A stretch of DNA of 64,000 nt from Clostridium sp. (GTDB taxonomy: Bacteria; Bacillota; Clostridia; Lachnospirales; Lachnospiraceae). Location of the stretch: assembly GCA_023664385.1 (NCBI GenBank), contig JAMPFU010000002.1, positions 1 to 64,000 of the forward strand, given 5' to 3'. The notes under the pieces are model-generated. The model was not told the DNA's origin, did no database searches, and saw only the letters and a list, made by a program, of their open reading frames with translations. Below, piece after piece: positions 1-64,000 of the stretch (position 1 is the first letter of the stretch; each line of letters opens with the position of its first letter). Made by a program: the position numbers and the translations under genes.

Positions 1-186
1 GCGATTTCAAAAAGTGAGTTGTGCAAAATGTATAATTCATACGCAAGGTGCTTTGGAGCCGTCGGTACTTAGCGAGGTATTTTCGAGCTTAGTACCGTTA
101 CGTGCGACAAGCAGCGCAAGCGTGCCATGCATTGAATTATACATTTTGAACAACGTATTATCTAAAAAACATAGTTTTGCAATTGC
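1..186 (-). repeat. Structured intergenic repeat, copy A (nested hairpin)
   Basis: Non-coding stretch downstream of flhB. Arms 18-40 and 132-154 are complementary at 21 of 23 positions and enclose a core with GGAGCCGTCGGTACTTAG (about 54-71) and GTACCGTTACGTGCGAC (about 92-108). An inner hairpin forms between GGTAC and GTACC, and a weaker outer stem pairs 1-12 with 175-186. The core recurs at 32316-32512 with completely different but again self-complementary arms. Orientation is assigned as minus because GGCACGCTTGCGCT, the motif shared with the copy at 49265-49413, reads on that strand. The left limit may lie outside the window. Whether it is a mobile element or a structured RNA is unknown. 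Confidence 0.75.
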
Positions 187-204
187 CTGTCATCCCCTTA
201 GGAC

Positions 205-1326
205 TTAGCTGGCTTTATTTTTTATTCCATAAACGTAAGCAAGAATTTCTGCCACCGACTGATAAAGCTCAGGCGGTATTTCCCTTCCAATGTCAACATT
301 GGAATACAGCATCCTTGCAAGCGGTTTATTTTCTACAATCTCCACGCCATTTTCCTTGGCAAGGTCTCTTATCTTAAAGGCAAGATAATCCGCTCCCTTT
401 GCCGTAACGACAGGTGCGTCACTTACCGTATTGTCATATTTCAGTGCAACAGCAAAATGTGTAGGGTTTGTTATTACAACATCTGCCTCAGGAATGCTCT
501 GCATCATACGTCTTCTTGACGCCTGCTGCATTCTCTGCCTCTGCTGGCTCTTTACCTTTGGATCACCTTCCTGGTTTTTATATTCATCCTTGACCTCCTG
601 CTTTGTCATTTTTATATCCTGCTTGTGCTTCCATCTCTGAAATATGTAATCAGCAAGGCTCAGCACAATATAGACTAAGGATATTTTAATTCCAAGCTCC
701 ATGACAAGGTCAAACAAAATACCAAGACAATCCTTTATGGTCAAGGTGTACAGCGACAAGATAACGCCTACGTTGTCCTTGACAACCGAGTATGCTATGG
801 CGGCAAACAATACAATCTTAAAAACTGACATCAGCAGCTCAAACAATGCCTGCTTTGAAAACATACGCTTAAATCCGCTTATAGGGTTCATCTTATTAAA
901 CTTCGGCTTTAGCGGCTTTGTCGTCACCATCCATTTAATCTGAACCTTCTGCGACATAAAAGAAACAATAAATGCCACTGCCAAAAAAGGAAGGCTTGTA
1001 ATCAGCAGATAGATGATGGCGTCAAGCAATATCTGCCATGCAGTTACAGAGTTAAAGTCATCCTTTGGATAGATTGACATTTCCCTCCAAAAGGAGAAAA
1101 AAACACCCTGCATCCGCTCACCCAAAAAACCGATAAAAACTCTAAGGCACAGAAAAAGCGCCAAAAGTGAAAACGCAGATGAAATCTCTTTACTTTTAGC
1201 TACCTGTCCTTCCTTACGTGTATCCTCAATTTTCTTTGCCGTCGGTTCCTCCGTTTTTTCACCGCCCTGTCCATCCTGGGCAAAAAACTGGAGATTATAT
1301 TTTATACCGGAGCCGTATAACTCCAT
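205..1326 (-). CDS. flhB: Flagellar export gate switch protein FlhB
   Basis: FlhB sits in the membrane export gate of the flagellar type III system and switches export from rod/hook to filament substrates. The N-terminus is basic and polar (GGEKTEEPTAKK), followed by four hydrophobic segments, a charged linker and a cytoplasmic domain with the autocleavage motif NPTH at about residues 287-290. At 373 residues it has the usual family length. The ATG at 1326 was chosen because GGAGG lies 8 nt upstream; the longer frame to 1341 runs back into fliR. The fliR stop is one base upstream of the start, so coupled translation is likely. It is the last flagellar gene in view; flhA probably follows outside the window. 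Confidence 0.95.
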   Translation of the reverse strand: MELYGSGIKYNLQFFAQDGQGGEKTEEPTAKKIEDTRKEGQVAKSKEISSAFSLLALFLCLRVFIGFLGERMQGVFFSFWREMSIYPKDDFNSVTAWQILLDAIIYLLITSLPFLAVAFIVSFMSQKVQIKWMVTTKPLKPKFNKMNPISGFKRMFSKQALFELLMSVFKIVLFAAIAYSVVKDNVGVILSLYTLTIKDCLGILFDLVMELGIKISLVYIVLSLADYIFQRWKHKQDIKMTKQEVKDEYKNQEGDPKVKSQQRQRMQQASRRRMMQSIPEADVVITNPTHFAVALKYDNTVSDAPVVTAKGADYLAFKIRDLAKENGVEIVENKPLARMLYSNVDIGREIPPELYQSVAEILAYVYGIKNKAS

Positions 1327-1327
1327 A

Positions 1328-2101
1328 TCAGAAGCCTCCAATCAGAGAATTAACCATTGTCTGCATTCTATCCATCAGAATATTTGTTATTCCCGGGATA
1401 AAAACAATAACGATTGTAAGCGCTAACATTCCTATCATAACCTTCATCTGCATTCCTATGGCAAACATATTCATCTGCGGCGAGCTCTTTGTCAAAACGC
1501 CCAAAATTACGTTTAACATTGTCATAGAAATAAAGATTGGCATGGCAATCATAAAGCCGATGTTATAATATTGTATGATAAAATCAAGTACGGTTACATA
1601 CAGCCTGTCAAAGCTTGCATTTACCTGACCCACGGGAATAATGTCAAAGGTCTGGGCTATGGCTTTTATAATGTAATGGTGCATTCCCGTTATTAGGATG
1701 ATGACATAGATAAGCTTATCATAAAGCTCTGCAGTAATCGTAACCATTGCCCCTGTACTTGGATCAAAGTTGGTAGACATGGTAAAGCCAATTTCCCTGT
1801 CAATAAATTCGCCTGCAAGAATAAGGGTTGACATGACAAGCCTCGCAACAAACCCAAGGGATAACCCAACCACCGCTTCCTTAATGACAAGCATGGAATA
1901 GCCAAGCACCGAGGAATAAACGGGAAGCGCGATATCCTTTGCGGAAAAAACGGTCAGGGAAATACATGCTGCAATCAGTACCCGAAGTCTTGCATTTACG
2001 CTTCTGTGTCCAAAAAGCGGAGCAACTGCAGTAAAGGCGCCTGTCCTTACTACTACAAGCAAAAATGATTCTAATGTTAAGGTTGATATCGTCAAATCCA
2101 A
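1328..2101 (-). CDS. fliR: Flagellar export gate protein FliR
   Basis: FliR forms the export gate with FliP and FliQ. The 257-residue product is almost wholly hydrophobic, with about six membrane segments and the family-typical EFIDREIGFTMSTNFDP loop near residues 100-115. The start is read as TTG at 2101, preceded by GAGGT at 8 nt; no ATG fits a ribosome site there. The gene lies 6 nt downstream of fliQ, and its stop is one base before flhB. The fliO-fliP-fliQ-fliR-flhB order is classic for Firmicute flagellar operons. Assignment is firm; the TTG start is an inference from spacing. Confidence 0.94.
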   Translation of the reverse strand: MDLTISTLTLESFLLVVVRTGAFTAVAPLFGHRSVNARLRVLIAACISLTVFSAKDIALPVYSSVLGYSMLVIKEAVVGLSLGFVARLVMSTLILAGEFIDREIGFTMSTNFDPSTGAMVTITAELYDKLIYVIILITGMHHYIIKAIAQTFDIIPVGQVNASFDRLYVTVLDFIIQYYNIGFMIAMPIFISMTMLNVILGVLTKSSPQMNMFAIGMQMKVMIGMLALTIVIVFIPGITNILMDRMQTMVNSLIGGF

Positions 2102-2107
2102 AACATA

Positions 2108-2377
2108 CTACCTCACAAACTCTCCAAATCTGCTGTACAAATCCTGAATAAACGAAAGAATATTTGTTAATATCCAGTCACCGCATATAATCAACGTCAA
2201 AAAAATGGAAAGCATCTTTGGCACAAAGGTCAAGGTCTGCTCCTGTATGGACGTGACAGTCTGAAAAATACTGATTATAAGTCCAACAATAAGAGACACA
2301 AGCAGCATAGGCGCACTGCACTTTAATACAAGCCATATAGCCTGAACTGCTACATCCATAACGTCGCCTGTCGTCAC
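2108..2377 (-). CDS. fliQ: Flagellar export gate protein FliQ
   Basis: Small export-gate subunit of 89 residues, the usual length. It contains two hydrophobic helices (about residues 14-37 and 50-73) separated by the conserved ISIFQTVTSIQEQTL stretch of FliQ proteins. Translation appears to begin at GTG (2377) behind GAGGTGATAAATT. It lies between fliP and fliR with gaps of 30 and 6 nt, consistent with co-translation of the FliPQR complex in fixed order. Confidence 0.95.
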   Translation of the reverse strand: MTTGDVMDVAVQAIWLVLKCSAPMLLVSLIVGLIISIFQTVTSIQEQTLTFVPKMLSIFLTLIICGDWILTNILSFIQDLYSRFGEFVR

Positions 2378-2407
2378 AATTTATCACCTCTATCTTACTT
2401 AAAACTG

Positions 2408-3229
2408 TCATAAATGAAAGGACGAAACGAGCTGTCCTATCACTAAATTCCAACCGTCGGCAAGAATAAACAAAAGTATCTTAAACGGCATGGATATTGT
2501 CGTTGGCGGCAGCATCATCATACCCATTGCCATGAGCACCGACGCCACAACCATGTCGATAACAATAAACGGTATATATATCAAAAAGCCGATTATAAAT
2601 GCGGCTCTAAGCTCACTGATAATAAATGCCGGAATGACAACGGTAATCGGAATATCATTCACGCTTTCAACCGTTCCCATGTCAGCAATATCCATAAACA
2701 GCCGAAGATCCTCCTGCCTTACCTGTCCGAGCATAAATTCCCTTACCGGCTGTATACATCTGTCAATCGCTTCCTCCTGGCTGATTTCATCTGCCGTAAG
2801 CGGGTCAATCGCCTCAGTCTTTACCTGAGAAAACACCGGACTCATAATAAATAATGTCAAAAATAACGAGAGCCCTATCAATACATTATTTGGCGGCGAC
2901 GATTGCGTTCCTATTGCAGTCCTTAAAAAATGAAGAACAACAATAATTCTCGTAAAGGACGTCACCATAACTAATATTGACGGAGCTATTGAAATTATTG
3001 TTATAACCAATAAAATCTGCAAGGTGCCTGAAAGAGTTGTCGAATCAGAGTTGGTATCAAGCGTAAGTCCTACTGAAACGCCGTCGTCATCGTCAAATTC
3101 CTCGTCCATGCCCTCCTCAGCATCGGTTTCCGGGGTAATACCCGTAGCATATGAAGTTGTGCCAGAAAATATAACAACTATAGCAATAAAAAGAAGTATT
3201 ACATATTTGCAAAGTTTTTTATATTTCAT
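2408..3229 (-). CDS. fliP: Flagellar export gate protein FliP
   Basis: FliP is the main pore subunit of the export gate. It has an N-terminal signal-like helix (residues 5-27, ending near TTSYATG), then an unusually acidic stretch (EEGMDEEFDDDDG, about residues 38-50), then the hydrophobic FliP core with the recognisable TSFTRIIVVLHFLR and MGMMMLPP segments. At 273 residues it is slightly longer than the enterobacterial protein, explained by the acidic insert. It is followed by fliQ after 30 nt and preceded by fliO. Confidence 0.95.
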   Translation of the reverse strand: MKYKKLCKYVILLFIAIVVIFSGTTSYATGITPETDAEEGMDEEFDDDDGVSVGLTLDTNSDSTTLSGTLQILLVITIISIAPSILVMVTSFTRIIVVLHFLRTAIGTQSSPPNNVLIGLSLFLTLFIMSPVFSQVKTEAIDPLTADEISQEEAIDRCIQPVREFMLGQVRQEDLRLFMDIADMGTVESVNDIPITVVIPAFIISELRAAFIIGFLIYIPFIVIDMVVASVLMAMGMMMLPPTTISMPFKILLFILADGWNLVIGQLVSSFHL

Positions 3230-3252
3230 CCTAAAAACCCACTTTATCTGTC

Positions 3253-3654
3253 TTATTTCGTATCCTGATTTTTATTATTCGTTTCTGATTTTGTCTTAAA
3301 CTGTGCCAGAACATCCTTAAAGCTCTTTTTAGGATTATCTACATCATGAAAGCCCTCCGCGTCCCGGGGAGTATAATCGGACAGCTTATCAATAAGAGTA
3401 ACATTGTCCTTTCCTACTCCCAGTGCATAATATGAGCCATCAATCTCCACAACAACCAAAAATTTGTTGTTACCGAGACTCATGGACTCAACTATTTTTA
3501 AGTTTGTTCTCCCACTCAAAGAATTTTTGTGAAATCCGGCAACAAGCTTCGTACCATAATATGCCAATACAAGTATAATAATAAAAATAAGAATAAGCTT
3601 TATTGTCTGCCAAACAACACCAAATCCCGTACTGTTGGTAAGAAAAATGAACAC
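3253..3654 (-). CDS. fliO: Flagellar assembly protein FliO/FliZ-like
   Basis: FliO is a small bitopic membrane protein that helps FliP ring assembly. The 133-residue product has one transmembrane helix (about residues 14-35), then a compact domain with LKIVESMSLGNNKFLVVVEIDGS, the FliO/FliZ signature, and a polar C-terminal tail. The start is GTG at 3654, two bases after the cheY stop. FliO proteins diverge strongly, so the call rests on architecture plus position directly upstream of fliP. Confidence 0.88.
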   Translation of the reverse strand: MFIFLTNSTGFGVVWQTIKLILIFIIILVLAYYGTKLVAGFHKNSLSGRTNLKIVESMSLGNNKFLVVVEIDGSYYALGVGKDNVTLIDKLSDYTPRDAEGFHDVDNPKKSFKDVLAQFKTKSETNNKNQDTK

Positions 3655-3656
3655 GA

Positions 3657-4019
3657 TTAACCAACTACCTTTTTAACAGCTTCAAGAACTCTGTCAGGCT
3701 GGAACGGCTTAACAATAAAGTCCCTTGCTCCTGACTGTATTGCCTCAATAACCATGGCCTGCTGTCCCATTGCAGAACACATTACAACACTCGCATTCGG
3801 ATCATTTGCCTTAATCTGCTTCAGTGCCTGTATACCGTCCATCTCAGGCATCGTGATATCCATAAGTACAAGATCTGGCTTTGTCTCGGCATATTTCTCA
3901 ACAGCCTTTGCACCGTTTTCTGCCTCTCCTGCGACATTGTAGCCATTCTTTACTAAGATATCCTTAATCATCATTCTCATAAAAGCTGCATCATCACATA
4001 TAAGTATACTTTTTGCCAT
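3657..4019 (-). CDS. cheY: Chemotaxis response regulator CheY
   Basis: Single receiver-domain protein (120 residues) with no output domain, as expected for CheY. The acidic pocket D9-D10, phospho-acceptor D54 (in VLMDITMPEMDG), S82 and K104 (FIVKPF) are all present. When phosphorylated by CheA it should bind the FliM/FliY switch and change motor rotation. It lies between fliY and fliO, as in other Firmicute flagellar operons, next to genes for its binding target (FliM) and its phosphatase (FliY). Its ribosome site is AAGGAG. Confidence 0.96.
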   Translation of the reverse strand: MAKSILICDDAAFMRMMIKDILVKNGYNVAGEAENGAKAVEKYAETKPDLVLMDITMPEMDGIQALKQIKANDPNASVVMCSAMGQQAMVIEAIQSGARDFIVKPFQPDRVLEAVKKVVG

Positions 4020-4033
4020 AATTTATTCTCCTT

Positions 4034-5221
4034 TTACATTTTTTCCTTAATAATTTCCGTGATCCTGATACCGAAGCTTTCCTCGATAACAACTACCTCA
4101 CCCTTTGCGACAAGCTTTTGGTTTACCATTACATCTATAGCTTCACCTGCAAGCTTATCTAATTCAATGATTGTACCCGGAGAAAATTCAAGAATTTCTT
4201 TTATTGATTTTCTTGTTCTTCCTAATACAACGGAAACCTCCAAAGGTACATCCATTATTAAATCTATGTTCTCCTGCTGTAAAGCAGGATTAACAAACGA
4301 ATTAAATGCCTGGAACTGAACGTTTTGTACATTCACATCCTGCTGCGGCATCATCGGAACTCCCATCATTGGCGCCCCTGACATCGGTGCACCCATCATA
4401 GGCATTCCCATCATCGGCTGCTGCATACCCTGCATCTGCGGCTGTGCCATTGCCGGTTGAGGCTGTGGTTGTGGCTGCGGTGGTGGTGTAGGAGCCGGTG
4501 TTGCGGCTGGTGCTGGTGGAGGTGGTGCTGCTTGTGAAGCTCCATCCCCTTCATCTGCACTAAATATGTTATATAACTCCTTGGCAAAATCAATTGGGTA
4601 GAGCTGCATGATCGTACTGTCCACCAAATCGCCTATGGTCATTCTAAATGTAACCTCGACGAAATCATTGGTAAGAAATGCATCTACCTTCGATGTATCA
4701 ATATCTCCTGCCATATCCACCAAATCTGCCGAAGGAGGACTGATATCTATTTTACGATTTAACATGGAGGAAAGGGAGGTTGCCGCCGAACCCATCATTT
4801 GGTTCATGGCTTCACAGATTGCACTAAAGTGAAGCTCAGAAAGCTCGGCTGACGGGTTTAGTCCATCCCCACCCATCATCAAATCAGTTATTATCTTAAC
4901 ATCATCTTCCTTAAGTATCAATACATTGTTTCCATCAATACCCTCACGATAGAAAATATTTATGAAAACACAAGGCTTCTCATAATTTGAAGTTAAATTT
5001 TCCCAATTGTTGATTTTAACAACAGGGGTTGTTATAAGTACCTTTTGGTTTACTAAGGAATAAAGAGTTGTTGCCGCCGTACCCATACATATGTTGGATA
5101 TTTCACCGATGGCATCTTTTTCTTCATCTGCAAGTGCTGCTCCGTTACTTTCAGCTGCGCTGTCATCAGACGCTCCGCCAAGTAACGCATTAATCTCCTC
5201 CTGAGATAACATACCGTCCAT
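4034..5221 (-). CDS. fliY: Flagellar switch and CheY-P phosphatase FliY
   Basis: FliY replaces FliN in Firmicutes: it forms part of the C-ring and dephosphorylates CheY-P. An N-terminal CheY-binding-like peptide (LSQEEINALLGG) precedes a CheC-type domain with two intact phosphatase motifs, D36-x3-E40-x2-N43 and S133-x3-E137-x2-N140. Residues 231-297 form a Pro/Ala, then Pro/Gln, then Met/Gly-rich linker with repeated MMGxPM units, and residues 319-395 are the FliN-like SpoA domain. At 395 residues it is a little longer than Bacillus FliY because of the linker. It lies 5 nt downstream of fliM. Confidence 0.95.
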   Translation of the reverse strand: MDGMLSQEEINALLGGASDDSAAESNGAALADEEKDAIGEISNICMGTAATTLYSLVNQKVLITTPVVKINNWENLTSNYEKPCVFINIFYREGIDGNNVLILKEDDVKIITDLMMGGDGLNPSAELSELHFSAICEAMNQMMGSAATSLSSMLNRKIDISPPSADLVDMAGDIDTSKVDAFLTNDFVEVTFRMTIGDLVDSTIMQLYPIDFAKELYNIFSADEGDGASQAAPPPPAPAATPAPTPPPQPQPQPQPAMAQPQMQGMQQPMMGMPMMGAPMSGAPMMGVPMMPQQDVNVQNVQFQAFNSFVNPALQQENIDLIMDVPLEVSVVLGRTRKSIKEILEFSPGTIIELDKLAGEAIDVMVNQKLVAKGEVVVIEESFGIRITEIIKEKM

Positions 5222-5226
5222 CTCTT

Positions 5227-6207
5227 TTATTCCTCCTCTCTGATTATTTCTGTAACTTTAACTGCATATTTCTTTTCCGATGAACCTGGTAACGCTTTAA
5301 ATTTTACAATATTACCAACATAAACATCAAGCTCATCTTCCACTTTTTTATTTAATTTTATAATATCACCAACCTGAAGGTTGATAAAATCCATAACCAT
5401 TATGGTGCTCGTACCAAGCTCCGCAGAAATCGGTATCTGCGCCTTGTTAATTACTGTTTCAATAAACTCAGTATAGCTTTGCTCATCCTTCGCCTGCATC
5501 GTAGAAAACCAGTACTTGGTATTCAGCTTATCCATGATGTCTTCCAGCGTTATATAAGGGAGACATATATTCATAAGTCCCTCAACGCCACCGATATTTA
5601 TGTTGATTGTCACAATGGCAATCATCTCGGAGGGCGATATAATCTGTGCAAACTGCGAATTGGTTTCTATCCTTTCCAGATATGGCGCAATTTCAACAAC
5701 ATTCTTCCACGGTTCCCTGAGCAAATCAATAATAATATTAAAAATCCTTTCGAGAACGGAAAGCTCTATCTCTGAAAAATCCCGCATTTTGTCAAGAGGT
5801 TCTCCAAACCCGCCAAGCATTCTGTCAATAATTGCATAACCTATATTTGTTGCAATCTCCATAATAATGTTGCCCTTCATCGGCGACATATTGACAACTC
5901 CAAGAAGCACTGGATTGGAAAGGGCATTTGAAAACTCAGAATATGTTACCGCCTCCGAGTTCATAACCTCAACCTGTACATTCTTTCTAAAATATGCAGG
6001 AAGGTTGCTGCTTAGAAGTCGCCCAAAATGCTCAAATATAATCTCCAGAGTTCTAAGGTGTTCTTTTGAAAACTTCGCCGGTCTTGAAAAGTCGTACTCC
6101 TTGACCTTTACAGTCGGCGTTTCCTCTATATCTCCAACATCCAGTTCACCAGAGCTTAATTGCTTTAACAGGTTATCTATTTCATTTTGTGAGAGTACGT
6201 CTGCCAC
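5227..6207 (-). CDS. fliM: Flagellar motor switch protein FliM
   Basis: FliM is the C-ring protein that receives CheY-P and controls rotation direction. The N-terminal CheY-P-binding peptide LSQNEIDNLLKQL is clear, followed by the CheC-like middle domain and a C-terminal SpoA domain. The start was placed at GTG 6207 (protein begins ADVLSQ after Met) because GGAGG sits 8 nt upstream; a longer reading from 6216 would start inside the ribosome site itself. Length 326 residues, typical for the family. Confidence 0.95.
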   Translation of the reverse strand: MADVLSQNEIDNLLKQLSSGELDVGDIEETPTVKVKEYDFSRPAKFSKEHLRTLEIIFEHFGRLLSSNLPAYFRKNVQVEVMNSEAVTYSEFSNALSNPVLLGVVNMSPMKGNIIMEIATNIGYAIIDRMLGGFGEPLDKMRDFSEIELSVLERIFNIIIDLLREPWKNVVEIAPYLERIETNSQFAQIISPSEMIAIVTININIGGVEGLMNICLPYITLEDIMDKLNTKYWFSTMQAKDEQSYTEFIETVINKAQIPISAELGTSTIMVMDFINLQVGDIIKLNKKVEDELDVYVGNIVKFKALPGSSEKKYAVKVTEIIREEE

Positions 6208-6234
6208 ACATCTCACCTCCTAAGCTCATAGTGT

Positions 6235-6750
6235 CTACTGTGCTACCCAATCATAAAACTCCACGGAATAAATACATTCTGTATTAAAGTATTCCTTAAA
6301 TTCTACAAGCAGCTTTTCCTTTATCTCACTTCGTACATTTACGTCAATAACCTGACTATATGTATACTGCCCAACAACATCTCTCGTCTTATCATAGATG
6401 AAAGAAGTAGACTCAGAAAGCGTAGTATTTATCTTTTCATAATCCTTCGCTGTCTTATCCATCTTGATTGAAAGACCATACTTCAGCGCATGAATATCAC
6501 CGTCGTCCGATACAAGGTTAATTGGACTTCCTGCCTCAAGCTTAAATTCTACAAGATTGTTTACATCCACCTTTCCTGCCGAGGCAGCGCTCTGTGATGT
6601 AAGCTCTAAGTCAAGCACCTCGGATATATCTCCAATCAGCTTGTTTGTCTTAGCCGCTGACGGCATAAAGACAAAGAATAAAATAATGTTAAAAACAAGG
6701 TTTATAATACTTATTGCTAAAATAAGTACGGTTATAAGATTTTTTTTCAT
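6235..6750 (-). CDS. fliL: Flagellar basal-body protein FliL
   Basis: FliL is a single-pass membrane protein that surrounds the stator and supports torque. The 171-residue product starts with a short basic cytoplasmic end (MKKN), one transmembrane helix (about residues 5-27) and an extracytoplasmic domain ending in YFNTECIYSVEFYDWVAQ. The ATG at 6750 was chosen because a GGGAG site lies just upstream and the longer reading would overlap motB. Its place between motB and fliM is the usual one. Confidence 0.88.
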   Translation of the reverse strand: MKKNLITVLILAISIINLVFNIILFFVFMPSAAKTNKLIGDISEVLDLELTSQSAASAGKVDVNNLVEFKLEAGSPINLVSDDGDIHALKYGLSIKMDKTAKDYEKINTTLSESTSFIYDKTRDVVGQYTYSQVIDVNVRSEIKEKLLVEFKEYFNTECIYSVEFYDWVAQ

Positions 6751-6775
6751 TGCGTGACTCCCTTCAGTTTTTAAT

Positions 6776-7618
6776 CTACTCTGAATTTTGGCTGTTATAT
6801 ATCTTGATGCATACCCGTCTGTTCTTCGCCCTGCCCTCCTCCGTTGCATTGGAGGCTATCGGCTTGCTTTCACCATATCCTGCAATCTTCATGTTTGACT
6901 CAATAAAATTCTCCTGAGCTATAATATATTCATATACGTTTCTTGCTCTCTCGGTAGAAAGCTGCCTGTTATTTTCAAAGGCGGAGGACGATACAGGTAC
7001 ATTGTCCGTATGCCCTTCAATCTCAATTATACAATACTTATACTTGGTAAGTATACTGGCAATTTTCTGTAAAAACAGCTTTTGATCATCTCTTATCTGG
7101 GCACTGCCAGACTCAAACAGAATTGATCCCTCCAAATCCATTTCAACGTACTGTTCATTGTAATCAATATTGATCATAGTGTCTATTCTGTAGGATTCGG
7201 CAAGCTGTACAATTTCCTCGTACATCTCCTCGGATTGTGCCTCTCCTCTTGCCTCGTATTCCTCTTTCAGCTCCTGATCGGAAAGCTTCTCAGCGTCAGA
7301 AGAAGATGATACACTTTCTTCTCCTGTGGTTCCCTCAATATTTTTACCTGCTTCCGTCATAATACTGTAAACATCAGGAATCTGTGTTACGCCACCCGAC
7401 ATCATATCTCCATTTACAAGAGATACATTTCCATCCTCCATGACAGTAAAGGAAATATTGTCAAAGGATGCGGCAATTTTTTGTATTTTGCCTTCGTCCA
7501 TCGTCGAGCTTGCAAACAAAAGTACGAAGAAGCAGAGCAAAAGGTTCATAAGGTCACTGAATGTCGCCATCCATGCCGGCGAGCCTTCCTCAGCCGGCGG
7601 GTCTTTTCTCTTAGCCAT
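6776..7618 (-). CDS. motB: Stator protein MotB
   Basis: MotB anchors the stator to peptidoglycan and carries the ion-binding aspartate. D22 lies at the start of the single membrane helix (FSDLMNLLLCFFVLLFAS), and the C-terminal OmpA-like domain has the binding motif IEGHTDNVP and the NRRVCIKI end. The start at 7618 overlaps the motA stop in the arrangement ATGGCTAA, so the two are translationally coupled; GAGGAGG lies upstream within motA. Length 280 residues. Whether the motor uses H+ or Na+ cannot be told reliably. Confidence 0.95.
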   Translation of the reverse strand: MAKRKDPPAEEGSPAWMATFSDLMNLLLCFFVLLFASSTMDEGKIQKIAASFDNISFTVMEDGNVSLVNGDMMSGGVTQIPDVYSIMTEAGKNIEGTTGEESVSSSSDAEKLSDQELKEEYEARGEAQSEEMYEEIVQLAESYRIDTMINIDYNEQYVEMDLEGSILFESGSAQIRDDQKLFLQKIASILTKYKYCIIEIEGHTDNVPVSSSAFENNRQLSTERARNVYEYIIAQENFIESNMKIAGYGESKPIASNATEEGRAKNRRVCIKIYNSQNSE

Positions 7619-8402
7619 TAGCCGGTTCCTCCTCACTCATTGCCTTTCTCTCACCAGGAGAAAGGAAGGATTTGAGCTTTTCTTCTATAACTCTAGGGTT
7701 TTCTCCTGCCTGTATGGATAAAATACCCTCAATCATTACCTCTTTCAGTTTTATTTCCGTATCATTTAATGTTCCAAGCTTCGTTGAAACCGGCGTACAA
7801 ATCCAGTTTGCAAGCACGGAACCATATAATGTAGTAACAAGTGCGACAGCCATGTTCGGTCCGATGGAGTCAGGATCCGACAAGTCCTTAAGCATGTTAA
7901 TAAGACCTATAAGCGTACCAATCATACCCCAAGCAGGTCCCATGGCACCAAGGCCTTTCCAAAATTGTATGTTAGCCTGATGACGTGCATCTACATTTAC
8001 AAGCTCTGCCTCAAGTATGCTTCTTACAAGCTCCGGGTCAGTACCATCCACGATAAGCATAACGCCCTTTTTCATAAATTCATCTTCAAGATTGTTTGCA
8101 GATTCCTCAAGCGCCAAAAGTCCCTCTCGTCTTGCAAGATTTGACAATTCAATAATAGACTTAATTGTATCGCCCTCGCTCTGTTTTGGCATCTTAAATA
8201 TAAGTAAAAATGATTTTAGTCCTGCCAGAAAGCTCTTTATATGGCTGGCAGCAAACATTGCACCGAACGCTCCACCGAATGTAATAAGCGCAGACGGAGG
8301 ATCAAGGAAAGAGCTAAGGGCACCCATTCCTTTCTCATTTGTGATACCGAAAATCATAAGTACAAACGCCAAAATAAGACCTATTATGGAAGCTAAATCC
8401 AC
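7611..8402 (-). CDS. motA: Stator protein MotA
   Basis: MotA forms the five-subunit ring around MotB and turns ion flow into torque. The 263-residue protein has two N-terminal membrane helices, a cytoplasmic loop with charged residues (ARREGLLALEES), and two C-terminal helices with the conserved GPAWGMIGTLIGLINML and MAVALVTTLYGSVLAN segments that hold the channel-lining residues. It lies 12 nt downstream of flbD and overlaps motB by 8 nt. Confidence 0.96.
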   Translation of the reverse strand: MDLASIIGLILAFVLMIFGITNEKGMGALSSFLDPPSALITFGGAFGAMFAASHIKSFLAGLKSFLLIFKMPKQSEGDTIKSIIELSNLARREGLLALEESANNLEDEFMKKGVMLIVDGTDPELVRSILEAELVNVDARHQANIQFWKGLGAMGPAWGMIGTLIGLINMLKDLSDPDSIGPNMAVALVTTLYGSVLANWICTPVSTKLGTLNDTEIKLKEVMIEGILSIQAGENPRVIEEKLKSFLSPGERKAMSEEEPANG

Positions 8403-8414
8403 TTTATCTCACCT

Positions 8415-8612
8415 CTATCCAACCGCATTTATCATATGCGTTTTCTTTTTGTATTCTATGACTAGATTTGTAACGTCTTCCGTTTTTTCCGTCACAATAA
8501 ATTTTTTACCGCTTACCAGTGTAATAACGGTATCAGGCGTCTCGTCAACAGTTTCTATGTGTTCGGCATTTATAGTAATTTTTGTTCCATTAAGCCTTGT
8601 AACCTCAATCAT
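8415..8612 (-). CDS. flbD: FlbD/SwrD family flagellar protein
   Basis: A 65-residue protein of the FlbD/SwrD family (starts MIEVTRLNGTKITIN, with the family ETVDETPDTVITL segment). Bacillus SwrD raises flagellar torque, possibly through the stator; here it is encoded immediately before motA, which fits. It is the first gene after the internal promoter at 8688-8716, with a leader of about 70 nt that contains a small A/T-rich hairpin (8645-8663). Confidence 0.9.
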   Translation of the reverse strand: MIEVTRLNGTKITINAEHIETVDETPDTVITLVSGKKFIVTEKTEDVTNLVIEYKKKTHMINAVG

Positions 8613-8687
8613 ACTTACACCTGCCCTTCCAAATAAAAACCAACAAAAAACGCCATGTTTTTTATGTATAAATTTTTAACATAAAAG

Positions 8688-8716
8688 ATTATAGCATATT
8701 TGTTTTTTAATGTCTA
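8688..8716 (-). promoter_or_regulatory. Internal promoter for flbD-motAB-...-flhB
   Basis: On the minus strand, TAGACA (8711-8716) and TATAAT (8688-8693) are separated by 17 nt, close to the housekeeping sigma consensus. The site lies just downstream of a terminator that ends the flgE transcript and upstream of flbD, so the late half of the flagellar cluster can be made independently of the early half. Confidence 0.7.
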
Positions 8717-8731
8717 CAAAAAAACAAGAGA

Positions 8732-8761
8732 CTGTCGCAATATTTTTTTTTACTGCGACAG
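8732..8761 (-). terminator. Rho-independent terminator after flgE
   Basis: An 8-bp perfect stem (CTGTCGCA 8732-8739 with TGCGACAG 8754-8761) and an A-rich loop are followed on the minus strand by a T-rich run starting about 6 nt later. It lies 37 nt past the flgE stop. The stem sequence matches the ends of the larger hairpins at 49435-49544 and 57363-57480. Confidence 0.75.
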
Positions 8762-8797
8762 GCCCTTATCTTAATTTAAAATTGTGTATAAAAAACC

Positions 8798-10207
8798 TTA
8801 TCTCTTAAGGTTTACAAGCTCCTCAAGCATGGTATCTGAGGTTGTAATAATACGGGAATTCGCCTGGAAACCTCTCTGTGTTGTAATCATATCCGTAAAC
8901 TCTCTCGACAAATCAGTATTTGACATCTCAAGAACGCCCTGTGCCATGGAACCACCGTCCTCGTCAACGGCAGAACCAATACCGTCAAACTCTCCTGAGT
9001 TTTGTGTTGCAACATACATACTGTCACCGACAGCCTCAAGCGCCATAGGGTTTACAAAGTTTGCAACTGCAATCTGTCCCATAAGCCTTGTCTCACCGTT
9101 GCTGTATACGCCAAAGAGCTTCCCTGACGTATCAATATTTACATCCTCAAGCTTACCCATTTCACGTCCACCGCCTTCTGACTCTGTTGAGCCTCTGACA
9201 GCCTTCGCCGTACAGCTTCCCTCTGACTCGTACATCGTAAGTCCATGGAAGTCAACATTGATACCTTGTACAGCTTCTCCATTTATTACTGACTGGAATA
9301 CATTTCCCTTATCACTTCCTGCAAGTGGCGTTATCTGCAAAAGCAGGCTGTCCTGCCCTGCCGCTCCTACATACTCAAATTTACCGCCGTTAGGATTAAA
9401 CTTAATCTGAACGGAATTGGCGCCGCCGATTGTTGCCGCATATCCGCCTTCTATAATACCAGGCGTTGAAGCGTCATCTCCACCCATAATCTCAATGTTC
9501 TTGCTATCCTTAATTGACATAAGCTGAAGATTGTAAAGGGATTTATCAGCCTGAGCTGTATCTAAGGTAAGCTTAAATTTAACCGTATAATTAAATCCAA
9601 GGTTATCATATATGTTAAGGGACATGACATGACCGTCAACCGATGTGAGGTTTGGGTCCGTAAAATCGACATTTCCCTTCATATGTGCCTCTGACGTCAT
9701 CTCAGGAGCAGAAGTCTTATTTTCCAAGGATTCAGGATAAAGTGCAGAAACCGTATCCTTCTTAATGTTGTTTGGATCCTCCGGGTCAACCTGCCAGCCC
9801 ATAACCTGGTATCCGTTGCTTGTAACAAGACAGCCGGCACCGTCAACAGTGAAGTTACCAACCTTTGTAAATCTTGGAGAGCCTCCACGGGAAACAATGA
9901 AAAAGCTTGCTCCGTTCAGCATCAGGTCATATGGGTTATTTGTGCTCTGTGCAGCACCGTTGTCCGTCATGTTGACCTGAATTGAGGAAACCTTTGTACC
10001 AAGACCGATCTGATTTGGGTTTACACCACCTGTTGTAGGGGTTGCGCCTGTTGCGTTTGAGGACGTTTGATATAGAATGTCCCTGAAAAGTGTTGAGGAT
10101 GATTTGAATCCTATTGTATTTACGTTTGCGATATTATTACCTATTACATCCATCTTTGTCTGGTGTGTCCTAAGACCTGCTACACCAGAATAAAGTGATC
10201 TCATCAT
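8798..10207 (-). CDS. flgE: Flagellar hook protein FlgE
   Basis: FlgE polymerises into the hook. The N-terminus has the axial-protein signature (SLYSGVAGLRTHQTKMDVIG, then GNNIANVNTIGFK) and the C-terminus ends with the matching coiled-coil motif (SNTDLSREFTDMITTQRGFQ) found in FlgE/F/G. The large variable middle (about residues 90-390) is the hook surface domain; its size favours FlgE over FlgF/FlgG, as does placement after flgD. The start is one of two adjacent ATGs; 10207 was chosen with GGAGG 9 nt away. Length 469 residues. Confidence 0.93.
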   Translation of the reverse strand: MMRSLYSGVAGLRTHQTKMDVIGNNIANVNTIGFKSSSTLFRDILYQTSSNATGATPTTGGVNPNQIGLGTKVSSIQVNMTDNGAAQSTNNPYDLMLNGASFFIVSRGGSPRFTKVGNFTVDGAGCLVTSNGYQVMGWQVDPEDPNNIKKDTVSALYPESLENKTSAPEMTSEAHMKGNVDFTDPNLTSVDGHVMSLNIYDNLGFNYTVKFKLTLDTAQADKSLYNLQLMSIKDSKNIEIMGGDDASTPGIIEGGYAATIGGANSVQIKFNPNGGKFEYVGAAGQDSLLLQITPLAGSDKGNVFQSVINGEAVQGINVDFHGLTMYESEGSCTAKAVRGSTESEGGGREMGKLEDVNIDTSGKLFGVYSNGETRLMGQIAVANFVNPMALEAVGDSMYVATQNSGEFDGIGSAVDEDGGSMAQGVLEMSNTDLSREFTDMITTQRGFQANSRIITTSDTMLEELVNLKR

Positions 10208-10287
10208 AATTGTTGACCTCCATTCATGTTGTATCCCTTCAGTCAATCCGGGATTTTAAGCCTCCTCGCTTTCGCTTTGGTCCGGCT

Positions 10288-10680
10288 TTAAACTATAACT
10301 GCTCCATCAATATTTGTAAAAACATTACTATCCTCGGTCTGTTCCAGTGCCGTAACAACAGTATTGTTTTTTACATTGACAATAAATGCAAGATTATCCA
10401 TCATAACAAGAGATTCGTTTATGCTTTTTTCTCTCGCCTGTCCCACGCCCTGATTCAGCCTGTTAAGCTGGGTGTCGGACAATGTGATGTTCCTGCTCTC
10501 CAAACGCTTGTTGGCATGCTTTGAAAATTTGACTTCGCCGCTGTCAAGTGTTTTTCTTTCAAGCACCTCCCTGAAGCTTAATCCCTCGCTGGTCTTATCC
10601 TCGGTGGTATGGGCTTCATTTTGAAGGTACATGCCTGCCGCCTGTTCAATTGAAAGGAGTCTGGTATTTAATTTATTCAT
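10288..10680 (-). CDS. Flagellar operon protein, TIGR02530 family
   Basis: A 130-residue protein with the features of the TIGR02530 flagellar operon family: a polar N-terminal half, the segment KFSKHANKRLESRNITLS, and a C-terminal strand-rich end (AFIVNVKNNTVVTALEQ). These proteins are encoded between flgD and flgE in many Firmicutes, exactly as here, but their role is not settled. The ATG at 10680 follows GGAG and is preferred over one 18 nt upstream. An 80-nt gap without obvious signals separates it from flgE. Confidence 0.82.
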   Translation of the reverse strand: MNKLNTRLLSIEQAAGMYLQNEAHTTEDKTSEGLSFREVLERKTLDSGEVKFSKHANKRLESRNITLSDTQLNRLNQGVGQAREKSINESLVMMDNLAFIVNVKNNTVVTALEQTEDSNVFTNIDGAVIV

Positions 10681-10700
10681 ACAAATCTCCTTTCCCAAAA

Positions 10701-11249
10701 CTACTCCGTCTTATTCTCTGTGTTGGTCTTATTCTCTGTAGTCTTGTCATCCTTGCCTGTTGCAGTATCATCATCTTTTTTATCTGCTTCCTCCTGTGCC
10801 TTCTTAGCCTGCTCCTGAAGAAACAGGAAATAGTCGTAATCAACGACAGAATCCAAATCCTCAGCAGGATAGTAGGTGTCGTCGATGGATAAAAGCACCT
10901 CTCCGTTTTTCACGGTTGCGTATTCAACAAGTCCGCTTATCTGTTTCAGCTCACCCTTTGAATCGGTGGTGTTCATGATAACGTACTCGCCTACAAGATT
11001 CAGTGCATTGCCCTTCTCGAGTGTCTCGCTTATGTTCATCGTTGCCTCCAGTGATGAATACTGTGCAAGCTGTGACATATACTCTGTGCTGTCTCCCGGA
11101 TTAAGTGGGTCCTGATACTGCATCTGTGTTACAAGAAGCTGTAAAAATGCATCCTTATCAAGGTCTGATCCGGATTTTTCTTTCGTGTTAGCGGACTTTA
11201 TGTACTCATTTGATTTTTTTACTATGCCGCTTACTGCTGCGTCTGCCAT
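10701..11249 (-). CDS. flgD: Hook-capping scaffold FlgD
   Basis: FlgD caps the growing hook and guides FlgE assembly. The conserved N-terminal core LDKDAFLQLLVTQMQYQDPL is unmistakable (about residues 28-48). The C-terminal half is a small beta-rich domain followed by a charged tail (KKDDDTATGKDDK...) rich in Lys, Asp and Thr, which looks like a lineage-specific extension. Length 182 residues; ribosome site GGAGG. It sits between fliK and the TIGR02530 gene, the usual hook module. Confidence 0.93.
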   Translation of the reverse strand: MADAAVSGIVKKSNEYIKSANTKEKSGSDLDKDAFLQLLVTQMQYQDPLNPGDSTEYMSQLAQYSSLEATMNISETLEKGNALNLVGEYVIMNTTDSKGELKQISGLVEYATVKNGEVLLSIDDTYYPAEDLDSVVDYDYFLFLQEQAKKAQEEADKKDDDTATGKDDKTTENKTNTENKTE

Positions 11250-11279
11250 TTTTTGTCCTCCTTTTTATAATTATTTATG

Positions 11280-12755
11280 TTAAGCCATGTAGCTTACCGT
11301 ATTACCCTGAGCCTGCATCAGCTCCTGCTCAAGCTGCTCATCATCCTCAAGCTCCTCGTCTGAAAAGCTGTCTGATATAGTTTTGCCTGCTCTGTCTGCA
11401 TTTTGTCCCTTCGGACTTCCCTGCTGTTCCTTGCCGTTGCCGAAAAATTCATATGTGGCAACCATTACCTCAACCGCTTCCACCTTGAGTCCCTGATTAT
11501 CAAGGGTTTCCCTAAGCGTTGCCATGCTTGCTTCCACCGCATGTCTTGCAGCTTCATTTTCGGTTACAATCTGTGCCTGCATAATTCCGTTTCTTGTTGA
11601 TACGCTTATCTGTACCTTTCCAAGATGCTCCGGATTAAGCTGAAGCTCAAGGGAGGTTGTTTCCCTGGACATGTTTACCTTTATCTCATCTATAATCTGT
11701 CTTACGATATCTGCCTCTGAAACGCTCTCGGTAAAGCTGTCTAGTGGATTTACCATATCTGCGTCTGAGATACTTTCTAATGCCTGATTGAGATTATTCA
11801 GTATGTCCGCTTTTGCGTCCTGCCTGTCGGAATGTCTTTCACTGCCTGCATTATCACTCTGCTGCGCTTTGGTTACTGTGCTTTGTACAGTCTCCTCATG
11901 CTCGGTCGTGATGGTAACCTTTGGCTCCTCTGGCTCCTCATGCCTGCTTACAGTGGTAACCTTTACCTCAGAAACCGTATCGTCAGCCAAGGCTTCCTCC
12001 TGCACTGGAATGTCCTCCTTCACGAAAGCCTGTGTCTCATTCTCCAAATCGGCAAGCACCTTACCAGCCTCGGCAGCAAATGCTTCTACATCCACACTTG
12101 ATATATCGAACTTTTCCATCAAATTATCAAGTAGGCTTGACGCAGTTTTTAACAAATTATTCAAATCCTCATTAATCAGGGCGTCTACGCTTGTTGCATC
12201 ATTTGCCTGCAAAATGAAATCGGTTAAATTGGATTTAACCATTAAATCGGAAATTTGATATCCGGTTTCAGTAAGCAGCTTGTCAAGCTCCTCATCATCA
12301 ATGCCAAGTAAATCCTTAATGATGTCGGTAAGCTCAGATACCACATTCAAAGCAAGCTCCTCAGTATCATCCTCCACCACATCTGCCTCACCTGTCTCGG
12401 CTGTTTTTACTCCCGTTGTCTCCTCAGAGGCTGCTTTCTTTGTGCCTGCTGCTTCCTTGGCAGCGCCTGTATCTGCATTATTCTTTACAGGCTCCTTGTC
12501 CGTTGTTTTTTTCGGCTCATTCTTTGCTCCTGCATTCGTTTTAACATCTGCCTTGTTGATGTCTGCAACTCCTGATACATCCATTTTTCCGTCAGTGGAT
12601 TTCGCCACGTCCTTCTTGTCGGTACCATTCATGGAGGCTGCACTCATAATAAGGGAAGAAAATGCATCTGCCGCAGTCTCATCCTTTTCCTTCGCCTTTG
12701 CCTTCGGGCTGGGCTTTGTGCCAAAAGGACTGATTCCTGTTGTTGTAATCGCCAT
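11280..12755 (-). CDS. fliK: Flagellar hook-length control protein FliK
   Basis: FliK is secreted during hook growth and triggers the FlhB switch once the hook is long enough. The 491-residue protein has a long, low-complexity, Ala/Lys/Glu/Asp/Thr-rich N-terminal region (to about residue 330) acting as a ruler, then a C-terminal Flg_hook domain with LELQLNPEHLGKVQISVS and the VEASMATLRETLDNQGLKV helix. The C-terminal tail is acidic and Gln-rich. It lies 31 nt before flgD. Confidence 0.9.
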   Translation of the reverse strand: MAITTTGISPFGTKPSPKAKAKEKDETAADAFSSLIMSAASMNGTDKKDVAKSTDGKMDVSGVADINKADVKTNAGAKNEPKKTTDKEPVKNNADTGAAKEAAGTKKAASEETTGVKTAETGEADVVEDDTEELALNVVSELTDIIKDLLGIDDEELDKLLTETGYQISDLMVKSNLTDFILQANDATSVDALINEDLNNLLKTASSLLDNLMEKFDISSVDVEAFAAEAGKVLADLENETQAFVKEDIPVQEEALADDTVSEVKVTTVSRHEEPEEPKVTITTEHEETVQSTVTKAQQSDNAGSERHSDRQDAKADILNNLNQALESISDADMVNPLDSFTESVSEADIVRQIIDEIKVNMSRETTSLELQLNPEHLGKVQISVSTRNGIMQAQIVTENEAARHAVEASMATLRETLDNQGLKVEAVEVMVATYEFFGNGKEQQGSPKGQNADRAGKTISDSFSDEELEDDEQLEQELMQAQGNTVSYMA

Positions 12756-12845
12756 TTTTTGTCTCCTTTCTTTCGGAACACCAGCCCATTTAAAAATGCT
12801 TTTGTAAAGGGCTGACTACCCATATATTTAGTAGTATAAGTCTGT

Positions 12846-13583
12846 TTAAGGAAGAAGCTTCTTGGTGACAAGAGCCGCAAACTCAGGATCCATCTCAGCA
12901 AGCACCTTACCTCTTGCGCTTGAACTCATATTATTCATAATAAGTGCAACCGTATCAAGGTCGTTTTTCATGCTTTCAAGAATCTCAGCCGCATCCTTGG
13001 CATCCATGCTCTCATATGCACTCGCCAAATCAAGAATTTCCTGATCGACCTGCTGTGCCTCAATAATCTCCCTGTAAACCTGTTCTGCATATTCTGCATC
13101 CAGAGTATTATACCACTCTATATATGTATCGGTATCTGGAGCCGATTCTCCATAGACCACTTCGTCATAAAATTCTTTTTTTTCTTGTTCAAATTCCGTC
13201 TGATTTTTTTCAAACTCCGCAAGACGTGTGCATTCTGCCTCCAATTCCGCAACTCTGTCGTTCAAGGTAACAATTTCCGCATCCTTGCTTCCGATTGCGG
13301 CATCAAGCACACTGATTTGATTTAACGCCTTTTCCAGTGTATCATATGGATAGTCGCTCTCAATGGCAACCTCCTCATCCGATGCCGGCGGCAGTATTTC
13401 CTTTATGACAGGCACATCCTTAAACACCGGTCTAAGAACATTGCTTCCAAAGCCCCCCACATCACATTTTATGAGCAGTGCCATCACTGAAAAAAATGTT
13501 GTAAGCGCCAAAATAAGTATAATTACGCCTGCAACCTTAGAGCCTCCGCTCTCCCCGTCCCTGTTTTTGTCCTTCTTAGCCAT
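12846..13583 (-). CDS. MotE/YlxF-like flagellar protein with MgtE-N domain
   Basis: A 245-residue protein with one N-terminal membrane helix (about residues 16-38), a Pro/Glu-rich stretch, a coiled coil (about 85-145, LNDRVAELEAECTRLAEF), and a C-terminal MgtE intracellular N-domain-like helical repeat (DAAEILESMKND...MSSSARGKVLAEMDPEFAA). This matches YlxF of Bacillus and the MotE stator chaperone of other bacteria. It lies between fliJ and fliK, the usual position. A 90-nt gap before fliK shows no clear signal. Confidence 0.82.
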   Translation of the reverse strand: MAKKDKNRDGESGGSKVAGVIILILALTTFFSVMALLIKCDVGGFGSNVLRPVFKDVPVIKEILPPASDEEVAIESDYPYDTLEKALNQISVLDAAIGSKDAEIVTLNDRVAELEAECTRLAEFEKNQTEFEQEKKEFYDEVVYGESAPDTDTYIEWYNTLDAEYAEQVYREIIEAQQVDQEILDLASAYESMDAKDAAEILESMKNDLDTVALIMNNMSSSARGKVLAEMDPEFAALVTKKLLP

Positions 13584-13586
13584 TTA

Positions 13587-14042
13587 TCATTCCTCCGTTT
13601 GTCCCTTACTGTTAAACTGGTAGCTTACTACCTCGTCTGTTTCCTTGCCCTCCTGCGCACCAAGCTCCACAAGAAACTCCTCAAACTTCTTTTCCTTCAG
13701 CTTTTCATGCATTTTTCTTTCCTGCATAAGCTCGCTTAGCTTTTGTCTCGCCTTTTCAAGCTCCCTGCTTTTTACTCGCACAACCTCAAGCTGTGTGGCA
13801 ATCATTTCATCCATTACGTCTACGGCATTACCACACTCGTCAATCCTTAGAAAATCCAGCTTTCCTGAAACAGCCTCCGAATATTCAAGCATGTACTTTT
13901 TTCTTCTGTCCCGCAAGGCGTTAAGCTTTTGCTCCTCAACGCTAAGCGCAGCCTGCGCATTGGCATACTCCTGCTTTGCAACGTCCTCAAGCTGCAATTT
14001 TATATCAAGTATATTTTGCATTCGGTAAAAAAATTTAGCCAT
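13587..14042 (-). CDS. fliJ: Flagellar export chaperone FliJ
   Basis: FliJ is a coiled-coil protein that links the export ATPase FliI to the gate protein FlhA. The 151-residue product is almost entirely helical with heptad patterning and starts with the family-like FFYRMQNILDIKLQLED. It follows fliI by 13 nt and precedes the MotE-like gene by 3 nt. FliJ sequences diverge, so the call rests on the N-terminal pattern, helical character and position. Confidence 0.9.
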   Translation of the reverse strand: MAKFFYRMQNILDIKLQLEDVAKQEYANAQAALSVEEQKLNALRDRRKKYMLEYSEAVSGKLDFLRIDECGNAVDVMDEMIATQLEVVRVKSRELEKARQKLSELMQERKMHEKLKEKKFEEFLVELGAQEGKETDEVVSYQFNSKGQTEE

Positions 14043-14055
14043 AACATCACCTTAG

Positions 14056-15366
14056 TTATTCAAAAATCTCTTTCAGCATGACAAGCTCGTCATCCAATAA
14101 AAATTTACTGTCAACGTCCTGCATCAGATATTCATTTACTTTTCCAATTTTTGAAATGGCATAATCAATATCAGGGTTTGAGCCTGATTTGTATGCGCCT
14201 ATATTTATCAAATCCTCCGCATCATTGTAGGTTGCAAGCACATTCTTAAGCTTTCCCGCAACCGCTTTATGCTCCTTGTCAGCAATAGAGCTCATACACC
14301 TTGATATGCTTTGCAGAATATCGATTGCAGGATAATGATTTTTATGTCCAAGCTTTCTTGATAAAATAATATGTCCGTCCAAAATTCCTCTTGCCGTGTC
14401 TGTAATCGGCTCATTAAAATCATCACCATCAACAAGAACGGTGTACAGCCCCGTTATAGAACCCTGATATGTATTTCCTGCCCGCTCCAAAAGCTTCGGC
14501 AGCTCAGCGTATACCGATGGTGGATAGCCTCTCGTTACAGGAGGCTCGCCTGACGCAAGTCCTATCTCCCGCTGCGCCATGGAAAAACGTGTCAGGGAAT
14601 CCATCATAAGAAGCACATCCTTACCCTGATCCCTGAAATATTCCGCAATTGCCGTAGCCGTTTTTGCAGCTTTATTTCTTATGAGGGCAGGCTTATCCGA
14701 GGTAGCTACAACAAGCACTGACCTTGCAAGTCCTTCCTCCCCCAAATCTCTTTCTATAAATTCTCCAACCTCACGTCCACGCTCTCCAATCAGGGCGATT
14801 ACATTGATGTCTGCCTTTGTATTTCTTGCAAACATACCAAGCAGCGTGCTTTTTCCAACACCGCTTCCCGCAAAAATTCCTATTCTCTGACCCTTTCCTA
14901 TGGTGAGAAGCCCGTCTACCGCCTTTACGCCAAGGGGAAGGACCTCAGAGATAAGCTTTCTTTTTAAAGGGTCAGGGGGAGGTGCATCGATTGGATATGC
15001 ATTGTCACACCGAAGCTCGGACTCATCCATCGGTCTTCCGATTCCGTCCAAAACCTTTCCAAGAAGATTTGTGCCTACAGGAACCTTTAAAACCTCTCCC
15101 GTATTTTTCACTGTAGCGCCAAGACCGATTCCATCTACAACATCAAAGGGCATAAGAAGAACCTTGCTGTCCTTAAAGCCTACAACCTCGGCTCTTACCT
15201 GCTCACTGCCATCCCTTGACCTAATCTCGCAAAGGTCACCCAGCTTACAGGTAGGTCCAATGGATTCTATCGTAAGCCCTACAACCTTCGTAACCTTTCC
15301 GTAGCGCAGTGCAAAATCCCTGTCTAAAAGATATGTATATTTTTGAATGTCAAAGCATTTATCCAT
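14056..15366 (-). CDS. fliI: Flagellar export ATPase FliI
   Basis: FliI is the hexameric ATPase energising flagellar protein export. Walker A GSGVGKST lies at residues 167-174 and Walker B as [11 protein letters not shown]; the F1-beta-like [12 protein letters not shown] motif is intact. Length 436 residues, normal for the family. Unlike most joints in this operon it does not abut its upstream neighbour: a 114-nt gap with two strong hairpins separates it from fliH. Confidence 0.97.
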
Positions 15367-15391
15367 CGCAAACCTCTTAATAAGAACCTGC

Positions 15392-15479
15392 CTTATAAGG
15401 AAGTTCGGAGAACTTTCTTATAAAGTAAACATAGGGCTGTTATACAAAAAACAAAAATGCAGTATAGCAGACCCCCTAT
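15392..15479 (-). other. Two hairpins in the fliH-fliI gap
   Basis: The 114-nt gap holds two inverted repeats. The first pairs about 15392-15406 with 15410-15425 (14-15 pairs with one wobble). The second pairs ATAGGGCTGTTATAC (15431-15445) with GTATAGCAGACCCCCTAT (15462-15479, three unpaired bases). Neither is followed by a clean T-run on the minus strand, so they look more like a processing, stability or attenuation site than a simple terminator. Confidence 0.5.
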
Positions 15480-15480
15480 T

Positions 15481-16266
15481 TTATGACAATAGCTTTATTG
15501 CCGTTATCAGATTATTTACTTGTATATCCATGGACAAATCAATAATTCCATTGTCCGTCTCAATGATGCACTGCCTGTTTTTTAATTTGGCGTCTGCAAA
15601 AATTTCAATGTTGATTGCCGGATTTGCAGAAAGTGATATTCTATCCTTGTTGTCATATATATATGCGTAGCTTTCCTCCGGTATTTTTATAATTATATTT
15701 TTTCCTGTCTCATCGCCTGAAAGTGCCTCGTTAATCATATGTATCATAACAGGCTTGTAATCGTCAACAAGTATTCCCGTAAGCTTTTTTATCATGCTGC
15801 AGGAAAATTCAATCAGCTTTTCGGCTGCGTCCTCACAATATTCCTCAAGCTTTTGCTCCGTGCGTTCAAGGAGCTGTTCTTGATCCTTTTTCAGGCTGGC
15901 AAGATATTCCTCGTTTTTTGCCACGACCTCCTCCTGCCCTTCCTCAAGGCCCTTGGAAAACCCTTCCGCCCTTGCAGCCTCATATATCCGTTCAGCCTCG
16001 GCATGTGCCTCCTCAATAATCAAATCAGCCTGCGCACTTGCTTCCTCGCGCATCGCCTTTACCATGTCTGCCGTTTCAGCGAGTACCTTTTCATCTACGC
16101 TTTCTGTCTCCCCATCCTCAGTTTCATCCTGCATTTCGGAAACAGGTCTTATCACTTTATTGTTTTCGCTTATTTTAACGGCAGCTAAACTGTTTACATC
16201 AATGACGAAGGGATCACCTGCAATTTTACCCAAACCCGCAAAATTTGGCTTATAAATATTAGACAA
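15481..16266 (-). CDS. fliH: Flagellar export regulator FliH
   Basis: FliH binds FliI and tethers it to the C-ring. The 261-residue product has a variable N-terminus, a long Ala/Glu-rich helical region with AxxxE spacing (AHAEAERIYEAARAEGFSKG, then EGQEEV), and a C-terminal FliH/V-ATPase-E-like domain. The start is read as TTG at 16266 because this is the only in-frame start close to the end of fliG; the two genes overlap by 8 nt. The N-terminal Trp motif of FliH is not obvious. Confidence 0.9.
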   Translation of the reverse strand: MSNIYKPNFAGLGKIAGDPFVIDVNSLAAVKISENNKVIRPVSEMQDETEDGETESVDEKVLAETADMVKAMREEASAQADLIIEEAHAEAERIYEAARAEGFSKGLEEGQEEVVAKNEEYLASLKKDQEQLLERTEQKLEEYCEDAAEKLIEFSCSMIKKLTGILVDDYKPVMIHMINEALSGDETGKNIIIKIPEESYAYIYDNKDRISLSANPAINIEIFADAKLKNRQCIIETDNGIIDLSMDIQVNNLITAIKLLS

Positions 16267-17272
16267 CTAACTCGTCACCTCCGCCACGTGAAATAACAAT
16301 TTCACCTGAATCCTCAAGCTTTCTTATAATATTAACAATCTTCTGCTGTGCATCCTCAACATCCTTCAGCTTGACAGGACCCATAAATTCCATATCCTCT
16401 TTTATCATCGTTGAAAGACGGCTGGAAAGGTTGTCAAATATAATCTGCTTCACGTCATCATTTGCATTCTTGAGGGCTACAGCAAGCTCATTGTTGTCAA
16501 CCTCACGAAGAACGGTCTGTATCGCTCTGTTGTCAAGCAGCAAAATGTCCTCGAATACAAACATCTTTCTTCTGATGTCGTCTGCAAGCTCTGGTTCTTC
16601 CACCTCCAAGGACTCCATGATATGTTTCTCTGTGCTTCTATCAACAGTATTCAATATACTTACGATAGAGTCAATACCACCGACAATTGTGTAATCCTGA
16701 TTGACAAGGGAAGCAAGCTTCTTCTCAAGCACCTTCTCAACCTGCTTGATTACGTCAGGACTTGTTCTGTCCATCATGGCAATTCTCTTTGCAACGTCAG
16801 CCTGCTTTTCAGGCGCAAGCGCACTTACGACTGCGGCAGCCTGCTGTGATGGAAGATATGCAAGAATAAGGGCAATTGTCTGTGGATGCTCATCCTGTAT
16901 AAAGTTAAGGAGCTGGCTCGCATCCGACTTTCTTACAAATTCAAACGGTCTTACCTGCAAGGATGCAGTAAGCTTTCCGATAACATCCCTTGCACGGTCC
17001 TCGCCAAGCGCCTTATCAAGAAGCTCCTTCGCATAACCAATACCGCCCTCCGCAATATATTTCTGCGCAAGACAAACCTCGTAAAATTCATCTAATACGG
17101 CATCCTTGACATCCGGGCTCACGCTTTTTGTATTTGCTATCTCAAGCGTAAGCTGTTCAATTTCATCCTCCTTCAAATGCTTAAATATAGAAGCAGAACG
17201 CTCCGGTCCCAAAGCAATCAGAAGGATTGCCGCCTTTTGTACTCCTGATATATCCTCTAATTGAGATGCCAT
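16259..17272 (-). CDS. fliG: Flagellar motor switch protein FliG
   Basis: FliG links the MS ring to the C-ring and interacts with MotA to create torque. The 337-residue protein starts with the FliF-binding segment (VQKAAILLIALG), has the middle EHPQTIALILAYL motif, and a C-terminal domain with charged torque residues (RRKMFVFEDILLLDNRAIQ). It ends in ISRGGGDELVV. It lies 6 nt downstream of fliF and overlaps fliH. Confidence 0.97.
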   Translation of the reverse strand: MASQLEDISGVQKAAILLIALGPERSASIFKHLKEDEIEQLTLEIANTKSVSPDVKDAVLDEFYEVCLAQKYIAEGGIGYAKELLDKALGEDRARDVIGKLTASLQVRPFEFVRKSDASQLLNFIQDEHPQTIALILAYLPSQQAAAVVSALAPEKQADVAKRIAMMDRTSPDVIKQVEKVLEKKLASLVNQDYTIVGGIDSIVSILNTVDRSTEKHIMESLEVEEPELADDIRRKMFVFEDILLLDNRAIQTVLREVDNNELAVALKNANDDVKQIIFDNLSSRLSTMIKEDMEFMGPVKLKDVEDAQQKIVNIIRKLEDSGEIVISRGGGDELVV

Positions 17273-17278
17273 CTAAAA

Positions 17279-18880
17279 TCACTCCCATTCCTCATTCAGC
17301 CAGTTTCTAAGCAACGTTGCAACCGCAGCAGGGTTTTCATCAACAAACTTATCAATCATAACCTTCGTAGCTGAGTTATCACTAAATTCAATATCATCAA
17401 TAGACTGATTTTCCTTCGTTGTAGCAAGAAGCGCCTCAACAGAAAGCTCCGGCTCCATCTCGATAACCTCCTCAGTCTTCATTCCCTTAAATACGACAAA
17501 CAACAGCAGTAATCCGATAAGCACTGCAAGTATAATGGATATGATGCTCTGCATCGGAACGCCTGCATCCTCTTTCGGATAAAATACAGGAACAACCCGC
17601 TCAACAACATATATGTTCGCCTCTTTTATGCCTGTTGCCTTTGACATAAGGGCAACCATATTCGGATCGTTGATGGTTTCCGTAGACTCCTGATTGGCTG
17701 CCTTAAACTCTGCAAATGTCGTTCCCTCAAGCAGTCCTTCCTCCTCCATCACTTCTTCTTCATAGATATCATATTTTGTAAGATACATAGCCATGCTGGA
17801 ATTGGCAAGGTTGACATTTCCTACCGGCTCCGTTGTAATGGTTTCCGTATAGCTTGTGTTGTATGTTTCCTTTATCAGGTTCAGGGTAGACTCGCCGTTG
17901 GCAGTATCTAAAAGATTGTAGTCCGTGATTTCCTCGCCGTTGGCATCCGTACCAACAACACCGCCGGTTCCGTCCGTATTTTCTGCAAGATAATAATAAT
18001 ATGTAGCCTTTGGACCCGTATCGTCCACATCATTGGAATAATATTCAAGGTTCCGCATTTCCTTCTCGGATATATTGACGTCAAGGTTTGCAGAAACGGA
18101 AACCTCGTTATATACGCCCGAATTAACCATAAGGTTCCAAAGCTTGCTGTTGTAGTATTCCTCAACCTGCTGTTCCACCATAATGGTCGGGTTGGCTGCC
18201 GCAACGCTGCTTGAGCCTGAGAACAAAAGCTTACCCTGATTATCCAATATCGTTATGTCGTCCGTATCAGCGTCACCCACGCAGGTTCTCGCATATTCGG
18301 CAATTGCCTGTACGCTGTTGCTGTCAAAATTGCTTCCTGTCGTCAAAAAGATGCTTACGGAGGTCTTTGCCCGCTCCTCAGTCAGTGTATTGACATTGTC
18401 AGGAATATGTATGGTTACGGTCGCTTTCGTAACGCCCTCTATGTTGCTGATATCAGCCGCCATATTGGACTGTAAATTAATTTTTGCCTTCGTACGCTTT
18501 TCCGCATCAGTTGTATTAAAGCCATTGTCAAACAGCCAGTCGTAATCCGTGTTATTTACGCTTGTGCTGATTCCGTTTTCACCAAGCAGAAGCCTTGCCT
18601 GAGAAAGCTGCTGTTCGTCAACCTCTATGGTAAGGGCATCCTTGCTTGTTCTGTATTTTATCTGATTTTCCTCCAAAAGATTTACCGCCTGTGCCGTTGC
18701 CGCAGTGTCATCAAAGGAGGTAAGCGTAACATATGTAGTTTTGTTAAGCAGCAAAACAAGAGCAACCAGTGTAATAATCACCGCTGCCGCTACAGAAAAG
18801 AATAAAGTTTTTTGTTTTGCCGTGTACTTTTTCCAAAATTCAACTATCTTAGATGGTAGCTGTTTAAACCATTCTCCCAT
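17279..18880 (-). CDS. fliF: Flagellar MS-ring protein FliF
   Basis: FliF forms the membrane ring on which the flagellum is built. The 533-residue product has a first membrane helix at about 28-45, ring-building domains (LLGENGISTS; IEGVTKATVTIHIP), a long extracytoplasmic part, a second membrane helix near residues 437-460, and a C-terminal FliG-binding tail (ATLLRNWLNEEWE). The ATG at 18880 follows AGGCGG; an upstream in-frame start at 18901 lacks a ribosome site. It follows fliE by 24 nt. Confidence 0.96.
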   Translation of the reverse strand: MGEWFKQLPSKIVEFWKKYTAKQKTLFFSVAAAVIITLVALVLLLNKTTYVTLTSFDDTAATAQAVNLLEENQIKYRTSKDALTIEVDEQQLSQARLLLGENGISTSVNNTDYDWLFDNGFNTTDAEKRTKAKINLQSNMAADISNIEGVTKATVTIHIPDNVNTLTEERAKTSVSIFLTTGSNFDSNSVQAIAEYARTCVGDADTDDITILDNQGKLLFSGSSSVAAANPTIMVEQQVEEYYNSKLWNLMVNSGVYNEVSVSANLDVNISEKEMRNLEYYSNDVDDTGPKATYYYYLAENTDGTGGVVGTDANGEEITDYNLLDTANGESTLNLIKETYNTSYTETITTEPVGNVNLANSSMAMYLTKYDIYEEEVMEEEGLLEGTTFAEFKAANQESTETINDPNMVALMSKATGIKEANIYVVERVVPVFYPKEDAGVPMQSIISIILAVLIGLLLLFVVFKGMKTEEVIEMEPELSVEALLATTKENQSIDDIEFSDNSATKVMIDKFVDENPAAVATLLRNWLNEEWE

Positions 18881-18904
18881 TCGTAAAATCCGCCTATCCA
18901 ATTA

Positions 18905-19222
18905 CTATAATTGCATATTCATTAATTCCTTGTACGCTGACACAACTGCATTCGTAACCTTTACCGTATACTGAAGCGATATATTTGCCTTTTGCTGTGC
19001 AAGTGCAAGGTCATGTATGCTGTCTGTATATCCAAGCGCAAAGCTTATTTCTGTTTCCTCAGCCTTCTTCTGGAGCATATCCGCTTCCTTATACATATCA
19101 ACAGCAGCGGTAAGTATGCTGTCAAAAGAGCTTGATTTTTCTGCTTTTGTAAGCCCGCTTGGTCTTACCTGCCCTATGGCAGAAAAATCATCACTTGAAA
19201 GTGTAACCGGTGTAATAGACAT
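18905..19222 (-). CDS. fliE: Basal-body MS-ring/rod junction protein FliE
   Basis: FliE connects the rod to the MS ring. The 105-residue protein has the conserved helical C-terminal half (FALGYTDSIHDLALAQQKAN, then ISLQYTVKVTNAVVSAYKEL) and the usual length. It is the third gene of the operon after flgB and flgC, the standard order. Confidence 0.95.
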   Translation of the reverse strand: MSITPVTLSSDDFSAIGQVRPSGLTKAEKSSSFDSILTAAVDMYKEADMLQKKAEETEISFALGYTDSIHDLALAQQKANISLQYTVKVTNAVVSAYKELMNMQL

Positions 19223-19235
19223 TTATCATTCACTC

Positions 19236-19673
19236 CTAACTAAATAGTTCAAGTCCCTTGGAGGCAATACCCTTTGCCGCATTAAAGGCAGTTGCAGAAG
19301 CCTCGTATGACCTGCTTGAATCAATAAGGTTTGTCATCTCCGTGACCGTATCTACATTCGGATATTCGACATATCCGTCCTCATTTGCATCCGGATTGTC
19401 CGGCTCATATACAAGGCGTAAATCGGACGGATCCTCGACAATCTGCGTAACCTTAACGCCGTTTGGCCTGTAATAATCCATATATCCGTTTAAGATGTGG
19501 TCAAAGGAGGTCGTATCCTTCTCGACAAAAACAGGTATTTTTCTTCTGTATGCCTCGCCATCCTGTGTTCTCGTAGTCATGGCATTGGCAATATTTTCTG
19601 ATATGGTATCCATTCTAAGCTGCTGTGCAGTCATGCCTGTGGCAGCAACATTCATAGCTGTGAAAACTCCCAT
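19236..19673 (-). CDS. flgC: Flagellar proximal rod protein FlgC
   Basis: Rod subunit of 145 residues, the usual length. The N-terminal axial motif (FTAMNVAATGMTAQQLRMDT, followed by ISENIANAMT) and the C-terminal pairing helix (SRSYEASATAFNAAKGIAS) are both present. FlgC follows flgB after 19 nt. Exported by the gate proteins encoded further down the same cluster. Confidence 0.96.
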   Translation of the reverse strand: MGVFTAMNVAATGMTAQQLRMDTISENIANAMTTRTQDGEAYRRKIPVFVEKDTTSFDHILNGYMDYYRPNGVKVTQIVEDPSDLRLVYEPDNPDANEDGYVEYPNVDTVTEMTNLIDSSRSYEASATAFNAAKGIASKGLELFS

Positions 19674-19692
19674 ATTATATCCTCCTTACTTT

Positions 19693-20091
19693 TTATGAAG
19701 ATGTATTAAGTACTGTTTTATATCTCGCAAACTCCTGATTCATCAAATCAACAAGCGCCTGATATTTTATCTGATTTTCAGCAAGATAAGCCTCCTCGCT
19801 GTGTACATCAACATTGTTTCCGTCAAGCCTGTAGGACAATGATGAGTTATCCGTAAACACCTGCGGGTCTAAGGTTGACAAATCCTCATTTGCAGCCCTA
19901 ACGGTCTTATCTAAGGTAGGACCGCCTGCAAGCTCAGCCTGCAATATGGATTCAAAATTGATATCCTTACGCTTGTAATTTGGAGTGCTGACATTAGCAA
20001 TATTATTGTTGATAAGCTCATTTCTGAGAACAGCCGCATCGGCTGCCTTGTCAAGAATATTGACATAATTGTAAATATTAGATGTTATCAT
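19693..20091 (-). CDS. flgB: Flagellar proximal rod protein FlgB
   Basis: First gene of the flagellar cluster and the innermost rod subunit. The 132-residue product has the axial-family NELINNNIANVSTPNYKRKD motif near residues 23-42 and the C-terminal AENQIKYQALVDLMNQEF segment. It starts behind AGGAGG. The 203-nt gap upstream, after topA, should carry the promoter of the early flagellar operon. Confidence 0.95.
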   Translation of the reverse strand: MITSNIYNYVNILDKAADAAVLRNELINNNIANVSTPNYKRKDINFESILQAELAGGPTLDKTVRAANEDLSTLDPQVFTDNSSLSYRLDGNNVDVHSEEAYLAENQIKYQALVDLMNQEFARYKTVLNTSS

Positions 20092-20135
20092 ATAAGCCTC
20101 CTGTATGATTACTTATTAAAAAGCATTATCCATAA

Positions 20136-20168
20136 ATTATATCGACAAAAAAGCAGTTAAATTAACAA
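20136..20168 (-). promoter_or_regulatory. Weak candidate promoter for the flgB operon
   Basis: A TATAAT (20136-20141, minus strand) inside the sequence TCGATATAAT lies 45 nt upstream of flgB. TTGTTA (20163-20168) is 21 nt away, too far for a good housekeeping match. The TCGATAT part, with TTAA 16 nt upstream, could instead be a sigma-28-like site. The gap also holds a hairpin, CTTTTTAC (20170-20177) with GTAAAAAG (20190-20197), that may terminate topA. No c-di-GMP riboswitch pattern was seen. Confidence 0.3.
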
Positions 20169-20294
20169 TCTTTTTACGATAAAGCCCAAGTAAAAAGACA
20201 TAGTACAAGCTATAAAATAACCTACATGATATTGATTTTACCACATTTATTTTTTATCATCAAGACAAAATTAAAATCCACCAAAAAAAACAAA

Positions 20295-22352
20295 TTATTT
20301 TTCAATTTTTTCCTTTTCCTTACTGCAGGAATATCCACATTCTTCCCCTGAACACATAAGCTTTGCGCCCTTTTCCACCATGTAAGCCCCGCAGACCGGA
20401 CATTTTTTTGCTGTAGGCTTTGCCCATGACATAAAATCACAGTCCGGGTTATTGATGCAGCCGTAATATTTTCTGCCCTTTTTCGTCTTTTTAAGCACAA
20501 CCTCCCCGCCGCACTTCGGACAGTCCACGCCGATTTTTTCGTAGTGTGGCTTTGTGTTTCTGCACTCAGGGAAGCCCGGACATGCAAGAAATTTACCGTA
20601 TGGTCCGTATTTTATTACCATCATTCTTCCACACAGCTCGCAAGGAACGTCCGATACCTCATCCTCGATTTTTACCGTTTCAAGCTCCTCCTTTGCAGCC
20701 TTTACCGATTCATCCAAATCAGGATAGAAATTTCTTATTACAACCTTCCAGTCTATGACGCCCTCCTCAATTTTATCAAGCAGCGTCTCTATATTTGCCG
20801 TAAAGCTTGTGTCAACAATGGCAGGAAATGCTTTCTCCATAGCTTGGTTTACTGCCTCTCCAAGCTCCGTCATGTAAAGATTTTTGTTTTCCTTCACAAT
20901 ATATCTTCTGTTTATAATGGTTGATATTGTAGGCGCATAGGTTGACGGTCTTCCGATACCAAGCTCCTCCATTGTCTTTACAAGAAGCGCCTCGGTAAAA
21001 TGTGCAGGCGGCTGTGTAAAATGCTGTTTTGCTTCCACATTTTCCGCATTCAGTACATCGCCCTCACTGATGCCTGCTGATTTTATGTTCTCCTCTTTTT
21101 CCTCGTCCTGTGTGTAACATGCCATAAAGCCGTCAAACACCCGCTTTGACGATGCGCTTTTAAACTTGTACCCGTCTGCCATGGCATACAAGGTTTTTGT
21201 CTCATACAAAGCCTCACTCATTCGGCTTGCCAAAAATCTGTTATAGATAAGCTGATAAAGTCTGTACTGCTCCCTTGACAAATCATTTTTCAGCATTGCA
21301 GGCGTAAGCTCCACGTTTGTTGGTCTTATCGCCTCATGAGCATCCTGTATTTTTTTGCCTGTGGATTTTACGATGGCATTGCCGACATATTTTTCACCGT
21401 AGCTTTTTTTAATGTATTCCCTTGCAGCCTTGTCAGCCTCATCAGAAATCCTGATGGAATCCGTCCTTAAATATGTGATAAGTCCCACGGTTCCATGACC
21501 CTTTATATCCACGCCCTCGTAAAGCTGCTGCGCAATCCTCATTGTCTTGCTTGTTGCAAAGTTTAAAACCTTTCCCGCCTCCTGCTGCAACGTGCTTGTC
21601 GTAAATGGAACCGGCGGTTTTTTTATTTTTTCGGATAGTTTTATTTTATCAATGGCAAATTGTTTTCCTTGAATACCTGCAAGTATTTCATCTAGCTCCT
21701 GCTTTGTAAGCCTGTCCTTTGCATAGTGAAAGGCCACCGGCTTTAAGTCATTTAACGGCTTAAGCATAACGTCTAAGCTCCAATATTCTTCCGGGATAAA
21801 CATGTTAATTTCATTTTCCCTGTCAGAAATAAGCTTGAGAGCTGCCGACTGCACCCTTCCTGCACTTAACCCTCTTTTTATCTTCTCCCAAAGCACAGGA
21901 CTTATGGTGTAGCCCACCATTCTGTCAAGGACACGTCTTGCCTGCTGTGCATCCACAAGGCTCATGTCTATTTCCCTCGCATTTTTTATGGAGGTCTTAA
22001 CCGCATTTTTTGTTATCTCATTGAAGGTGATTCTCTTATAGCTTTTATCCTCAAGCTTAAGTGCAATAGAAAGATGATAGGAGATTGCCTCCCCCTCACG
22101 GTCCGGGTCAGTTGCAAGATATACTTTGTCCGCCTTTTTCACTGCCTTTCGCAAAGACGCAAGCAAATCGCCCTTTCCACGTATCGTAATGTATTTCGGC
22201 TCATAATCATTTTCGATGTCAATACCCATGGTGCTTTTCGGTAAATCCCTGACATGTCCGTTTGACGCCATAACCTCATATCCCGTTCCGAGAAATTTTT
22301 TTATTGTTTTTGCCTTTGCAGGCGACTCAACAATAACAAGATTTTTTGCCAT
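20295..22352 (-). CDS. topA: DNA topoisomerase I
   Basis: Type IA topoisomerase that relaxes negative supercoils. The TOPRIM motifs (VIVESPAKAKTI; ATDPDREGEAI) open the protein and the catalytic tyrosine is Y294 in ITYLRTDSI. Three C4 zinc ribbons close it (CELCG...CPGFPEC; CPKCG...CINNPDC; CPVCG...CSGEEC), normal for Firmicutes. Length 685 residues. It is the last gene of comM-dprA-topA, 97 nt after dprA. Confidence 0.97.
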   Translation of the reverse strand: MAKNLVIVESPAKAKTIKKFLGTGYEVMASNGHVRDLPKSTMGIDIENDYEPKYITIRGKGDLLASLRKAVKKADKVYLATDPDREGEAISYHLSIALKLEDKSYKRITFNEITKNAVKTSIKNAREIDMSLVDAQQARRVLDRMVGYTISPVLWEKIKRGLSAGRVQSAALKLISDRENEINMFIPEEYWSLDVMLKPLNDLKPVAFHYAKDRLTKQELDEILAGIQGKQFAIDKIKLSEKIKKPPVPFTTSTLQQEAGKVLNFATSKTMRIAQQLYEGVDIKGHGTVGLITYLRTDSIRISDEADKAAREYIKKSYGEKYVGNAIVKSTGKKIQDAHEAIRPTNVELTPAMLKNDLSREQYRLYQLIYNRFLASRMSEALYETKTLYAMADGYKFKSASSKRVFDGFMACYTQDEEKEENIKSAGISEGDVLNAENVEAKQHFTQPPAHFTEALLVKTMEELGIGRPSTYAPTISTIINRRYIVKENKNLYMTELGEAVNQAMEKAFPAIVDTSFTANIETLLDKIEEGVIDWKVVIRNFYPDLDESVKAAKEELETVKIEDEVSDVPCELCGRMMVIKYGPYGKFLACPGFPECRNTKPHYEKIGVDCPKCGGEVVLKKTKKGRKYYGCINNPDCDFMSWAKPTAKKCPVCGAYMVEKGAKLMCSGEECGYSCSKEKEKIEK

Positions 22353-22449
22353 TTTACTATCCGCCTTTATAAAAAATTATCAGGTAAATTTTTTCCCTTA
22401 AACTCTGACAACTATACACCATTTTTTTTTCAGAGGCAAGAAAAAAATA

Positions 22450-23541
22450 TCAACAAATTTTTCTAATATAATATCCATCCGCAGGCTGCTTTATCAATTC
22501 CTTATCCAAAAGCCCATATAAAATGCTTATGGTCTTAGATGCCCTGCAGCTTGATTTTGCTATGATGTCGTCTATAAATACAGGCTCAAGCCCAATATGG
22601 GAATATATATTTTTTTCTTCCTCCGTAAGGTTTATTTCCTCATTTTTAAATATATCGTTATCCTCCTCCCTTCCAAACAAATCAAACATGATGTCTGTGG
22701 GATTTGTGACACACATGGCTCCCTGCTTTATGAGATTGTTTGTGCCCTCGGAGCATAAGTCAAAAATTCTACCCGGCAGTGCATATACCTGCCTGCCCTG
22801 CTCAAGGGCATAGTCGGCAGTGATAAGGGAACCGCTTTTTTTCCTTGCCTCCACAACGAGCACACCGTCAGACATTCCGCTTATAATACGGTTTCTCATT
22901 GGAAACTGCCCCGGCATAGGCTTCACGTCAAAGCCGTATTCTGATAGGATGGCACCATGATTTTCAATCCTTTCGTAAAGCTCTGCATTTTCTCCCGGAT
23001 ATGTAACATTGATGCCGCAGCCAAGGACGGCAACGGTTTTTCCTCCTCCGTCAATTGCTCCCTTATGCGCCGCACTGTCAATTCCCCTTGCAAGCCCGCT
23101 TATTGTGCATATATCCTCGCCAGCAAAATAAGACGCAAAATAAGATGCCGTTTCACTGCCGTATATTGAGGGATTTCTGGAGCCTACAACAGCGATGCCT
23201 GTCATTTTGATACACGCCAAATCTCCTCTTACAAATAATAGCTCCGGATAGTCATATATATGTAACAGCTTCTCCGGATAATACTCATGTCCGGGATAAA
23301 TTATTTTTATGTTTCTTTTGGCGTATTTGTCATACAGCTTTTTTGCCCCTGCAAGCGACCGATTCCCTGCAATTTTTTCAGCCTTTTCAGTCGGGACAAC
23401 CTTTGCAAGCTCATGATAGGATGCATGATATACCTCTTGTACATCGCCAAAAAAGGAAAGCAGTTTTTTCTGCGTTTTTATGCCTATGCCCTCCATGTCT
23501 GTCAGCCATAATCTAAATACTGCGTTTTCATACTCAGTCAT
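22450..23541 (-). CDS. dprA: DNA-processing protein DprA
   Basis: DprA loads RecA on incoming single-stranded DNA during transformation and is also widespread in bacteria not known to be competent. The 363-residue protein has a helical N-terminal SAM-like domain, a Rossmann core with VVGSRNPSIYG, SGLARGIDSAAHKGA and GCGINVTYPGENAEL, and a C-terminal winged helix. An ATG at 23547 is also possible; 23541 was preferred because GGAGG is 10 nt away rather than 4. It overlaps comM by 8 nt and is followed by topA, a common trio. Confidence 0.95.
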   Translation of the reverse strand: MTEYENAVFRLWLTDMEGIGIKTQKKLLSFFGDVQEVYHASYHELAKVVPTEKAEKIAGNRSLAGAKKLYDKYAKRNIKIIYPGHEYYPEKLLHIYDYPELLFVRGDLACIKMTGIAVVGSRNPSIYGSETASYFASYFAGEDICTISGLARGIDSAAHKGAIDGGGKTVAVLGCGINVTYPGENAELYERIENHGAILSEYGFDVKPMPGQFPMRNRIISGMSDGVLVVEARKKSGSLITADYALEQGRQVYALPGRIFDLCSEGTNNLIKQGAMCVTNPTDIMFDLFGREEDNDIFKNEEINLTEEEKNIYSHIGLEPVFIDDIIAKSSCRASKTISILYGLLDKELIKQPADGYYIRKIC

Positions 23542-25069
23542 CCACATTCACCTCCACGCCTGCATTTTTAAAAAATAGCGCCTCAATAATATGCTCCTGC
23601 TTTATTTTTTCGCTGCCGGAAATGTCGGCGATTGTTCTTGAAAGCTTTAAAATTCTGTTTAAGCCTCTTGCACTCATACCAAGCTTTAGAAACTGTTTTT
23701 TTACCAGTGCCTCCTCTTTTTCCCCAAGACTTACATATTTTCTTACAAGAGCTCCCTCAAGCTGTGAATTAAACAAAATTCCTTCCGACTCATAACGTTT
23801 TGCCTGTATAGCTCTTGCCCGTTCCACACGCTCTCTTATCTTCTCCGAGCGTTCCTCCTTCCCGTCCCCGAAAAGATTTTCGTACTCCACTGCCTTTACG
23901 TCAATACATATGTCTATTCTGTCCATGATGGGACCGCTTATTTTCGCCTGATATTTTTTTCTCATGTTTTCCGTACATGTACATTTTCTGTCAGGGTAAA
24001 ATCCGCAGGGGCACGGATTCATGGCTGCAACAAGCATAAAATCCGAGGGAAAAACATAGGATGCATTCACTCTTGCTATGGAAACCTGTCTGTCCTCAAT
24101 CGGCTGCCTTAGTACCTCTATCACGTTTTTGTTAAACTCAGGCAGCTCGTCAAGAAACAAAACACCCTTGTGTGCAAGACTTACCTCGCCCGGCTTTGGG
24201 TACATGCCTCCACCTATCAGTCCCTTTGTTGTAATCGTGTGGTGGGGTGACCGAAAGGGTCTTTTTGTCACAAGCGCATTGCTGTTATTTGTCATGCCGC
24301 TGATGCTGTATATTTTTGTAAGCTCCACGCTCTCACCGAATGTAAGGGATGGCATAATTGTGGGAAGTCTTTTTGCTATCATGGATTTTCCTGCCCCTGC
24401 CGCACCTCTCATAAGCACATTATGAAAGCCCGAAACGGCAATTTCCATGCCACGTTTTAATGTTTCCTGTCCCTTTACGTCTGCAAAATCAAGCTTTCCT
24501 GAATACACAGCCTCATTTTTAAACTTAGCTTCATCGAAAAAAACAGGCTGTATCTCCTCCGTCCCCTGAATGTAACCGACTGCCTCGGCAAGTGATTTTA
24601 CGCCTATCACTTTCATGCCCTTTACAAGGGAGGCTTCATTTACATTTTCATAGGGGACAATACAAGTGTCACAGCCCTGCTGCTTACCGCCATATATCAT
24701 GGGCAGGATTCCACGCACCGGCTTTATGACACCGTCCAAGCCCAGCTCACCTGCTATCATAAGCCTGTCCATATTGACACATGGGGTAATTCCCATGCAG
24801 AGAAGCATAGCAACAGCAATCGGAAGGTCAAAGCCTGTTCCGTCCTTTCTTATATTTGCAGGGGAAATGTTGATTGTCACCCGTTTGGGCGGCATGTGAT
24901 AGCCCGAATTTTTCAGGGCAGTTCTTACCCTTTCGCCGGCTTCCTTGACAGAGGAGGAAAGATAACCGACCATAACGAACATCGGAAGCCCGTCGCTTAC
25001 GTCCGCTTCCACATTTACGACAGCACCGTCAATGCCTATGACAGTGCTGCCAATTACACAACTATACAT
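23534..25069 (-). CDS. comM: YifB/ComM family Mg-chelatase-like ATPase
   Basis: ComM-type AAA+ helicase implicated in branch migration during natural transformation. The N-terminal S5/Lon-like region (residues 1-165) is followed by an AAA+ core with Walker A GAAGAGKSM, Walker B LFLDELPEF, a cysteine-rich insert (CPCGFYPDRKCTCT) and a C-terminal Mg-chelatase helical domain (MSARGLNRILKLSRTIAD). Length 511 residues, usual. It heads the comM-dprA-topA transcript behind a consensus promoter. Confidence 0.95.
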   Translation of the reverse strand: MYSCVIGSTVIGIDGAVVNVEADVSDGLPMFVMVGYLSSSVKEAGERVRTALKNSGYHMPPKRVTINISPANIRKDGTGFDLPIAVAMLLCMGITPCVNMDRLMIAGELGLDGVIKPVRGILPMIYGGKQQGCDTCIVPYENVNEASLVKGMKVIGVKSLAEAVGYIQGTEEIQPVFFDEAKFKNEAVYSGKLDFADVKGQETLKRGMEIAVSGFHNVLMRGAAGAGKSMIAKRLPTIMPSLTFGESVELTKIYSISGMTNNSNALVTKRPFRSPHHTITTKGLIGGGMYPKPGEVSLAHKGVLFLDELPEFNKNVIEVLRQPIEDRQVSIARVNASYVFPSDFMLVAAMNPCPCGFYPDRKCTCTENMRKKYQAKISGPIMDRIDICIDVKAVEYENLFGDGKEERSEKIRERVERARAIQAKRYESEGILFNSQLEGALVRKYVSLGEKEEALVKKQFLKLGMSARGLNRILKLSRTIADISGSEKIKQEHIIEALFFKNAGVEVNVDD

Positions 25070-25116
25070 AAAAGCTCCTGTTCCGCCAGTCCGAGGAGCA
25101 AACCATATCGAACTTA

Positions 25117-25145
25117 ATTATAAACGCATTGCTTTTTGTTGTCAA
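25117..25145 (-). promoter_or_regulatory. Consensus promoter of comM-dprA-topA
   Basis: On the minus strand TTGACA (25140-25145) and TATAAT (25117-25122) are 17 nt apart, an exact match to the sigma-70/sigma-A consensus. The likely transcription start is about 40 nt upstream of comM. It begins immediately after the stop codon of the upstream flavin reductase. Confidence 0.88.
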
Positions 25146-25148
25146 TGC

Positions 25149-25712
25149 TTACGATTTTTTCACGCTGAAGCCGAATTTGCCTACATTTTCTCCAAGCGTA
25201 TAATACTGTCCGTGGGAATATGTTATCAAATCAGAGGCGTTCAGGTCAAATTTTCCACTTTCGTCCATATAGGTATCGTCAATGACCACAGCCGTGACCT
25301 CAGCCAAAAACATGTCGTGTGAGCCAAGCTCTATAACCTGTTTCACCTTACATTCAAGGCTTACAGGACTTTCCTTTATCAGGGGAACCTTGATTGTTGA
25401 TGCCTTCCCTTTTGTCAGCCCCATAGCCTCAAATTTATCCATGTCACGGCCTGACTTAACCCCGCAAAAATCCATTGCATAGACAAGCCTTCTTGTGACA
25501 AGATTAATTGCAAACTCGCCGTTTTTTGTGAGAAGCGCATGGGAATATCTGGACTTTCTCACCGATATTGAAACCATTGCCGGGTCAGAGTTTACCGTCC
25601 CGATCCACGCAATCGTAATAATGTTGTCAGCTCCTGCTCCGTCTGAAACCGTAACCATAACGGCTGGCAGCGGATAAAGCATATTCCCCGGCTTCCAAAC
25701 TTCCTTTGCCAT
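25149..25712 (-). CDS. Flavin reductase family protein
   Basis: A 187-residue FMN-binding split-barrel protein of the flavin reductase-like family. The N-terminal PLPAVMVTVSDGAGADNIIT and WIGTVNSDPAMVSISVRKSR segments and the later NLVTRRLVYAMDFCGVKSGRD are typical. Members bind FMN and reduce flavins or act as small flavoproteins; the substrate is unknown here. It follows the alarmone synthetase gene by one base, so the two are probably co-transcribed. Confidence 0.88.
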   Translation of the reverse strand: MAKEVWKPGNMLYPLPAVMVTVSDGAGADNIITIAWIGTVNSDPAMVSISVRKSRYSHALLTKNGEFAINLVTRRLVYAMDFCGVKSGRDMDKFEAMGLTKGKASTIKVPLIKESPVSLECKVKQVIELGSHDMFLAEVTAVVIDDTYMDESGKFDLNASDLITYSHGQYYTLGENVGKFGFSVKKS

Positions 25713-25713
25713 G

Positions 25714-26382
25714 TTATTCCTCCAGCATATTTCTTATTTCCTGCATTTTGTAGTCCATTGCAGTTATGGTGTCCGCACACTTTTTAAGCTCCTGGGCTAT
25801 GATTTCAGGATGCTTTAAATTATCCTTTTTGTATTTTAATTTGTGGTCAAGGCTTGCCCAAAAATCCATAGCGATTGTCCGAAACTGCACCTCCACCTTC
25901 ATATATCTTTTTTCATCAGAAAGAAAGATAGGAACCTCCACAATCAAGTGAAGACTTCTATAACCGTTCGGCTTTGGATTTCGTATGTAATCCTTTATGC
26001 AGACAACATTTATATCGTCCTGCTTTGAAAGAAGCTCCGACAGCGTGTATATGTCCTCAGGAAATGAGCAGATAACCCTGATTCCCGCTATATCCGTCAG
26101 ATTGTTTTCGATATTGTCTATCGTCATATCCAGCTTCTTTTTTCTCATTTTTTCAACAATGCTGATTGGCTTTTTCAGCCTGCATTTTATTGATTCAAAC
26201 GGATTTCTGTTATTTCTAAGTGCAAACTCGGTATTTAAAACCTTGAGCTTCGTCTCAATCTCCATCAATGCACATTCATAGTACATCATTAAATTGATAA
26301 ATGGCTGCATATGTCTTAAAACTTCTTCCGGGTTTTCAGAATTCATAAGCAGCTCAACACTGATATCTGTCGCTGTATCCAA
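25714..26382 (-). CDS. Small alarmone synthetase (RelQ/YjbM-like)
   Basis: Synthetase-only RelA/SpoT protein, predicted to make (p)ppGpp from ATP and GDP/GTP. The motifs DIAGIRVICSF, GYRSLHLIVEV and EVQFRTIAMDFWASLDHKLKY are all present; no HD hydrolase, TGS or ACT domain exists, as expected for small synthetases of about 220 residues. The start is uncertain: a TTG at 26382 sits 5 nt after GAGGTGG, while another TTG at 26418 lacks a ribosome site but would give 234 residues. The longer reading overlaps the DHH gene upstream by 11 nt. Confidence 0.88.
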   Translation of the reverse strand: MDTATDISVELLMNSENPEEVLRHMQPFINLMMYYECALMEIETKLKVLNTEFALRNNRNPFESIKCRLKKPISIVEKMRKKKLDMTIDNIENNLTDIAGIRVICSFPEDIYTLSELLSKQDDINVVCIKDYIRNPKPNGYRSLHLIVEVPIFLSDEKRYMKVEVQFRTIAMDFWASLDHKLKYKKDNLKHPEIIAQELKKCADTITAMDYKMQEIRNMLEE

Positions 26383-26407
26383 TGTTACCACCTCATGCTT
26401 CGTTTTT

Positions 26408-27391
26408 TTATAATCCAAGCTTTTCTATATAATCCATAAAAAGTCTTTTTATCTCTCCGTAATAGCCATCGCCCATTTTTTCTAATGCGGCTTTCTCAAT
26501 AAAGCCTCCCGCCATAGCTGCGTGTCCGCCGCCGCTTCCGACGCCCTCTAAGGCATTATATATCATCCTGCCTGCATCCACATCCTCACGCTCGCTTCTC
26601 ACAGAAAACTTAATTCCATTTTGATTTACGGAATAAACAACCGCAACGTCAACAACATCAAGGGAAAGCACAAAATCGGAAATGATGCCTACAAGGGCAT
26701 TTGGGCACTCAAACGGTATATATGTAAAGCCCACAAAATCGTATACCTCTATATTTTCTATGGCAGAGCCATACGCCTTAAGGTCCTGAAACTCAATTGT
26801 GGAATTATACATTTCATTCAGCTTTGTCCAGTCGGCAAACCTGAATAAAAATGAAATCATATCCATATCAAGCAATGTCGTTCCCCTTATCAGGTCATCC
26901 GTATCCATTTTTATGCCATATGCCAGCGCCGTTGCCGCATCAGATGACAAAGGCGTATCAGTAACATAGTAATACCATGCAATAATTGTTGCACAGGCTC
27001 CCACAATTCTGATGTCCTGATACTCATAGCTTTCCGTCTCCTCAAATATCGGATGATGGTCAACACATGCAATCTCATTGCCCGGAAGATCCGTCGTGTT
27101 GGCATTAGGCTTCTGACAATCAATATTTACAATGTAATCCTCACTCGTCATATCCGGAATATCATTGTAGGAATATATTTCAATTCCAAAAGCATCCATC
27201 ATTTTACGTGTGCTGAATCTGTCAATATTTCCCACATAGCATATGGTTGATTTTACACCGTAAAACTCAAGAAATTCCTGTAATCCAAATGCGCTTGCAA
27301 TCGCATCAGGGTCAGGGAAATTATGGGTCTGCAAAAAAACCCTGTGACCCTTGAGAAGCTCAACAAGCTCGCTCGGTTTGTTCTTTAACAT
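26408..27391 (-). CDS. DHH-family phosphoesterase (NrnA-like)
   Basis: DHH/DHHA1 phosphoesterase of 327 residues. The N-terminal metal site HNFPDPDAIASAFGL, the family signature DHHP and the C-terminal GSGGGHAAMAGG motif are intact. Relatives degrade nanoRNA, pAp or cyclic dinucleotide products such as pApA; which one applies here is not clear. It is directly upstream of a (p)ppGpp synthetase, which suggests a nucleotide-signalling pair, though this is only inference. Confidence 0.88.
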   Translation of the reverse strand: MLKNKPSELVELLKGHRVFLQTHNFPDPDAIASAFGLQEFLEFYGVKSTICYVGNIDRFSTRKMMDAFGIEIYSYNDIPDMTSEDYIVNIDCQKPNANTTDLPGNEIACVDHHPIFEETESYEYQDIRIVGACATIIAWYYYVTDTPLSSDAATALAYGIKMDTDDLIRGTTLLDMDMISFLFRFADWTKLNEMYNSTIEFQDLKAYGSAIENIEVYDFVGFTYIPFECPNALVGIISDFVLSLDVVDVAVVYSVNQNGIKFSVRSEREDVDAGRMIYNALEGVGSGGGHAAMAGGFIEKAALEKMGDGYYGEIKRLFMDYIEKLGL

Positions 27392-27414
27392 TTTATCCCC
27401 TCATTTTTGAATAA

Positions 27415-27552
27415 TCAGCATCTGCACAAAAGTACATATGCTCCTAAAAGTAAAACTATAATAAGCAAAAACTCTCCAAATCCACTCACAAAGTATGATA
27501 CAAGCATGCCTAGCGCCATAAACAGCATGCCGTAACCAAACAAAGCCTTCAT
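27415..27552 (-). CDS. 45-residue hydrophobic membrane protein
   Basis: A short gene in the gap between the DHH gene and gerW. It starts MKALFGYGMLFMALGMLVSY and ends YVLLCRC, with two hydrophobic helices around a short GFGEF turn. A GGTGG site lies 5 nt upstream of the ATG at 27552; the TGA is at 27415-27417. Codon use looks like its neighbours. No family is recognised. Small double-spanning membrane proteins are common near sporulation genes, but no function is implied by the sequence. Confidence 0.7.
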   Translation of the reverse strand: MKALFGYGMLFMALGMLVSYFVSGFGEFLLIIVLLLGAYVLLCRC

Positions 27553-27626
27553 AAACACCACCCGATACACACACTATACTTCAATTATATGCATCAGGTG
27601 CGTTCCTATATGATATAGGTTTTGTA

Positions 27627-27703
27627 GTCTGTCATAAGGCATCCTATGGCTTCGCGGGTCTGTCATAAGGTATCCTCCCACTTCGTGGGTCCCTCCTTAT
27701 GAC
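27627..27703 (-). terminator. Tandem 31-nt repeat forming the gerW terminator
   Basis: Two adjacent 31-nt units (27627-27657 and 27658-27688, about 80% identical, each starting GTCTGTCATAAGG) are followed by one CCTTATGAC (27695-27703). On the minus strand the CCTTATGAC complement, which contains the gerW stop codon, can pair with either unit, and an inner hairpin (CCCAC/GTGGG) forms in one. This gives two alternative stems for one terminator. No clear T-run follows. Confidence 0.55.
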
Positions 27704-28107
27704 ATATACTCATCCTTTGCAATATCGCTGATTGCCTCCTCTATGGCTGCCTCCTGGTCATCTATCTCTCCCTTTTTCACGAGAGAGGTAATCTTATCCA
27801 TAATCTCAGGAATCATATCCATAATCTTTGATACCGTATCTGTATTTTTTACGCTTATCATCTTCGCACGTCCGTTTTGTATGACAAGAACGGCTGACGG
27901 TGACATTTTTCCACCCATGCCGCCTCCTGCTGAATTTTTGTTGCCCTCCTTTGTAAATGCGCCTGCCGCAACTCCAAAATTTACGTCCACAAGGGGAAGT
28001 ATAATCGTATCCCCTATTTTTGTAGGCTCACCCACAACGGTTTTTGTGCTTAAAAACGCATCCATTCCCTTAAACAATGAACCTACCGTCTGATTAAAAT
28101 CTGCCAT
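27697..28107 (-). CDS. gerW: Spore protein GerW (YtfJ family)
   Basis: YtfJ/GerW family spore protein, needed in Bacillus for lysozyme-responsive germination. The 136-residue product has the family motifs GDTIILPLVDVNFGVAAGA and a glycine-rich GGGMGGKMSPSAVLVIQNG, followed by a helical C-terminus. The ATG at 28107 follows GGAGGA; an upstream in-frame ATG overlaps the DUF2953 gene and has no site. The ytfI (DUF2953)-ytfJ pairing is also found in Bacillus, which supports both calls. Confidence 0.92.
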   Translation of the reverse strand: MADFNQTVGSLFKGMDAFLSTKTVVGEPTKIGDTIILPLVDVNFGVAAGAFTKEGNKNSAGGGMGGKMSPSAVLVIQNGRAKMISVKNTDTVSKIMDMIPEIMDKITSLVKKGEIDDQEAAIEEAISDIAKDEYMS

Positions 28108-28124
28108 TTTTATTCCTCCTGTTA

Positions 28125-29072
28125 TTATATTTTTCTTGCCATTTTTATTGTTTTCCACAAATGGAGCTTAAATGCAGGCCTTATAATATATCCGAGCTGC
28201 AATCTGCCCCTTATGCTTAGTTCTCCTTCCAAAACCTTATTATAAAAATCAGGCTCCGGAAAGAAGTCTTTATGATACATAAACGGGAGTAAGCTTAAAT
28301 ATCCCGTTATCTGCCCGGTGGTCGCAGGCTCGTCAAAGCCGTATCTCACATGTCCCTTTATTTTTCTCGGTCCGATGTGTTTTATCAACTGCGGAAAATA
28401 TTTTTTCAGGTAGTTGCGGGTTTTTACTGTACAATTCATTTTCCAAAACTTCTTAACTCTTGCATATTTTGTTTTGACTGTTTCTATTTTTCCATTTACC
28501 GCATCTAATTTAGTTTTCCCTGAATTTAATTTGTTAGACGGCTTTATCTTTTTTTCCATGCCCTCCTGTACGGTTTTTGCCATATCCACGATGCCATCTG
28601 TAACCGTATTCTCTTGTGTTTTTTCCGCATTTATATTCGCTGTTTCTCTTATGCCTTCTATTTCTTTTATATGCCCTGCTTCTTTTCCATCTCCAGCTTC
28701 TTTTATATCTGCTGTTTCTTTTATATCCTCTGCCTCTGTTATATCCTCCTGTAATGGTTCGTCCTGCTTCTTAATCTTTTTCGGCTTAGATTTTTTTGTC
28801 CTTACCTTTTCAGTGTTTTTTCCTCCAAGTCTGATACCGAGAACCTTAATTGCCGTATCAAGCTTCTTTGTTCCCTTGTCAAATTTTACCTTGACCGAAA
28901 CAATCAGAAACCTTACCCTTGCGGCAACCGTCATATTGTCGTCATACATGACAGCGTCCGCACTGTAGTGAACCGGCGCAAGAAGCACAAGCATCAAAAG
29001 CAAAAGCACAAGTGCCAGCAGCCCCAAAAAAATCCACAATATAATTTGTAAAATAAGCAACAAAATATGCAT
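28125..29072 (-). CDS. DUF2953 membrane protein (YtfI-like)
   Basis: An N-terminal membrane helix (residues 3-32) leads into the DUF2953 beginning (APVHYSADAVMYDDNMTVAARV), and the C-terminal half (about 195-315) carries the rest with GHVRYGFDEPATTGQITGYL. Between them, residues 110-151 are seven degenerate hexapeptide repeats (consensus DIKEAG/DIKETA), visible in DNA as an 18-nt period at about 28620-28745. Known from Bacillus as YtfI, next to ytfJ; function unknown. It is 18 nt upstream of gerW. Confidence 0.85.
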   Translation of the reverse strand: MHILLLILQIILWIFLGLLALVLLLLMLVLLAPVHYSADAVMYDDNMTVAARVRFLIVSVKVKFDKGTKKLDTAIKVLGIRLGGKNTEKVRTKKSKPKKIKKQDEPLQEDITEAEDIKETADIKEAGDGKEAGHIKEIEGIRETANINAEKTQENTVTDGIVDMAKTVQEGMEKKIKPSNKLNSGKTKLDAVNGKIETVKTKYARVKKFWKMNCTVKTRNYLKKYFPQLIKHIGPRKIKGHVRYGFDEPATTGQITGYLSLLPFMYHKDFFPEPDFYNKVLEGELSIRGRLQLGYIIRPAFKLHLWKTIKMARKI

Positions 29073-29081
29073 ACATTCTCC

Positions 29082-29399
29082 CTACATTCCAAAAAAGCCT
29101 TTTATGTCAAAATCCATATCTGAATCATAAATATCCTGTATCATATTGACGACAAGCTCCATCGCCCCATCCTTATTAGAGGCAATCCCCAAAACTACGA
29201 TGTCATTCCAAAAGGAGCTGTAGCAGGAGGAAAGCAGATGCTCATAGCTGTAAATCTCCATAAGTCCGTCATCTGTCAAAAAAGGATAAACAATCAGGTG
29301 GGTGCCCTTATGCTTTTTATTTATCTTGATTTTGCCTTTTACCTTATTCAGCTTTTTATCTTTATACCCATATGTATAAGGAGCGCTCACCAGCTTCAT
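29082..29399 (-). CDS. Uncharacterised 105-residue protein
   Basis: No family recognised. The product starts with a basic beta-rich part (KKLNKVKGKIKINKKHKGTH) and continues with SSFWNDIVVLGIASNKDGAMELVVNMI, ending in an acidic DSDMDFDIKGFFGM. No membrane helix or signal peptide is seen. It is encoded 4 nt after the next gene upstream and 9 nt before the DUF2953 gene, so it belongs to the same transcript and may work in the same spore-related setting. Confidence 0.75.
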   Translation of the reverse strand: MKLVSAPYTYGYKDKKLNKVKGKIKINKKHKGTHLIVYPFLTDDGLMEIYSYEHLLSSCYSSFWNDIVVLGIASNKDGAMELVVNMIQDIYDSDMDFDIKGFFGM

Positions 29400-29403
29400 C
29401 TAA

Positions 29404-30810
29404 TCACTCTTTCTCCATTAATTCACACAAAAGCTTATTACATGCTGTAAGCTCGCTTTTATCACTGCAACCGCAAAGTACATAATCCAAATAATCCTTT
29501 ATCTCCTGCTGCGTATTAAAGAAAATAGGCATTGCCGAAAAAAGCTTACTCATAATACTCCGATTTACAAGCATCTGATTTTGGGAAAAGCATGCGGCAA
29601 ATTCTTCCGTAAGACTTTTTCTTATAGAAGCAATCTCCTCCATATCTGCATCTTCCATTTCCTGTGCCCCATCAGGCTCAAGGCTTGCAAAAAGGCTTGT
29701 TGAAACCAGCTTTTGCAAAATTTTTATTTTATCTGACCGCGCCTTAAGTCCCAATTCATCTATTTTTTCGGCTTTCGCAGTAAGTATATCCTCTGCCGCA
29801 GCTTCATAAAGCATCAGGCTTTCATAAATATCCTCCTGAACGCCCTCAATGCTTACAAAATAATCCATGACCCTCTCGTCAATATTACCAGCTTCCCCAT
29901 CAGCAATACAGGCGGATATTATATTTAGCGCCGCCTTATATGCAGGCTTTTCAAGGTTCTTATCCTTCCTGTCGTCCGTAAGCAAAACAGCATAACTATC
30001 GTTTACAATTTCCTGAAGGAGAATGTACATGGTTGATTCAGCCTCAATAAATTCTGCCGCCACGGAAAGCCTGTCCGTAAGCAGATCATAGGTATCAGCC
30101 GTCATATTTTTATAATCTGCACCTCTTAACAGCTCATAGGTTTCATACAGGTCAGGATAAAGGCCCGAAAAGCCTGACGGCTTAACAAGCAGCGCCGTTT
30201 TTCTAAGCATATCCACAAAATCCCTGAGAGCCCTTTTATCGCCGCCCTTATATATTTCAAGCGTGTTTGTCACAACGTCATAAAATTTGTTTTTTGTCAT
30301 CCGGACCGGAAGCTGCGACATGACAAGCTGTAGCTTACTGTTTACGACCACGGCATCATTTTCCGAAAAAATATAGTTAAATACCTTTGCGGAAAGCTGC
30401 TCCGGTGAAAGTCCTTCATTGACCGTTCCCTTTATGCCTGCCTCAAGCCTGTTTAAAATATATTCGTATACCTCATATCCATCCGTAAAGGAGGTAAGCA
30501 CCTCCATTCTCTGTTCTATCTCATTTCTGATTTTGCTGACGGTTTCAAGCATTTCCTCCGAAGCCTTGCCATTTTCGGCAACCCATTTGCCAAGAATACC
30601 GCTTAAGGTTATGAAATATTCCTTTGCCGCATCACCTGCTTTCCTATTTTCAGCCACCATCTCCCGCATGGTATAATAGTTCATGGAAAGCTTGACTGCC
30701 GAATAATAGTTATACTGCTGCTGTATGCTATCCATAAAAAGGCATAAATTTTTATCTAAATCCTTATCCCTTTGTATGTCGCCAATCAGCTTTTTTATAT
30801 CACCCTTCAT
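29404..30810 (-). CDS. Uncharacterised 468-residue helical protein
   Basis: No family recognised. The product is predicted to be almost wholly alpha-helical, acidic and soluble: no signal peptide and no convincing membrane segment. It begins MKGDIKKLIGDIQRDKDLD and ends CNKLLCELMEKE, with many Leu/Glu/Lys/Tyr-rich stretches. It is tightly packed between a rhomboid-like gene (19 nt) and a small unknown gene (4 nt). Codon use resembles the neighbours, so nothing suggests recent transfer. Confidence 0.8.
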   Translation of the reverse strand: MKGDIKKLIGDIQRDKDLDKNLCLFMDSIQQQYNYYSAVKLSMNYYTMREMVAENRKAGDAAKEYFITLSGILGKWVAENGKASEEMLETVSKIRNEIEQRMEVLTSFTDGYEVYEYILNRLEAGIKGTVNEGLSPEQLSAKVFNYIFSENDAVVVNSKLQLVMSQLPVRMTKNKFYDVVTNTLEIYKGGDKRALRDFVDMLRKTALLVKPSGFSGLYPDLYETYELLRGADYKNMTADTYDLLTDRLSVAAEFIEAESTMYILLQEIVNDSYAVLLTDDRKDKNLEKPAYKAALNIISACIADGEAGNIDERVMDYFVSIEGVQEDIYESLMLYEAAAEDILTAKAEKIDELGLKARSDKIKILQKLVSTSLFASLEPDGAQEMEDADMEEIASIRKSLTEEFAACFSQNQMLVNRSIMSKLFSAMPIFFNTQQEIKDYLDYVLCGCSDKSELTACNKLLCELMEKE

Positions 30811-30829
30811 TTCATACTCCTATCATACG

Positions 30830-31750
30830 TTATTTTACATGCTCATGGGTAAATAAATGCTCACTGCAATACTCATAATTACCCTTACATTTTGAGCAGA
30901 ACCTAAATTCAAGCATATCGTCGTCCTTCTCGGTTTTTCCACAAATGGCGCACTTATGTCTTGTCACGCCCTCAGGCACCGTAATTCTTTCAACCGTAGC
31001 CCCGCTTGTTTTTTCTCTTTGCCTACCCTTATCCCTATCTGAGGATTTTCTTTTGATATAGGCAGACAGCGGTTTTCTCCTGATTGTATACCGCTTTGAT
31101 ATATAATAGAAAATAACACAGTTTAACACGCTTGCAACAATTGCCACCCGACATACAATATTATCTAATTTCACAAAATAATACAAAAGCCATATTACAT
31201 CCGCAAATGCAAGCCAAGTTGTTTTAACCGGAATGAGAAAATTAAGCATGACAAAGGAATTGGAATTTACAAGGGCATAGCCCAAAAATATGCTTATTGT
31301 CATAAAATACGTCAGATAAAAACCTGCAATTTCCCCGCCCATAAATGCAATAAACCCTGCGGTATCATTAATTGTAAAGTAACATATGGCGCTTGTTACG
31401 GTTATTCCTACAGTCGTAAAAAACAGCCCGCTAAAAATATATAAATTATACATAAAGGTTCCGATGGACAGCTCAATGGAGCGTCCTATGGAATAATAGA
31501 AAAACAGCATGACGAGCGTAAATATATCAAACTCACCCGGCATGGTAAAAATCCATGTAAAAATTCTCCAAAACTGATGCTCCACAAATATTTCATATGG
31601 GGAAAATATAAGCATCACATATACATTTGGAAAGAAAAATGCCAAAAAATAGGACAACGCAAATATAATAACAATCCACAAGGATAAATTATTGATTGCA
31701 TATTTCCCATATTTTGCTTCAAGCTTGTACAAAAATTTCAATGGTCCCAT
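30830..31750 (-). CDS. Rhomboid-like membrane protein with C-terminal zinc ribbon
   Basis: A 306-residue protein with about six membrane helices and a first loop reading VEHQFWRIFTWIFTMPG, which resembles rhomboid/Derlin folds. The catalytic GxSG/His pair of active rhomboid proteases is not visible, so it is more likely a pseudoprotease. The C-terminal soluble tail holds a Cys/His cluster (HKCAICGK...FCSKCKGNYEYCSEH), probably a zinc ribbon. Substrate and role unknown. It starts 20 nt upstream of the helical unknown gene. Confidence 0.7.
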   Translation of the reverse strand: MGPLKFLYKLEAKYGKYAINNLSLWIVIIFALSYFLAFFFPNVYVMLIFSPYEIFVEHQFWRIFTWIFTMPGEFDIFTLVMLFFYYSIGRSIELSIGTFMYNLYIFSGLFFTTVGITVTSAICYFTINDTAGFIAFMGGEIAGFYLTYFMTISIFLGYALVNSNSFVMLNFLIPVKTTWLAFADVIWLLYYFVKLDNIVCRVAIVASVLNCVIFYYISKRYTIRRKPLSAYIKRKSSDRDKGRQREKTSGATVERITVPEGVTRHKCAICGKTEKDDDMLEFRFCSKCKGNYEYCSEHLFTHEHVK

Positions 31751-31768
31751 TTCCTTTTACTTAAAAAT

Positions 31769-31802
31769 TGTGACATAGTGATGCCTATGCCACTATGTCA
31801 CA
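31769..31802 (-). terminator. Terminator after the LysM gene
   Basis: TGTGACATAGTG (31769-31780) pairs perfectly with CACTATGTCACA (31791-31802), giving a 12-bp stem and 10-nt loop. On the minus strand it is followed by ATTTTT. It lies 67 nt beyond the LysM gene stop and upstream of the rhomboid-like gene. Confidence 0.85.
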
Positions 31803-31868
31803 TTATATAATATACAGCCGTAAAAAACAAGAACAATCGCTGTTTACATACCATAATACAAATTATAA

Positions 31869-32198
31869 TTAATTGCCCGGTATTCTGATAATCGTTCCAA
31901 GCGGTACGCTTATCTCATAAAGCTCCCTGTTATATCTCATAAGCTCCCCAATATCGGTGTCAAGCTCCTCAATAAGAGAGCCTAATGTCTCGCCGACCCT
32001 TGCAGTATAATACCTTCTGTTTTCCTCGGAAGCGTTTGTAGGAACACAAATTTCATCCCCCACCTGAAGGTTATATACATTCACATATGGATTTTCCTTG
32101 AGTACATCAATGAGCCTCACGCCATAATACTTAGAAATCTTATAAAGGGTATCGCCTGCAACAACCTGATGCACAATACCCTTGCAGCCATCTTCCAT
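31869..32198 (-). CDS. LysM-domain protein
   Basis: A 109-residue protein with two LysM-like units: the first (about residues 8-53) reads HQVVAGDTLYKISKYYGVRL and continues to LQVGDEICVPT, the second (about 62-105) YTARVGETLGSLIEELDTD. LysM domains bind peptidoglycan. There is no signal peptide, so it may act inside the cell or forespore, or be spore-associated like other small clostridial LysM proteins. The start at 32198 has a weak GGGG site; a possible TATAAT lies 17 nt upstream (32215-32220), with no good -35 box. Confidence 0.82.
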   Translation of the reverse strand: MEDGCKGIVHQVVAGDTLYKISKYYGVRLIDVLKENPYVNVYNLQVGDEICVPTNASEENRRYYTARVGETLGSLIEELDTDIGELMRYNRELYEISVPLGTIIRIPGN

Positions 32199-32262
32199 AT
32201 TTTTCCCCTTTTTGATTATACTATTCAGCAAAACAAATGTCGTGTACACCAACTTTTAACTG

Positions 32263-32291
32263 TTGTATTTTATTTTTCTTTCTTATATAAT
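32263..32291 (+). promoter_or_regulatory. Promoter of the activase gene
   Basis: TTGTAT (32263-32268) and TATAAT (32286-32291) are 17 nt apart on the plus strand. If used, the transcript would start near 32298 and carry a leader of about 260 nt that contains the whole structured repeat B. No better promoter is seen between the repeat and the start codon. Confidence 0.65.
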
Positions 32292-32315
32292 GTCTTTGTC
32301 GAATTATGAATATAT

Positions 32316-32512
32316 GAGCAAAACGCATGATTTCAACAGCCTAGTTGTACAATATAGACAATATCACAAGCAAGGTATTGTGGAGCCGTCGGTACTTAGG
32401 TGACGTATTTTGTCGCCTTATGTACCGTTACGTGCGACACATAGCAAAAGCGTGCCCTGTTGTGATATGTCTATATTGTACAACGGATGTCTGCAAAAAC
32501 CGGGTTTTGCTC
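32316..32512 (-). repeat. Structured intergenic repeat, copy B (nested hairpin)
   Basis: Arms 32344-32369 and 32460-32484 pair over 25 bp with one bulged base, and an outer 9-bp stem pairs GAGCAAAAC (32316-32324) with GTTTTGCTC (32504-32512). The core shares GGAGCCGTCGGTACTTAG and GTACCGTTACGTGCGAC with copy A, while the arms differ completely from A. The element lies between divergent genes, so it is not a terminator for either of them. Orientation given for the strand reading CAGGGCACGCTT. Confidence 0.8.
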
Positions 32513-32559
32513 TTGGCTGTTTATCATTTTTAAGGAGGGCGGCTTAAGCCGTAAATAAC

Positions 32560-35500
32560 ATGAAACGATTAGGAATTGACATTGGCTCCACCACAGTAAA
32601 GGTAGCCGTGATAGACGAGGAACATACGATTCTGTTTTCAGAATACAAAAGACATTTTGCAAATATAAAGGAAACGCTCAAGGAGCTTGTTGATAATGCG
32701 TCAGCAAAGCTTGGAGCGATAAAGGTTGCACCTACAATCACAGGCTCAGGCGGTCTTGCCCTTGCCGAGGTTATCGGCATTCCCTTTGAGCAGGAGGTTA
32801 TATGCGTCTCCGAGGCACTTACGGACTATGCACCGCAAACTGACGTTGCAATAGAGCTTGGCGGCGAGGATGCAAAAATCATATATTTTACAAACGGTGT
32901 AGAACAGCGTATGAACGGTGTATGCGCAGGAGGTACAGGCTCATTTATCGACCAGATGGCGACTTTGCTTCAGACGGATGCGTCAGGACTAAATACATAT
33001 GCAAAGGATTACGATACCATATATCCCATTGCTGCAAGATGCGGCGTGTTTGCCAAAACCGATATTCAGCCGCTGATTAATGAGGGTGCCACAAAGCCAA
33101 ATCTTGCCGCCTCCATTTTTCAGGCTGTCGTAAATCAGACAATCAGTGGTCTTGCCTGTGGCAAGCCAATTAAGGGCAATGTTGCGTTTTTGGGAGGTCC
33201 CTTACACTTTCTTGACCAGCTTAAGGAGGCATTTATCAGAACCTTAAGCCTTACTGACGAGCATATTATCGCACCCGCCCACTCCCATCTTTTTGCGGCT
33301 GTAGGCGCTGCATTAAATGCGAAGGAGGAGGTAACCTATACCCTTTCTGACATAAGCGAGAAGCTTTCCGAGGATTTAAAAATTGCCGTTGATGTCGACA
33401 GGCTTGCCCCACTTTTTAAATCACAGAAGGATTATGATAATTTCATTGAAAAGCAGAGCAAATATAAGGTGACAAGAGGCGACCTTGCATCCTATAAGGG
33501 AAACTGCTATCTCGGTGTAGATGCAGGCTCAACCACAACAAAGGTTGCCCTCGTTGCCGAGGACGGTTCTCTGTTATACGATTTTTACAGCAGCAACAAC
33601 GGAAGCCCGTTAAAGACGACAATACGGGCACTGAAGGAAATATACTCCATTCTTCCTGAAGGGGTTACGATTGCGGCAGGCTGCTCCACAGGCTACGGAG
33701 AAGCCCTGATTAAGTCTGCCCTTATGTTAGAATATGGCGAGGTTGAAACAATCGCCCACTACACTGCCGCCGCCTTCTTTAACCCGGATGTCGACTGCAT
33801 CCTTGACATAGGCGGTCAGGACATGAAATGTATAAAAATAAAAAATGAGGTTGTGGACAATGTCATGCTGAATGAGGCATGCTCCTCAGGCTGTGGTTCC
33901 TTTATTGAAACCTTTGCAAAATCATTAAACTATGATATTAAGGACTTCGCAAAAATTGCGCTTTTTGCAGAAAGTCCCATTGACCTTGGCTCCAGATGTA
34001 CGGTTTTCATGAACTCAAAGGTAAAGCAGGCACAAAAGGAGGGTGCGTCCGTTGCAGACATTTCGGCAGGACTTGCCTACTCCGTTATTAAAAATGCGCT
34101 TCTAAAGGTTATCAAGCTTACAGACCCAAAGTCCTTGGGCGAAAATATCGTTGTTCAGGGTGGTACATTTTATAATGATGCCGTTCTTCGAAGCTTTGAG
34201 CTTATATCGGGACGTGAGGCAATCAGACCTGACATTGCAGGTATTATGGGTGCATTTGGTGCGGCACTGATTGCAAGGAACAACTATGAGGCAGGTCACG
34301 AGACAACAATGCTAAACAGGGAGCAGCTTGAAGCGCTTACCTATGAGACACGTATGTCACGCTGTAAGGGCTGTACAAACAACTGCCTGCTTACCATAAA
34401 CAAATTCTCAGGCGGCAGACAGTTTATATCAGGAAACAGATGTGAGCGTGGACTTGGACTTAAGAAAAATGCGAATCATGTTCCAAATTTATTTGAATAT
34501 AAATTTAACCGCTTGTTTGATTACGAGCCGCTTTCGGAGGGCGAGGCAGCAAGGGGCACAATCGGCGTACCAAGAGTGCTTAATATGTATGAAAACTATC
34601 CATTTTGGTTTACGTTTTTGACAAAGCTTGGATACAGGGTGCTTCTCTCCCCGAAATCCTCAAGGGATATTTATACCCTCGGCATTGAATCCATACCGAG
34701 CGAATCAGAGTGCTACCCTGCAAAAATATCACACGGACATGTTATGTGGCTTCTGAAGCAGGGAATTAAGACCATATTCTATCCTTGTATTCCCTACGAG
34801 CAAAATGAGGCTCCTGACGCAAACAACCACTACAACTGCCCGATTGTAACCTCCTATGCAGAAAATATTAAAAACAACATGGAGGAAATTTCTGCTCCTG
34901 ACATAACCTACATAAGACCTTTCCTTGCCCTTGACAACAAGGAGGCGTTAAAGGAGCGACTTCACAGAGAATTTAAAAAATATACAGACGTAACGCCTGA
35001 AGAAATATCGGAGGCTGTTGACGCCGCATATTTTGAGGACGCCAAGGTGAAGCATGACATACAGCAAAAGGGCGAGGAAACCATAAAATACCTCGTAGCA
35101 AATGATAAGCTTGGCATTGTCCTTGCAGGCAGGCCATATCACCTTGACCCTGAAATTAACCACGGACTGCCTGAGCTTATCAATTCCTTTGATATTGCCG
35201 TTCTTACAGAGGATTCCATTGCGCATCTTGCCGAGGTGGAGCGTCCGCTTATCGTTTCTGACCAATGGATGTACCACTCAAGGCTTTACAGGGCTGCAAA
35301 TTATGTAAAGAGAAGCCGTGTGCTTGAGCTGATACAGTTAAATTCCTTTGGCTGTGGTCTTGATGCAGTGACGACAGACTGCGTAAACGATATCCTGACA
35401 AATTCAGGCAAAATATATACTGTCCTTAAAATTGATGAGGTCAGCAATCTCGGTGCGGCAAGAATCAGAATCCGCTCACTCATAAGCGCCGTCAACGTAA

Positions 35501-36774
35501 GACGGAAGCGGCATTTTACGCCTTGTCCTGAGCCAAGCTCAATCAAGAGGGTTGAGTTTACTGAGGATATGAAGGATTACACGGTTTTAATCCCGCAGCT
35601 CTCTCCGATTCACTTTGATTTGCTGAAGCCTGCATTTAACAGCATGGGACTTAATATCGTCATGCTTCCTGACGCCACAAAGGAGGTTATCGACACAGGA
35701 CTGAAATATGTAAATAATGATGCATGTTACCCGTCCCTTATCGTTGTGGGACAGCTCATGCATGCCATAAATTCAGGACAATACGATTTGGACAAGCTCG
35801 CCGTCATTATGACGCAGACAGGCGGAGGCTGCCGTGCCACAAACTATGTAGGCTTCATAAGACGTGCCCTTGCAAAGGCAGGACACCCACAAATACCTGT
35901 TATCGCTTTATCCGTTCAGGGCATTGAAAAAAATTCGGGCTTTAAGTTTACGCCTAAGGTTGTCATCACTGCCATGCGGGCACTTATATTCGGTGATTTG
36001 TTCATGCGTGTTTTATATAAGACAAGACCTTATGAAAAGGTAAAAGGCTCTGCGAATAAGCTTCACAGAAAATGGAAAAAGGTATGCATCAAATGTCTGG
36101 AAAACAACGGACGAGGCTTTACCAAGGTTGTAAACGGCATTGTAGAGGATTTTGATAACCTCCCTCTCAATGAGGACGTTGTAAAGCCGAGGGTCGGTAT
36201 TGTAGGCGAGATACTTGTAAAGTTCCTTCCTTCCGCAAACAACCATCTTGTTGATTTGCTTGAGTCTGAGGGCGCTGAAGCTGTCATGCCTGATTTGCTT
36301 GACTTCTTCATGTACTGCTTCTACAACAACAATTATAAATATGAATTTTTAGGTAAGCCAAAGAAAACAGCCCGCAACTCAAATCTTGGAATTTGGGGGC
36401 TTGAAATGCTGAGAAAGCCTATGGTTAAGGCGCTTAAAAAGAGTAAACGGTTTGAACCGCCTGTACATATCTCCCACCTTGCGGAATATGCAAGACCGAT
36501 TGTTTCCATCGGCAATCAGACAGGCGAGGGCTGGTTTTTAACAGGCGAGATGGTTGAGCTTATCAAGAGCGGTGCCAGCAATATTGTATGCGCACAGCCA
36601 TTTGCCTGCCTGCCAAACCATATTGTCGGAAAGGGAGTTATCAAGGAGCTTCGAAAGGCTTACCCTGATGCAAACATCGTGCCAATCGACTACGACCCTG
36701 GTGCCTCCGAAGTAAACCAGGTAAACCGAATCAAGCTAATGCTTGCAACCGCAAGAAAGAACATGAACAGCTAA
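32560..36774 (+). CDS. 2-hydroxyacyl-CoA dehydratase activase-related protein
   Basis: A 1404-residue BadF/BadG/BcrA/BcrD-type protein. Two ASKHA ATPase domains follow one another ([14 protein letters not shown] near residue 4; [15 protein letters not shown] near 318), each with Cys motifs that may hold a shared Fe-S cluster (C122 in [10 protein letters not shown] and C161 in the first; ACSSGCGSF in the second). The remainder, from about 640, has DUF2229-like segments with conserved Cys ([21 protein letters not shown]). Small relatives power reduction of 2-hydroxyglutaryl-CoA dehydratase by ATP-driven electron transfer; the partner of this large form is unknown. It is the only plus-strand gene here. 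Ribosome site GGAGGG. Confidence 0.88.
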
Positions 36775-36784
36775 CAAGGAGTGC

Positions 36785-36848
36785 GCAAGCCATACGAAAA
36801 TGACTGCCGGGAGCTTGCTCACAGGCAGTCACTTTTTGTATGGCTTGC
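36785..36848 (+). terminator. Two-tier terminator hairpin after the activase
   Basis: An outer 11-bp stem (GCAAGCCATAC 36785-36795 with GTATGGCTTGC 36838-36848) encloses an inner 8-bp stem (TGACTGCC with GGCAGTCA), with a T-run (CTTTTT) between the inner and outer right arms. It begins 11 nt after the activase stop. It may serve the minus-strand toxin transcript too. Confidence 0.7.
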
Positions 36849-36875
36849 ATAATCCGACAGGATTCACCGAGTCAC

Positions 36876-36933
36876 CAGGCGAGGTGGCACTCCGAGTGGT
36901 GCTCCAAGCCGTCAGGCGAGGTGGCACTCCGAG
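36876..36933 (+). repeat. Direct repeat pair CAGGCGAGGTGGCACTCCGAG
   Basis: The 21-nt unit occurs at 36876-36896 and 36913-36933. The second copy is preceded by AAGCCGT, giving GCCGTCAGGCGAGGTG, which appears inverted at 39060-39080. The region is non-coding, between the activase and the toxin gene. Units with internal CACC...GGTG pairing could fold as small hairpins. Confidence 0.7.
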
Positions 36934-36946
36934 GGACACTATAAAT

Positions 36947-37309
36947 TTATCTGTTAATTTTCTGCATTCTTTTTATAATTGATTGCCAATACATACGGTC
37001 TTTTAAAACCCGAATTACCGTAATTGTGGAATTTTCTACAACAAAGAAAATTAGATATGTACTATAAGGCTTAAAATAAATAGTTAATCCTTCAATCACG
37101 TATCCTGTTGCTTCATAGCCTTTTGGAAAGGAATCCAGTTCCTTTATCGCCTTTTTTATCTTCTTTGAAAAATTCTCGGCATACTCACGATATTTAAACG
37201 TATCGAGAATATACCTTTTTGTTGACTTAATATCCAAGAGAGCATCTTTGGAAATAACAATTTTGTATTTTCTTGATTTGTCCAAAGAATGTTTTTCTTC
37301 TTTTAGCAT
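36947..37309 (-). CDS. RelE/ParE-family toxin
   Basis: A 120-residue protein with the RelE/ParE fold pattern: a basic N-terminus, VISKDALLDIKSTKRYILDT, a basic middle, then strands (GLTIYFKPYSTYLIFFVVENST) and IRVLKDRMYWQSII at the end. Likely ribosome-dependent RNase or gyrase poison; which one cannot be told. Its ATG shares one base with the antitoxin stop (TAATG), so translation is coupled and the antitoxin is made first. It is more A/T- and Lys-rich than its neighbours, fitting an acquired module. Confidence 0.85.
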   Translation of the reverse strand: MLKEEKHSLDKSRKYKIVISKDALLDIKSTKRYILDTFKYREYAENFSKKIKKAIKELDSFPKGYEATGYVIEGLTIYFKPYSTYLIFFVVENSTITVIRVLKDRMYWQSIIKRMQKINR

Positions 37310-37479
37310 TAAATTTTGTCAATTTCCTCCCATGCTTCATCAATCGTATAGACATCACCTTTTTTCATGCTGTCTATGCCTTTGGAAAGTTCATTGTATA
37401 ATGCGCCTATTGCTGCATTTTCAGAATATTCCGTTGTTAAAATTTCGTTGTTGCTTATTGTTTGTGCTACAGATGCCAT
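37309..37479 (-). CDS. Antitoxin of the RelE/ParE-type pair
   Basis: A 56-residue acidic protein starting MASVAQTISNNEIL and ending WEEIDKI, encoded directly before the toxin with a one-base overlap (TAATG). GGAAG lies 7 nt before the ATG at 37479. Size and order match antitoxins of RelBE/ParDE systems, but no DNA-binding motif is obvious in the short N-terminus. It is driven by the promoter at 37510-37539. Assigned as antitoxin by position and size. Confidence 0.8.
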   Translation of the reverse strand: MASVAQTISNNEILTTEYSENAAIGALYNELSKGIDSMKKGDVYTIDEAWEEIDKI

Positions 37480-37509
37480 AGCATCACTTCCTTTTCCATT
37501 TATGGTTTT

Positions 37510-37539
37510 ATTATACGATATCTAGTATTCGCTTATCAA
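37510..37539 (-). promoter_or_regulatory. Promoter of the toxin-antitoxin pair
   Basis: On the minus strand TTGATA (37534-37539) and TATAAT (37510-37515) are 18 nt apart, giving a transcript start about 25 nt before the antitoxin ATG. Between the boxes, CTAGATATCG contains a short palindrome (CGATATCTAG-like) that could be an operator for the antitoxin. Confidence 0.7.
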
Positions 37540-37612
37540 CATATTTTTATTGACTTTTCATATTCAAACATCTTTATTTTATAAATACCCCCCCTAATTA
37601 CTCATTGCGTGT

Positions 37613-37646
37613 AAACGTAAAAAGAGCCACAGCTCTTTTTACGTTT
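37613..37646 (-). terminator. Terminator overlapping the scpB stop
   Basis: AAACGTAAAAAGAGC (37613-37627) pairs with GCTCTTTTTACGTTT (37632-37646) in a perfect 15-bp stem with a 4-nt loop. The A-run before and T-run inside make it usable in either direction, and the scpB stop codon lies within the stem. It separates scpB from the toxin-antitoxin transcript. Confidence 0.8.
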
Positions 37647-38217
37647 CAACCTTTATATTTGCTTCCTCCATGGCTTCCTTGCGGAAGTCCTCTATCTTGT
37701 CAGGCGTTATTACGGGAAGCTCATCTAAGGAGGTCACCCCAAAGCTTCTCATAAAATCCTCCGTCGTTCCAAACAGGATTGGTCGTCCCACTGCATCAAA
37801 CCGTCCCACCTCACCGATAAGCTTGTATTCCACAAGCTTATTGATTGCATGCACGCAGGACACGCCTCTTATGGCTTCTATCTCCTGTCTTGTTATCGGC
37901 TGCTTGTATGCAACAATGGATAACGTCTCCATCAATGCATCGGTAAGCACATGCTTTTTCGGCATGTTCACAAGCTTTATGAGATAATCGTAATACTCCT
38001 GCTTTGTGCAAAGCTGGTATGCGTCCTCAAGCTTGATAAGCTTAATGCCCCGCTTTTCCTCCTCATACTCCGTAGCCATATGCTCAATCACAGCACTTAC
38101 TTCATTTTCCTCAGCCTCAAGCACCTTGGCAAGCTCCTTTACGGAAACTGCGTCCCCCACAGAAAAAAGAATTGCCTCAATTGCAGCCGCCATATTTTTA
38201 TTTTCCGTATTTTCCAT
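37639..38217 (-). CDS. scpB: Segregation and condensation protein ScpB
   Basis: ScpB is the winged-helix dimer that works with ScpA and SMC in chromosome condensation. The 192-residue product has two winged helices (AAAIEAILFSVGDAVSVKEL; LMETLSIVAYKQPITRQEIE) and the conserved VGRFDAVGRPILFGTTEDFM end. It lies 26 nt downstream of scpA behind GGAGG. Its stop is inside the terminator stem. Confidence 0.96.
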   Translation of the reverse strand: MENTENKNMAAAIEAILFSVGDAVSVKELAKVLEAEENEVSAVIEHMATEYEEEKRGIKLIKLEDAYQLCTKQEYYDYLIKLVNMPKKHVLTDALMETLSIVAYKQPITRQEIEAIRGVSCVHAINKLVEYKLIGEVGRFDAVGRPILFGTTEDFMRSFGVTSLDELPVITPDKIEDFRKEAMEEANIKVET

Positions 38218-38243
38218 ATATCCTCCAAAAGTAAATAAAGTCC

Positions 38244-38993
38244 TTAATCAATTTCAAGGGAATCTATAATTACATCTCCAAACATTTGATCCTGACGTAT
38301 GGCAATATGCCCCATTTTTGTAAGCTCAAGTATTGCAAGAAATGTAACGATAATGTTTATCTTAGACGCCTGTATTTCAAGCAACGTCTTAAAATTAATG
38401 CCCTTCAGTCCCCGAATGTCGCTTCTTATTTCTTCCATTTTATCCTCTATGCGGATTTCCTCTTTTTCGATTGTTCCAAACTTGCTTCTTATAGGGTCAA
38501 CTCTGTCAATGGTTCGTTTCATTACCTGCGAAAATATATCGTTAAGCTGTGCAAGGGTCACGTCTCCCACAACCTCGGAAGGGTCAACCTCCTCCTTGTA
38601 GGACAGTACCTCATCAGGAATTGTCGCCTGCTTATAATATGCCTTTTCTGCGTCAAGCTCCATATCCTTAAGCTCATAGGAAGCGTATTTGTACATCTTG
38701 TATTCAAGCAGCCTTCTTACGAGCTCCGCTCTCGGGTCCTCCTCGTCCTCCTCGTCCTCCTCATGCTTCGGGAGCAGCATTTTTGCCTTTATGCTGATAA
38801 GCGTTGCCGCCATAACAAGGAACTCGCTCATAACGTCAAGGTCGGATTCCTCCATTTTGCCTACATAGTCAAGATACTGCTCCGTAATTTCAACAATCGG
38901 TATATCAAATATATTAAATTTATTTTTCTCAATTAAATGCAGGAGAAGATCCAAGGGACCTTCAAATACATTTAACTTAACTGCTATGCTCAT
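38244..38993 (-). CDS. scpA: Segregation and condensation protein ScpA
   Basis: ScpA is the kleisin subunit of the bacterial condensin. The N-terminal FEGPLDLLLHLIEKNKFNIF and VITEQYL-type SMC-binding helices and the C-terminal winged helix (TFLAILELTKMGHIAIRQDQ) are clear. The ATG at 38993 follows GGAG at 6 nt; the upstream in-frame start at 39032 is in the intergenic region without a site. The linker has an Asp/Glu run (HEEDEEDEEDPRAE). Length 249 residues. Confidence 0.96.
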   Translation of the reverse strand: MSIAVKLNVFEGPLDLLLHLIEKNKFNIFDIPIVEITEQYLDYVGKMEESDLDVMSEFLVMAATLISIKAKMLLPKHEEDEEDEEDPRAELVRRLLEYKMYKYASYELKDMELDAEKAYYKQATIPDEVLSYKEEVDPSEVVGDVTLAQLNDIFSQVMKRTIDRVDPIRSKFGTIEKEEIRIEDKMEEIRSDIRGLKGINFKTLLEIQASKINIIVTFLAILELTKMGHIAIRQDQMFGDVIIDSLEID

Positions 38994-39059
38994 AACTATC
39001 TCCACGTTTTGCCTGACACATACGCCAGTCAATCAAAGGTACTGCTTTTCTGCTTTCGC

Positions 39060-39080
39060 AGTGCACCTCGCCTGACGGCT
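39060..39080 (-). repeat. Inverted third copy of the GCCGTCAGGCGAGGTG repeat
   Basis: On the minus strand this reads AGCCGTCAGGCGAGGTGCACT, matching 36907-36928 except for one missing G. It lies in the 210-nt gap between spoIVA and scpA, close to a 17-bp terminator. The two sites face each other across the toxin-antitoxin and scpAB genes. Confidence 0.6.
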
Positions 39081-39112
39081 CGGTCACGGGCAGTCGCCCT
39101 ATGTTCATTCAC

Positions 39113-39156
39113 AAAATAACATTGTTTGAAAATAAATTCTCAAACAATGTTATTTT
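39113..39156 (-). terminator. Long terminator hairpin after spoIVA
   Basis: A perfect 17-bp stem (39113-39129 with 39140-39156, AAAATAACATTGTTTGA pairing TCAAACAATGTTATTTT) with a 10-nt loop. On the minus strand it is followed by GTGAATG, on the plus strand by further T, so the signal is bidirectional. It lies 47 nt beyond the spoIVA stop. Confidence 0.85.
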
Positions 39157-39203
39157 TTTCATTCACGCACTGCTCTTTGCTGTCGTGTATATTATATCTT
39201 AAT

Positions 39204-40664
39204 TTAAATGATAATGCAAACCATTCCTCCGTTGGAATCATTTACAATCTTCTCCATAGTGTCCTGAAGCTTCTGCTGGCTTTCCTGATTTATTTTGTTG
39301 ATTTTGGATTTTAAGCCGTCCTCAACAAGCTGACGTACCGACTTGCCGAATATATTGACGCCCCATATATTTTCCTCAGATTTTTCGTCGCTGTTGATAA
39401 AGCTGATTAAATCCTTCGCCTGCTCCTCAGAACCTACGATAGGTGCAATTTCTGTTGTAATATTTGCCTTTATGAGATGAATGGACGGCGCTTCTGCTTT
39501 TATTTTCACTCCGTATTTGTTTCCTGAGCGTATCAGCTCCGGCGCATCAAGCCTTATGTCTGCCTCGTCAGGACTTACCGTGCCGTAGCCCGTGCTGCAG
39601 GACTGGAGATATGCCTCACTCACCTTTTCACACTGTTTTTTTGTCTTTGCAAGCTGGGTAATCTCACGTATGAAATCGTACTCGCTTCTTATTTCGCATC
39701 CAAGCGTTGCAGAAAGCATATCATAGTAATATTTATCAAACAAAACAACATTTATATTGATTGTTCCGTCTGCCATATTGATATTGCTAAGGTCAATCTT
39801 TTCAATATACTCATCCCCGTCACAGGTAATATGATAGATATCCCGCATATGATAAATGTTTTTGAAATCTGCCTTTGCCTGCTTTATCATATAATCCTTG
39901 ATTGGATTGTCGCAGTCCACAGCCTCAACCCACTTCGGTATGTTAAAGTTGATTGCCGTCACAGGAAAATCCATAAGGAGGCTTTCAAATATTTTATTGA
40001 TATCCTTACTTTTAAGCTGGTCGCAGTTTACGGGAAGCACCTCTACACCGTACTCTCCACAAAGGGACTGTGCAAGCTCCTTCGTTTCAGGCGCCTGCGG
40101 TCTTACTGAATTTAACAGCATAATAAAAGGCTTACCAATCTCCTTAAGCTCCGTTACCGTCCTTTTTTCTGCTTCTATGTACGAATCTCTCGGTATATCC
40201 GTTATGGAACCGTCGCAGCTTACCACAATGCCTACCGTTGAATGGTCAAATATTACCTTTTTTGTACCAAGCTCCGCAGCCTTTGTAAACGGAATGTCAT
40301 AATCATACCATGGCGTTTTTACGAGACGCTCATGTCCATCCTCCTCATGTCCCTCAGCTCCATTTACCATATATCCCACACAGTCAATCAGCCTGCACTT
40401 TAGCTTGATGCCGTCCCCCACCGTTATATTTACCGCTTCCTTTGGAATAAATTTCGGTTCTGTCGTCATAACCGTTTTTCCTGTTGCCGACTGTGGAAGC
40501 TCATCCTTTGCCCTCATACGGTTATTTTCATCGTCAATGGCAGGAATCACCATAAGCTCCATAAACCTTTTTATAAATGTTGATTTTCCCGTTCTTACGG
40601 GACCAACCACGCCCATGTATATTTCGCCGTCGGTTCTTGCTTCTATGTCCTTATAAATATCCAT
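39204..40664 (-). CDS. spoIVA: Stage IV sporulation protein A (SpoIVA)
   Basis: SpoIVA is the ATP-hydrolysing scaffold that polymerises on the forespore surface as the base of the spore coat. The 486 residues match the family length. Walker A GPVRTGKST is at residues 21-29, and the long MTTEPKFIPKEAV and DCVGYMVNGAEGHEEDG motifs are diagnostic. The C-terminus, LQDTMEKIVNDSNGGMVCIII, is the hydrophobic membrane-targeting end. The gene shows that this organism forms spores. It stands alone with a candidate sigma-E promoter. Confidence 0.97.
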   Translation of the reverse strand: MDIYKDIEARTDGEIYMGVVGPVRTGKSTFIKRFMELMVIPAIDDENNRMRAKDELPQSATGKTVMTTEPKFIPKEAVNITVGDGIKLKCRLIDCVGYMVNGAEGHEEDGHERLVKTPWYDYDIPFTKAAELGTKKVIFDHSTVGIVVSCDGSITDIPRDSYIEAEKRTVTELKEIGKPFIMLLNSVRPQAPETKELAQSLCGEYGVEVLPVNCDQLKSKDINKIFESLLMDFPVTAINFNIPKWVEAVDCDNPIKDYMIKQAKADFKNIYHMRDIYHITCDGDEYIEKIDLSNINMADGTININVVLFDKYYYDMLSATLGCEIRSEYDFIREITQLAKTKKQCEKVSEAYLQSCSTGYGTVSPDEADIRLDAPELIRSGNKYGVKIKAEAPSIHLIKANITTEIAPIVGSEEQAKDLISFINSDEKSEENIWGVNIFGKSVRQLVEDGLKSKINKINQESQQKLQDTMEKIVNDSNGGMVCIII

Positions 40665-40696
40665 AAAAATACCTCCAATTCCTATTACACTATTAA

Positions 40697-40726
40697 AATA
40701 TATGTAATAAAAATCAGAGGTATTAC
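40697..40726 (-). promoter_or_regulatory. Candidate sigma-E promoter of spoIVA
   Basis: On the minus strand GTAATAC (40720-40726) and CATATATT (40697-40704) are 15 nt apart, similar to mother-cell sigma-E sites (GNATATT, CATACANT), about 33 nt upstream of spoIVA. spoIVA is sigma-E dependent in Bacillus. The -35 match is weak. Confidence 0.35.
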
Positions 40727-40735
40727 TTTTAATTG

Positions 40736-41773
40736 TTAAAGGTCAAAATTTTGTTTCTGCTTTCTCGTGTACGTGTTACAGCGTATATACTGTAACACCC
40801 GCTTACAATAATCTGCATTACAGTGTATGCCGTCAGGGGAGCCCTCCTCAGGAAGATAGCCCTCCTCGTCACGGACCGCTGCGCCCACATCAAGGAAAAT
40901 CACGTCATTTCTCTCCTTGCACATATCAAGGATAAGCGCATTAAACTCCTCAACCCTGCTCTTTGTAAAAACGCCACCCTCAGCCTCCTTGGAACGGCAT
41001 ACGGGAATGACACCCTCAACATAAATTGTAGCGCTTGGATTTGCCAGCTTAATATAGTCGATAAGCGCACTAAAATCCTCTGTAAATGCATCAAGATTGT
41101 ACCAGCCAAGCTCATTAATTCCAAACATACAATAATAATTGTCGTAGCTTGTCATTGATATCGCCTGATAGCAGGTATACTGTCCGCCATACCCCGGTAT
41201 TGTGATGCAGGAATCACTGTCAAGGGAGCTTACATTTAAGCCCTTGTAGCAAAAGCCATTAATATTGCTAAGTCCGCTGTAAAGAACAAGCCCCTCTGTA
41301 CGTGAATCGCCAATCAAAACCGTCTTGTCAAAATATGACAGCGGCATCACTTGATTAACCTTCTCATATGCGGAGGCACACCAGTCATTTCCCTTAATTT
41401 CCTCCACAGGCGGCAGCGAGGTTTCAGGGATTACAAATTCCTGATTGTCACTTTCACTTTGATAAAATGTCACATCCGTAGAGGACGCATCCTGAGGAAT
41501 GTCCTCCCCCGTCTCAGATCCGGTCTCAGCATCAGAAGGCGTCTGTGTGCCATGAGAAATATTATTCATGCTTTCCGTAGTTAAGTCAGCATTGCCTCCG
41601 ATGTGTATATTGCTGCTAAATTCACTGTCACTTGGACGGTCATTAAAAACAATGATACAGATTGCCAAAACAGCGATAAGGGCAGCCGACGATACAAGCG
41701 ACACCATAGCATTAAATTTTCTCTTTTTATTCCTTAATCTATTAAATTCGTCCTTTGTAATCCTGCTGCTCAT
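40736..41773 (-). CDS. SGNH/GDSL-type hydrolase, membrane-anchored
   Basis: A 345-residue protein with an N-terminal membrane helix (about residues 22-43), a Ser/Thr/Glu/Asp-rich spacer, and an SGNH hydrolase domain from about residue 145: VLIGDSRTEG (nucleophile Ser), MFGINELGW (block III Asn) and DGIHCNADYC (Asp/His). It should act outside the cell, perhaps deacetylating peptidoglycan or glycans; no substrate is indicated. It lies 28 nt after gpsA and is followed by spoIVA. Confidence 0.88.
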   Translation of the reverse strand: MSSRITKDEFNRLRNKKRKFNAMVSLVSSAALIAVLAICIIVFNDRPSDSEFSSNIHIGGNADLTTESMNNISHGTQTPSDAETGSETGEDIPQDASSTDVTFYQSESDNQEFVIPETSLPPVEEIKGNDWCASAYEKVNQVMPLSYFDKTVLIGDSRTEGLVLYSGLSNINGFCYKGLNVSSLDSDSCITIPGYGGQYTCYQAISMTSYDNYYCMFGINELGWYNLDAFTEDFSALIDYIKLANPSATIYVEGVIPVCRSKEAEGGVFTKSRVEEFNALILDMCKERNDVIFLDVGAAVRDEEGYLPEEGSPDGIHCNADYCKRVLQYIRCNTYTRKQKQNFDL

Positions 41774-41801
41774 CTATATTCCCTTCATAACATATTTCAT
41801 T

Positions 41802-42806
41802 TTAATTCCATTCAAGCTCATGGGACTCACTTGTCCTCGTTCTTGTAAGAAGCTGTTTCATAGCTTCTGTTGTATCTAAATCCTCAAAAAGCACTCTATT
41901 TACCATTTCAATCAAAGGCATTTCAATACCATATTTTTTACTTAACTGAAAGGCTGCCTTTGCAGAATAAACGCCCTCAACAACCATCTGCACTTCCTCC
42001 ATAGCTTCCTTGTAGGACTTTCCCTGTCCCATGAGAACGCCTGCCCTTCTGTTTCTGCTATGTGTTGAAGCACAGGTTACAATCAAATCGCCGATACCCG
42101 AAAGTCCTGCAAAGGTTTCCGAACGTCCGCCCATGGCAACGCCAAGTCTTGTAATCTCTGAAATTCCTCTTGTAATGATTGCTGCCTTGGCATTGTCTCC
42201 GCAGCCAAGTCCATCTGCAACGCCTGCCGCAAGGGCAATGACATTTTTCAGTGCCCCGCCAAGCTCTATTCCGATAACGTCAGGGCTTGTGTACACCCTG
42301 AACACATCACACATAAATATATCTTGAATAAGCAGTGCCGTATCCTTGTCAGTTGCCCCTGCCACAATGGTTGTAGGAAGAAGCTTTCCAACCTCCTCCG
42401 CATGGCTTGGTCCGGAAAGAACGCCCATTTTTGCGTTTGGTATCTCACTTAAAATAACATCCGTAAGTACCATAAGTGTGTCCTCCTCAATTCCCTTTGA
42501 TACATTTACGATAACAGGCTGATCAACATATGGCGCTATCGTTTTTGCAGTATTTCTCACAAAAGGAGATGGAACAGCCATAACAATAATCCTTGCATCC
42601 TTTACAGACTCCTTGGCACTTGTAGTAAACGTAACGCTCTCATCTATTTTTATGCCGGGAAGCTTTGTCACATGCTCCCTGTGTTCCTTTAACATTTTTA
42701 TTTCCTGTTCATCAATGGACCATACGCTTACCTTATGTCCGTTATGTGCAAGTAAAACCGTAAGCGCAATTCCCCAGCTTCCTGCTCCCAAAACACTAAT
42801 ATTCAT
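41802..42806 (-). CDS. gpsA: Glycerol-3-phosphate dehydrogenase [NAD(P)+]
   Basis: GpsA reduces dihydroxyacetone phosphate to sn-glycerol-3-phosphate for phospholipid synthesis. The Rossmann motif GAGSWGIALTVLLA starts at residue 7; the GPSHAEEV and ELGGALKNVIALAAGVADGL catalytic region and the NRRAGVLMGQGK stretch are intact. Length 334 residues. It follows plsY, so substrate supply and the acyltransferase that uses it are co-transcribed, as often seen. Confidence 0.97.
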   Translation of the reverse strand: MNISVLGAGSWGIALTVLLAHNGHKVSVWSIDEQEIKMLKEHREHVTKLPGIKIDESVTFTTSAKESVKDARIIVMAVPSPFVRNTAKTIAPYVDQPVIVNVSKGIEEDTLMVLTDVILSEIPNAKMGVLSGPSHAEEVGKLLPTTIVAGATDKDTALLIQDIFMCDVFRVYTSPDVIGIELGGALKNVIALAAGVADGLGCGDNAKAAIITRGISEITRLGVAMGGRSETFAGLSGIGDLIVTCASTHSRNRRAGVLMGQGKSYKEAMEEVQMVVEGVYSAKAAFQLSKKYGIEMPLIEMVNRVLFEDLDTTEAMKQLLTRTRTSESHELEWN

Positions 42807-42843
42807 CCCATTTACCTCTAACTTTCTTTTTTATAGTTTTGTC

Positions 42844-43515
42844 CTATGCCTCTTTTTTGCTTCCAAGCTTATTTTCCTCATGATGAATAAGCCTCTTTAT
42901 GTTAGCCTTATGCCTATATATTGCCATAATTGCCATAACAATAACAACAATTACGCTTTCAACCATGCATTCCTTTGACGCTGCCACATTCAAATCAAAG
43001 GAATATTTGCCCGACACGGCAAATATCGTATACATTGTGGCAAAGGTTGTTACCATGAGAATGGAGCCAAGGGAAACATACCTTGTAATTGCCACTGCAA
43101 TGGTAAATACAACAAGACAGGTAAGTATGATGACAGGATCCAAAAATCCAAGCACCACCCCTGCCGTGGCGGCAATTCCTTTTCCACCCTTAAATTTAAG
43201 ATAAAACGGAAAATTATGTCCAAGTACAACGCCAAAGCCTGCATAGGCAATAAACATGTACGCCTCATTTGGATAGATGCCTTTCATAATAAGCCTTACA
43301 ACAACCACGGCAATAACCGCCTTTAAAACATCACCGAGAAAAACTACAAGTCCTGCTTTCTTCCCCAATACGCGAAGGGCATTCGTGGTTCCCGCATTAC
43401 CGCTTCCATGCTCACGGATATCAATTCCGTTAAGCCTTCCATATATATATGACGTCTGCAAAAGACCGCATAAGTAGCCTCCTGTAAGACAAAGTATTCT
43501 TGCAAGTATCATCAT
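42844..43515 (-). CDS. plsY: Glycerol-3-phosphate acyltransferase PlsY
   Basis: PlsY transfers acyl from acyl-phosphate to glycerol-3-phosphate at the membrane. The 223-residue, mostly hydrophobic protein has the three conserved loops: [32 protein letters not shown], and the C-terminal HKANIKRL. The start overlaps the der stop in ATGATG. The N-terminus is [10 protein letters not shown], with a choice of two adjacent ATGs. Confidence 0.96.
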
Positions 43516-44834
43516 TTTTCTTTCCTCTCACGTATGATAAATTTAAGCGGCGTCCCACGAAAGCCAAATGCCTCCCTGATTTTATTTTCAATATACCTTG
43601 TATATGAAAAATGCATAAGCTCCTTATCGTTTACAAATATGACAAATGTAGGAGGCTTAACAGAAACCTGTGTAACGTAATAAATTCTAAGCCGCTTTCC
43701 CTTATCTGACGGTGGCTGGTTCAGTGCAACCGCCTCGGTAACAATCTCGTTTACCACACCTGTTGAAATCCGCAAGGAATGATTTTCAATAACCATATCT
43801 ATCATTTCAAACAGCTTATTCAGTCTCTGACCCGTCTTTGCCGATACAAACAAAAGCTCCGCATAAGGCATATAGGAAAGCTTCTGCCTGATTTCCTCAG
43901 TAAACCTGTATATTGTCTTATCATCCTTTTCTATGGCATCCCACTTGTTGACTACAATTATCATGCCCTTGCCGCGCTCATGGGCAATCCCTGCAATCTT
44001 TGTGTCCTGCTCGGTAATACCCTCCTCTGCGTCTATGACAAGAACGGCAACATTACACCGTTCAACCGCCGATACGGTCCGTATAATGCTGTACCGCTCA
44101 ATTTCTTCCTTTATTTTATTTTTTCTTCTAAGTCCTGCCGTATCAATAAATACATATTCCGTCCCATTTCTTTGAATGGCGGTATCGATTGCATCCCTTG
44201 TTGTTCCCGCTATGTCGGACACAATGACACGTTCCTCGCCGATAAGCTTATTTATAATGGAGGATTTTCCCACATTCGGTTTACCGATAATCGCAATTCT
44301 TGGTCTTTCATCCTCGGTCTCGGCCTCGCCGTTTCCCTCAAAATGCTTTACAACCTCATCCAGCATATCCCCGATGCCAAGCTGTGAGGCAGCAGATACA
44401 GGCATAGGGTCGCCAAGTCCAAGATTATAAAATTCATACACGTCAGGCATGAATTTTTCAAAGCTGTCCACCTTATTGACAACAAGAACAACAGGCTTGC
44501 CTGACCTTCTTAACATATCTGCAACCTTTCCGTCCGCATCAACAAGTCCCTGCCTCACATCTGTTATAAACATAATGACGTCAGCGGTGGATATGGCTAT
44601 CTCTGCCTGTTCCCGCATGCTCTTTAATATAATGTCCCTGCTCTCAGGCTCAATTCCACCCGTATCGACTATCGTAAAATTATATTTCAGCCATGATACA
44701 TCTGCGTAAATCCTATCCCTTGTCACGCCCGGTGTATCTTGAACAATTGATATTCTATCCCCTGCCAATGCGTTAAATAATGTTGACTTACCTACATTTG
44801 GTCTTCCCACAATGGCAACTACCGGTTTACTCAT
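43512..44834 (-). CDS. der: Ribosome biogenesis GTPase Der (EngA)
   Basis: Der is the double-GTPase needed for 50S maturation. Two G domains are seen (G1: GRPNVGKS near residue 10; GKPNVGKSS near 187) with DTPG and DTAGL G3 motifs and NKVD and NKWD G4 motifs, and a KH-like C-terminal domain (FIRERKEK). The ATG at 44834 has GGAAGG upstream; a longer reading at 44858 starts within the leader hairpin. Length 440 residues. The product should help 50S assembly together with RbgA, encoded nearby. Confidence 0.97.
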
Positions 44835-44851
44835 TTCCTTAATCCTTCCAT

Positions 44852-44877
44852 ACTGCACATCTCGCTTTTTGTGCAGT
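44852..44877 (-). other. Leader hairpin of der
   Basis: ACTGCACA (44852-44859) pairs with TGTGCAGT (44870-44877) across a 10-nt loop, in the 5' leader just before the der ribosome site. No T-run follows, so it is not a terminator; it could protect the message or influence initiation. Confidence 0.45.
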
Positions 44878-44910
44878 GCAATTTCATAAATCTAAATGTC
44901 ACTGCGTTTG

Positions 44911-44939
44911 ATTGTACAATAATCCCTTCCAATTGTAAA
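44911..44939 (-). promoter_or_regulatory. Promoter of der-plsY-gpsA
   Basis: On the minus strand TTTACA (44934-44939) and TACAAT (44911-44916) are separated by 17 nt, about 75 nt before the der start. It follows the pgeF stop directly. Confidence 0.65.
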
Positions 44940-44964
44940 GATTTTTAAATATGAAGTGCTATCC

Positions 44965-45906
44965 TTATTTCAGCATAATAACTGCCGCCAAATTTCCTCT
45001 CATTCCCTTTGACGCCCTATGGGAAAACAGAGCATTGCCGTTACAGCAGGTACATAAGTCAGGCATGGCAATGTGCTCCTCACAAACCCCTGCCAAAAGA
45101 AGCGTATATTTACACGCCTGATGGAGATTTAGCTGATATTTACCATTCTCCTTTTCATAAAACAAATCATCATAGGAAGCTTCATCAAAGGCATCCCTTA
45201 TTTTTTCAATCACGTCCCCATCTACCTCGTAACATTCCTGACAGATGGAAGGTCCTATGGCACAGATGATATCCTTTGGATTGCTTCCATAAGCATCACC
45301 CATAGCCCTTATCACCTTCATTCCAATTTTTTTCACAGTTCCCTTCCAGCCTGAATGTGCAAGCGCCACAGCCTTATTTACAGGGTCGTAAAAAAACAAA
45401 GGCACACAGTCAGCATAAAATGTCATAAGCGGGATTTCTCTCTCATTTGTCATAAGCGCATCTATATTCTCTATGTCGCTTTCCCTTGAAAATCCCTTTC
45501 CCTTATCCTCTTTTTTTACGATATGAATATTTGTATTGTGCTGCTGGTCAGAAAACACAAGACTGTTTTCATCATATCCAACCGCAGCGGCAAACCGCCT
45601 GTGATTTAAAATAACAGCCTCCTTCTCATCGCCTCTTGAAAAGCTTAAATTCATGGAGGCAAGATGCTGTTTGCTCACGCCGCCAAGCCTTGTTGAAAAT
45701 CCATGCACCAAGTCCTCATAGTTGGAAAAAATATGATAATGGATAACCGGGACAAGCGCGTCCCTGCCAAAGCCCTTAACAAGCTGATAATCTATATATG
45801 TGCTTCTTTTGCCATATGAAAAGGGAGGTATAAACGTAAGCTTATCCTCCTGTCTTTTCAAAATCTCTCCATCCATAAGTTTTAAATCAAATTTTACTCT
45901 TTCCAT
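44965..45906 (-). CDS. pgeF: Peptidoglycan editing factor PgeF (YfiH/laccase-domain)
   Basis: YfiH-family protein of 313 residues, formerly called polyphenol oxidase, now linked to removing misincorporated L-Ser from the cell-wall precursor. The metal-site signature is intact: FSTRLGGVS, YADCVPLFFYDP, ALAHSGWKGTVKKIG, CAIGPSICQECYEV and SHRASKGMRGN. A 102-nt gap with two palindromes separates it from yraN. Confidence 0.92.
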   Translation of the reverse strand: MERVKFDLKLMDGEILKRQEDKLTFIPPFSYGKRSTYIDYQLVKGFGRDALVPVIHYHIFSNYEDLVHGFSTRLGGVSKQHLASMNLSFSRGDEKEAVILNHRRFAAAVGYDENSLVFSDQQHNTNIHIVKKEDKGKGFSRESDIENIDALMTNEREIPLMTFYADCVPLFFYDPVNKAVALAHSGWKGTVKKIGMKVIRAMGDAYGSNPKDIICAIGPSICQECYEVDGDVIEKIRDAFDEASYDDLFYEKENGKYQLNLHQACKYTLLLAGVCEEHIAMPDLCTCCNGNALFSHRASKGMRGNLAAVIMLK

Positions 45907-45934
45907 TTTATTTTATCCTTTTCCTTTTTTTGAA

Positions 45935-45999
45935 CGTCGCCGCATTCTAAGCCTGCTCCGCAAAATGGCGACGCTGCATGCCAAGCTTTATAAAGCTTG
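45935..45999. repeat. Palindromes in the pgeF-yraN gap
   Basis: CGTCGCC (45935-45941) pairs with GGCGACG (45967-45973) in a GC-rich stem. The perfect 18-nt palindrome CAAGCTTTATAAAGCTTG follows at 45982-45999, next to the yraN stop. Without a T-run it is unlikely to be a terminator; a protein-binding or RNA-processing role is possible. Confidence 0.5.
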
Positions 46000-46008
46000 A
46001 CACAATCT

Positions 46009-46374
46009 CTATATCCGAAACTCAAATGCATTTTCCACATGCCGGATGATATCATCACCATATATGCCGATTACGTCAAATCTGCACGGCATATTTTTAT
46101 CGTAACCAAACTTACTGTAATGATACAGCGCTGTACGGCATATTTTTTTCTGTTTCCTTTCATCAACGGCTTCAAAGGGATCACCACAACGCTCCCCGCT
46201 TCTGTATTTACATTCACAGTATACCAATGTCTGCTCACACATGGCAATTATGTCTATCTCCCCATAACGGTTTCTATAATTTCTTGATAAAATTTTATAG
46301 CCCCTGCTTTTCAGATAATCTACTGCAATATCCTCATAATGATTTCCGATTTTACGCTTATTTATCATACTCAC
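46009..46374 (-). CDS. yraN: YraN/UPF0102 family nuclease-fold protein
   Basis: UPF0102 protein with a restriction-endonuclease-like fold: the conserved GNHYEDIAVDYLKSRGYKIL, YGEIDIIAM and YCECKYRSG (metal-site Asp, Glu-x-Lys) motifs are present. Length 121 residues, typical. Function is not established; it is commonly encoded next to rnhB, as in this block. It lies 3 nt after the FlhB-like gene. Confidence 0.93.
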   Translation of the reverse strand: MSMINKRKIGNHYEDIAVDYLKSRGYKILSRNYRNRYGEIDIIAMCEQTLVYCECKYRSGERCGDPFEAVDERKQKKICRTALYHYSKFGYDKNMPCRFDVIGIYGDDIIRHVENAFEFRI

Positions 46375-46376
46375 CC

Positions 46377-46679
46377 CTAACCTGATACTTTGGACCTTAT
46401 CTTATCCATCTTGTCAACATAGACAAGAATTTCCGCAACAACACCGTAAAGCTCAGGCGGTATACAATCGCCGATATCAAGCTTCAAAAGGGTGTCGGCA
46501 AGGTTTGTGTCCTTGTAAAGCGGTACATCGCTTTCCTTTGCCTTGTCAATAATTTTATCCGCAAGCGTTCCCTGACCTGCCGCAACAACCTGCGGTGCCT
46601 GATTGGAAGGGTCATATAAAAGTGCGACAGCCTTTTTCTTTGGCTGTGCCTTATTTTGTTTTTGTCCATACTCCGGCAT
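46377..46679 (-). CDS. FlhB C-terminal-domain-like protein (YlqH)
   Basis: A 100-residue protein resembling the cytoplasmic C-terminal domain of FlhB, without the membrane part and without an NPTH cleavage site. Matching segments: AVALLYDPSN, GTLADKIIDKAKESDVPLYK and ELYGVVAEILVYVDKMDKI, the last paralleling ELYQSVAEILAYVYGI in flhB. In Bacillus the same gene (ylqH) follows ylqG and rnhB. It may modulate substrate switching or be a remnant paralog. Confidence 0.85.
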   Translation of the reverse strand: MPEYGQKQNKAQPKKKAVALLYDPSNQAPQVVAAGQGTLADKIIDKAKESDVPLYKDTNLADTLLKLDIGDCIPPELYGVVAEILVYVDKMDKIRSKVSG

Positions 46680-46687
46680 AACATCAC

Positions 46688-48454
46688 CTACATTCTTACA
46701 TCAAAGGAATATCTCTTAACACTTTGCTCAAGCTCACTTCCAAGCATTTCATCCACAACCATGTTAGGCTTTGTATTTAAGGAAGGCTCTCTGGCTATTA
46801 CCTCATTTGTCAGACTGAGTCCATTTTCATTTATCGCACGCTCAAGCATTGTCATATGCTCGTCAATAATGCGGGCACTTATTTCATCATCCACATAAAA
46901 TCTTGTATGTACTGTGCTTCCATGAAGGCTTACATGAACATCGGTCGCTCCGAGATGCTCCATATCAAGATGAAGCAGGGCGCTTACCTCCTCCTTTGCA
47001 TCCTTCATTGCCTTTTTGTTCATATATACAAACAAATCCGAGTTCATCTCGCTGCTCTGGGTTTTTACGGGAATTTGTGCATAAACGTACATGTTATTTA
47101 GGTTCTGCATAAAATCGATTCTTTCCTGAACGCTTTTTGCAGACTGGCTCAGGTTATTACTATTCCCCGCCCCGCTTTGGGCTATGTCCATAAGCCTATT
47201 TGTCTTATCATATATTTTACCATACAACTCATCTATCTCCTTCGGATTTTCCATCTCCTCAGGATTTAGGGAAAGCTTCCTTTTTGTTCCCTCGTTCACA
47301 AGCGCATGAAATTCCTTTGATGCAAAGAAATCCTTTATCGCCTCGTCAGGTATCTTCTCAACATTATTCGATATAATGGCATCTAAATTATTCATAAGCT
47401 TTACAGGCGAATCAGACTCCTTTGCAACCTTGACAAGTGCCTCCTTATCAAAGCCCATTTTATTCAGCTTATCAAAAATATTATTGATGTCCTCACGGTT
47501 CATTCCCGTATGCTCGGCAAGCCTTGCAAGCTCAGTTCCAAGTGTATCTGCGTTTACGCTGCCTAATGCGTCGCTTTCATTTTGTATGGAATTTAACATG
47601 CCTTCTTCAGGCACAAAATTACCTGCCTCATAGATTTCCTCAGAAACGAGCGCAGCCTCAGGATTTACCTGAATACTTTGCAACGTCTCAGGAGAAAAAT
47701 CCTGACTGTCCGATATAATACCAAGTATCGCTTGGTTAAGCTCCAGCAAATCTGATACATTTCCCGACTGTCCAAGTTCGGCAAAGGCTGTCGTGGAAAA
47801 ATCTGCGATATCAGCCGCAAGACGTCCAAGGTCTGCCGAGAGCTGGTGGCTATTGTTCATATAATCCTGATATTGGCTTATATTTGTCTCATTTACCTCA
47901 AGTCCAAGCTTATTTAAGGAGGTAAGCGTATCTATGGAAGCATCCGGGAATTTATAGGATTGCTGTATCATCTGCTGCATATGTCCCTTATCCACAGGCA
48001 TTCCCTTGTTCATAAGCGCCTCTGCAATCTGATAATTTTTTTCCGTCGGCATAAGCCCGTTTGCGTCAAGCACCTTAAAAATAGCATTATCCTTCATTGC
48101 CTCCACAGATTCAGTCTGTGGCTTTATGAGCACGCTGGAACCGTTATTTTCCTGAATTTGAAATAAAATGTTGTCCCCGATATTAAGGCTTACGGAATCA
48201 AGCATACGGGCAGTTAAAACGCTCTTTCCCTCCATGGAAATGCTTACCATATTATTTGTTATATCAAGTATCTGCCCGCGAAACATCTGTCCGACATCAA
48301 CCTTTGCAATTACGCTGTTAGCAGAAACAGGAGCTTGCCCCACTTGGTTTGTATTTTGAGATTGCTCCGTGGAAACCTTCACGCCCTGCTCACCTGAATA
48401 TACATTATTGAATTGTTTTCCTCCTAGGTAGGTTCCCCTGTCAGAAATGTTCAT
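46688..48454 (-). CDS. FliK-like protein (YlqG)
   Basis: A 588-residue protein with a Ser/Asn-rich N-terminus, an Ile/Gly-rich segment near 60-110 (VGQMFRGQILDI; LNIGDNILFQI), a helical middle of repeated Ala/Leu/Asp helices, and a C-terminal domain resembling that of FliK (LLHLDMEHLGATDVHVSLHG). By size, composition and its place between rnhB and an FlhB-like gene, it is the YlqG counterpart. A secreted ruler-like role is possible, but nothing proves export. Confidence 0.8.
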   Translation of the reverse strand: MNISDRGTYLGGKQFNNVYSGEQGVKVSTEQSQNTNQVGQAPVSANSVIAKVDVGQMFRGQILDITNNMVSISMEGKSVLTARMLDSVSLNIGDNILFQIQENNGSSVLIKPQTESVEAMKDNAIFKVLDANGLMPTEKNYQIAEALMNKGMPVDKGHMQQMIQQSYKFPDASIDTLTSLNKLGLEVNETNISQYQDYMNNSHQLSADLGRLAADIADFSTTAFAELGQSGNVSDLLELNQAILGIISDSQDFSPETLQSIQVNPEAALVSEEIYEAGNFVPEEGMLNSIQNESDALGSVNADTLGTELARLAEHTGMNREDINNIFDKLNKMGFDKEALVKVAKESDSPVKLMNNLDAIISNNVEKIPDEAIKDFFASKEFHALVNEGTKRKLSLNPEEMENPKEIDELYGKIYDKTNRLMDIAQSGAGNSNNLSQSAKSVQERIDFMQNLNNMYVYAQIPVKTQSSEMNSDLFVYMNKKAMKDAKEEVSALLHLDMEHLGATDVHVSLHGSTVHTRFYVDDEISARIIDEHMTMLERAINENGLSLTNEVIAREPSLNTKPNMVVDEMLGSELEQSVKRYSFDVRM

Positions 48455-48456
48455 GT

Positions 48457-49230
48457 TTATTCTCCTACAAAATTCCCTATAAATGTTCTCCTGTGTATAT
48501 CACATGGTCCCTTTTCCTTTAATGCTGCTATGTGTGCGGCAGAACCATATCCCGCATTGCTTTCAAAATCATATCCGGGATAAAGCTTATCATACTCTGC
48601 CATCATGCGGTCCCTTGTTACCTTTGCAACAATACTGGCCGCAGCTATGGAGGCAGATAAAGTGTCCCCTTTAATTATCGGCACCTGTGATATGTTTACA
48701 TTAGGTATTTTCACAGCATCATTTAATAATATGTCAGGCGTTACCTTTAAATTAGATATGGACATTCTCATCGCCTCATAGGTAGCATTTAAAATGTTAA
48801 TCTCATCTATCCTTTTCTCACTAGCTATGCCGATGCCATATGCAACGGCATTCTTTATAATTATATCATATAATTCCTCTCGTTTCTTCTTAGAAAGCTG
48901 TTTTGAATCATTCAGATAACGGATTTTTTCATTACAGGGAAGAATAACGGCGCATGTGACAACAGGACCTGCAAGGGGACCCCTGCCAACCTCGTCAATC
49001 CCGCATATGCATTTATGACCCTGCTCCATGTATTTTTTTTCAAAGGCATACATTTTTTCCGTTCTCGCCGTTTCCTTGTCATATGCCTCTATCTTCTTTT
49101 TTGCAGAACCAACAACCGAGATAACACCGCTGCGCTCATCCTTTGAAAATTCACTTACAAACTGCTCCAAGGAAGCTCTGTCGTCAGCCTCTATCCCTTT
49201 CAATATGCTCTTAATTTCTCCTATGTTCAT
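48457..49230 (-). CDS. rnhB: Ribonuclease HII
   Basis: RNase HII removes ribonucleotides from DNA. The signature CGIDEVGRGPLAGPVVTCAV includes the catalytic Asp-Glu pair, and further acidic residues appear in LNDSKQLSKKKREELYD, ILLNDAV and KGDTLSASIAAASIVAKV. The N-terminal region of about 75 residues is typical for Firmicutes. The ATG at 49230 with GAGGAG upstream gives 257 residues; the reading at 49257 has no site. The upstream 325-nt gap is filled with two hairpin elements. Confidence 0.96.
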   Translation of the reverse strand: MNIGEIKSILKGIEADDRASLEQFVSEFSKDERSGVISVVGSAKKKIEAYDKETARTEKMYAFEKKYMEQGHKCICGIDEVGRGPLAGPVVTCAVILPCNEKIRYLNDSKQLSKKKREELYDIIIKNAVAYGIGIASEKRIDEINILNATYEAMRMSISNLKVTPDILLNDAVKIPNVNISQVPIIKGDTLSASIAAASIVAKVTRDRMMAEYDKLYPGYDFESNAGYGSAAHIAALKEKGPCDIHRRTFIGNFVGE

Positions 49231-49264
49231 ATGCAAATTTCTCCTCGTTTTTAACAATATATGT

Positions 49265-49413
49265 AGGCAATTGCGAAACTAACATTTTATTAATATACGT
49301 TGTCGAAAATATACAACTTCAATTCAGGGCACGCTTACGCTTAACGCCCTGCTTATGAACTTGTATATTTTCTCCAACTTACGTTATTATAAAGCAGAGT
49401 TTCGCAATTACCT
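49265..49413 (+). repeat. Structured intergenic repeat, copy C (short form)
   Basis: Outer stem AGGCAATTGCGAAACT (49265-49280) with AGTTTCGCAATTACCT (49398-49413), 15 of 16 paired. Inner arms 49299-49324 and 49353-49378 enclose CAGGGCACGCTTACGCTTAA and CGCCCTGC. Read on the plus strand it aligns with the minus strand of copy A over about 75 nt, starting GGCAATTGC and continuing through ACGTTGT and GGCACGCTT, but it lacks the long inner core. Arms again differ from A and B yet pair with each other. Confidence 0.75.
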
Positions 49414-49434
49414 AAACAATATATGAAACAAAAA

Positions 49435-49562
49435 GCTGTCGCACTAAAGTTGTTTTGCGTATTTATAATAGAAAACCGTTACGTATCAACCGGAGCGAAA
49501 GCGATTTTTGATATAAATATACAAAATAACCTTAGTACGACAGCCCCTTTTTTATTTATTTT
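49435..49562. terminator. Long GCTGTCGCA-type hairpin after lepB
   Basis: Arms 49435-49465 and 49514-49544 pair over about 31 positions with a few wobbles or mismatches; the loop carries a smaller hairpin (GGAGCGAAAGCG region). On the minus strand GCGACAGC is followed by TTTTTG, and on the plus strand CGACAGCCCC is followed by TTTTTTATTT, so it can end transcripts in both directions. It follows the lepB stop directly. Related to 57363-57480. Confidence 0.75.
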
Positions 49563-50416
49563 ACAAATCCGAAATCATTAAACGGATATATCCTGAGCAC
49601 AACCTTTCCGACAATATCCTCTCTTTGCACATTGCCTACGTCCGCCCATCTGCTGTCTGAGCTGTTGTTCCGATTGTCTCCCAGCACAAAATATTCATCC
49701 TTGCCAAGAAGCACCGGCTGGCTCGCCCTGCCAAGATTATTGGCGCTTATTTTTTCCTTGCCGTAATCCTCACGAAGAAGCACGTCATTGATATATATAT
49801 TTCCATCCTTGTCTATACGCACCGATTCGCCCGGAAGTCCTATAATTCTCTTTACATATGTGGTTTCCTCATTGTAATGAAAAATAATGACGTCAAAGCG
49901 CTTCGGATCGCCAAATGTATAGGACAGCTTATCAACCCATAAATTATCCTGATTATTCAGGGTAGGCATCATGGATTCCCCTTCAACCCTAGAACGGCAG
50001 CCCACAAAATTAATGATGATAAAGCAAAGCAGCACAACAATACCTATGTAAATAATCAGGCTTAAAAGCTCCTTGACAATATTTACCTCCTCAGGCTTCC
50101 TGTCCTTCTTTTTCTTGCGCTTTTTATTCTTCTTATTCTTTTTTTTCTTTTCCTTTACGGGTTTTGAAGCATCGTCCTCACTGTCACCAGCTTCTGTGTC
50201 CTCACGTTTTTCGGTGCTATCTTCCTCTGCATTTTCACGCCTTGCAGCTTCTGCTTCCTTTTTACTTTCCACAGCTTCGTTATGCTTTTCTTCCGTATTC
50301 TTATCTGCTTCTATTTTTTCCGCCTCGTTTTTTGAAGCTTCTGCTTTTTCTGTCTCGTCCTTTGAAACCTTCTCTATATTTTCTTCTGTCTGATTTTTTT
50401 TCTTTTTAAAACCCAT
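49556..50416 (-). CDS. lepB: Signal peptidase I with long charged N-terminus
   Basis: Type I signal peptidase. From about residue 120 it has one membrane helix (LLSLIIYIGIVVLLCFIIIN), the catalytic Ser in GESMMPTLNN, the catalytic Lys in YVKRIIGLPGE and the LGDNRNNSSDSR motif. The first ~115 residues are a soluble, very highly charged Glu/Lys stretch ending in a long Lys run (KEKKKKNKKNKK), which is not part of the family. Start at 50416 because GGGAG is upstream; a longer reading overlaps rbgA. Length 286. Confidence 0.95.
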   Translation of the reverse strand: MGFKKKKNQTEENIEKVSKDETEKAEASKNEAEKIEADKNTEEKHNEAVESKKEAEAARRENAEEDSTEKREDTEAGDSEDDASKPVKEKKKKNKKNKKRKKKKDRKPEEVNIVKELLSLIIYIGIVVLLCFIIINFVGCRSRVEGESMMPTLNNQDNLWVDKLSYTFGDPKRFDVIIFHYNEETTYVKRIIGLPGESVRIDKDGNIYINDVLLREDYGKEKISANNLGRASQPVLLGKDEYFVLGDNRNNSSDSRWADVGNVQREDIVGKVVLRIYPFNDFGFVK

Positions 50417-50435
50417 GATAGAACACTCCCAATGC

Positions 50436-51278
50436 TTATTCCGGAGCTTCAAGACTTATTCTGCCAAGCTTTCCGCTTCTGAAATCGTCAAACAGTAATG
50501 CAGACGCTTTTTCAATATCCGGTTCATTTCCTTTTTTTACGCATTTCCTATTACATGCTATTTCAGAAAGTATCTCATAATCCTTTCCGTCAATATTTAT
50601 ATTATACCTCTCTTTAAGCTCATTACAATAGCTTTTTTTCAAAAATCCAATAAGTTCCAAGGCAAGATTACTCATGGAAATAATATTGTCATTGATAGAG
50701 CCTATAAAAGCAAGTGCACTGCCAATGCCCTCATTTTCAAACTTCGGCCATAATATGCCTGGTGTATCAAGAAGCTCAACATTTTTACTTATTCTAATCC
50801 ACTGCTTTCCCTTTGTTACCCCCGGCTTATTTCCAACCTTGGTGCATGCCTTTTTTGCATAGGAATTTATGAAGGTTGATTTTCCAACATTTGGTATTCC
50901 CACAATCATTGCACGGGTCGGACGGTTTATGATGCCCCTTTTTTTGTCCCGCTCGATTTTCTCCCTGCATACCTCCATGATTGCGTCCGTAACCTTCTTC
51001 ATTCCCGTATTTTTCCGGGAATCAAGACAGACAACACCATAGCCCTTCTCCTTAAAATACCGCTCCCACCTTGCTGTCACAACCGGGTCAGCAAGATCCT
51101 CCTTATTTAGAAGAATCAATCTGTATTTATTTGCCGCAAGGGTATCTATATCAGGATTTTTGCTGCTAAGAGGCGCCCTTGCATCCAAGAGCTCCACAAC
51201 AACATCAATCAGCTTAATATCCTCCTGCATCATCCTTTTCGCCTTCGTCATATGACCGGGATACCATTGAACATTCAT
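50436..51278 (-). CDS. rbgA: Ribosome biogenesis GTPase RbgA (YlqF)
   Basis: Circularly permuted GTPase needed for late 50S assembly: the G4 motif (LNKEDLAD) precedes G1 (GIPNVGKSTF) and G3 (DTPGILWP). It starts with the family WYPGHMTKAKRMM. The ATG at 51278 overlaps the upstream signal peptidase stop in ATGA, so the two are translationally coupled. Length 280 residues. It lies between two signal peptidase genes. Confidence 0.96.
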   Translation of the reverse strand: MNVQWYPGHMTKAKRMMQEDIKLIDVVVELLDARAPLSSKNPDIDTLAANKYRLILLNKEDLADPVVTARWERYFKEKGYGVVCLDSRKNTGMKKVTDAIMEVCREKIERDKKRGIINRPTRAMIVGIPNVGKSTFINSYAKKACTKVGNKPGVTKGKQWIRISKNVELLDTPGILWPKFENEGIGSALAFIGSINDNIISMSNLALELIGFLKKSYCNELKERYNINIDGKDYEILSEIACNRKCVKKGNEPDIEKASALLFDDFRSGKLGRISLEAPE

Positions 51279-51877
51279 TTTACTTTTCCTCTGCTTTCCT
51301 TTGGTCCCCATATATAAGAAACCTTACCGAGTATTTCCGCGCTGCTTACATTGCCTATATTTGTATACCTTGAATCTTCACTATTGTTTACATTGTCGCC
51401 TAAAAGGAAATATTCATTTGCCCCAAGCTTTATTTCATTTTTTGCAATTCCCGCCGTAAGTATTTTTTCCTCAATCACGCTCATGCCAAGAGGCTGGTTA
51501 TTAATATAAACCATCCCCTCCTTTATGGAAATTGATTCCCCCGGCAAGCCTATCACTCTTTTTATATCATAATAATCATCGCCTTCGACAAGTGAAAATG
51601 CAATGATATCATACCGCTCAACATCATGAAATTTATAGTATAGCTTATTGACAAAAACAACCTGTCCGTCCGTCAGCGTTCCATTCATGGACGGACCGAT
51701 AACTGTTACGGTCTGCACACAAAAGGTTACAAGCGAATATCCTGCGATTACCGCCACAAATATAAGTAAAAACCAGTTAAAGGCTCCTGTAAAAATATGC
51801 TTAAAGCCCATCTTTTTTTTACTTTTTTTTGCCGGTTTTTTCCCTTTTACCTTAATCTCAAGCATTTTTGCTCTCAT
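51275..51877 (-). CDS. lepB: Signal peptidase I (second copy)
   Basis: A compact 200-residue type I signal peptidase. After a short basic N-terminus (KVKGKKPAKKSKKK) comes a membrane helix (about 28-50), the catalytic Ser in GPSMNGTLTDG, Lys in DIKRVIGLPGE, and LGDNVNNSEDSR. It lacks the long charged region of its neighbour at 49556-50416. The start is the first of two ATGs, behind AAGGGTG. It follows rplS by 61 nt. Confidence 0.95.
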   Translation of the reverse strand: MRAKMLEIKVKGKKPAKKSKKKMGFKHIFTGAFNWFLLIFVAVIAGYSLVTFCVQTVTVIGPSMNGTLTDGQVVFVNKLYYKFHDVERYDIIAFSLVEGDDYYDIKRVIGLPGESISIKEGMVYINNQPLGMSVIEEKILTAGIAKNEIKLGANEYFLLGDNVNNSEDSRYTNIGNVSSAEILGKVSYIWGPKESRGKVK

Positions 51878-51938
51878 ACTGTCACCCTTTTATAAAAAAT
51901 GACCGGAGCATTTATCCCCAGTCATCTTCATTATTGTA

Positions 51939-52289
51939 TTATTTTACAAGCTCTTTTACCTTAGCCTTCTTACCAACTCTGTCACGTAAGTAGTTAAGCT
52001 TTGCACGTCTTACCTTACCTCTCCTTATAACCTCTATCTTCTCGATTGTAGGTGAATGGAGCGGCCATGTCTTTTCAACACCGACACCATTTGAGTTTTT
52101 CCTTACAGTGAAGGTTTCACGACAGCTTCCACCCTGTCTCTTGAGAACAGTTCCCTCAAATGCCTGTATTCTTTCTCTTTCTCCCTCTTTAATTTTAGCA
52201 TATACCTTTATGGTATCGCCTACATTAAAATCGATAACTTCCTTCATCTGCTTTGACTCGATGTCCTTGATTATCTCGTATCCGTTCAT
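51939..52289 (-). CDS. rplS: 50S ribosomal protein L19
   Basis: L19 lies at the 30S-50S interface. The 116-residue product has the conserved [31 protein letters not shown] and [15 protein letters not shown] segments and normal length. It heads the rplS-lepB-rbgA-lepB group. It has a strong promoter at 52370-52398 and a leader of about 75 nt. Confidence 0.98.
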
Positions 52290-52369
52290 TTGTGTGACCT
52301 CCTAATATAATTTAGACGTTCTTATATCTAATATGATACAGAGGACCATCCATTTTTCACAACTTTACA

Positions 52370-52398
52370 AGTATAACATATTGCGGTTTATAAATCAA
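52370..52398 (-). promoter_or_regulatory. Promoter of rplS
   Basis: On the minus strand TTGATT (52393-52398) and TATACT (52370-52375) are 17 nt apart. The implied leader (about 52363 to 52290) contains a GTCCTC that could pair imperfectly with the GAGGTC of the ribosome site, a possible autoregulatory arrangement known from other ribosomal leaders. The rest of the 220-nt gap is A/T-rich with no gene. Confidence 0.75.
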
Positions 52399-52512
52399 GA
52401 AAAAAACAAAAAGATTTGTAAAGATTTGTAAACATATGTAAAAAATATATGTATCTTCAAAAGCATATAGTAAATCATAACAATCGTTATTTGTATAAAA
52501 TATGCTTTTATA

Positions 52513-53292
52513 TTATACCTTTTTATAAAAAAATGTCTTTACAGGATCAAAGCCAAGCTCCTTCGCCTTTAGTATCTGCTCCGTGCTTCCGATAAATAAA
52601 ATACCGTTTGGGGAAAGTGCATCGTGAAACTTACGGTATACCTCATTCTTTGCCTTATCCGTAAAATAAATAACCACATTCCTACACACAATCAGGCTTA
52701 TGTCCTCAAAATAATCGTCCTCAAGCAGATTATGCTTTTTGAAGGATACGCATTTCTTTATGTCATCGCATATCTCATAATGCATATCGTCACATCTGTT
52801 AAAGAATTTCTTTTTAAACTCCTCCGGCAAATCCGTCATGCTTTTTTTCGGATAGATGCCTGCCTTTGCAAATGCAAGAACGTCCTCATCTATATCTGTG
52901 GCAATAATTTTTATATTGTTTAACGGAACATGCTTTGCCATAATCATTGCAAGTGTATACGGCTCATCTCCCGTAGAGCACGCCGCAGACCAAATGGTAA
53001 TTTTATTCCCATAATTTTTTTTGAGATACGGGAAAATTTCCTTGTCAAAATTCTCCCACTGTATCGGATTACGGTAAAACTGTGATACATTTATCGTCAG
53101 ATAACTAACAAAGGTACGAAGCAACCCCTTGTCCTGCTTCATACCTTTGAAAAAGCTCTCAAAGCCTTCAAATCCCTTTCTCTGCATCAGGGACTCTATT
53201 CTCCGTTTCATCTGGCGTTCCTTGTACATGTCCAAATTAATGTCCGTAAGCTTATAAACATCAACCTTGAATTCCTCGTACCCATATGCCAT
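52513..53292 (-). CDS. cheR: Chemotaxis methyltransferase CheR
   Basis: CheR methylates chemoreceptor glutamates using S-adenosylmethionine. The 259-residue product has the N-terminal helical domain (residues 1-75), the TINVSQFYRNP segment, WSAACSTGDEPYTLAMIMA (SAM-binding), ATDIDEDVLAFAKAGIY and a conserved end with GILFIGSTEQIL. It is not with other chemotaxis genes apart from cheY, 48 kb away, and lies 5 nt from the end of ispH-rpsA, so it may share that transcript. Confidence 0.96.
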   Translation of the reverse strand: MAYGYEEFKVDVYKLTDINLDMYKERQMKRRIESLMQRKGFEGFESFFKGMKQDKGLLRTFVSYLTINVSQFYRNPIQWENFDKEIFPYLKKNYGNKITIWSAACSTGDEPYTLAMIMAKHVPLNNIKIIATDIDEDVLAFAKAGIYPKKSMTDLPEEFKKKFFNRCDDMHYEICDDIKKCVSFKKHNLLEDDYFEDISLIVCRNVVIYFTDKAKNEVYRKFHDALSPNGILFIGSTEQILKAKELGFDPVKTFFYKKV

Positions 53293-53297
53293 TATAA

Positions 53298-55253
53298 TTA
53301 CTCCTCTGAAGCTTCCGCTTCCTCTGATACAGCTTCCTCCTCTGAAGCTTCCTCAGGCTTAAGCAACGCCTTTATGCTAAGGCTAATCTTCTTGTCCTCC
53401 TGCTTAAAGTCAACGACCTTTGCCGTAATCTCCTGTCCAACCTTAAATACGTCCTCCGGCTTTTCCACATGCTCATTTGAAATCTGTGATACATGCAAAA
53501 GTGCATCAACGCCTGGCTCAAGCTCAATAAATGCGCCAAATGCAGTCATTCTAGCAACCTTGCCTGTAACCTCTGTACCAACAGCATATTTTTCAGCAGC
53601 CTTTGTCCAAGGATTTTCCTCCTCGAACTTAAGACTTAAAGCAATTTTCTCGCCGTTTATATCCTTGATGAAGGTTTTTACCTTCTCGCCAACCTTAAGT
53701 ACGCTCTTAGGGTCGTCAATCCTTCCCCATGACATCTCTGAAATGTGAAGCAGTCCGTCAGCTCCGCCTAAATCGATAAATGCACCAAACGGAGTAACAT
53801 TCTTAACACTACCCTCAACCACGTCTCCAATGTGAATGGATGCAAAGAGCTTTTCAGCAGCCGCAGCCTTTGCCGCTACAATCAGCTTCTTTCTGTTACC
53901 GATAATTCTTCTCTTTTTCGGATTGAATTCTGTGATTACAAATTCAATCTCCTGATTTAAAAACTTGTCAAGATTCTTCTCATATACATCTGAAACAAGG
54001 CTTGCAGGTATAAATACCTTACACTCCTCAACAGATACGCTTAAGCCACCCTCCAGCACCTGAGTAACCTTAGCTGTAAGAACAGTCTCATTCTCAAATG
54101 CCTCCTCAAGCATTGCATACGTCTTTTCGTTTGCAACTCTCTTATAGGAAAGAAGCACCTGACCCTCGCCGTCATTCGTCTTTATAACCTTAACCTTTAT
54201 CGGGTCTCCAACCTTGGCAACAGTAGTAAGGTCAATGTTAGGTGTATTGGAATACTCATTTCTAGTTATAATGCCATCTGCCTTATACTGAATATCAACA
54301 ACGATTTCATCAGGCTTCACATCAATAATTTTTCCTTCCACCACACTGCCCGGCTTTATTTTGTTTTCATTTTCCTCGGATTGCTTAAGCAATTCCTCAA
54401 AGCTTAATTCTGACATACTGTCATAAACCTCCTTAATAATGTTATTTGGGGTAGATGCCCCAGCTGTAATACCTACCCTCTTAGCGGATTTTATAACAGT
54501 TAAATCCAAGTCAACAAGTGTCTGAATGTAGTAAGTATTTTTGCATTCTTTTCTGCTTATATCATACAGCTTTTGTGTGTTTGAGCTATTCGTACCACCT
54601 ATGACTATCATGACGTCAACCGACGCTGCAAGCAGCCTTGCCTCCTCCTGTCTCTCCCATGTAGCATTACAGATGGTATTATAAACACAAACATTATAAT
54701 CTTTTTTTCGGAAAAATTCAACTAAATCTTTATAAATAATGCTATTAAAAGTTGTCTGCGCAACTAAAACTACCTTTTCCCCCTCTGAAACATCAATTTT
54801 TTCTGCTTCCTCGAGAGATTCAATCACCTCAGGCTCATTTCTGCACCACCCCATGATGCCCTGAACCTCAGGATGGGATTTGTCGCCTACGATAATGATA
54901 CGGCTTCCCCTGCTGCTTTCCTCGTCAACGATTTTATGAATTTTCTTAACGAAGGGACATGTTGCGTCAACAAGCAAAAAGCCCATGTCACCCAGCCTGT
55001 CATACACACCCCTTCCTACACCGTGGGATCTTATGACAGCCCTTGCATTGCTTAAATGCTGCCCGTCAGAGAGCATTTCCTCCGATAAAACAGTCACGCC
55101 CTTTGACTCCAAATCCTTCACAACCTCCTCGTTGTGAATAATCGGACCATAGGTATACACTGCACTTTCATTTTCAATTTCAGAATAAACTGTATCAACA
55201 GCACGCTTTACGCCAAAACAAAAGCCTGCCGTTTTTGCAAGTATAATTTCCAT
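53298..55253 (-). CDS. ispH: IspH - ribosomal protein S1 fusion
   Basis: A 651-residue fusion. Residues 1-285 are 4-hydroxy-3-methylbut-2-enyl diphosphate reductase, the last step of the MEP isoprenoid pathway, with its Fe-S cysteines in GFCFGVKRAV, DATCPFVKKIH and TICNATWERQ. From about 300 come four S1 RNA-binding domains (VVEGKIIDVKPDEIVV; KVTQVLEGGLSVSV; VVEGSVKNVTPFGAFIDL; VTGKVARMTAFGAFIEL), then an acidic Glu/Ala/Ser tail. Such fusions are known in clostridia. It lies 15 nt after cmk. Confidence 0.96.
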   Translation of the reverse strand: MEIILAKTAGFCFGVKRAVDTVYSEIENESAVYTYGPIIHNEEVVKDLESKGVTVLSEEMLSDGQHLSNARAVIRSHGVGRGVYDRLGDMGFLLVDATCPFVKKIHKIVDEESSRGSRIIIVGDKSHPEVQGIMGWCRNEPEVIESLEEAEKIDVSEGEKVVLVAQTTFNSIIYKDLVEFFRKKDYNVCVYNTICNATWERQEEARLLAASVDVMIVIGGTNSSNTQKLYDISRKECKNTYYIQTLVDLDLTVIKSAKRVGITAGASTPNNIIKEVYDSMSELSFEELLKQSEENENKIKPGSVVEGKIIDVKPDEIVVDIQYKADGIITRNEYSNTPNIDLTTVAKVGDPIKVKVIKTNDGEGQVLLSYKRVANEKTYAMLEEAFENETVLTAKVTQVLEGGLSVSVEECKVFIPASLVSDVYEKNLDKFLNQEIEFVITEFNPKKRRIIGNRKKLIVAAKAAAAEKLFASIHIGDVVEGSVKNVTPFGAFIDLGGADGLLHISEMSWGRIDDPKSVLKVGEKVKTFIKDINGEKIALSLKFEEENPWTKAAEKYAVGTEVTGKVARMTAFGAFIELEPGVDALLHVSQISNEHVEKPEDVFKVGQEITAKVVDFKQEDKKISLSIKALLKPEEASEEEAVSEEAEASEE

Positions 55254-55268
55254 GCTAATTCTTACCTT

Positions 55269-55919
55269 TTACACAACAGCGCTGCATATTTTTTCCACGA
55301 CCTCATCAATTGTCATATCTGAGCTGTCAATATAGACTGCGTCCTCCGCCTGCTTAAGCGGTGCAATGTCCCTGTGCATATCCTGAAAATCCCTTTTTTC
55401 TATATCAGCCTCTATCTGTGCCATATCAGCACCTTCTCCCTTTTCCACAAGCTCCTTGTATCTTCTTTCTGCCCTTGTCTTTACTGAGGCAGTAAGATAA
55501 TATTTTAACTGGGCGTCAGGAAGCACAAAGGTTCCGATATCCCTGCCGTCCATGACAACATCATGCTCTGCCGCAATGCTTCTTTGCAATGAAAGCAGCC
55601 TATCCCTTACCGGCTTTTTTGCAGCAGCCCTGCTTGCCATATTACCAACTGCTTCTTTTCTGATATCCGTCGATACATTTCTGCCGTTTAAATATACCTG
55701 CTGGATAGCATCCTCATATTTAATCTGTATGTCTATGGCATCACATGCCTTTTTAACCGTTTCTTCATCCTCAACATCAATTTCATTTTCAATCATATAA
55801 AGGGCAATTGCACGATACATTGCGCCTGTGTCAACATAAATATATCCAAGTCTTTTTGCAGCCGCCTTTGCAATTGTGCTTTTTCCGGCTCCTGCCGGTC
55901 CGTCTATCGCTATGTTCAT
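55269..55919 (-). CDS. cmk: Cytidylate kinase
   Basis: Phosphorylates CMP/dCMP. The P-loop GPAGAGKSTIAK starts at residue 6; the family YVDTGAMYRAIALYM, GRDIGTFVLPDAQLKYYLTA and ERRYKELVEKG segments follow. The ATG at 55919 with AGGAGG upstream was chosen; the longer reading at 56024 overlaps the upstream flavoprotein gene. Length 216 residues. cmk followed by ispH-rpsA is a common clostridial order. Confidence 0.96.
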   Translation of the reverse strand: MNIAIDGPAGAGKSTIAKAAAKRLGYIYVDTGAMYRAIALYMIENEIDVEDEETVKKACDAIDIQIKYEDAIQQVYLNGRNVSTDIRKEAVGNMASRAAAKKPVRDRLLSLQRSIAAEHDVVMDGRDIGTFVLPDAQLKYYLTASVKTRAERRYKELVEKGEGADMAQIEADIEKRDFQDMHRDIAPLKQAEDAVYIDSSDMTIDEVVEKICSAVV

Positions 55920-55947
55920 ACTAGCCTCCTGTAAATTTTTATTTATA

Positions 55948-57318
55948 TTATATCTCAAGTATTCTTGCCATGCTCCACGCAAGCTGTAAATTATATCCTC
56001 CCGTAAGCGCATCGCAGTCGACAACCTCGCCTATAAAATGTAAGCCCTTTATGGTTTTTACCTCCATAGTTTTCGGATTAAGCTCCTTCACGCTCACGCC
56101 GCCCTGGGTTATGATTGCCTCCTCAAAGCCTCTGTAACCGGTTACGGCAAGCCGAAATTTTTTGATGCAATCCACAAGCTGTTCCCGTTCCTTTCCCGTT
56201 ACTGCATTTACCTTTTTATACGGGTCAATGCCCGACCGTTCTATCATAACAGGAATCAGCTTTCTTGGGAGCAGGGAATCAATGGAATTTCTAAACTGTC
56301 TGTTTATATTTTCAGAAAAATCCTTTAAAATCCTTTTATCAAGCTGCTCGTATGACAAGGCAGGCTTTAAGTCAATCAAAAGCTCCATGTCCTGTCCGTC
56401 ATATTTGTGCAAATGGGAGGAGGCAGAAAGTATTACCGGTCCACTTACCCCAAAATGGGTAAACAGCATTTCTCCAAATTCCCTGTAAACAGCCTTTTTC
56501 TTTCCCTTGACGGTTGTCTCAAAGCTCACCTCAATATTCTTCAGCGACAATCCCATAAGTGCCTTACAATCTATGCCTGAAGTCTCAAGAGGTACAAGGG
56601 CAGGCTTTGGCTTAGTTACCTTTAGTCCAAGCTCCTTCGCCCATTTTATGCCGTCGCCTGTGGAGCCTGTAAGGGGATAGCTGCAACCTCCCGTTGCTAT
56701 AATTACGTTGCCGCACCAAAATGTAAATTTTTTTCCCTCCGACCTTACGGCAACGCCTGCTATGCTACGTCCCATGGCTGTATCGCTGCTATTTGGTTCT
56801 CCAGTCTGTGCCTGTTCCCCGCTATTTGGTTTTTCAGCATCTGTCTGTGCCTTTTTCTCACTGTTTAAAATCAGCTCCGTCACTTCGCTGTTATACATAA
56901 TATCAATGCCAAGACGCGCCAATTTTGTCACAAGCACGCTTATCACGTCCGAGGAATGGTCTGATGCAGGAAAAACCCTTCCGCCCCGCTCAGTCTTAAG
57001 CCGCAGACCGATACCTTCAAAAAAATCCATGGTGTCGGCACTGTTAAAATTATTTACGGCACTATACATAAATTTGGGATTTGTAACGATATTGTTAAAA
57101 AAATGCTCATCATCACAATTATTTGTCAGATTGCATCTTCCCTTTCCCGTAATGAAAAGCTTTTTTCCCGCTTTTTCATTCTTCTCAAAAATGACAACCT
57201 TTTTCCCTTTTTCCGCAAGCGTAATCCCTGCCATCATTCCGGCAGCGCCGCAGCCCACAATCACTGCGTCATATTGATTATTTCGTTGTACGTCTGATTT
57301 TTTATCAAAGTCCACCAT
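55948..57318 (-). CDS. NAD(P)/FAD-dependent oxidoreductase (HI0933/YhiN family)
   Basis: A 456-residue flavoprotein with the FAD-binding Rossmann motif VGCGAAGMMAG and GKKLFITGKGRCNLTNNC, plus ATGGCSYPLTGSTGDG and GLHFIGEVVDCDALTGGYNL at the C-terminus, all diagnostic of the HI0933 family. The insert at about residues 155-185 is Glu/Ser/Thr-rich with repeated AQT and NSG (KPNSGEQAQTGEPNSS) and looks like a loop expansion. Its substrate is unknown. Confidence 0.92.
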   Translation of the reverse strand: MVDFDKKSDVQRNNQYDAVIVGCGAAGMMAGITLAEKGKKVVIFEKNEKAGKKLFITGKGRCNLTNNCDDEHFFNNIVTNPKFMYSAVNNFNSADTMDFFEGIGLRLKTERGGRVFPASDHSSDVISVLVTKLARLGIDIMYNSEVTELILNSEKKAQTDAEKPNSGEQAQTGEPNSSDTAMGRSIAGVAVRSEGKKFTFWCGNVIIATGGCSYPLTGSTGDGIKWAKELGLKVTKPKPALVPLETSGIDCKALMGLSLKNIEVSFETTVKGKKKAVYREFGEMLFTHFGVSGPVILSASSHLHKYDGQDMELLIDLKPALSYEQLDKRILKDFSENINRQFRNSIDSLLPRKLIPVMIERSGIDPYKKVNAVTGKEREQLVDCIKKFRLAVTGYRGFEEAIITQGGVSVKELNPKTMEVKTIKGLHFIGEVVDCDALTGGYNLQLAWSMARILEI

Positions 57319-57362
57319 AACATTCTACCTTAGACATGCTCACATTCATAACAATACTAAGC

Positions 57363-57480
57363 GTTGAGGGGCTGCCACAGCAAGAATATTTATATCACAA
57401 TAACAAAAATACGCTTTTGCTCGTCTTTAAACGATTTTTTATATTATGATATCAATACGCTTCGTGCGACAGCCCCCAAC
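57363..57480. terminator. Long GCTGTCGCA-type hairpin after the decarboxylase genes
   Basis: GTTGAGGGGCTG (57363-57374) pairs with CAGCCCCCAAC (57470-57480), and the pairing continues inward through an A/T-rich section to a loop with GAGCAAAAGCG on the minus strand. The minus strand begins GTTGGGGGCTGTCGCAC. The loop and the ends match the element at 49435-49544. It lies between the carboxyltransferase stop and the YhiN-type gene, so it probably ends the decarboxylase transcript. Confidence 0.65.
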
Positions 57481-57502
57481 ATCTTCAAATTTATTTATTC
57501 AA

Positions 57503-58912
57503 TTACACCGGATAGGTTTTATTTTCCGTATTCGCTACAGCCGCATCAATATTTGTCTGCTGCGCCTCCCTGTACTTGAAATAATCAATTGCTACCTGTG
57601 GGAACAATGCATAGGTAAGTACATCCTCATCCTGCTGCTTGTACTGTGCAATCTCCTTTTCCAGCTTATCAAGCTCATTTTCCAAAAGGTCCGCAGGTCT
57701 GCAGGTGATAGGCTCTTTATCTCCGATAACCTTCTTGCGGACTTCGTCGGAAATCGGAAGCACAGTCTGTCCATACTCACCACCGACAAGAGCCTTTGAC
57801 TCCTTCGTACACATTTTGTATCTCTCGCCTGTAACTACATTGAGTACAGCCTGCGTACCTACTATCTGGCTGGAAGGCGTAACAAGAGGCGGCTCACCGT
57901 AATCCCTACGAACTCTAGGCACCTCCTCAAGCACCTCCTCATACTTATCCTCAGCATTCATTTCCTTAAGCTGTGATACAAGGTTGGAAAGCATACCGCC
58001 TGGTACCTGATAAAGAAGCGTTTTAATATTAACACCCAAAACCTTTGGATTAAGCAGTCCGCTTGCAAGCCACTCCTCACGCATCGGTCTGAAATAATCT
58101 GCTATCTCAGCAAGAAGATTTTGGTCAAAGCCAGGGTCAAACTCAGTGCCCTCAAATGCCTTTGCCATAACCTCAGTTGCAGGCTGGCTCGTTCCAAGTG
58201 CAAGCGGCGACATAGCCGTATCAATAATATCGCAGCCTGCTTCAACAGCCTTCATATAAGTCATGGAAGCAACACCTGACGTATAATGTGTATGAAGCTG
58301 TATCGGAAGCTTCGTGCTTTCCTTCAGTGCAGTGACAAGCTCAGTTGCCGCATTTGGAACCAAAAGTCCTGCCATATCCTTGATACAAATGGAATCAGCA
58401 CCCATATCCTCAATCTTCTTTGCAATATTCTTCCAATAGTCAAGCGTATATGCCTCGCCTAATGTATAGGAAAGCGCAACCTGTGCATGTCCCTTCTCCT
58501 TATTTGCAGCCTTAACAGCAGTCTCAAGGTTTCTTATATCATTTAAGCAGTCAAATATACGAATAATGTCTATGCCGTTGGCAATGGATTTTTGAACAAA
58601 ATATTCTACCACGTCATCTGCATAGTGACGGTAGCCGAGAATGTTCTGTCCTCTGAAAAGCATTTGCAGCTTTGTGTTTTTAAATCCAGCCCTTAATTTT
58701 CTAAGTCTGTCCCATGGGTCTTCCTTAAGGAAGCGAAGTGATGCATCAAAAGTAGCTCCGCCCCAGCACTCAACAGAATGGTATCCGACCTTATCCATTT
58801 TATCTATGATTGGAAGCATCTGCTCAGTCGTCATTCTTGTAGCGATAAGCGACTGATGGGCATCACGCAATATTGTTTCGGTAATCTTTACCGGTTTTTT
58901 CTCTACTGCCAT
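57503..58912 (-). CDS. Oxaloacetate/pyruvate-type carboxyltransferase (OadA/PycB, 5S-like)
   Basis: Transfers carboxyl between oxaloacetate/pyruvate and biotin. The TIM-barrel signature ETILRDAHQSLIATRM begins the protein; the metal-site LHTHYTSGVASM and carbamyl-lysine region ICIKDMAGLL are present. Length 469 residues: the C-terminal biotin domain of full OadA is absent, so biotin must come from the separate carrier encoded two genes upstream. It is the last gene of the cluster; after it lies a long hairpin. Confidence 0.92.
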   Translation of the reverse strand: MAVEKKPVKITETILRDAHQSLIATRMTTEQMLPIIDKMDKVGYHSVECWGGATFDASLRFLKEDPWDRLRKLRAGFKNTKLQMLFRGQNILGYRHYADDVVEYFVQKSIANGIDIIRIFDCLNDIRNLETAVKAANKEKGHAQVALSYTLGEAYTLDYWKNIAKKIEDMGADSICIKDMAGLLVPNAATELVTALKESTKLPIQLHTHYTSGVASMTYMKAVEAGCDIIDTAMSPLALGTSQPATEVMAKAFEGTEFDPGFDQNLLAEIADYFRPMREEWLASGLLNPKVLGVNIKTLLYQVPGGMLSNLVSQLKEMNAEDKYEEVLEEVPRVRRDYGEPPLVTPSSQIVGTQAVLNVVTGERYKMCTKESKALVGGEYGQTVLPISDEVRKKVIGDKEPITCRPADLLENELDKLEKEIAQYKQQDEDVLTYALFPQVAIDYFKYREAQQTNIDAAVANTENKTYPV

Positions 58913-58942
58913 TTATATATCCTCCTAATTATTTTATTACTT

Positions 58943-60067
58943 CTAAACTCCAAATATGGCAAGGAAGGTTCCTGCCGCTACTGCCGTACCAATAACGCCG
59001 GCAACATTCGGTCCCATAGCATTCATAAGAAGGAAGTTTGTCGGGTCATACTCTGCACCAACCTTCTGTGAAACTCTGGCTGCCATAGGAACCGCAGAAA
59101 CACCTGCTGAGCCTATCAGTGGATTTACCTTGCCGCCTGTAGCCTTACACATTATCTTGCCAAATAAAACGCCCGCCGCCGTACCGAACATAAATGCGAT
59201 AAGACCAAGCGCAACTATCTTCAAGGTGCTTAACTGTAAAAACGCCTCTGCACTTGTTGTTGCACCGACAGATGTTCCAAGCAGAATAACGACGATATAC
59301 ATAAGTGCATTTGATGCAGTTTCAGTAAGCTGCTTCACAACGCCGCACTCACGGAACAAATTACCTAACATAAGCATACCTACAAGCGGTGCCGTTGTAG
59401 GAAGAATGAGGACAACCACAAGTGTAACTACGATAGGGAACAGAATTTTCTCTAATTTCGTTACCGGACGAAGCTGACTCATCTTAATCTTTCGTTCTTT
59501 CTCTGTTGTGAGAGCCTTCATAATCGGCGGCTGTATAACAGGCACAAGCGCCATATATGAATATGCGGCAACTGCAATCGGTCCCATAAGCGTACCTCCC
59601 ATGCCAAGCATTCCTGCAAGGAATATTGACGTAGGACCGTCTGCTCCACCTATAATTGAAATCGCTGCTGCTTCCCTTCCGTTAAAGCCCATAAGGAACG
59701 CAAGAAAATATGCCGCATAAATACCAAACTGTGCCGCCGCTCCAAGTATAAAGCTCTTAGGGTTGGCAATCAGGGGACCAAAATCCGTCATGGCGCCTAC
59801 GCCAAGGAAAATAAGTGACGGAAGAATACTCCACTCATCCAACAAATAAAAATAATGCAAAAGTCCGCCTTCCTCTATAATTCCCGGAAACATATTTACG
59901 AGAAACATACCAAAGGAAATCGGCACTAACAAAAGCGGCTCAAAGCCTTTGACAATGGCAAGATACATGAAAATACATGCTATCAGTATCATAACGTAGT
60001 GCTTCCATGTAAGACTTGCAAATCCGGTCTGACCAGCCAGATTTTTTAAAATATCTCCAAAGCTCAT
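58943..60067 (-). CDS. Na+-pumping decarboxylase beta subunit (OadB/MmdB/GcdB)
   Basis: Membrane subunit that decarboxylates carboxybiotin and exports Na+. The 374-residue protein has nine or so membrane segments and the conserved SFGMFLVNMFPG, IGGADGPTSIFLAG (Na+-binding Asp) and SAGVSAVPMAARVSQK motifs, plus the C-terminal LLMNAMGPNVAGVIGTAVAAG. Its presence makes the cluster an Na+ pump, not only a soluble transcarboxylase. It lies 42 nt after the biotin carrier gene. Confidence 0.95.
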   Translation of the reverse strand: MSFGDILKNLAGQTGFASLTWKHYVMILIACIFMYLAIVKGFEPLLLVPISFGMFLVNMFPGIIEEGGLLHYFYLLDEWSILPSLIFLGVGAMTDFGPLIANPKSFILGAAAQFGIYAAYFLAFLMGFNGREAAAISIIGGADGPTSIFLAGMLGMGGTLMGPIAVAAYSYMALVPVIQPPIMKALTTEKERKIKMSQLRPVTKLEKILFPIVVTLVVVLILPTTAPLVGMLMLGNLFRECGVVKQLTETASNALMYIVVILLGTSVGATTSAEAFLQLSTLKIVALGLIAFMFGTAAGVLFGKIMCKATGGKVNPLIGSAGVSAVPMAARVSQKVGAEYDPTNFLLMNAMGPNVAGVIGTAVAAGTFLAIFGV

Positions 60068-60108
60068 TTAGCTGTTACCTCCTGTTTTTATAGGTACAAA
60101 ACCCATAA

Positions 60109-60483
60109 CTAGTTTAATGTTGCAAGCGTATCTCCTGATTCAACAGAAGCGCCCTCTGAAACATTAATGCTTGCTACTGTACCGTCCTCAGGTGCAACAA
60201 CCTCATTTTCCATTTTCATAGCCTCAAGAATAAGAATAATATCACCCTTCTTAACGGCTGCTCCCACGCTTGCCTTTATGCTTAATATCTTACCAGGCAT
60301 AGGTGCAGCAACCTTAACCTTCCCCTCATTTCCTGATGCGGCAGGTGCCGGTGCTGCCACAGGTGTAGGCGCTGGCGCTGCCGGTGCTGTTACAGGTGCC
60401 GCTGCAGGCGCTGCTCCTGCTCCCATCTCCTCAACTGCTACGTCATATGCTGTACCATTTACGGTAATTCTATAATTCTTCAT
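60109..60483 (-). CDS. Biotin carboxyl carrier (MmdC/GcdC, 1.3S-like)
   Basis: A 124-residue biotin/lipoyl carrier. The N-terminal strands (MKNYRITVNGTAYDVAVEE) precede a flexible Ala/Pro linker (about 22-52), then the biotinyl domain with biotin on K90 in LEAMKMENEV. Such linkers let the biotin swing between the carboxyltransferases and the membrane pump. It lies between the gamma-like and beta genes. Confidence 0.95.
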   Translation of the reverse strand: MKNYRITVNGTAYDVAVEEMGAGAAPAAAPVTAPAAPAPTPVAAPAPAASGNEGKVKVAAPMPGKILSIKASVGAAVKKGDIILILEAMKMENEVVAPEDGTVASINVSEGASVESGDTLATLN

Positions 60484-60533
60484 TTTTTATATTCCTCCTA
60501 AATCATTTAATGGATATTATCTTTTATTTTAAT

Positions 60534-61514
60534 CTACCGCTTTGCACGTCTTATGGACCTTACAACAAGCCTATCCTTACTTACTGCACCGCTGCCGCCC
60601 ATATCTGCTGACGCTGCATATATGGCTGCCGTTATTACTGCAACAAGCTCTGCATCATTCATAAGATTGTCACTTACAGCCGTCACAGGTTTTGGTGCTG
60701 CCACAGGTGCTGCCGGTTTCTTCTCCTCCTGCGGAAGCTTCGGCTTTGGTGCAAACAATGCAGGCAGGAATTTAAACAATGATATTATAAATGATATGAA
60801 AATCAAAACAACAAACACTGTACCCATTCCAATAATTGTGTTTCTTCCTGCGGACGCCATAAGCTCCTTCTTGGAATATACCGCAGATACAACCATTTCT
60901 TCAGGTTGATATGGCTTTAAGCCCGCATATTCCATATCGCTCTCGATAAGAACCTTCTTCAATTCCTCCATATTGGAGCATCCATACATCATAAGCAGAT
61001 AGTCAAGGGTCAGCCCATTCTGTTCAATCACTGCCTGTATTGTATCATCCGTATAATACTGTGATGCCATGTCATACTCCATAAAATATTCAGGGTTTTC
61101 CACATATTTAACCGTTATTTCAACATCTCTGTTTTCGGCTCTGTTTATGATTGTAACACTGACCGAATCTTCATTATGCACGATCTTATAGTCAGCAGAT
61201 TCAGGACTAAAAAGACCTGTAGTCTGTGCGTTTGCAAGTATGCCTGAATAATCCTGAAGCTTTCCTACCTTATCCGTATCAAGAGCCTGTCTAATGCCCT
61301 TTACGGCAGACTGTTCAAATTCCGTACCGTTTTCAATGTAATATTTTGCATAATCCTCTGAAACGTCAGCATATTGGTCGAAATAAGACATTGTATCAAG
61401 GACAATCTGCGAATCATCATACTCAAAAACAGCTTCCTTATTATCCTCACAGCCTGACAGAGATAACATAACAGCAAACATGGAAATTACGATTAAGCTT
61501 TTTTTCATTTTCAT
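60534..61514 (-). CDS. Lipoprotein-OadG fusion, predicted gamma subunit
   Basis: A 326-residue protein with an unusual layout: a signal peptide with lipobox LSLSGC (lipidated C22), an extracytoplasmic domain (about 25-220; PEYFMEYDMASQYY, a DUF-like beta/alpha pattern), one membrane helix (226-250), a Pro/Ala linker (258-280) and a C-terminal DAELVAVITAAIYAASADMG like OadG/MmdD gamma subunits. OadG proteins are normally about 80-120 residues with no extracytoplasmic part. Anchors the complex at the membrane. Starts at 61514 with a weaker alternative two codons in. Confidence 0.85.
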   Translation of the reverse strand: MKMKKSLIVISMFAVMLSLSGCEDNKEAVFEYDDSQIVLDTMSYFDQYADVSEDYAKYYIENGTEFEQSAVKGIRQALDTDKVGKLQDYSGILANAQTTGLFSPESADYKIVHNEDSVSVTIINRAENRDVEITVKYVENPEYFMEYDMASQYYTDDTIQAVIEQNGLTLDYLLMMYGCSNMEELKKVLIESDMEYAGLKPYQPEEMVVSAVYSKKELMASAGRNTIIGMGTVFVVLIFISFIISLFKFLPALFAPKPKLPQEEKKPAAPVAAPKPVTAVSDNLMNDAELVAVITAAIYAASADMGGSGAVSKDRLVVRSIRRAKR

Positions 61515-61532
61515 TTCCTGTCACCTCATTTT

Positions 61533-62957
61533 TTATAATACGCCATGCTTCTTATATGGTCTTTCCTCTGCTTTTGTATAAAGCATGTCAAAAGCAGCAA
61601 TCAGACGCTTTCTTGTTGCGTCAGGCTCTATAATATCATCCACATAGCCTCTCTTTGCAGCCGCCATGGCACTTGACTGAAGCTCCGTGTACTCCTTCTT
61701 ACACTCCTCAACAAAAGCCTTCTTATCCTCCGCTGCATCTATCTCCTTGGCATACATAATCTTAACTGCCATCTCAGGTTCCATTGTGCCTATTTTGGCA
61801 TTTGGCCATGCATAAACCATATCAGCGCCAATTCCTTTAGAATTCATAACCGTATAAGCAGTTCCAAATGCATCGCCCATAACAACCGTTACCTTTGGAA
61901 CCGTTGCATTTGCATAGGCATAGGTAAGCTTTCCTGCTGCATCGGCTATCATTCTTTCATTGGCAACAGTGCCTACAAAGCCCTTTACATTCACCAATGT
62001 AAGAACAGGTATTGAAAATGCATCGCAGAACTTCACAAAATCCGCAGCAACGTAAGCGCCCGAGGTTGAAAGGTAATCGCCACCATCCTCCACACTATTT
62101 GCCACGCAGCCTACAGTCTGTCCATTCAGCTTTATAAATCCAAGCACCATATCCTTTGCAAATCCCTTGTATGCCTCGAAGAATATATTGTTGTCAGCAA
62201 TATTTGAAAGCACGCCCCTTGCGTCCTTATTAAGTCCATCAAGATTCGGAATAATTCTGTTTAAATCATCACTACATTCTGTGGTATCGTCATCCTCATT
62301 GTTTGAAGGAAGCATATCGATAAGTCCCCTCACCTGTGCGAGAAGCTCTGCATCACTGTCAAACACCCCATCTACAAGAGATGTATTTCCACTGATATAT
62401 TCTGCTGATGCGGTATTAAGCTTTGACTCGTTATTTCCGTCTAAAGCATTTGGGCTGTTTACAAATATTTTCGAACCCTCCGCAGTCATAAAGGTAAAAT
62501 CAGTAAGTGCAGGAATCAGTGCCGCACCGCCGCCGCATGTTCCGAATACTGCGGTTATCTGAGGAATCACGCCTGATGCAAGAGACTGTTTAAGATAAAG
62601 CTCTCCAAAGGCATTCATTGCATCCATAGCCTCCTGAAGTCTTATACCTGCACAGTCAATCAATCCAACCACAGGCGCGCCTACCTTCATAGCCATATCA
62701 TATACCTTTGCAATCTTCTTTGCATGCATCTCGCCTACTGCACCACCGAGAACGGAAGCGTCCTGACTGTAAACATAGACTATTTTTCCATTGATAACAC
62801 CATAGCCGGTTATGACACCATCTTTAGGAGTATCAGTTTCCTGCATGTTGAAATCCGTGCTTCTTGAGGTAACATAAGCACCTATCTCAACAAAGCTTGC
62901 GTCATCAAGCAACGCTGCAATTCTGTCGCCTGCTGACAAACTAAGTTTGTTACTCAT
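61533..62957 (-). CDS. Acyl-CoA carboxyltransferase (MmdA/PccB, 12S-like)
   Basis: Carboxyltransferase of the methylmalonyl-/propionyl-CoA family, 474 residues. The two crotonase-like halves are seen: GVITGYGVINGKIVYVYSQD and GLIDCAGIRLQEAMDAM in the first, LGFIKLNGQTVGCVAN, VNVKGFVGT and VMGDAFGTAYTVMN with AWPNAKIGTMEPE in the second. The exact acyl-CoA (propionyl/methylmalonyl, glutaconyl or malonyl) is not certain. First gene of the five-gene cluster, with a candidate promoter just upstream. Confidence 0.92.
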   Translation of the reverse strand: MSNKLSLSAGDRIAALLDDASFVEIGAYVTSRSTDFNMQETDTPKDGVITGYGVINGKIVYVYSQDASVLGGAVGEMHAKKIAKVYDMAMKVGAPVVGLIDCAGIRLQEAMDAMNAFGELYLKQSLASGVIPQITAVFGTCGGGAALIPALTDFTFMTAEGSKIFVNSPNALDGNNESKLNTASAEYISGNTSLVDGVFDSDAELLAQVRGLIDMLPSNNEDDDTTECSDDLNRIIPNLDGLNKDARGVLSNIADNNIFFEAYKGFAKDMVLGFIKLNGQTVGCVANSVEDGGDYLSTSGAYVAADFVKFCDAFSIPVLTLVNVKGFVGTVANERMIADAAGKLTYAYANATVPKVTVVMGDAFGTAYTVMNSKGIGADMVYAWPNAKIGTMEPEMAVKIMYAKEIDAAEDKKAFVEECKKEYTELQSSAMAAAKRGYVDDIIEPDATRKRLIAAFDMLYTKAEERPYKKHGVL

Positions 62958-62978
62958 TTTTAGTCCTCCATTTTTTGT

Positions 62979-63008
62979 ATTATACTTTAGGCTTCAACCA
63001 AAATTGAA
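62979..63008 (-). promoter_or_regulatory. Proximal promoter of the decarboxylase cluster
   Basis: On the minus strand TTCAAT (63003-63008) and TATAAT (62979-62984) are 18 nt apart, 22 nt upstream of mmdA-like. A near-palindrome GGTTTCAA/TTGAAGCC (62990-62997 with 63004-63011) sits across the -35 box and could be an operator. A second candidate, TTGATT (63052-63057) with TACAAT (63029-63034, 17-nt spacer), lies further upstream. Confidence 0.6.
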
Positions 63009-63074
63009 ACCAAAATCTTCCGATTGTAATTGTATACTTTTTCGAATATTAAATCAAGAGCTTTATTAAGAAAA

Positions 63075-63098
63075 GGTCGGTAAAATTCTTTACCGACC
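63075..63098 (-). terminator. Terminator between the YwqH-like gene and the decarboxylase cluster
   Basis: GGTCGGTAAA (63075-63084) pairs with TTTACCGACC (63089-63098), 10 bp with a 4-nt loop. On the minus strand TTTTCTT follows. It ends the transcript of the two genes at the right edge. Confidence 0.85.
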
Positions 63099-63140
63099 AT
63101 ATGGGCGACTGTAGTGTATTATCTTTTATCTAGCTCTGCG

Positions 63141-63524
63141 TCAGTTTAAAAAGAAATTATACAAAAAATTCTCCATTTCCAAGTTCGCAATTTCACAACA
63201 GATATGTCTTTTTTTGTTTTCTACAGCTTCAAGCTTACCACTAATTGCATCCCGAAAGTGTATGGCACTACTTTCATAAGCCGGTATAAGTTCTTCTTCA
63301 AAATCTGCTTTTCCCGCTCCATACCAAAGTTCTTCATCGATATAATAACGTGATAAAAAGCTTGCGTTTACAAAAGCATCCTCAATATCCTCAATAGCGG
63401 CATTTAGCTTATTGATACATTCATCCAACACTTCCACCTGTGCTTTATAAGCATCTATCAGAACATTATTATCACTTATTTTTTTCCTAAAAAACTGCAC
63501 TCTTTCCTTTGTATCTTGTTTCAT
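63141..63524 (-). CDS. Small helical WXG/YwqH-like protein
   Basis: A 127-residue, mostly helical protein with no signal peptide. Two long helices flank ELWYGAGKADFEEEL, which resembles the W-x-G-(K)-x-A-x-x-F turn of WXG100/YwqH (DUF5082)-type proteins linked to type VII secretion and LXG toxins. No neighbouring toxin is visible in the window, so this is tentative. Ribosome site GGAGG. It follows the partial gene at the edge by 51 nt. Confidence 0.55.
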   Translation of the reverse strand: MKQDTKERVQFFRKKISDNNVLIDAYKAQVEVLDECINKLNAAIEDIEDAFVNASFLSRYYIDEELWYGAGKADFEEELIPAYESSAIHFRDAISGKLEAVENKKRHICCEIANLEMENFLYNFFLN

Positions 63525-63575
63525 ACTTTTCCTCCTTACCTATAATATAAGCCTCAATTATCCCTAAATAAACCA

Positions 63576-64000
63576 TCATTTGTACTGTCCCAGCAGCTTA
63601 TACCCATCATATACAAAAAGTGTATCGTTTGCATATTCAAAGGTCAAGGTATCTGCCCCTACATAATTGGCAAGCTCCACACGTTCTCCTTCACCCTTCA
63701 AATCTGTTTTATATAAAATCCCGTCTGTCAAAAGATACATTTCGTTGTTTTCAACAGAAAAATTTACGATCTGCTCCCGATGTCCCGGGGTTTTGTATAT
63801 GCTCTCATAGGTTTCCGCCTCTATGTCAACGCATATTATCTCATCCCAATCCTTGTGCCAATACTCCATGTTATTATGTGAACCCTGATTGCCCTTACCT
63901 TGTTGTACAAGAAGATACACCTTACCCTCATATTCTGCTACATGCTCAGGAGTTATAACTGCATCCGGCATATCCACATCAATTTTTGCTTCCTGATATT
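63576..64000 (-). CDS. Unknown beta-rich protein, 5' end beyond the window
   Basis: The open frame has no stop up to the last base, so the start lies outside. The visible 141 residues alternate short strands (KVYLLVQQGKG; EMYLLTDGILYKTDLKG; NDTLFVYDGYKLLGQYK), like one end of a beta-propeller or DUF5050-type repeat protein. No family is recognised. It may be secreted or surface-bound, but the N-terminus needed to judge that is missing. Confidence 0.6.
   Translation of the reverse strand, partial: YQEAKIDVDMPDAVITPEHVAEYEGKVYLLVQQGKGNQGSHNNMEYWHKDWDEIICVDIEAETYESIYKTPGHREQIVNFSVENNEMYLLTDGILYKTDLKGEGERVELANYVGADTLTFEYANDTLFVYDGYKLLGQYK

Follow-up and report, generated by a model that had tools for sequence, protein, structure and literature searches.

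A family of mobile three-way-junction elements with site-specific self-paired arms in Lachnospiraceae, probably selected as RNA

Introduction

Dispersed bacterial palindromes have mostly been viewed as DNA parasites. ERIC and NEMIS elements are MITE-like hairpins that are carried in mRNA, some of which are processed by RNase III, and we know of no conserved three-way-junction core or per-site arms in either of them. The SDR elements of Nostoc are small mobile repeats with a structure marked by compensatory changes, and are found nested in one another and in minitransposons; they measure 21–27 nt, belong to cyanobacteria and are not known to form a three-way junction.

Closer in description are the bcr1–bcr18 repeats of the Bacillus cereus group, which are intergenic, in some cases MITE-like, and located in UTRs and operon spacers (PMC3446304). 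Conserved RNA structures were predicted for bcr10 and bcr18, and longer half-lives were found for genes that share a transcript with bcr3, a correlation that the authors considered weak (PMC3446304). REPINs and the REP/RAYT elements are likewise short mobile intergenic palindromes, with REPINs combining conserved ends with a variable, hairpin-forming middle that shows compensatory changes (PMC3116915, PMC3733652). Finally, a single DNA event of template switching can create a perfect stem, change several paired bases together or invert a loop (PMC8794818), although this is a mutational mechanism and not an element.

The elements examined here resemble the bcr repeats in being intergenic, MITE-like and predicted to be structured as RNA, a likeness that is one of description. 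They differ in having site-specific self-paired arms, which are not known to be described for the bcr repeats (PMC3446304), and in that one fold spans 140 of the 334 genera sampled. Whereas the ends of REPINs are conserved and the middle is variable, the Lachnospiraceae element shows the reverse, and whereas the GTAG/CGTC tag of REP sequences is described as unpaired, the CGTC-like stretch found here lies in the paired stem of hairpin P2 and covaries (PMC3116915, PMC3733652). Moreover, the Y1 transposase family associated with REP/RAYT was not found in several genomes that have the most copies. The loop inversion known from template switching does fit the inverted core of one copy described below (L205; PMC8794818).

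Results

Three copies in the window

The window (the whole stretch of 64,000 nucleotides of Clostridium sp. DNA that was analysed) contains three copies of the element, referred to as A, B and C. The core of the element is a three-way junction of an outer stem (P1, formed by the arms), a bulged hairpin (P2) and a small hairpin (P3). The features are as follows, with cores delimited by a covariance model (R1) that was built from 25 copies.

1..189, plus strand: copy A, same MITE kind as B, left end truncated by the contig start
35..136, plus strand: core of A, R1 match of 108.5 bits
31869..32252, minus strand: LysM-domain gene, divergent, on the other side of B
32309..32519, plus strand: copy B, whole element, between divergent genes
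32309–32324, plus strand: left end repeat of B, degenerate
32343..32367, plus strand: left arm of B, 5′ side of P1
32362..32466, plus strand: core of B, R1 match of 87.3 bits (B itself being among the 25 sequences used to build R1)
32382..32399, plus strand: 5′ side of P2 in B, conserved, GGAGCCGTCGGTACTTAG
32422..32438, plus strand: 3′ side of P2 in B, conserved, GTACCGTTACGTGCGAC, in which TT is the two-nucleotide bulge
32444..32451, plus strand: small hairpin P3 of B, loop AAAA
32462..32484, plus strand: right arm of B, 3′ side of P1
32504–32519, plus strand: right end repeat of B, GTTTTGCTCTTGGCTG
32560..36774, plus strand: CoA enzyme activase (BcrAD_BadFG, DUF2229), downstream of B
49253..49263, no strand: left target-site duplication of C, AACAATATATG
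49264..49414, minus strand (core sense): copy C, MITE with both ends, core without P2 (loss judged by eye)
49415..49425, no strand: right target-site duplication of C, AACAATATATG

The two sequences that a sequence-only reading of this DNA had reported as shared by A and B are exact in both copies, with GGAGCCGTCGGTACTTAG at 55–72 (A) and 32382–32399 (B), and GTACCGTTACGTGCGAC at 92–108 (A) and 32422–32438 (B). Shuffled versions of the window yielded on average 0.01 and 0.03 matches, respectively, with up to 3 mismatches, and none of them contained two matches to either sequence even at 3 mismatches. The same reading had delimited B at 32316–32512, a span that is indeed closed by the outer stem GAGCAAAAC/GTTTTGCTC, but the end repeat continues to 32519. 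It had rightly placed B between divergent genes, namely the LysM gene and the CoA-enzyme activase, and the copy is oriented in sense upstream of the latter. Folding of B (32316–32516) gave −89 kcal/mol (z −9.9 versus dinucleotide shuffles), and folding of A (1–186, with the left end cut by the contig start) gave −66.5 kcal/mol (z −6.2).

The long arms of A and B had been described as unrelated to each other. Instead, their identity in alignment is 69% for the left and 59% for the right arms, compared with a median of 48% for shuffled arms of other copies, and the ends of A and B are related as well; the description does hold for copies at other sites and in other genomes. B is atypical for the family in its AAAA loop, its divergent neighbours and the lack of a recognisable target-site duplication. 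A weak R1 match at 49412–49517 (23 bits, E 0.0048), which overlaps the right end of C, is probably due to chance.

Element ends, target sites and insertion

Copies of the A, B and C types are bounded by terminal inverted repeats in the form of TAGGYAATTGCGAAAC or TAGNGATGAGCAAAAC pairs, and visual inspection of 27 loci from other genera revealed such end repeats in 6. Recognisable target-site duplications flank 4 of the 12 elements listed with both ends, these being exact for C (11 bp) and L239 (8 bp) and carrying one mismatch for L025 (12 bp) and L035 (10 bp), while the remaining eight had no duplication by the rule of the script. At B, where none is recognisable, the bases up to 32315 at the left end are also present in the element-free allele. 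In a related genome (locus L051), in which the activase is 98% identical, the element is missing from the site that B occupies here, indicating that B is an insertion or that its absence from L051 is a deletion. The cleanest gain was observed at a site that is filled in G019 (L270) and empty in G024, G015 and G023 (L296, L299 and L300), and neither arm is present in the nearest empty allele (L296). A model in which one arm derives from the flank is thus unsupported at this gain. Locus L203, at the second L007 site, retains part of one arm only and is ambiguous. The suggestion of a stem-tolerant mobile element, made from the sequence, is consistent with the end repeats, the 11-bp duplication at C and the absence of B from L051.

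This genome has 39 occurrences of one exact end motif. An exact search of seven genomes with one of the two end types revealed no parent transposase among the matches listed; the one long inward-facing end pair noticed there (contig C15 of G001) encloses genes that by eye are ABC-transporter-like. The IS200-like Y1 transposase family (PF01797) was detected in 8 of 37 genomes, only as fragments in G035 (47 R1 matches), and was not found in the copy-rich genomes G000 (28 R1 matches), G036 (61), G034 (52) and G026 (52). Mobilisation by a REP/RAYT system is disfavoured by the lack of a Y1 family match in several copy-rich genomes. The window copies are MITEs by structural definition, save for a known parent. 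The sequence-only reading had proposed that target-site duplications together with an adjacent transposase relative would make the element an ordinary MITE; such duplications do exist, but no parent transposase was found in the exact search of seven genomes. Several of the loci L254–L262 in G036 sit by eye inside different outer repeats (e.g., like GGGGCTGTCGCACTAAG), suggesting that more than one MITE-like type carries the core.

Core fold and covariation

Outermost in the element are the P1 arms. Inside them follows an internal loop, in which ATAA faces GNT, and then a short helix that is conserved and leads to the junction with P2 and P3. P2 contains a YU bulge of two nucleotides, and its tip varies. 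Of 157 distinct copies, 152 have a GNRA loop in P3, and seven of the eight possible GNRA sequences are represented among them; B is one of the five exceptions (a looser pattern gave 158 of 306 but admits false copies, so that the former count is preferred). In two sets of copies, 97.9% and 97.2% of the cells were paired and two-sided changes occurred at 18 and 17 of the 20 core pairs, although both alignments were fitted to the model and so lean towards it, and the copies were treated as unrelated. None of 500 shuffles and no slid version matched the observed core pairing, and an alignment made before the model revealed two-sided changes at 13 of the 20 pairs. The P2 stems display almost only double changes and very few G.U intermediates, a pattern that is less in line with stepwise selection on RNA than with exchange of cassettes or template switching.

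In agreement with the earlier statement that no described family was recognised, Rfam 15 gave no match to the window (at gathering thresholds), to the B region (E up to 5) or to six loci (E up to 1). No hammerhead, twister, pistol or HDV motif was spotted by eye.

Spread across genomes

A pattern search with an 18-base core motif (up to 2 mismatches) returned 14 occurrences in this genome and found the motif in 19 of 61 genomes, with the reversed pattern giving at most one match per strand and genome. The R1 model has 28 matches in this genome, and it matched all 37 genus genomes searched, with 1 to 61 matches per genome (108 candidates scored in each). A covariance-model search of Lachnospiraceae, which had been proposed as a check of the original observation, yielded matches in 159 of 397 genomes, which represent 140 of the 334 genera sampled; with ten candidates scored per genome, copy numbers in this family sample are lower bounds. 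The idea that the copies might be confined to this genome, named at that time as grounds for rejection, is contradicted by this spread of copies with covariation. In a phylum sample, 5 of 398 genomes had matches with E up to 1e-5, these being four Lachnospiraceae and G812, a genome of another family that has nine R1 matches, the eight displayed having arms that differ from each other and yet pair. Neither this wide spread nor the conservation of the ends nor the duplications flanking C had been noted earlier. Among the top-ranked titles and abstracts in the literature outside most subscription journals and bioRxiv preprints, none describes the element family; a set of 3161 intergenic candidate RNAs has been published (PMC8040213).

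Pairing and mismatches in the outer arms

Arms were examined in 162 distinct copies with enough flank, obtained from 177 model hits (86 + 91). The median arm score was 20.3, compared with 3.0 when the left arm was set against the right arm of a random copy, which extends to the whole family the earlier observation that the long arms pair with themselves. The arms had a median of 29 aligned columns, 84% of which were Watson-Crick. The 155 copies with an arm score of at least 10 were reduced to 93 families by dropping those that matched a kept copy at 19 or more of 26 left-arm positions.

Read on the core-sense strand, these 93 families contained 102 G.T and 41 A.C mismatches (p 3.5e-7), besides 2537 Watson-Crick pairs, 167 other mismatches and 177 gaps. 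The excess persisted for mismatches flanked by Watson-Crick pairs (71 G.T and 23 A.C). Since pairing maintained at the DNA level in a strand-blind manner would make G.T and A.C equally common, the observed excess of G.T departs from that expectation. Sense copies had 59 G.T versus 18 A.C and antisense copies 21 versus 19 (Fisher p 0.012), with the small context classes giving G.T:A.C ratios of 8:2, 4:2, 6:0 and 3:0. A mutational bias linked to transcription should be reversed in antisense copies, and no such reversal was seen; the 27 antisense copies among the 93 instead lacked asymmetry, as inert passengers would. It is possible that strand-specific single-stranded DNA would also yield an excess of G.T. 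The composition of the pairs themselves was not significantly asymmetric (G-C 451 versus C-G 401, p 0.09; U-A 857 versus A-U 828, p 0.50).

Changes between orthologous arms were counted in 15 hand-picked comparisons. One-sided changes involved G.T 12 times, A.C once and another mismatch once; because L269 enters two of the comparisons, two of these G.T changes appear twice in the count. Double changes were Watson-Crick in 18 cases and of another kind in 4, and 320 pairs were unchanged. Orthologous arms were thus altered via G.U or paired changes, suggesting change in place as would be expected of an RNA stem. The earlier proposal of selection on a fold accords with these substitution patterns, namely the core covariation, the arm pairing and the G.T bias.

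A TATAAT-like box just before the left arm was present in 50 of the 93 families versus 44.0 expected from shuffles, and no conserved outer boundary of the arms was found across them. Many copies of the G019 group read, by eye, ACA-GGTTG...CAACC-GTA.

Arms and cores in paralogues and orthologues

Among 14 paralogues in G019 (91 pairs), median identity was 85% for the core and 57% for the arms, shuffled arms giving 48%. A search of G019 for further occurrences of these arms, in which 40 of 72 candidates were scored, found none below E 0.1 for 13 of the 14 copies (L273, the fifteenth, was left out). Of 17 hand-picked comparisons between orthologous sites, 10 had an identity of 92% or more in both arms, some of the conserved arms surrounding a core of another class, as in the argC leader (arms 100/96%, core 54%). 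The notion of a conserved core with exchanged arms hence holds for paralogues but not for these orthologous sites. Some of the copy sites are conserved across species.

In L205 the arms are those of L007 and L204, but the core between them has the opposite orientation; the core of L206 is also inverted, but between mostly different arms. The core is missing and a palindrome is left in L284, and perhaps in L206 at the first L007 site, the coreless hairpins having the same arms as their counterparts (L206 vs L207; L284 vs L276). At gpmI, L271 and L298 share the same unusual core within different paired arms (flanks 99% and 97% identical in BLAST pieces, 82% and 95% end to end). In G408, the cores of L243–L246 are identical as displayed and that of L247 has one difference, while the arms are different and each paired. 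Since three species have the core at panD, the coreless allele of G024 reads as a loss. Arms may have become site-specific because the insertions are old, with drift that kept the pairing and conversion of the cores, or because the arms arose during insertion. In the leuB spacer, L310 (G008) has a tandem array of GATTTGTTACCTGTTTAGG units in place of the hairpin of G019.

Position relative to host genes

The 93 copies comprised 47 sense-tandem, 27 antisense-tandem, 6 convergent and 4 divergent copies, with 5 inside an ORF and 4 unclassed; a stricter count of 63 copies gave 32, 18, 3 and 3, with 7 inside an ORF. Co-directional neighbours flanked 74 of the 84 classed intergenic copies versus 159 of 288 in the background, a comparison that is indicative only since the background derives from mechanical ORFs. 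With start codons and neighbours called mechanically, the distance from the end of a sense core to a start codon with a Shine-Dalgarno-like motif had a median of 52 nt (found for 44 of 47 copies, 25 of these 44 at 38–54 nt), compared with 85 nt from antisense copies to the first such start in the direction of the host gene (found for 23 of 27; p 0.004). When the right arm is added to the core, the hairpin of a sense copy is expected to stop immediately upstream of the ribosome-binding site. Six directly downstream genes could be named with family models (argJ, argC, leuB, ilvD (partial), phosphoglycerate mutase (partial) and panD), and these span several pathways.

Discussion

The elements are dispersed, present or absent at orthologous sites, covarying in their fold and strand-specific in the mismatches that their arms tolerate. 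A, B and C probably represent a large and hitherto undescribed family of structured mobile elements, here carried on MITEs, in which selection acts on the RNA form; the substitution patterns and the position of the copies suggest an RNA function.

An origin as selfish palindromic MITEs would account for arm pairing at the DNA level, either through template switching in quasi-palindromes or because single-stranded DNA hairpins serve as transposition substrate, and would need no RNA function. The end repeats, the target-site duplications at 4 of the 12 elements listed, the coreless hairpins (as hairpin-mediated deletion would leave), the nearly exclusive double changes in P2 and the inverted core of L205 all agree with it, and template switching has been published as making or maintaining stems and inverting loops (PMC8794818). 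However, template switching should mend G.T and A.C alike, whereas G.T exceeds A.C, clearly so in sense copies, and the pair asymmetry that has been linked to strand-biased switching (PMC8794818) was not significant here. Correction of the stem would also erase the conserved bulge, the internal loops and the GNRA loop, and end repeats were seen by eye in only 6 of the 27 loci of other genera, so that we regard a purely selfish origin as quite unlikely. It is unlikely, too, that the core alone is mobile and acquires its arms per site, by entering pre-existing palindromes or by making an inverted copy of a flank upon insertion. Such mobility would explain why the G019 paralogues have like cores and unlike arms, 13 of 14 without a second genomic place, why near-identical cores sit in different paired arms in G408 and the same core in different arms at gpmI, and why coreless palindromes with the same arms exist (L206 vs L207; L284 vs L276). 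On the other hand, the nearest empty allele (L296) to the cleanest gain (L270) has neither arm, the coreless panD allele of G024 reads as a loss, and ready-made targets look rare, given that the window contains only two short-loop palindromes of at least 16 bp. Entry of the core into ready-made palindromes is thus disfavoured by one clean gain and by the scarcity of such palindromes in the window; the two that it has, at 37613 and 39118, are terminator-like.

A conventional cis-regulatory RNA, i.e. a leader sensing a ligand or protein that has spread by descent and gene conversion with mobility being incidental, would match the position before start codons, the GNRA hairpin, the conserved junction and the retention of some sites across species. 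The diversity of pathways among the six named downstream genes, the tens of matches per genome in many species, in both orientations, and the presence or absence at orthologous sites nevertheless make this very improbable.

Under the favoured reading, in which the mobile element is selected as RNA, the transcript would form a three-way junction with a long outer stem particular to each site, P2 and the GNRA hairpin P3. As the copies lie mostly between co-directional genes and the sense ones end near a start codon, they should ride in leaders and operon spacers, and sense copies would be transcribed within these parts of the mRNA. A cellular factor may read the junction, and the element would help, or at least do no harm to, the downstream message. 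After insertion the arms would stay with their site and be altered through G.U and paired changes, and cores may be replaced by cores from other copies. As to a role, we tentatively propose a barrier that might protect or separate the downstream cistron from 5′-to-3′ decay or from upstream structure, a possibility prompted by the position, the fold and the published weak correlation of bcr3 with half-life (PMC3446304). Somewhat more doubtful is a family-wide three-way-junction unit that is selected in host mRNAs and has its own self-paired stem at each site. Should that be true, many transcripts would begin, or be spaced, with an individually coded double-stranded handle, and the common core would be read by some factor.

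The strand- and orientation-dependent mismatch patterns suggest that a mobile element is kept as part of mRNAs in many Lachnospiraceae, and this putative, undescribed mobile RNA structure may act on the messages of neighbouring genes. As one core recurs in as many as 61 copies per genome, with stems particular to each site, the family constitutes a natural experiment on how long RNA stems originate and are maintained, and in particular on whether they evolve stepwise through G.U or by template switching. The copies also bear on how leader structures might set the expression of single cistrons within operons, and the fold is suitable for submission to Rfam, which would allow annotation of the genomes that carry it.

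Nested and composite copies

A second hairpin of ca. 40 nt, GTCCTGAGG...CCTGAGGAC with variants, was observed in or near P2 of several copies, such that L227, L233, L234, L236, L237, L239 and L049 represent a repeated hairpin inside a repeated hairpin. In addition, cores at L036, L038, L039 and L040 of this genome (contigs C11, C12 and C28) adjoin inverted core fragments in complex arrangements.
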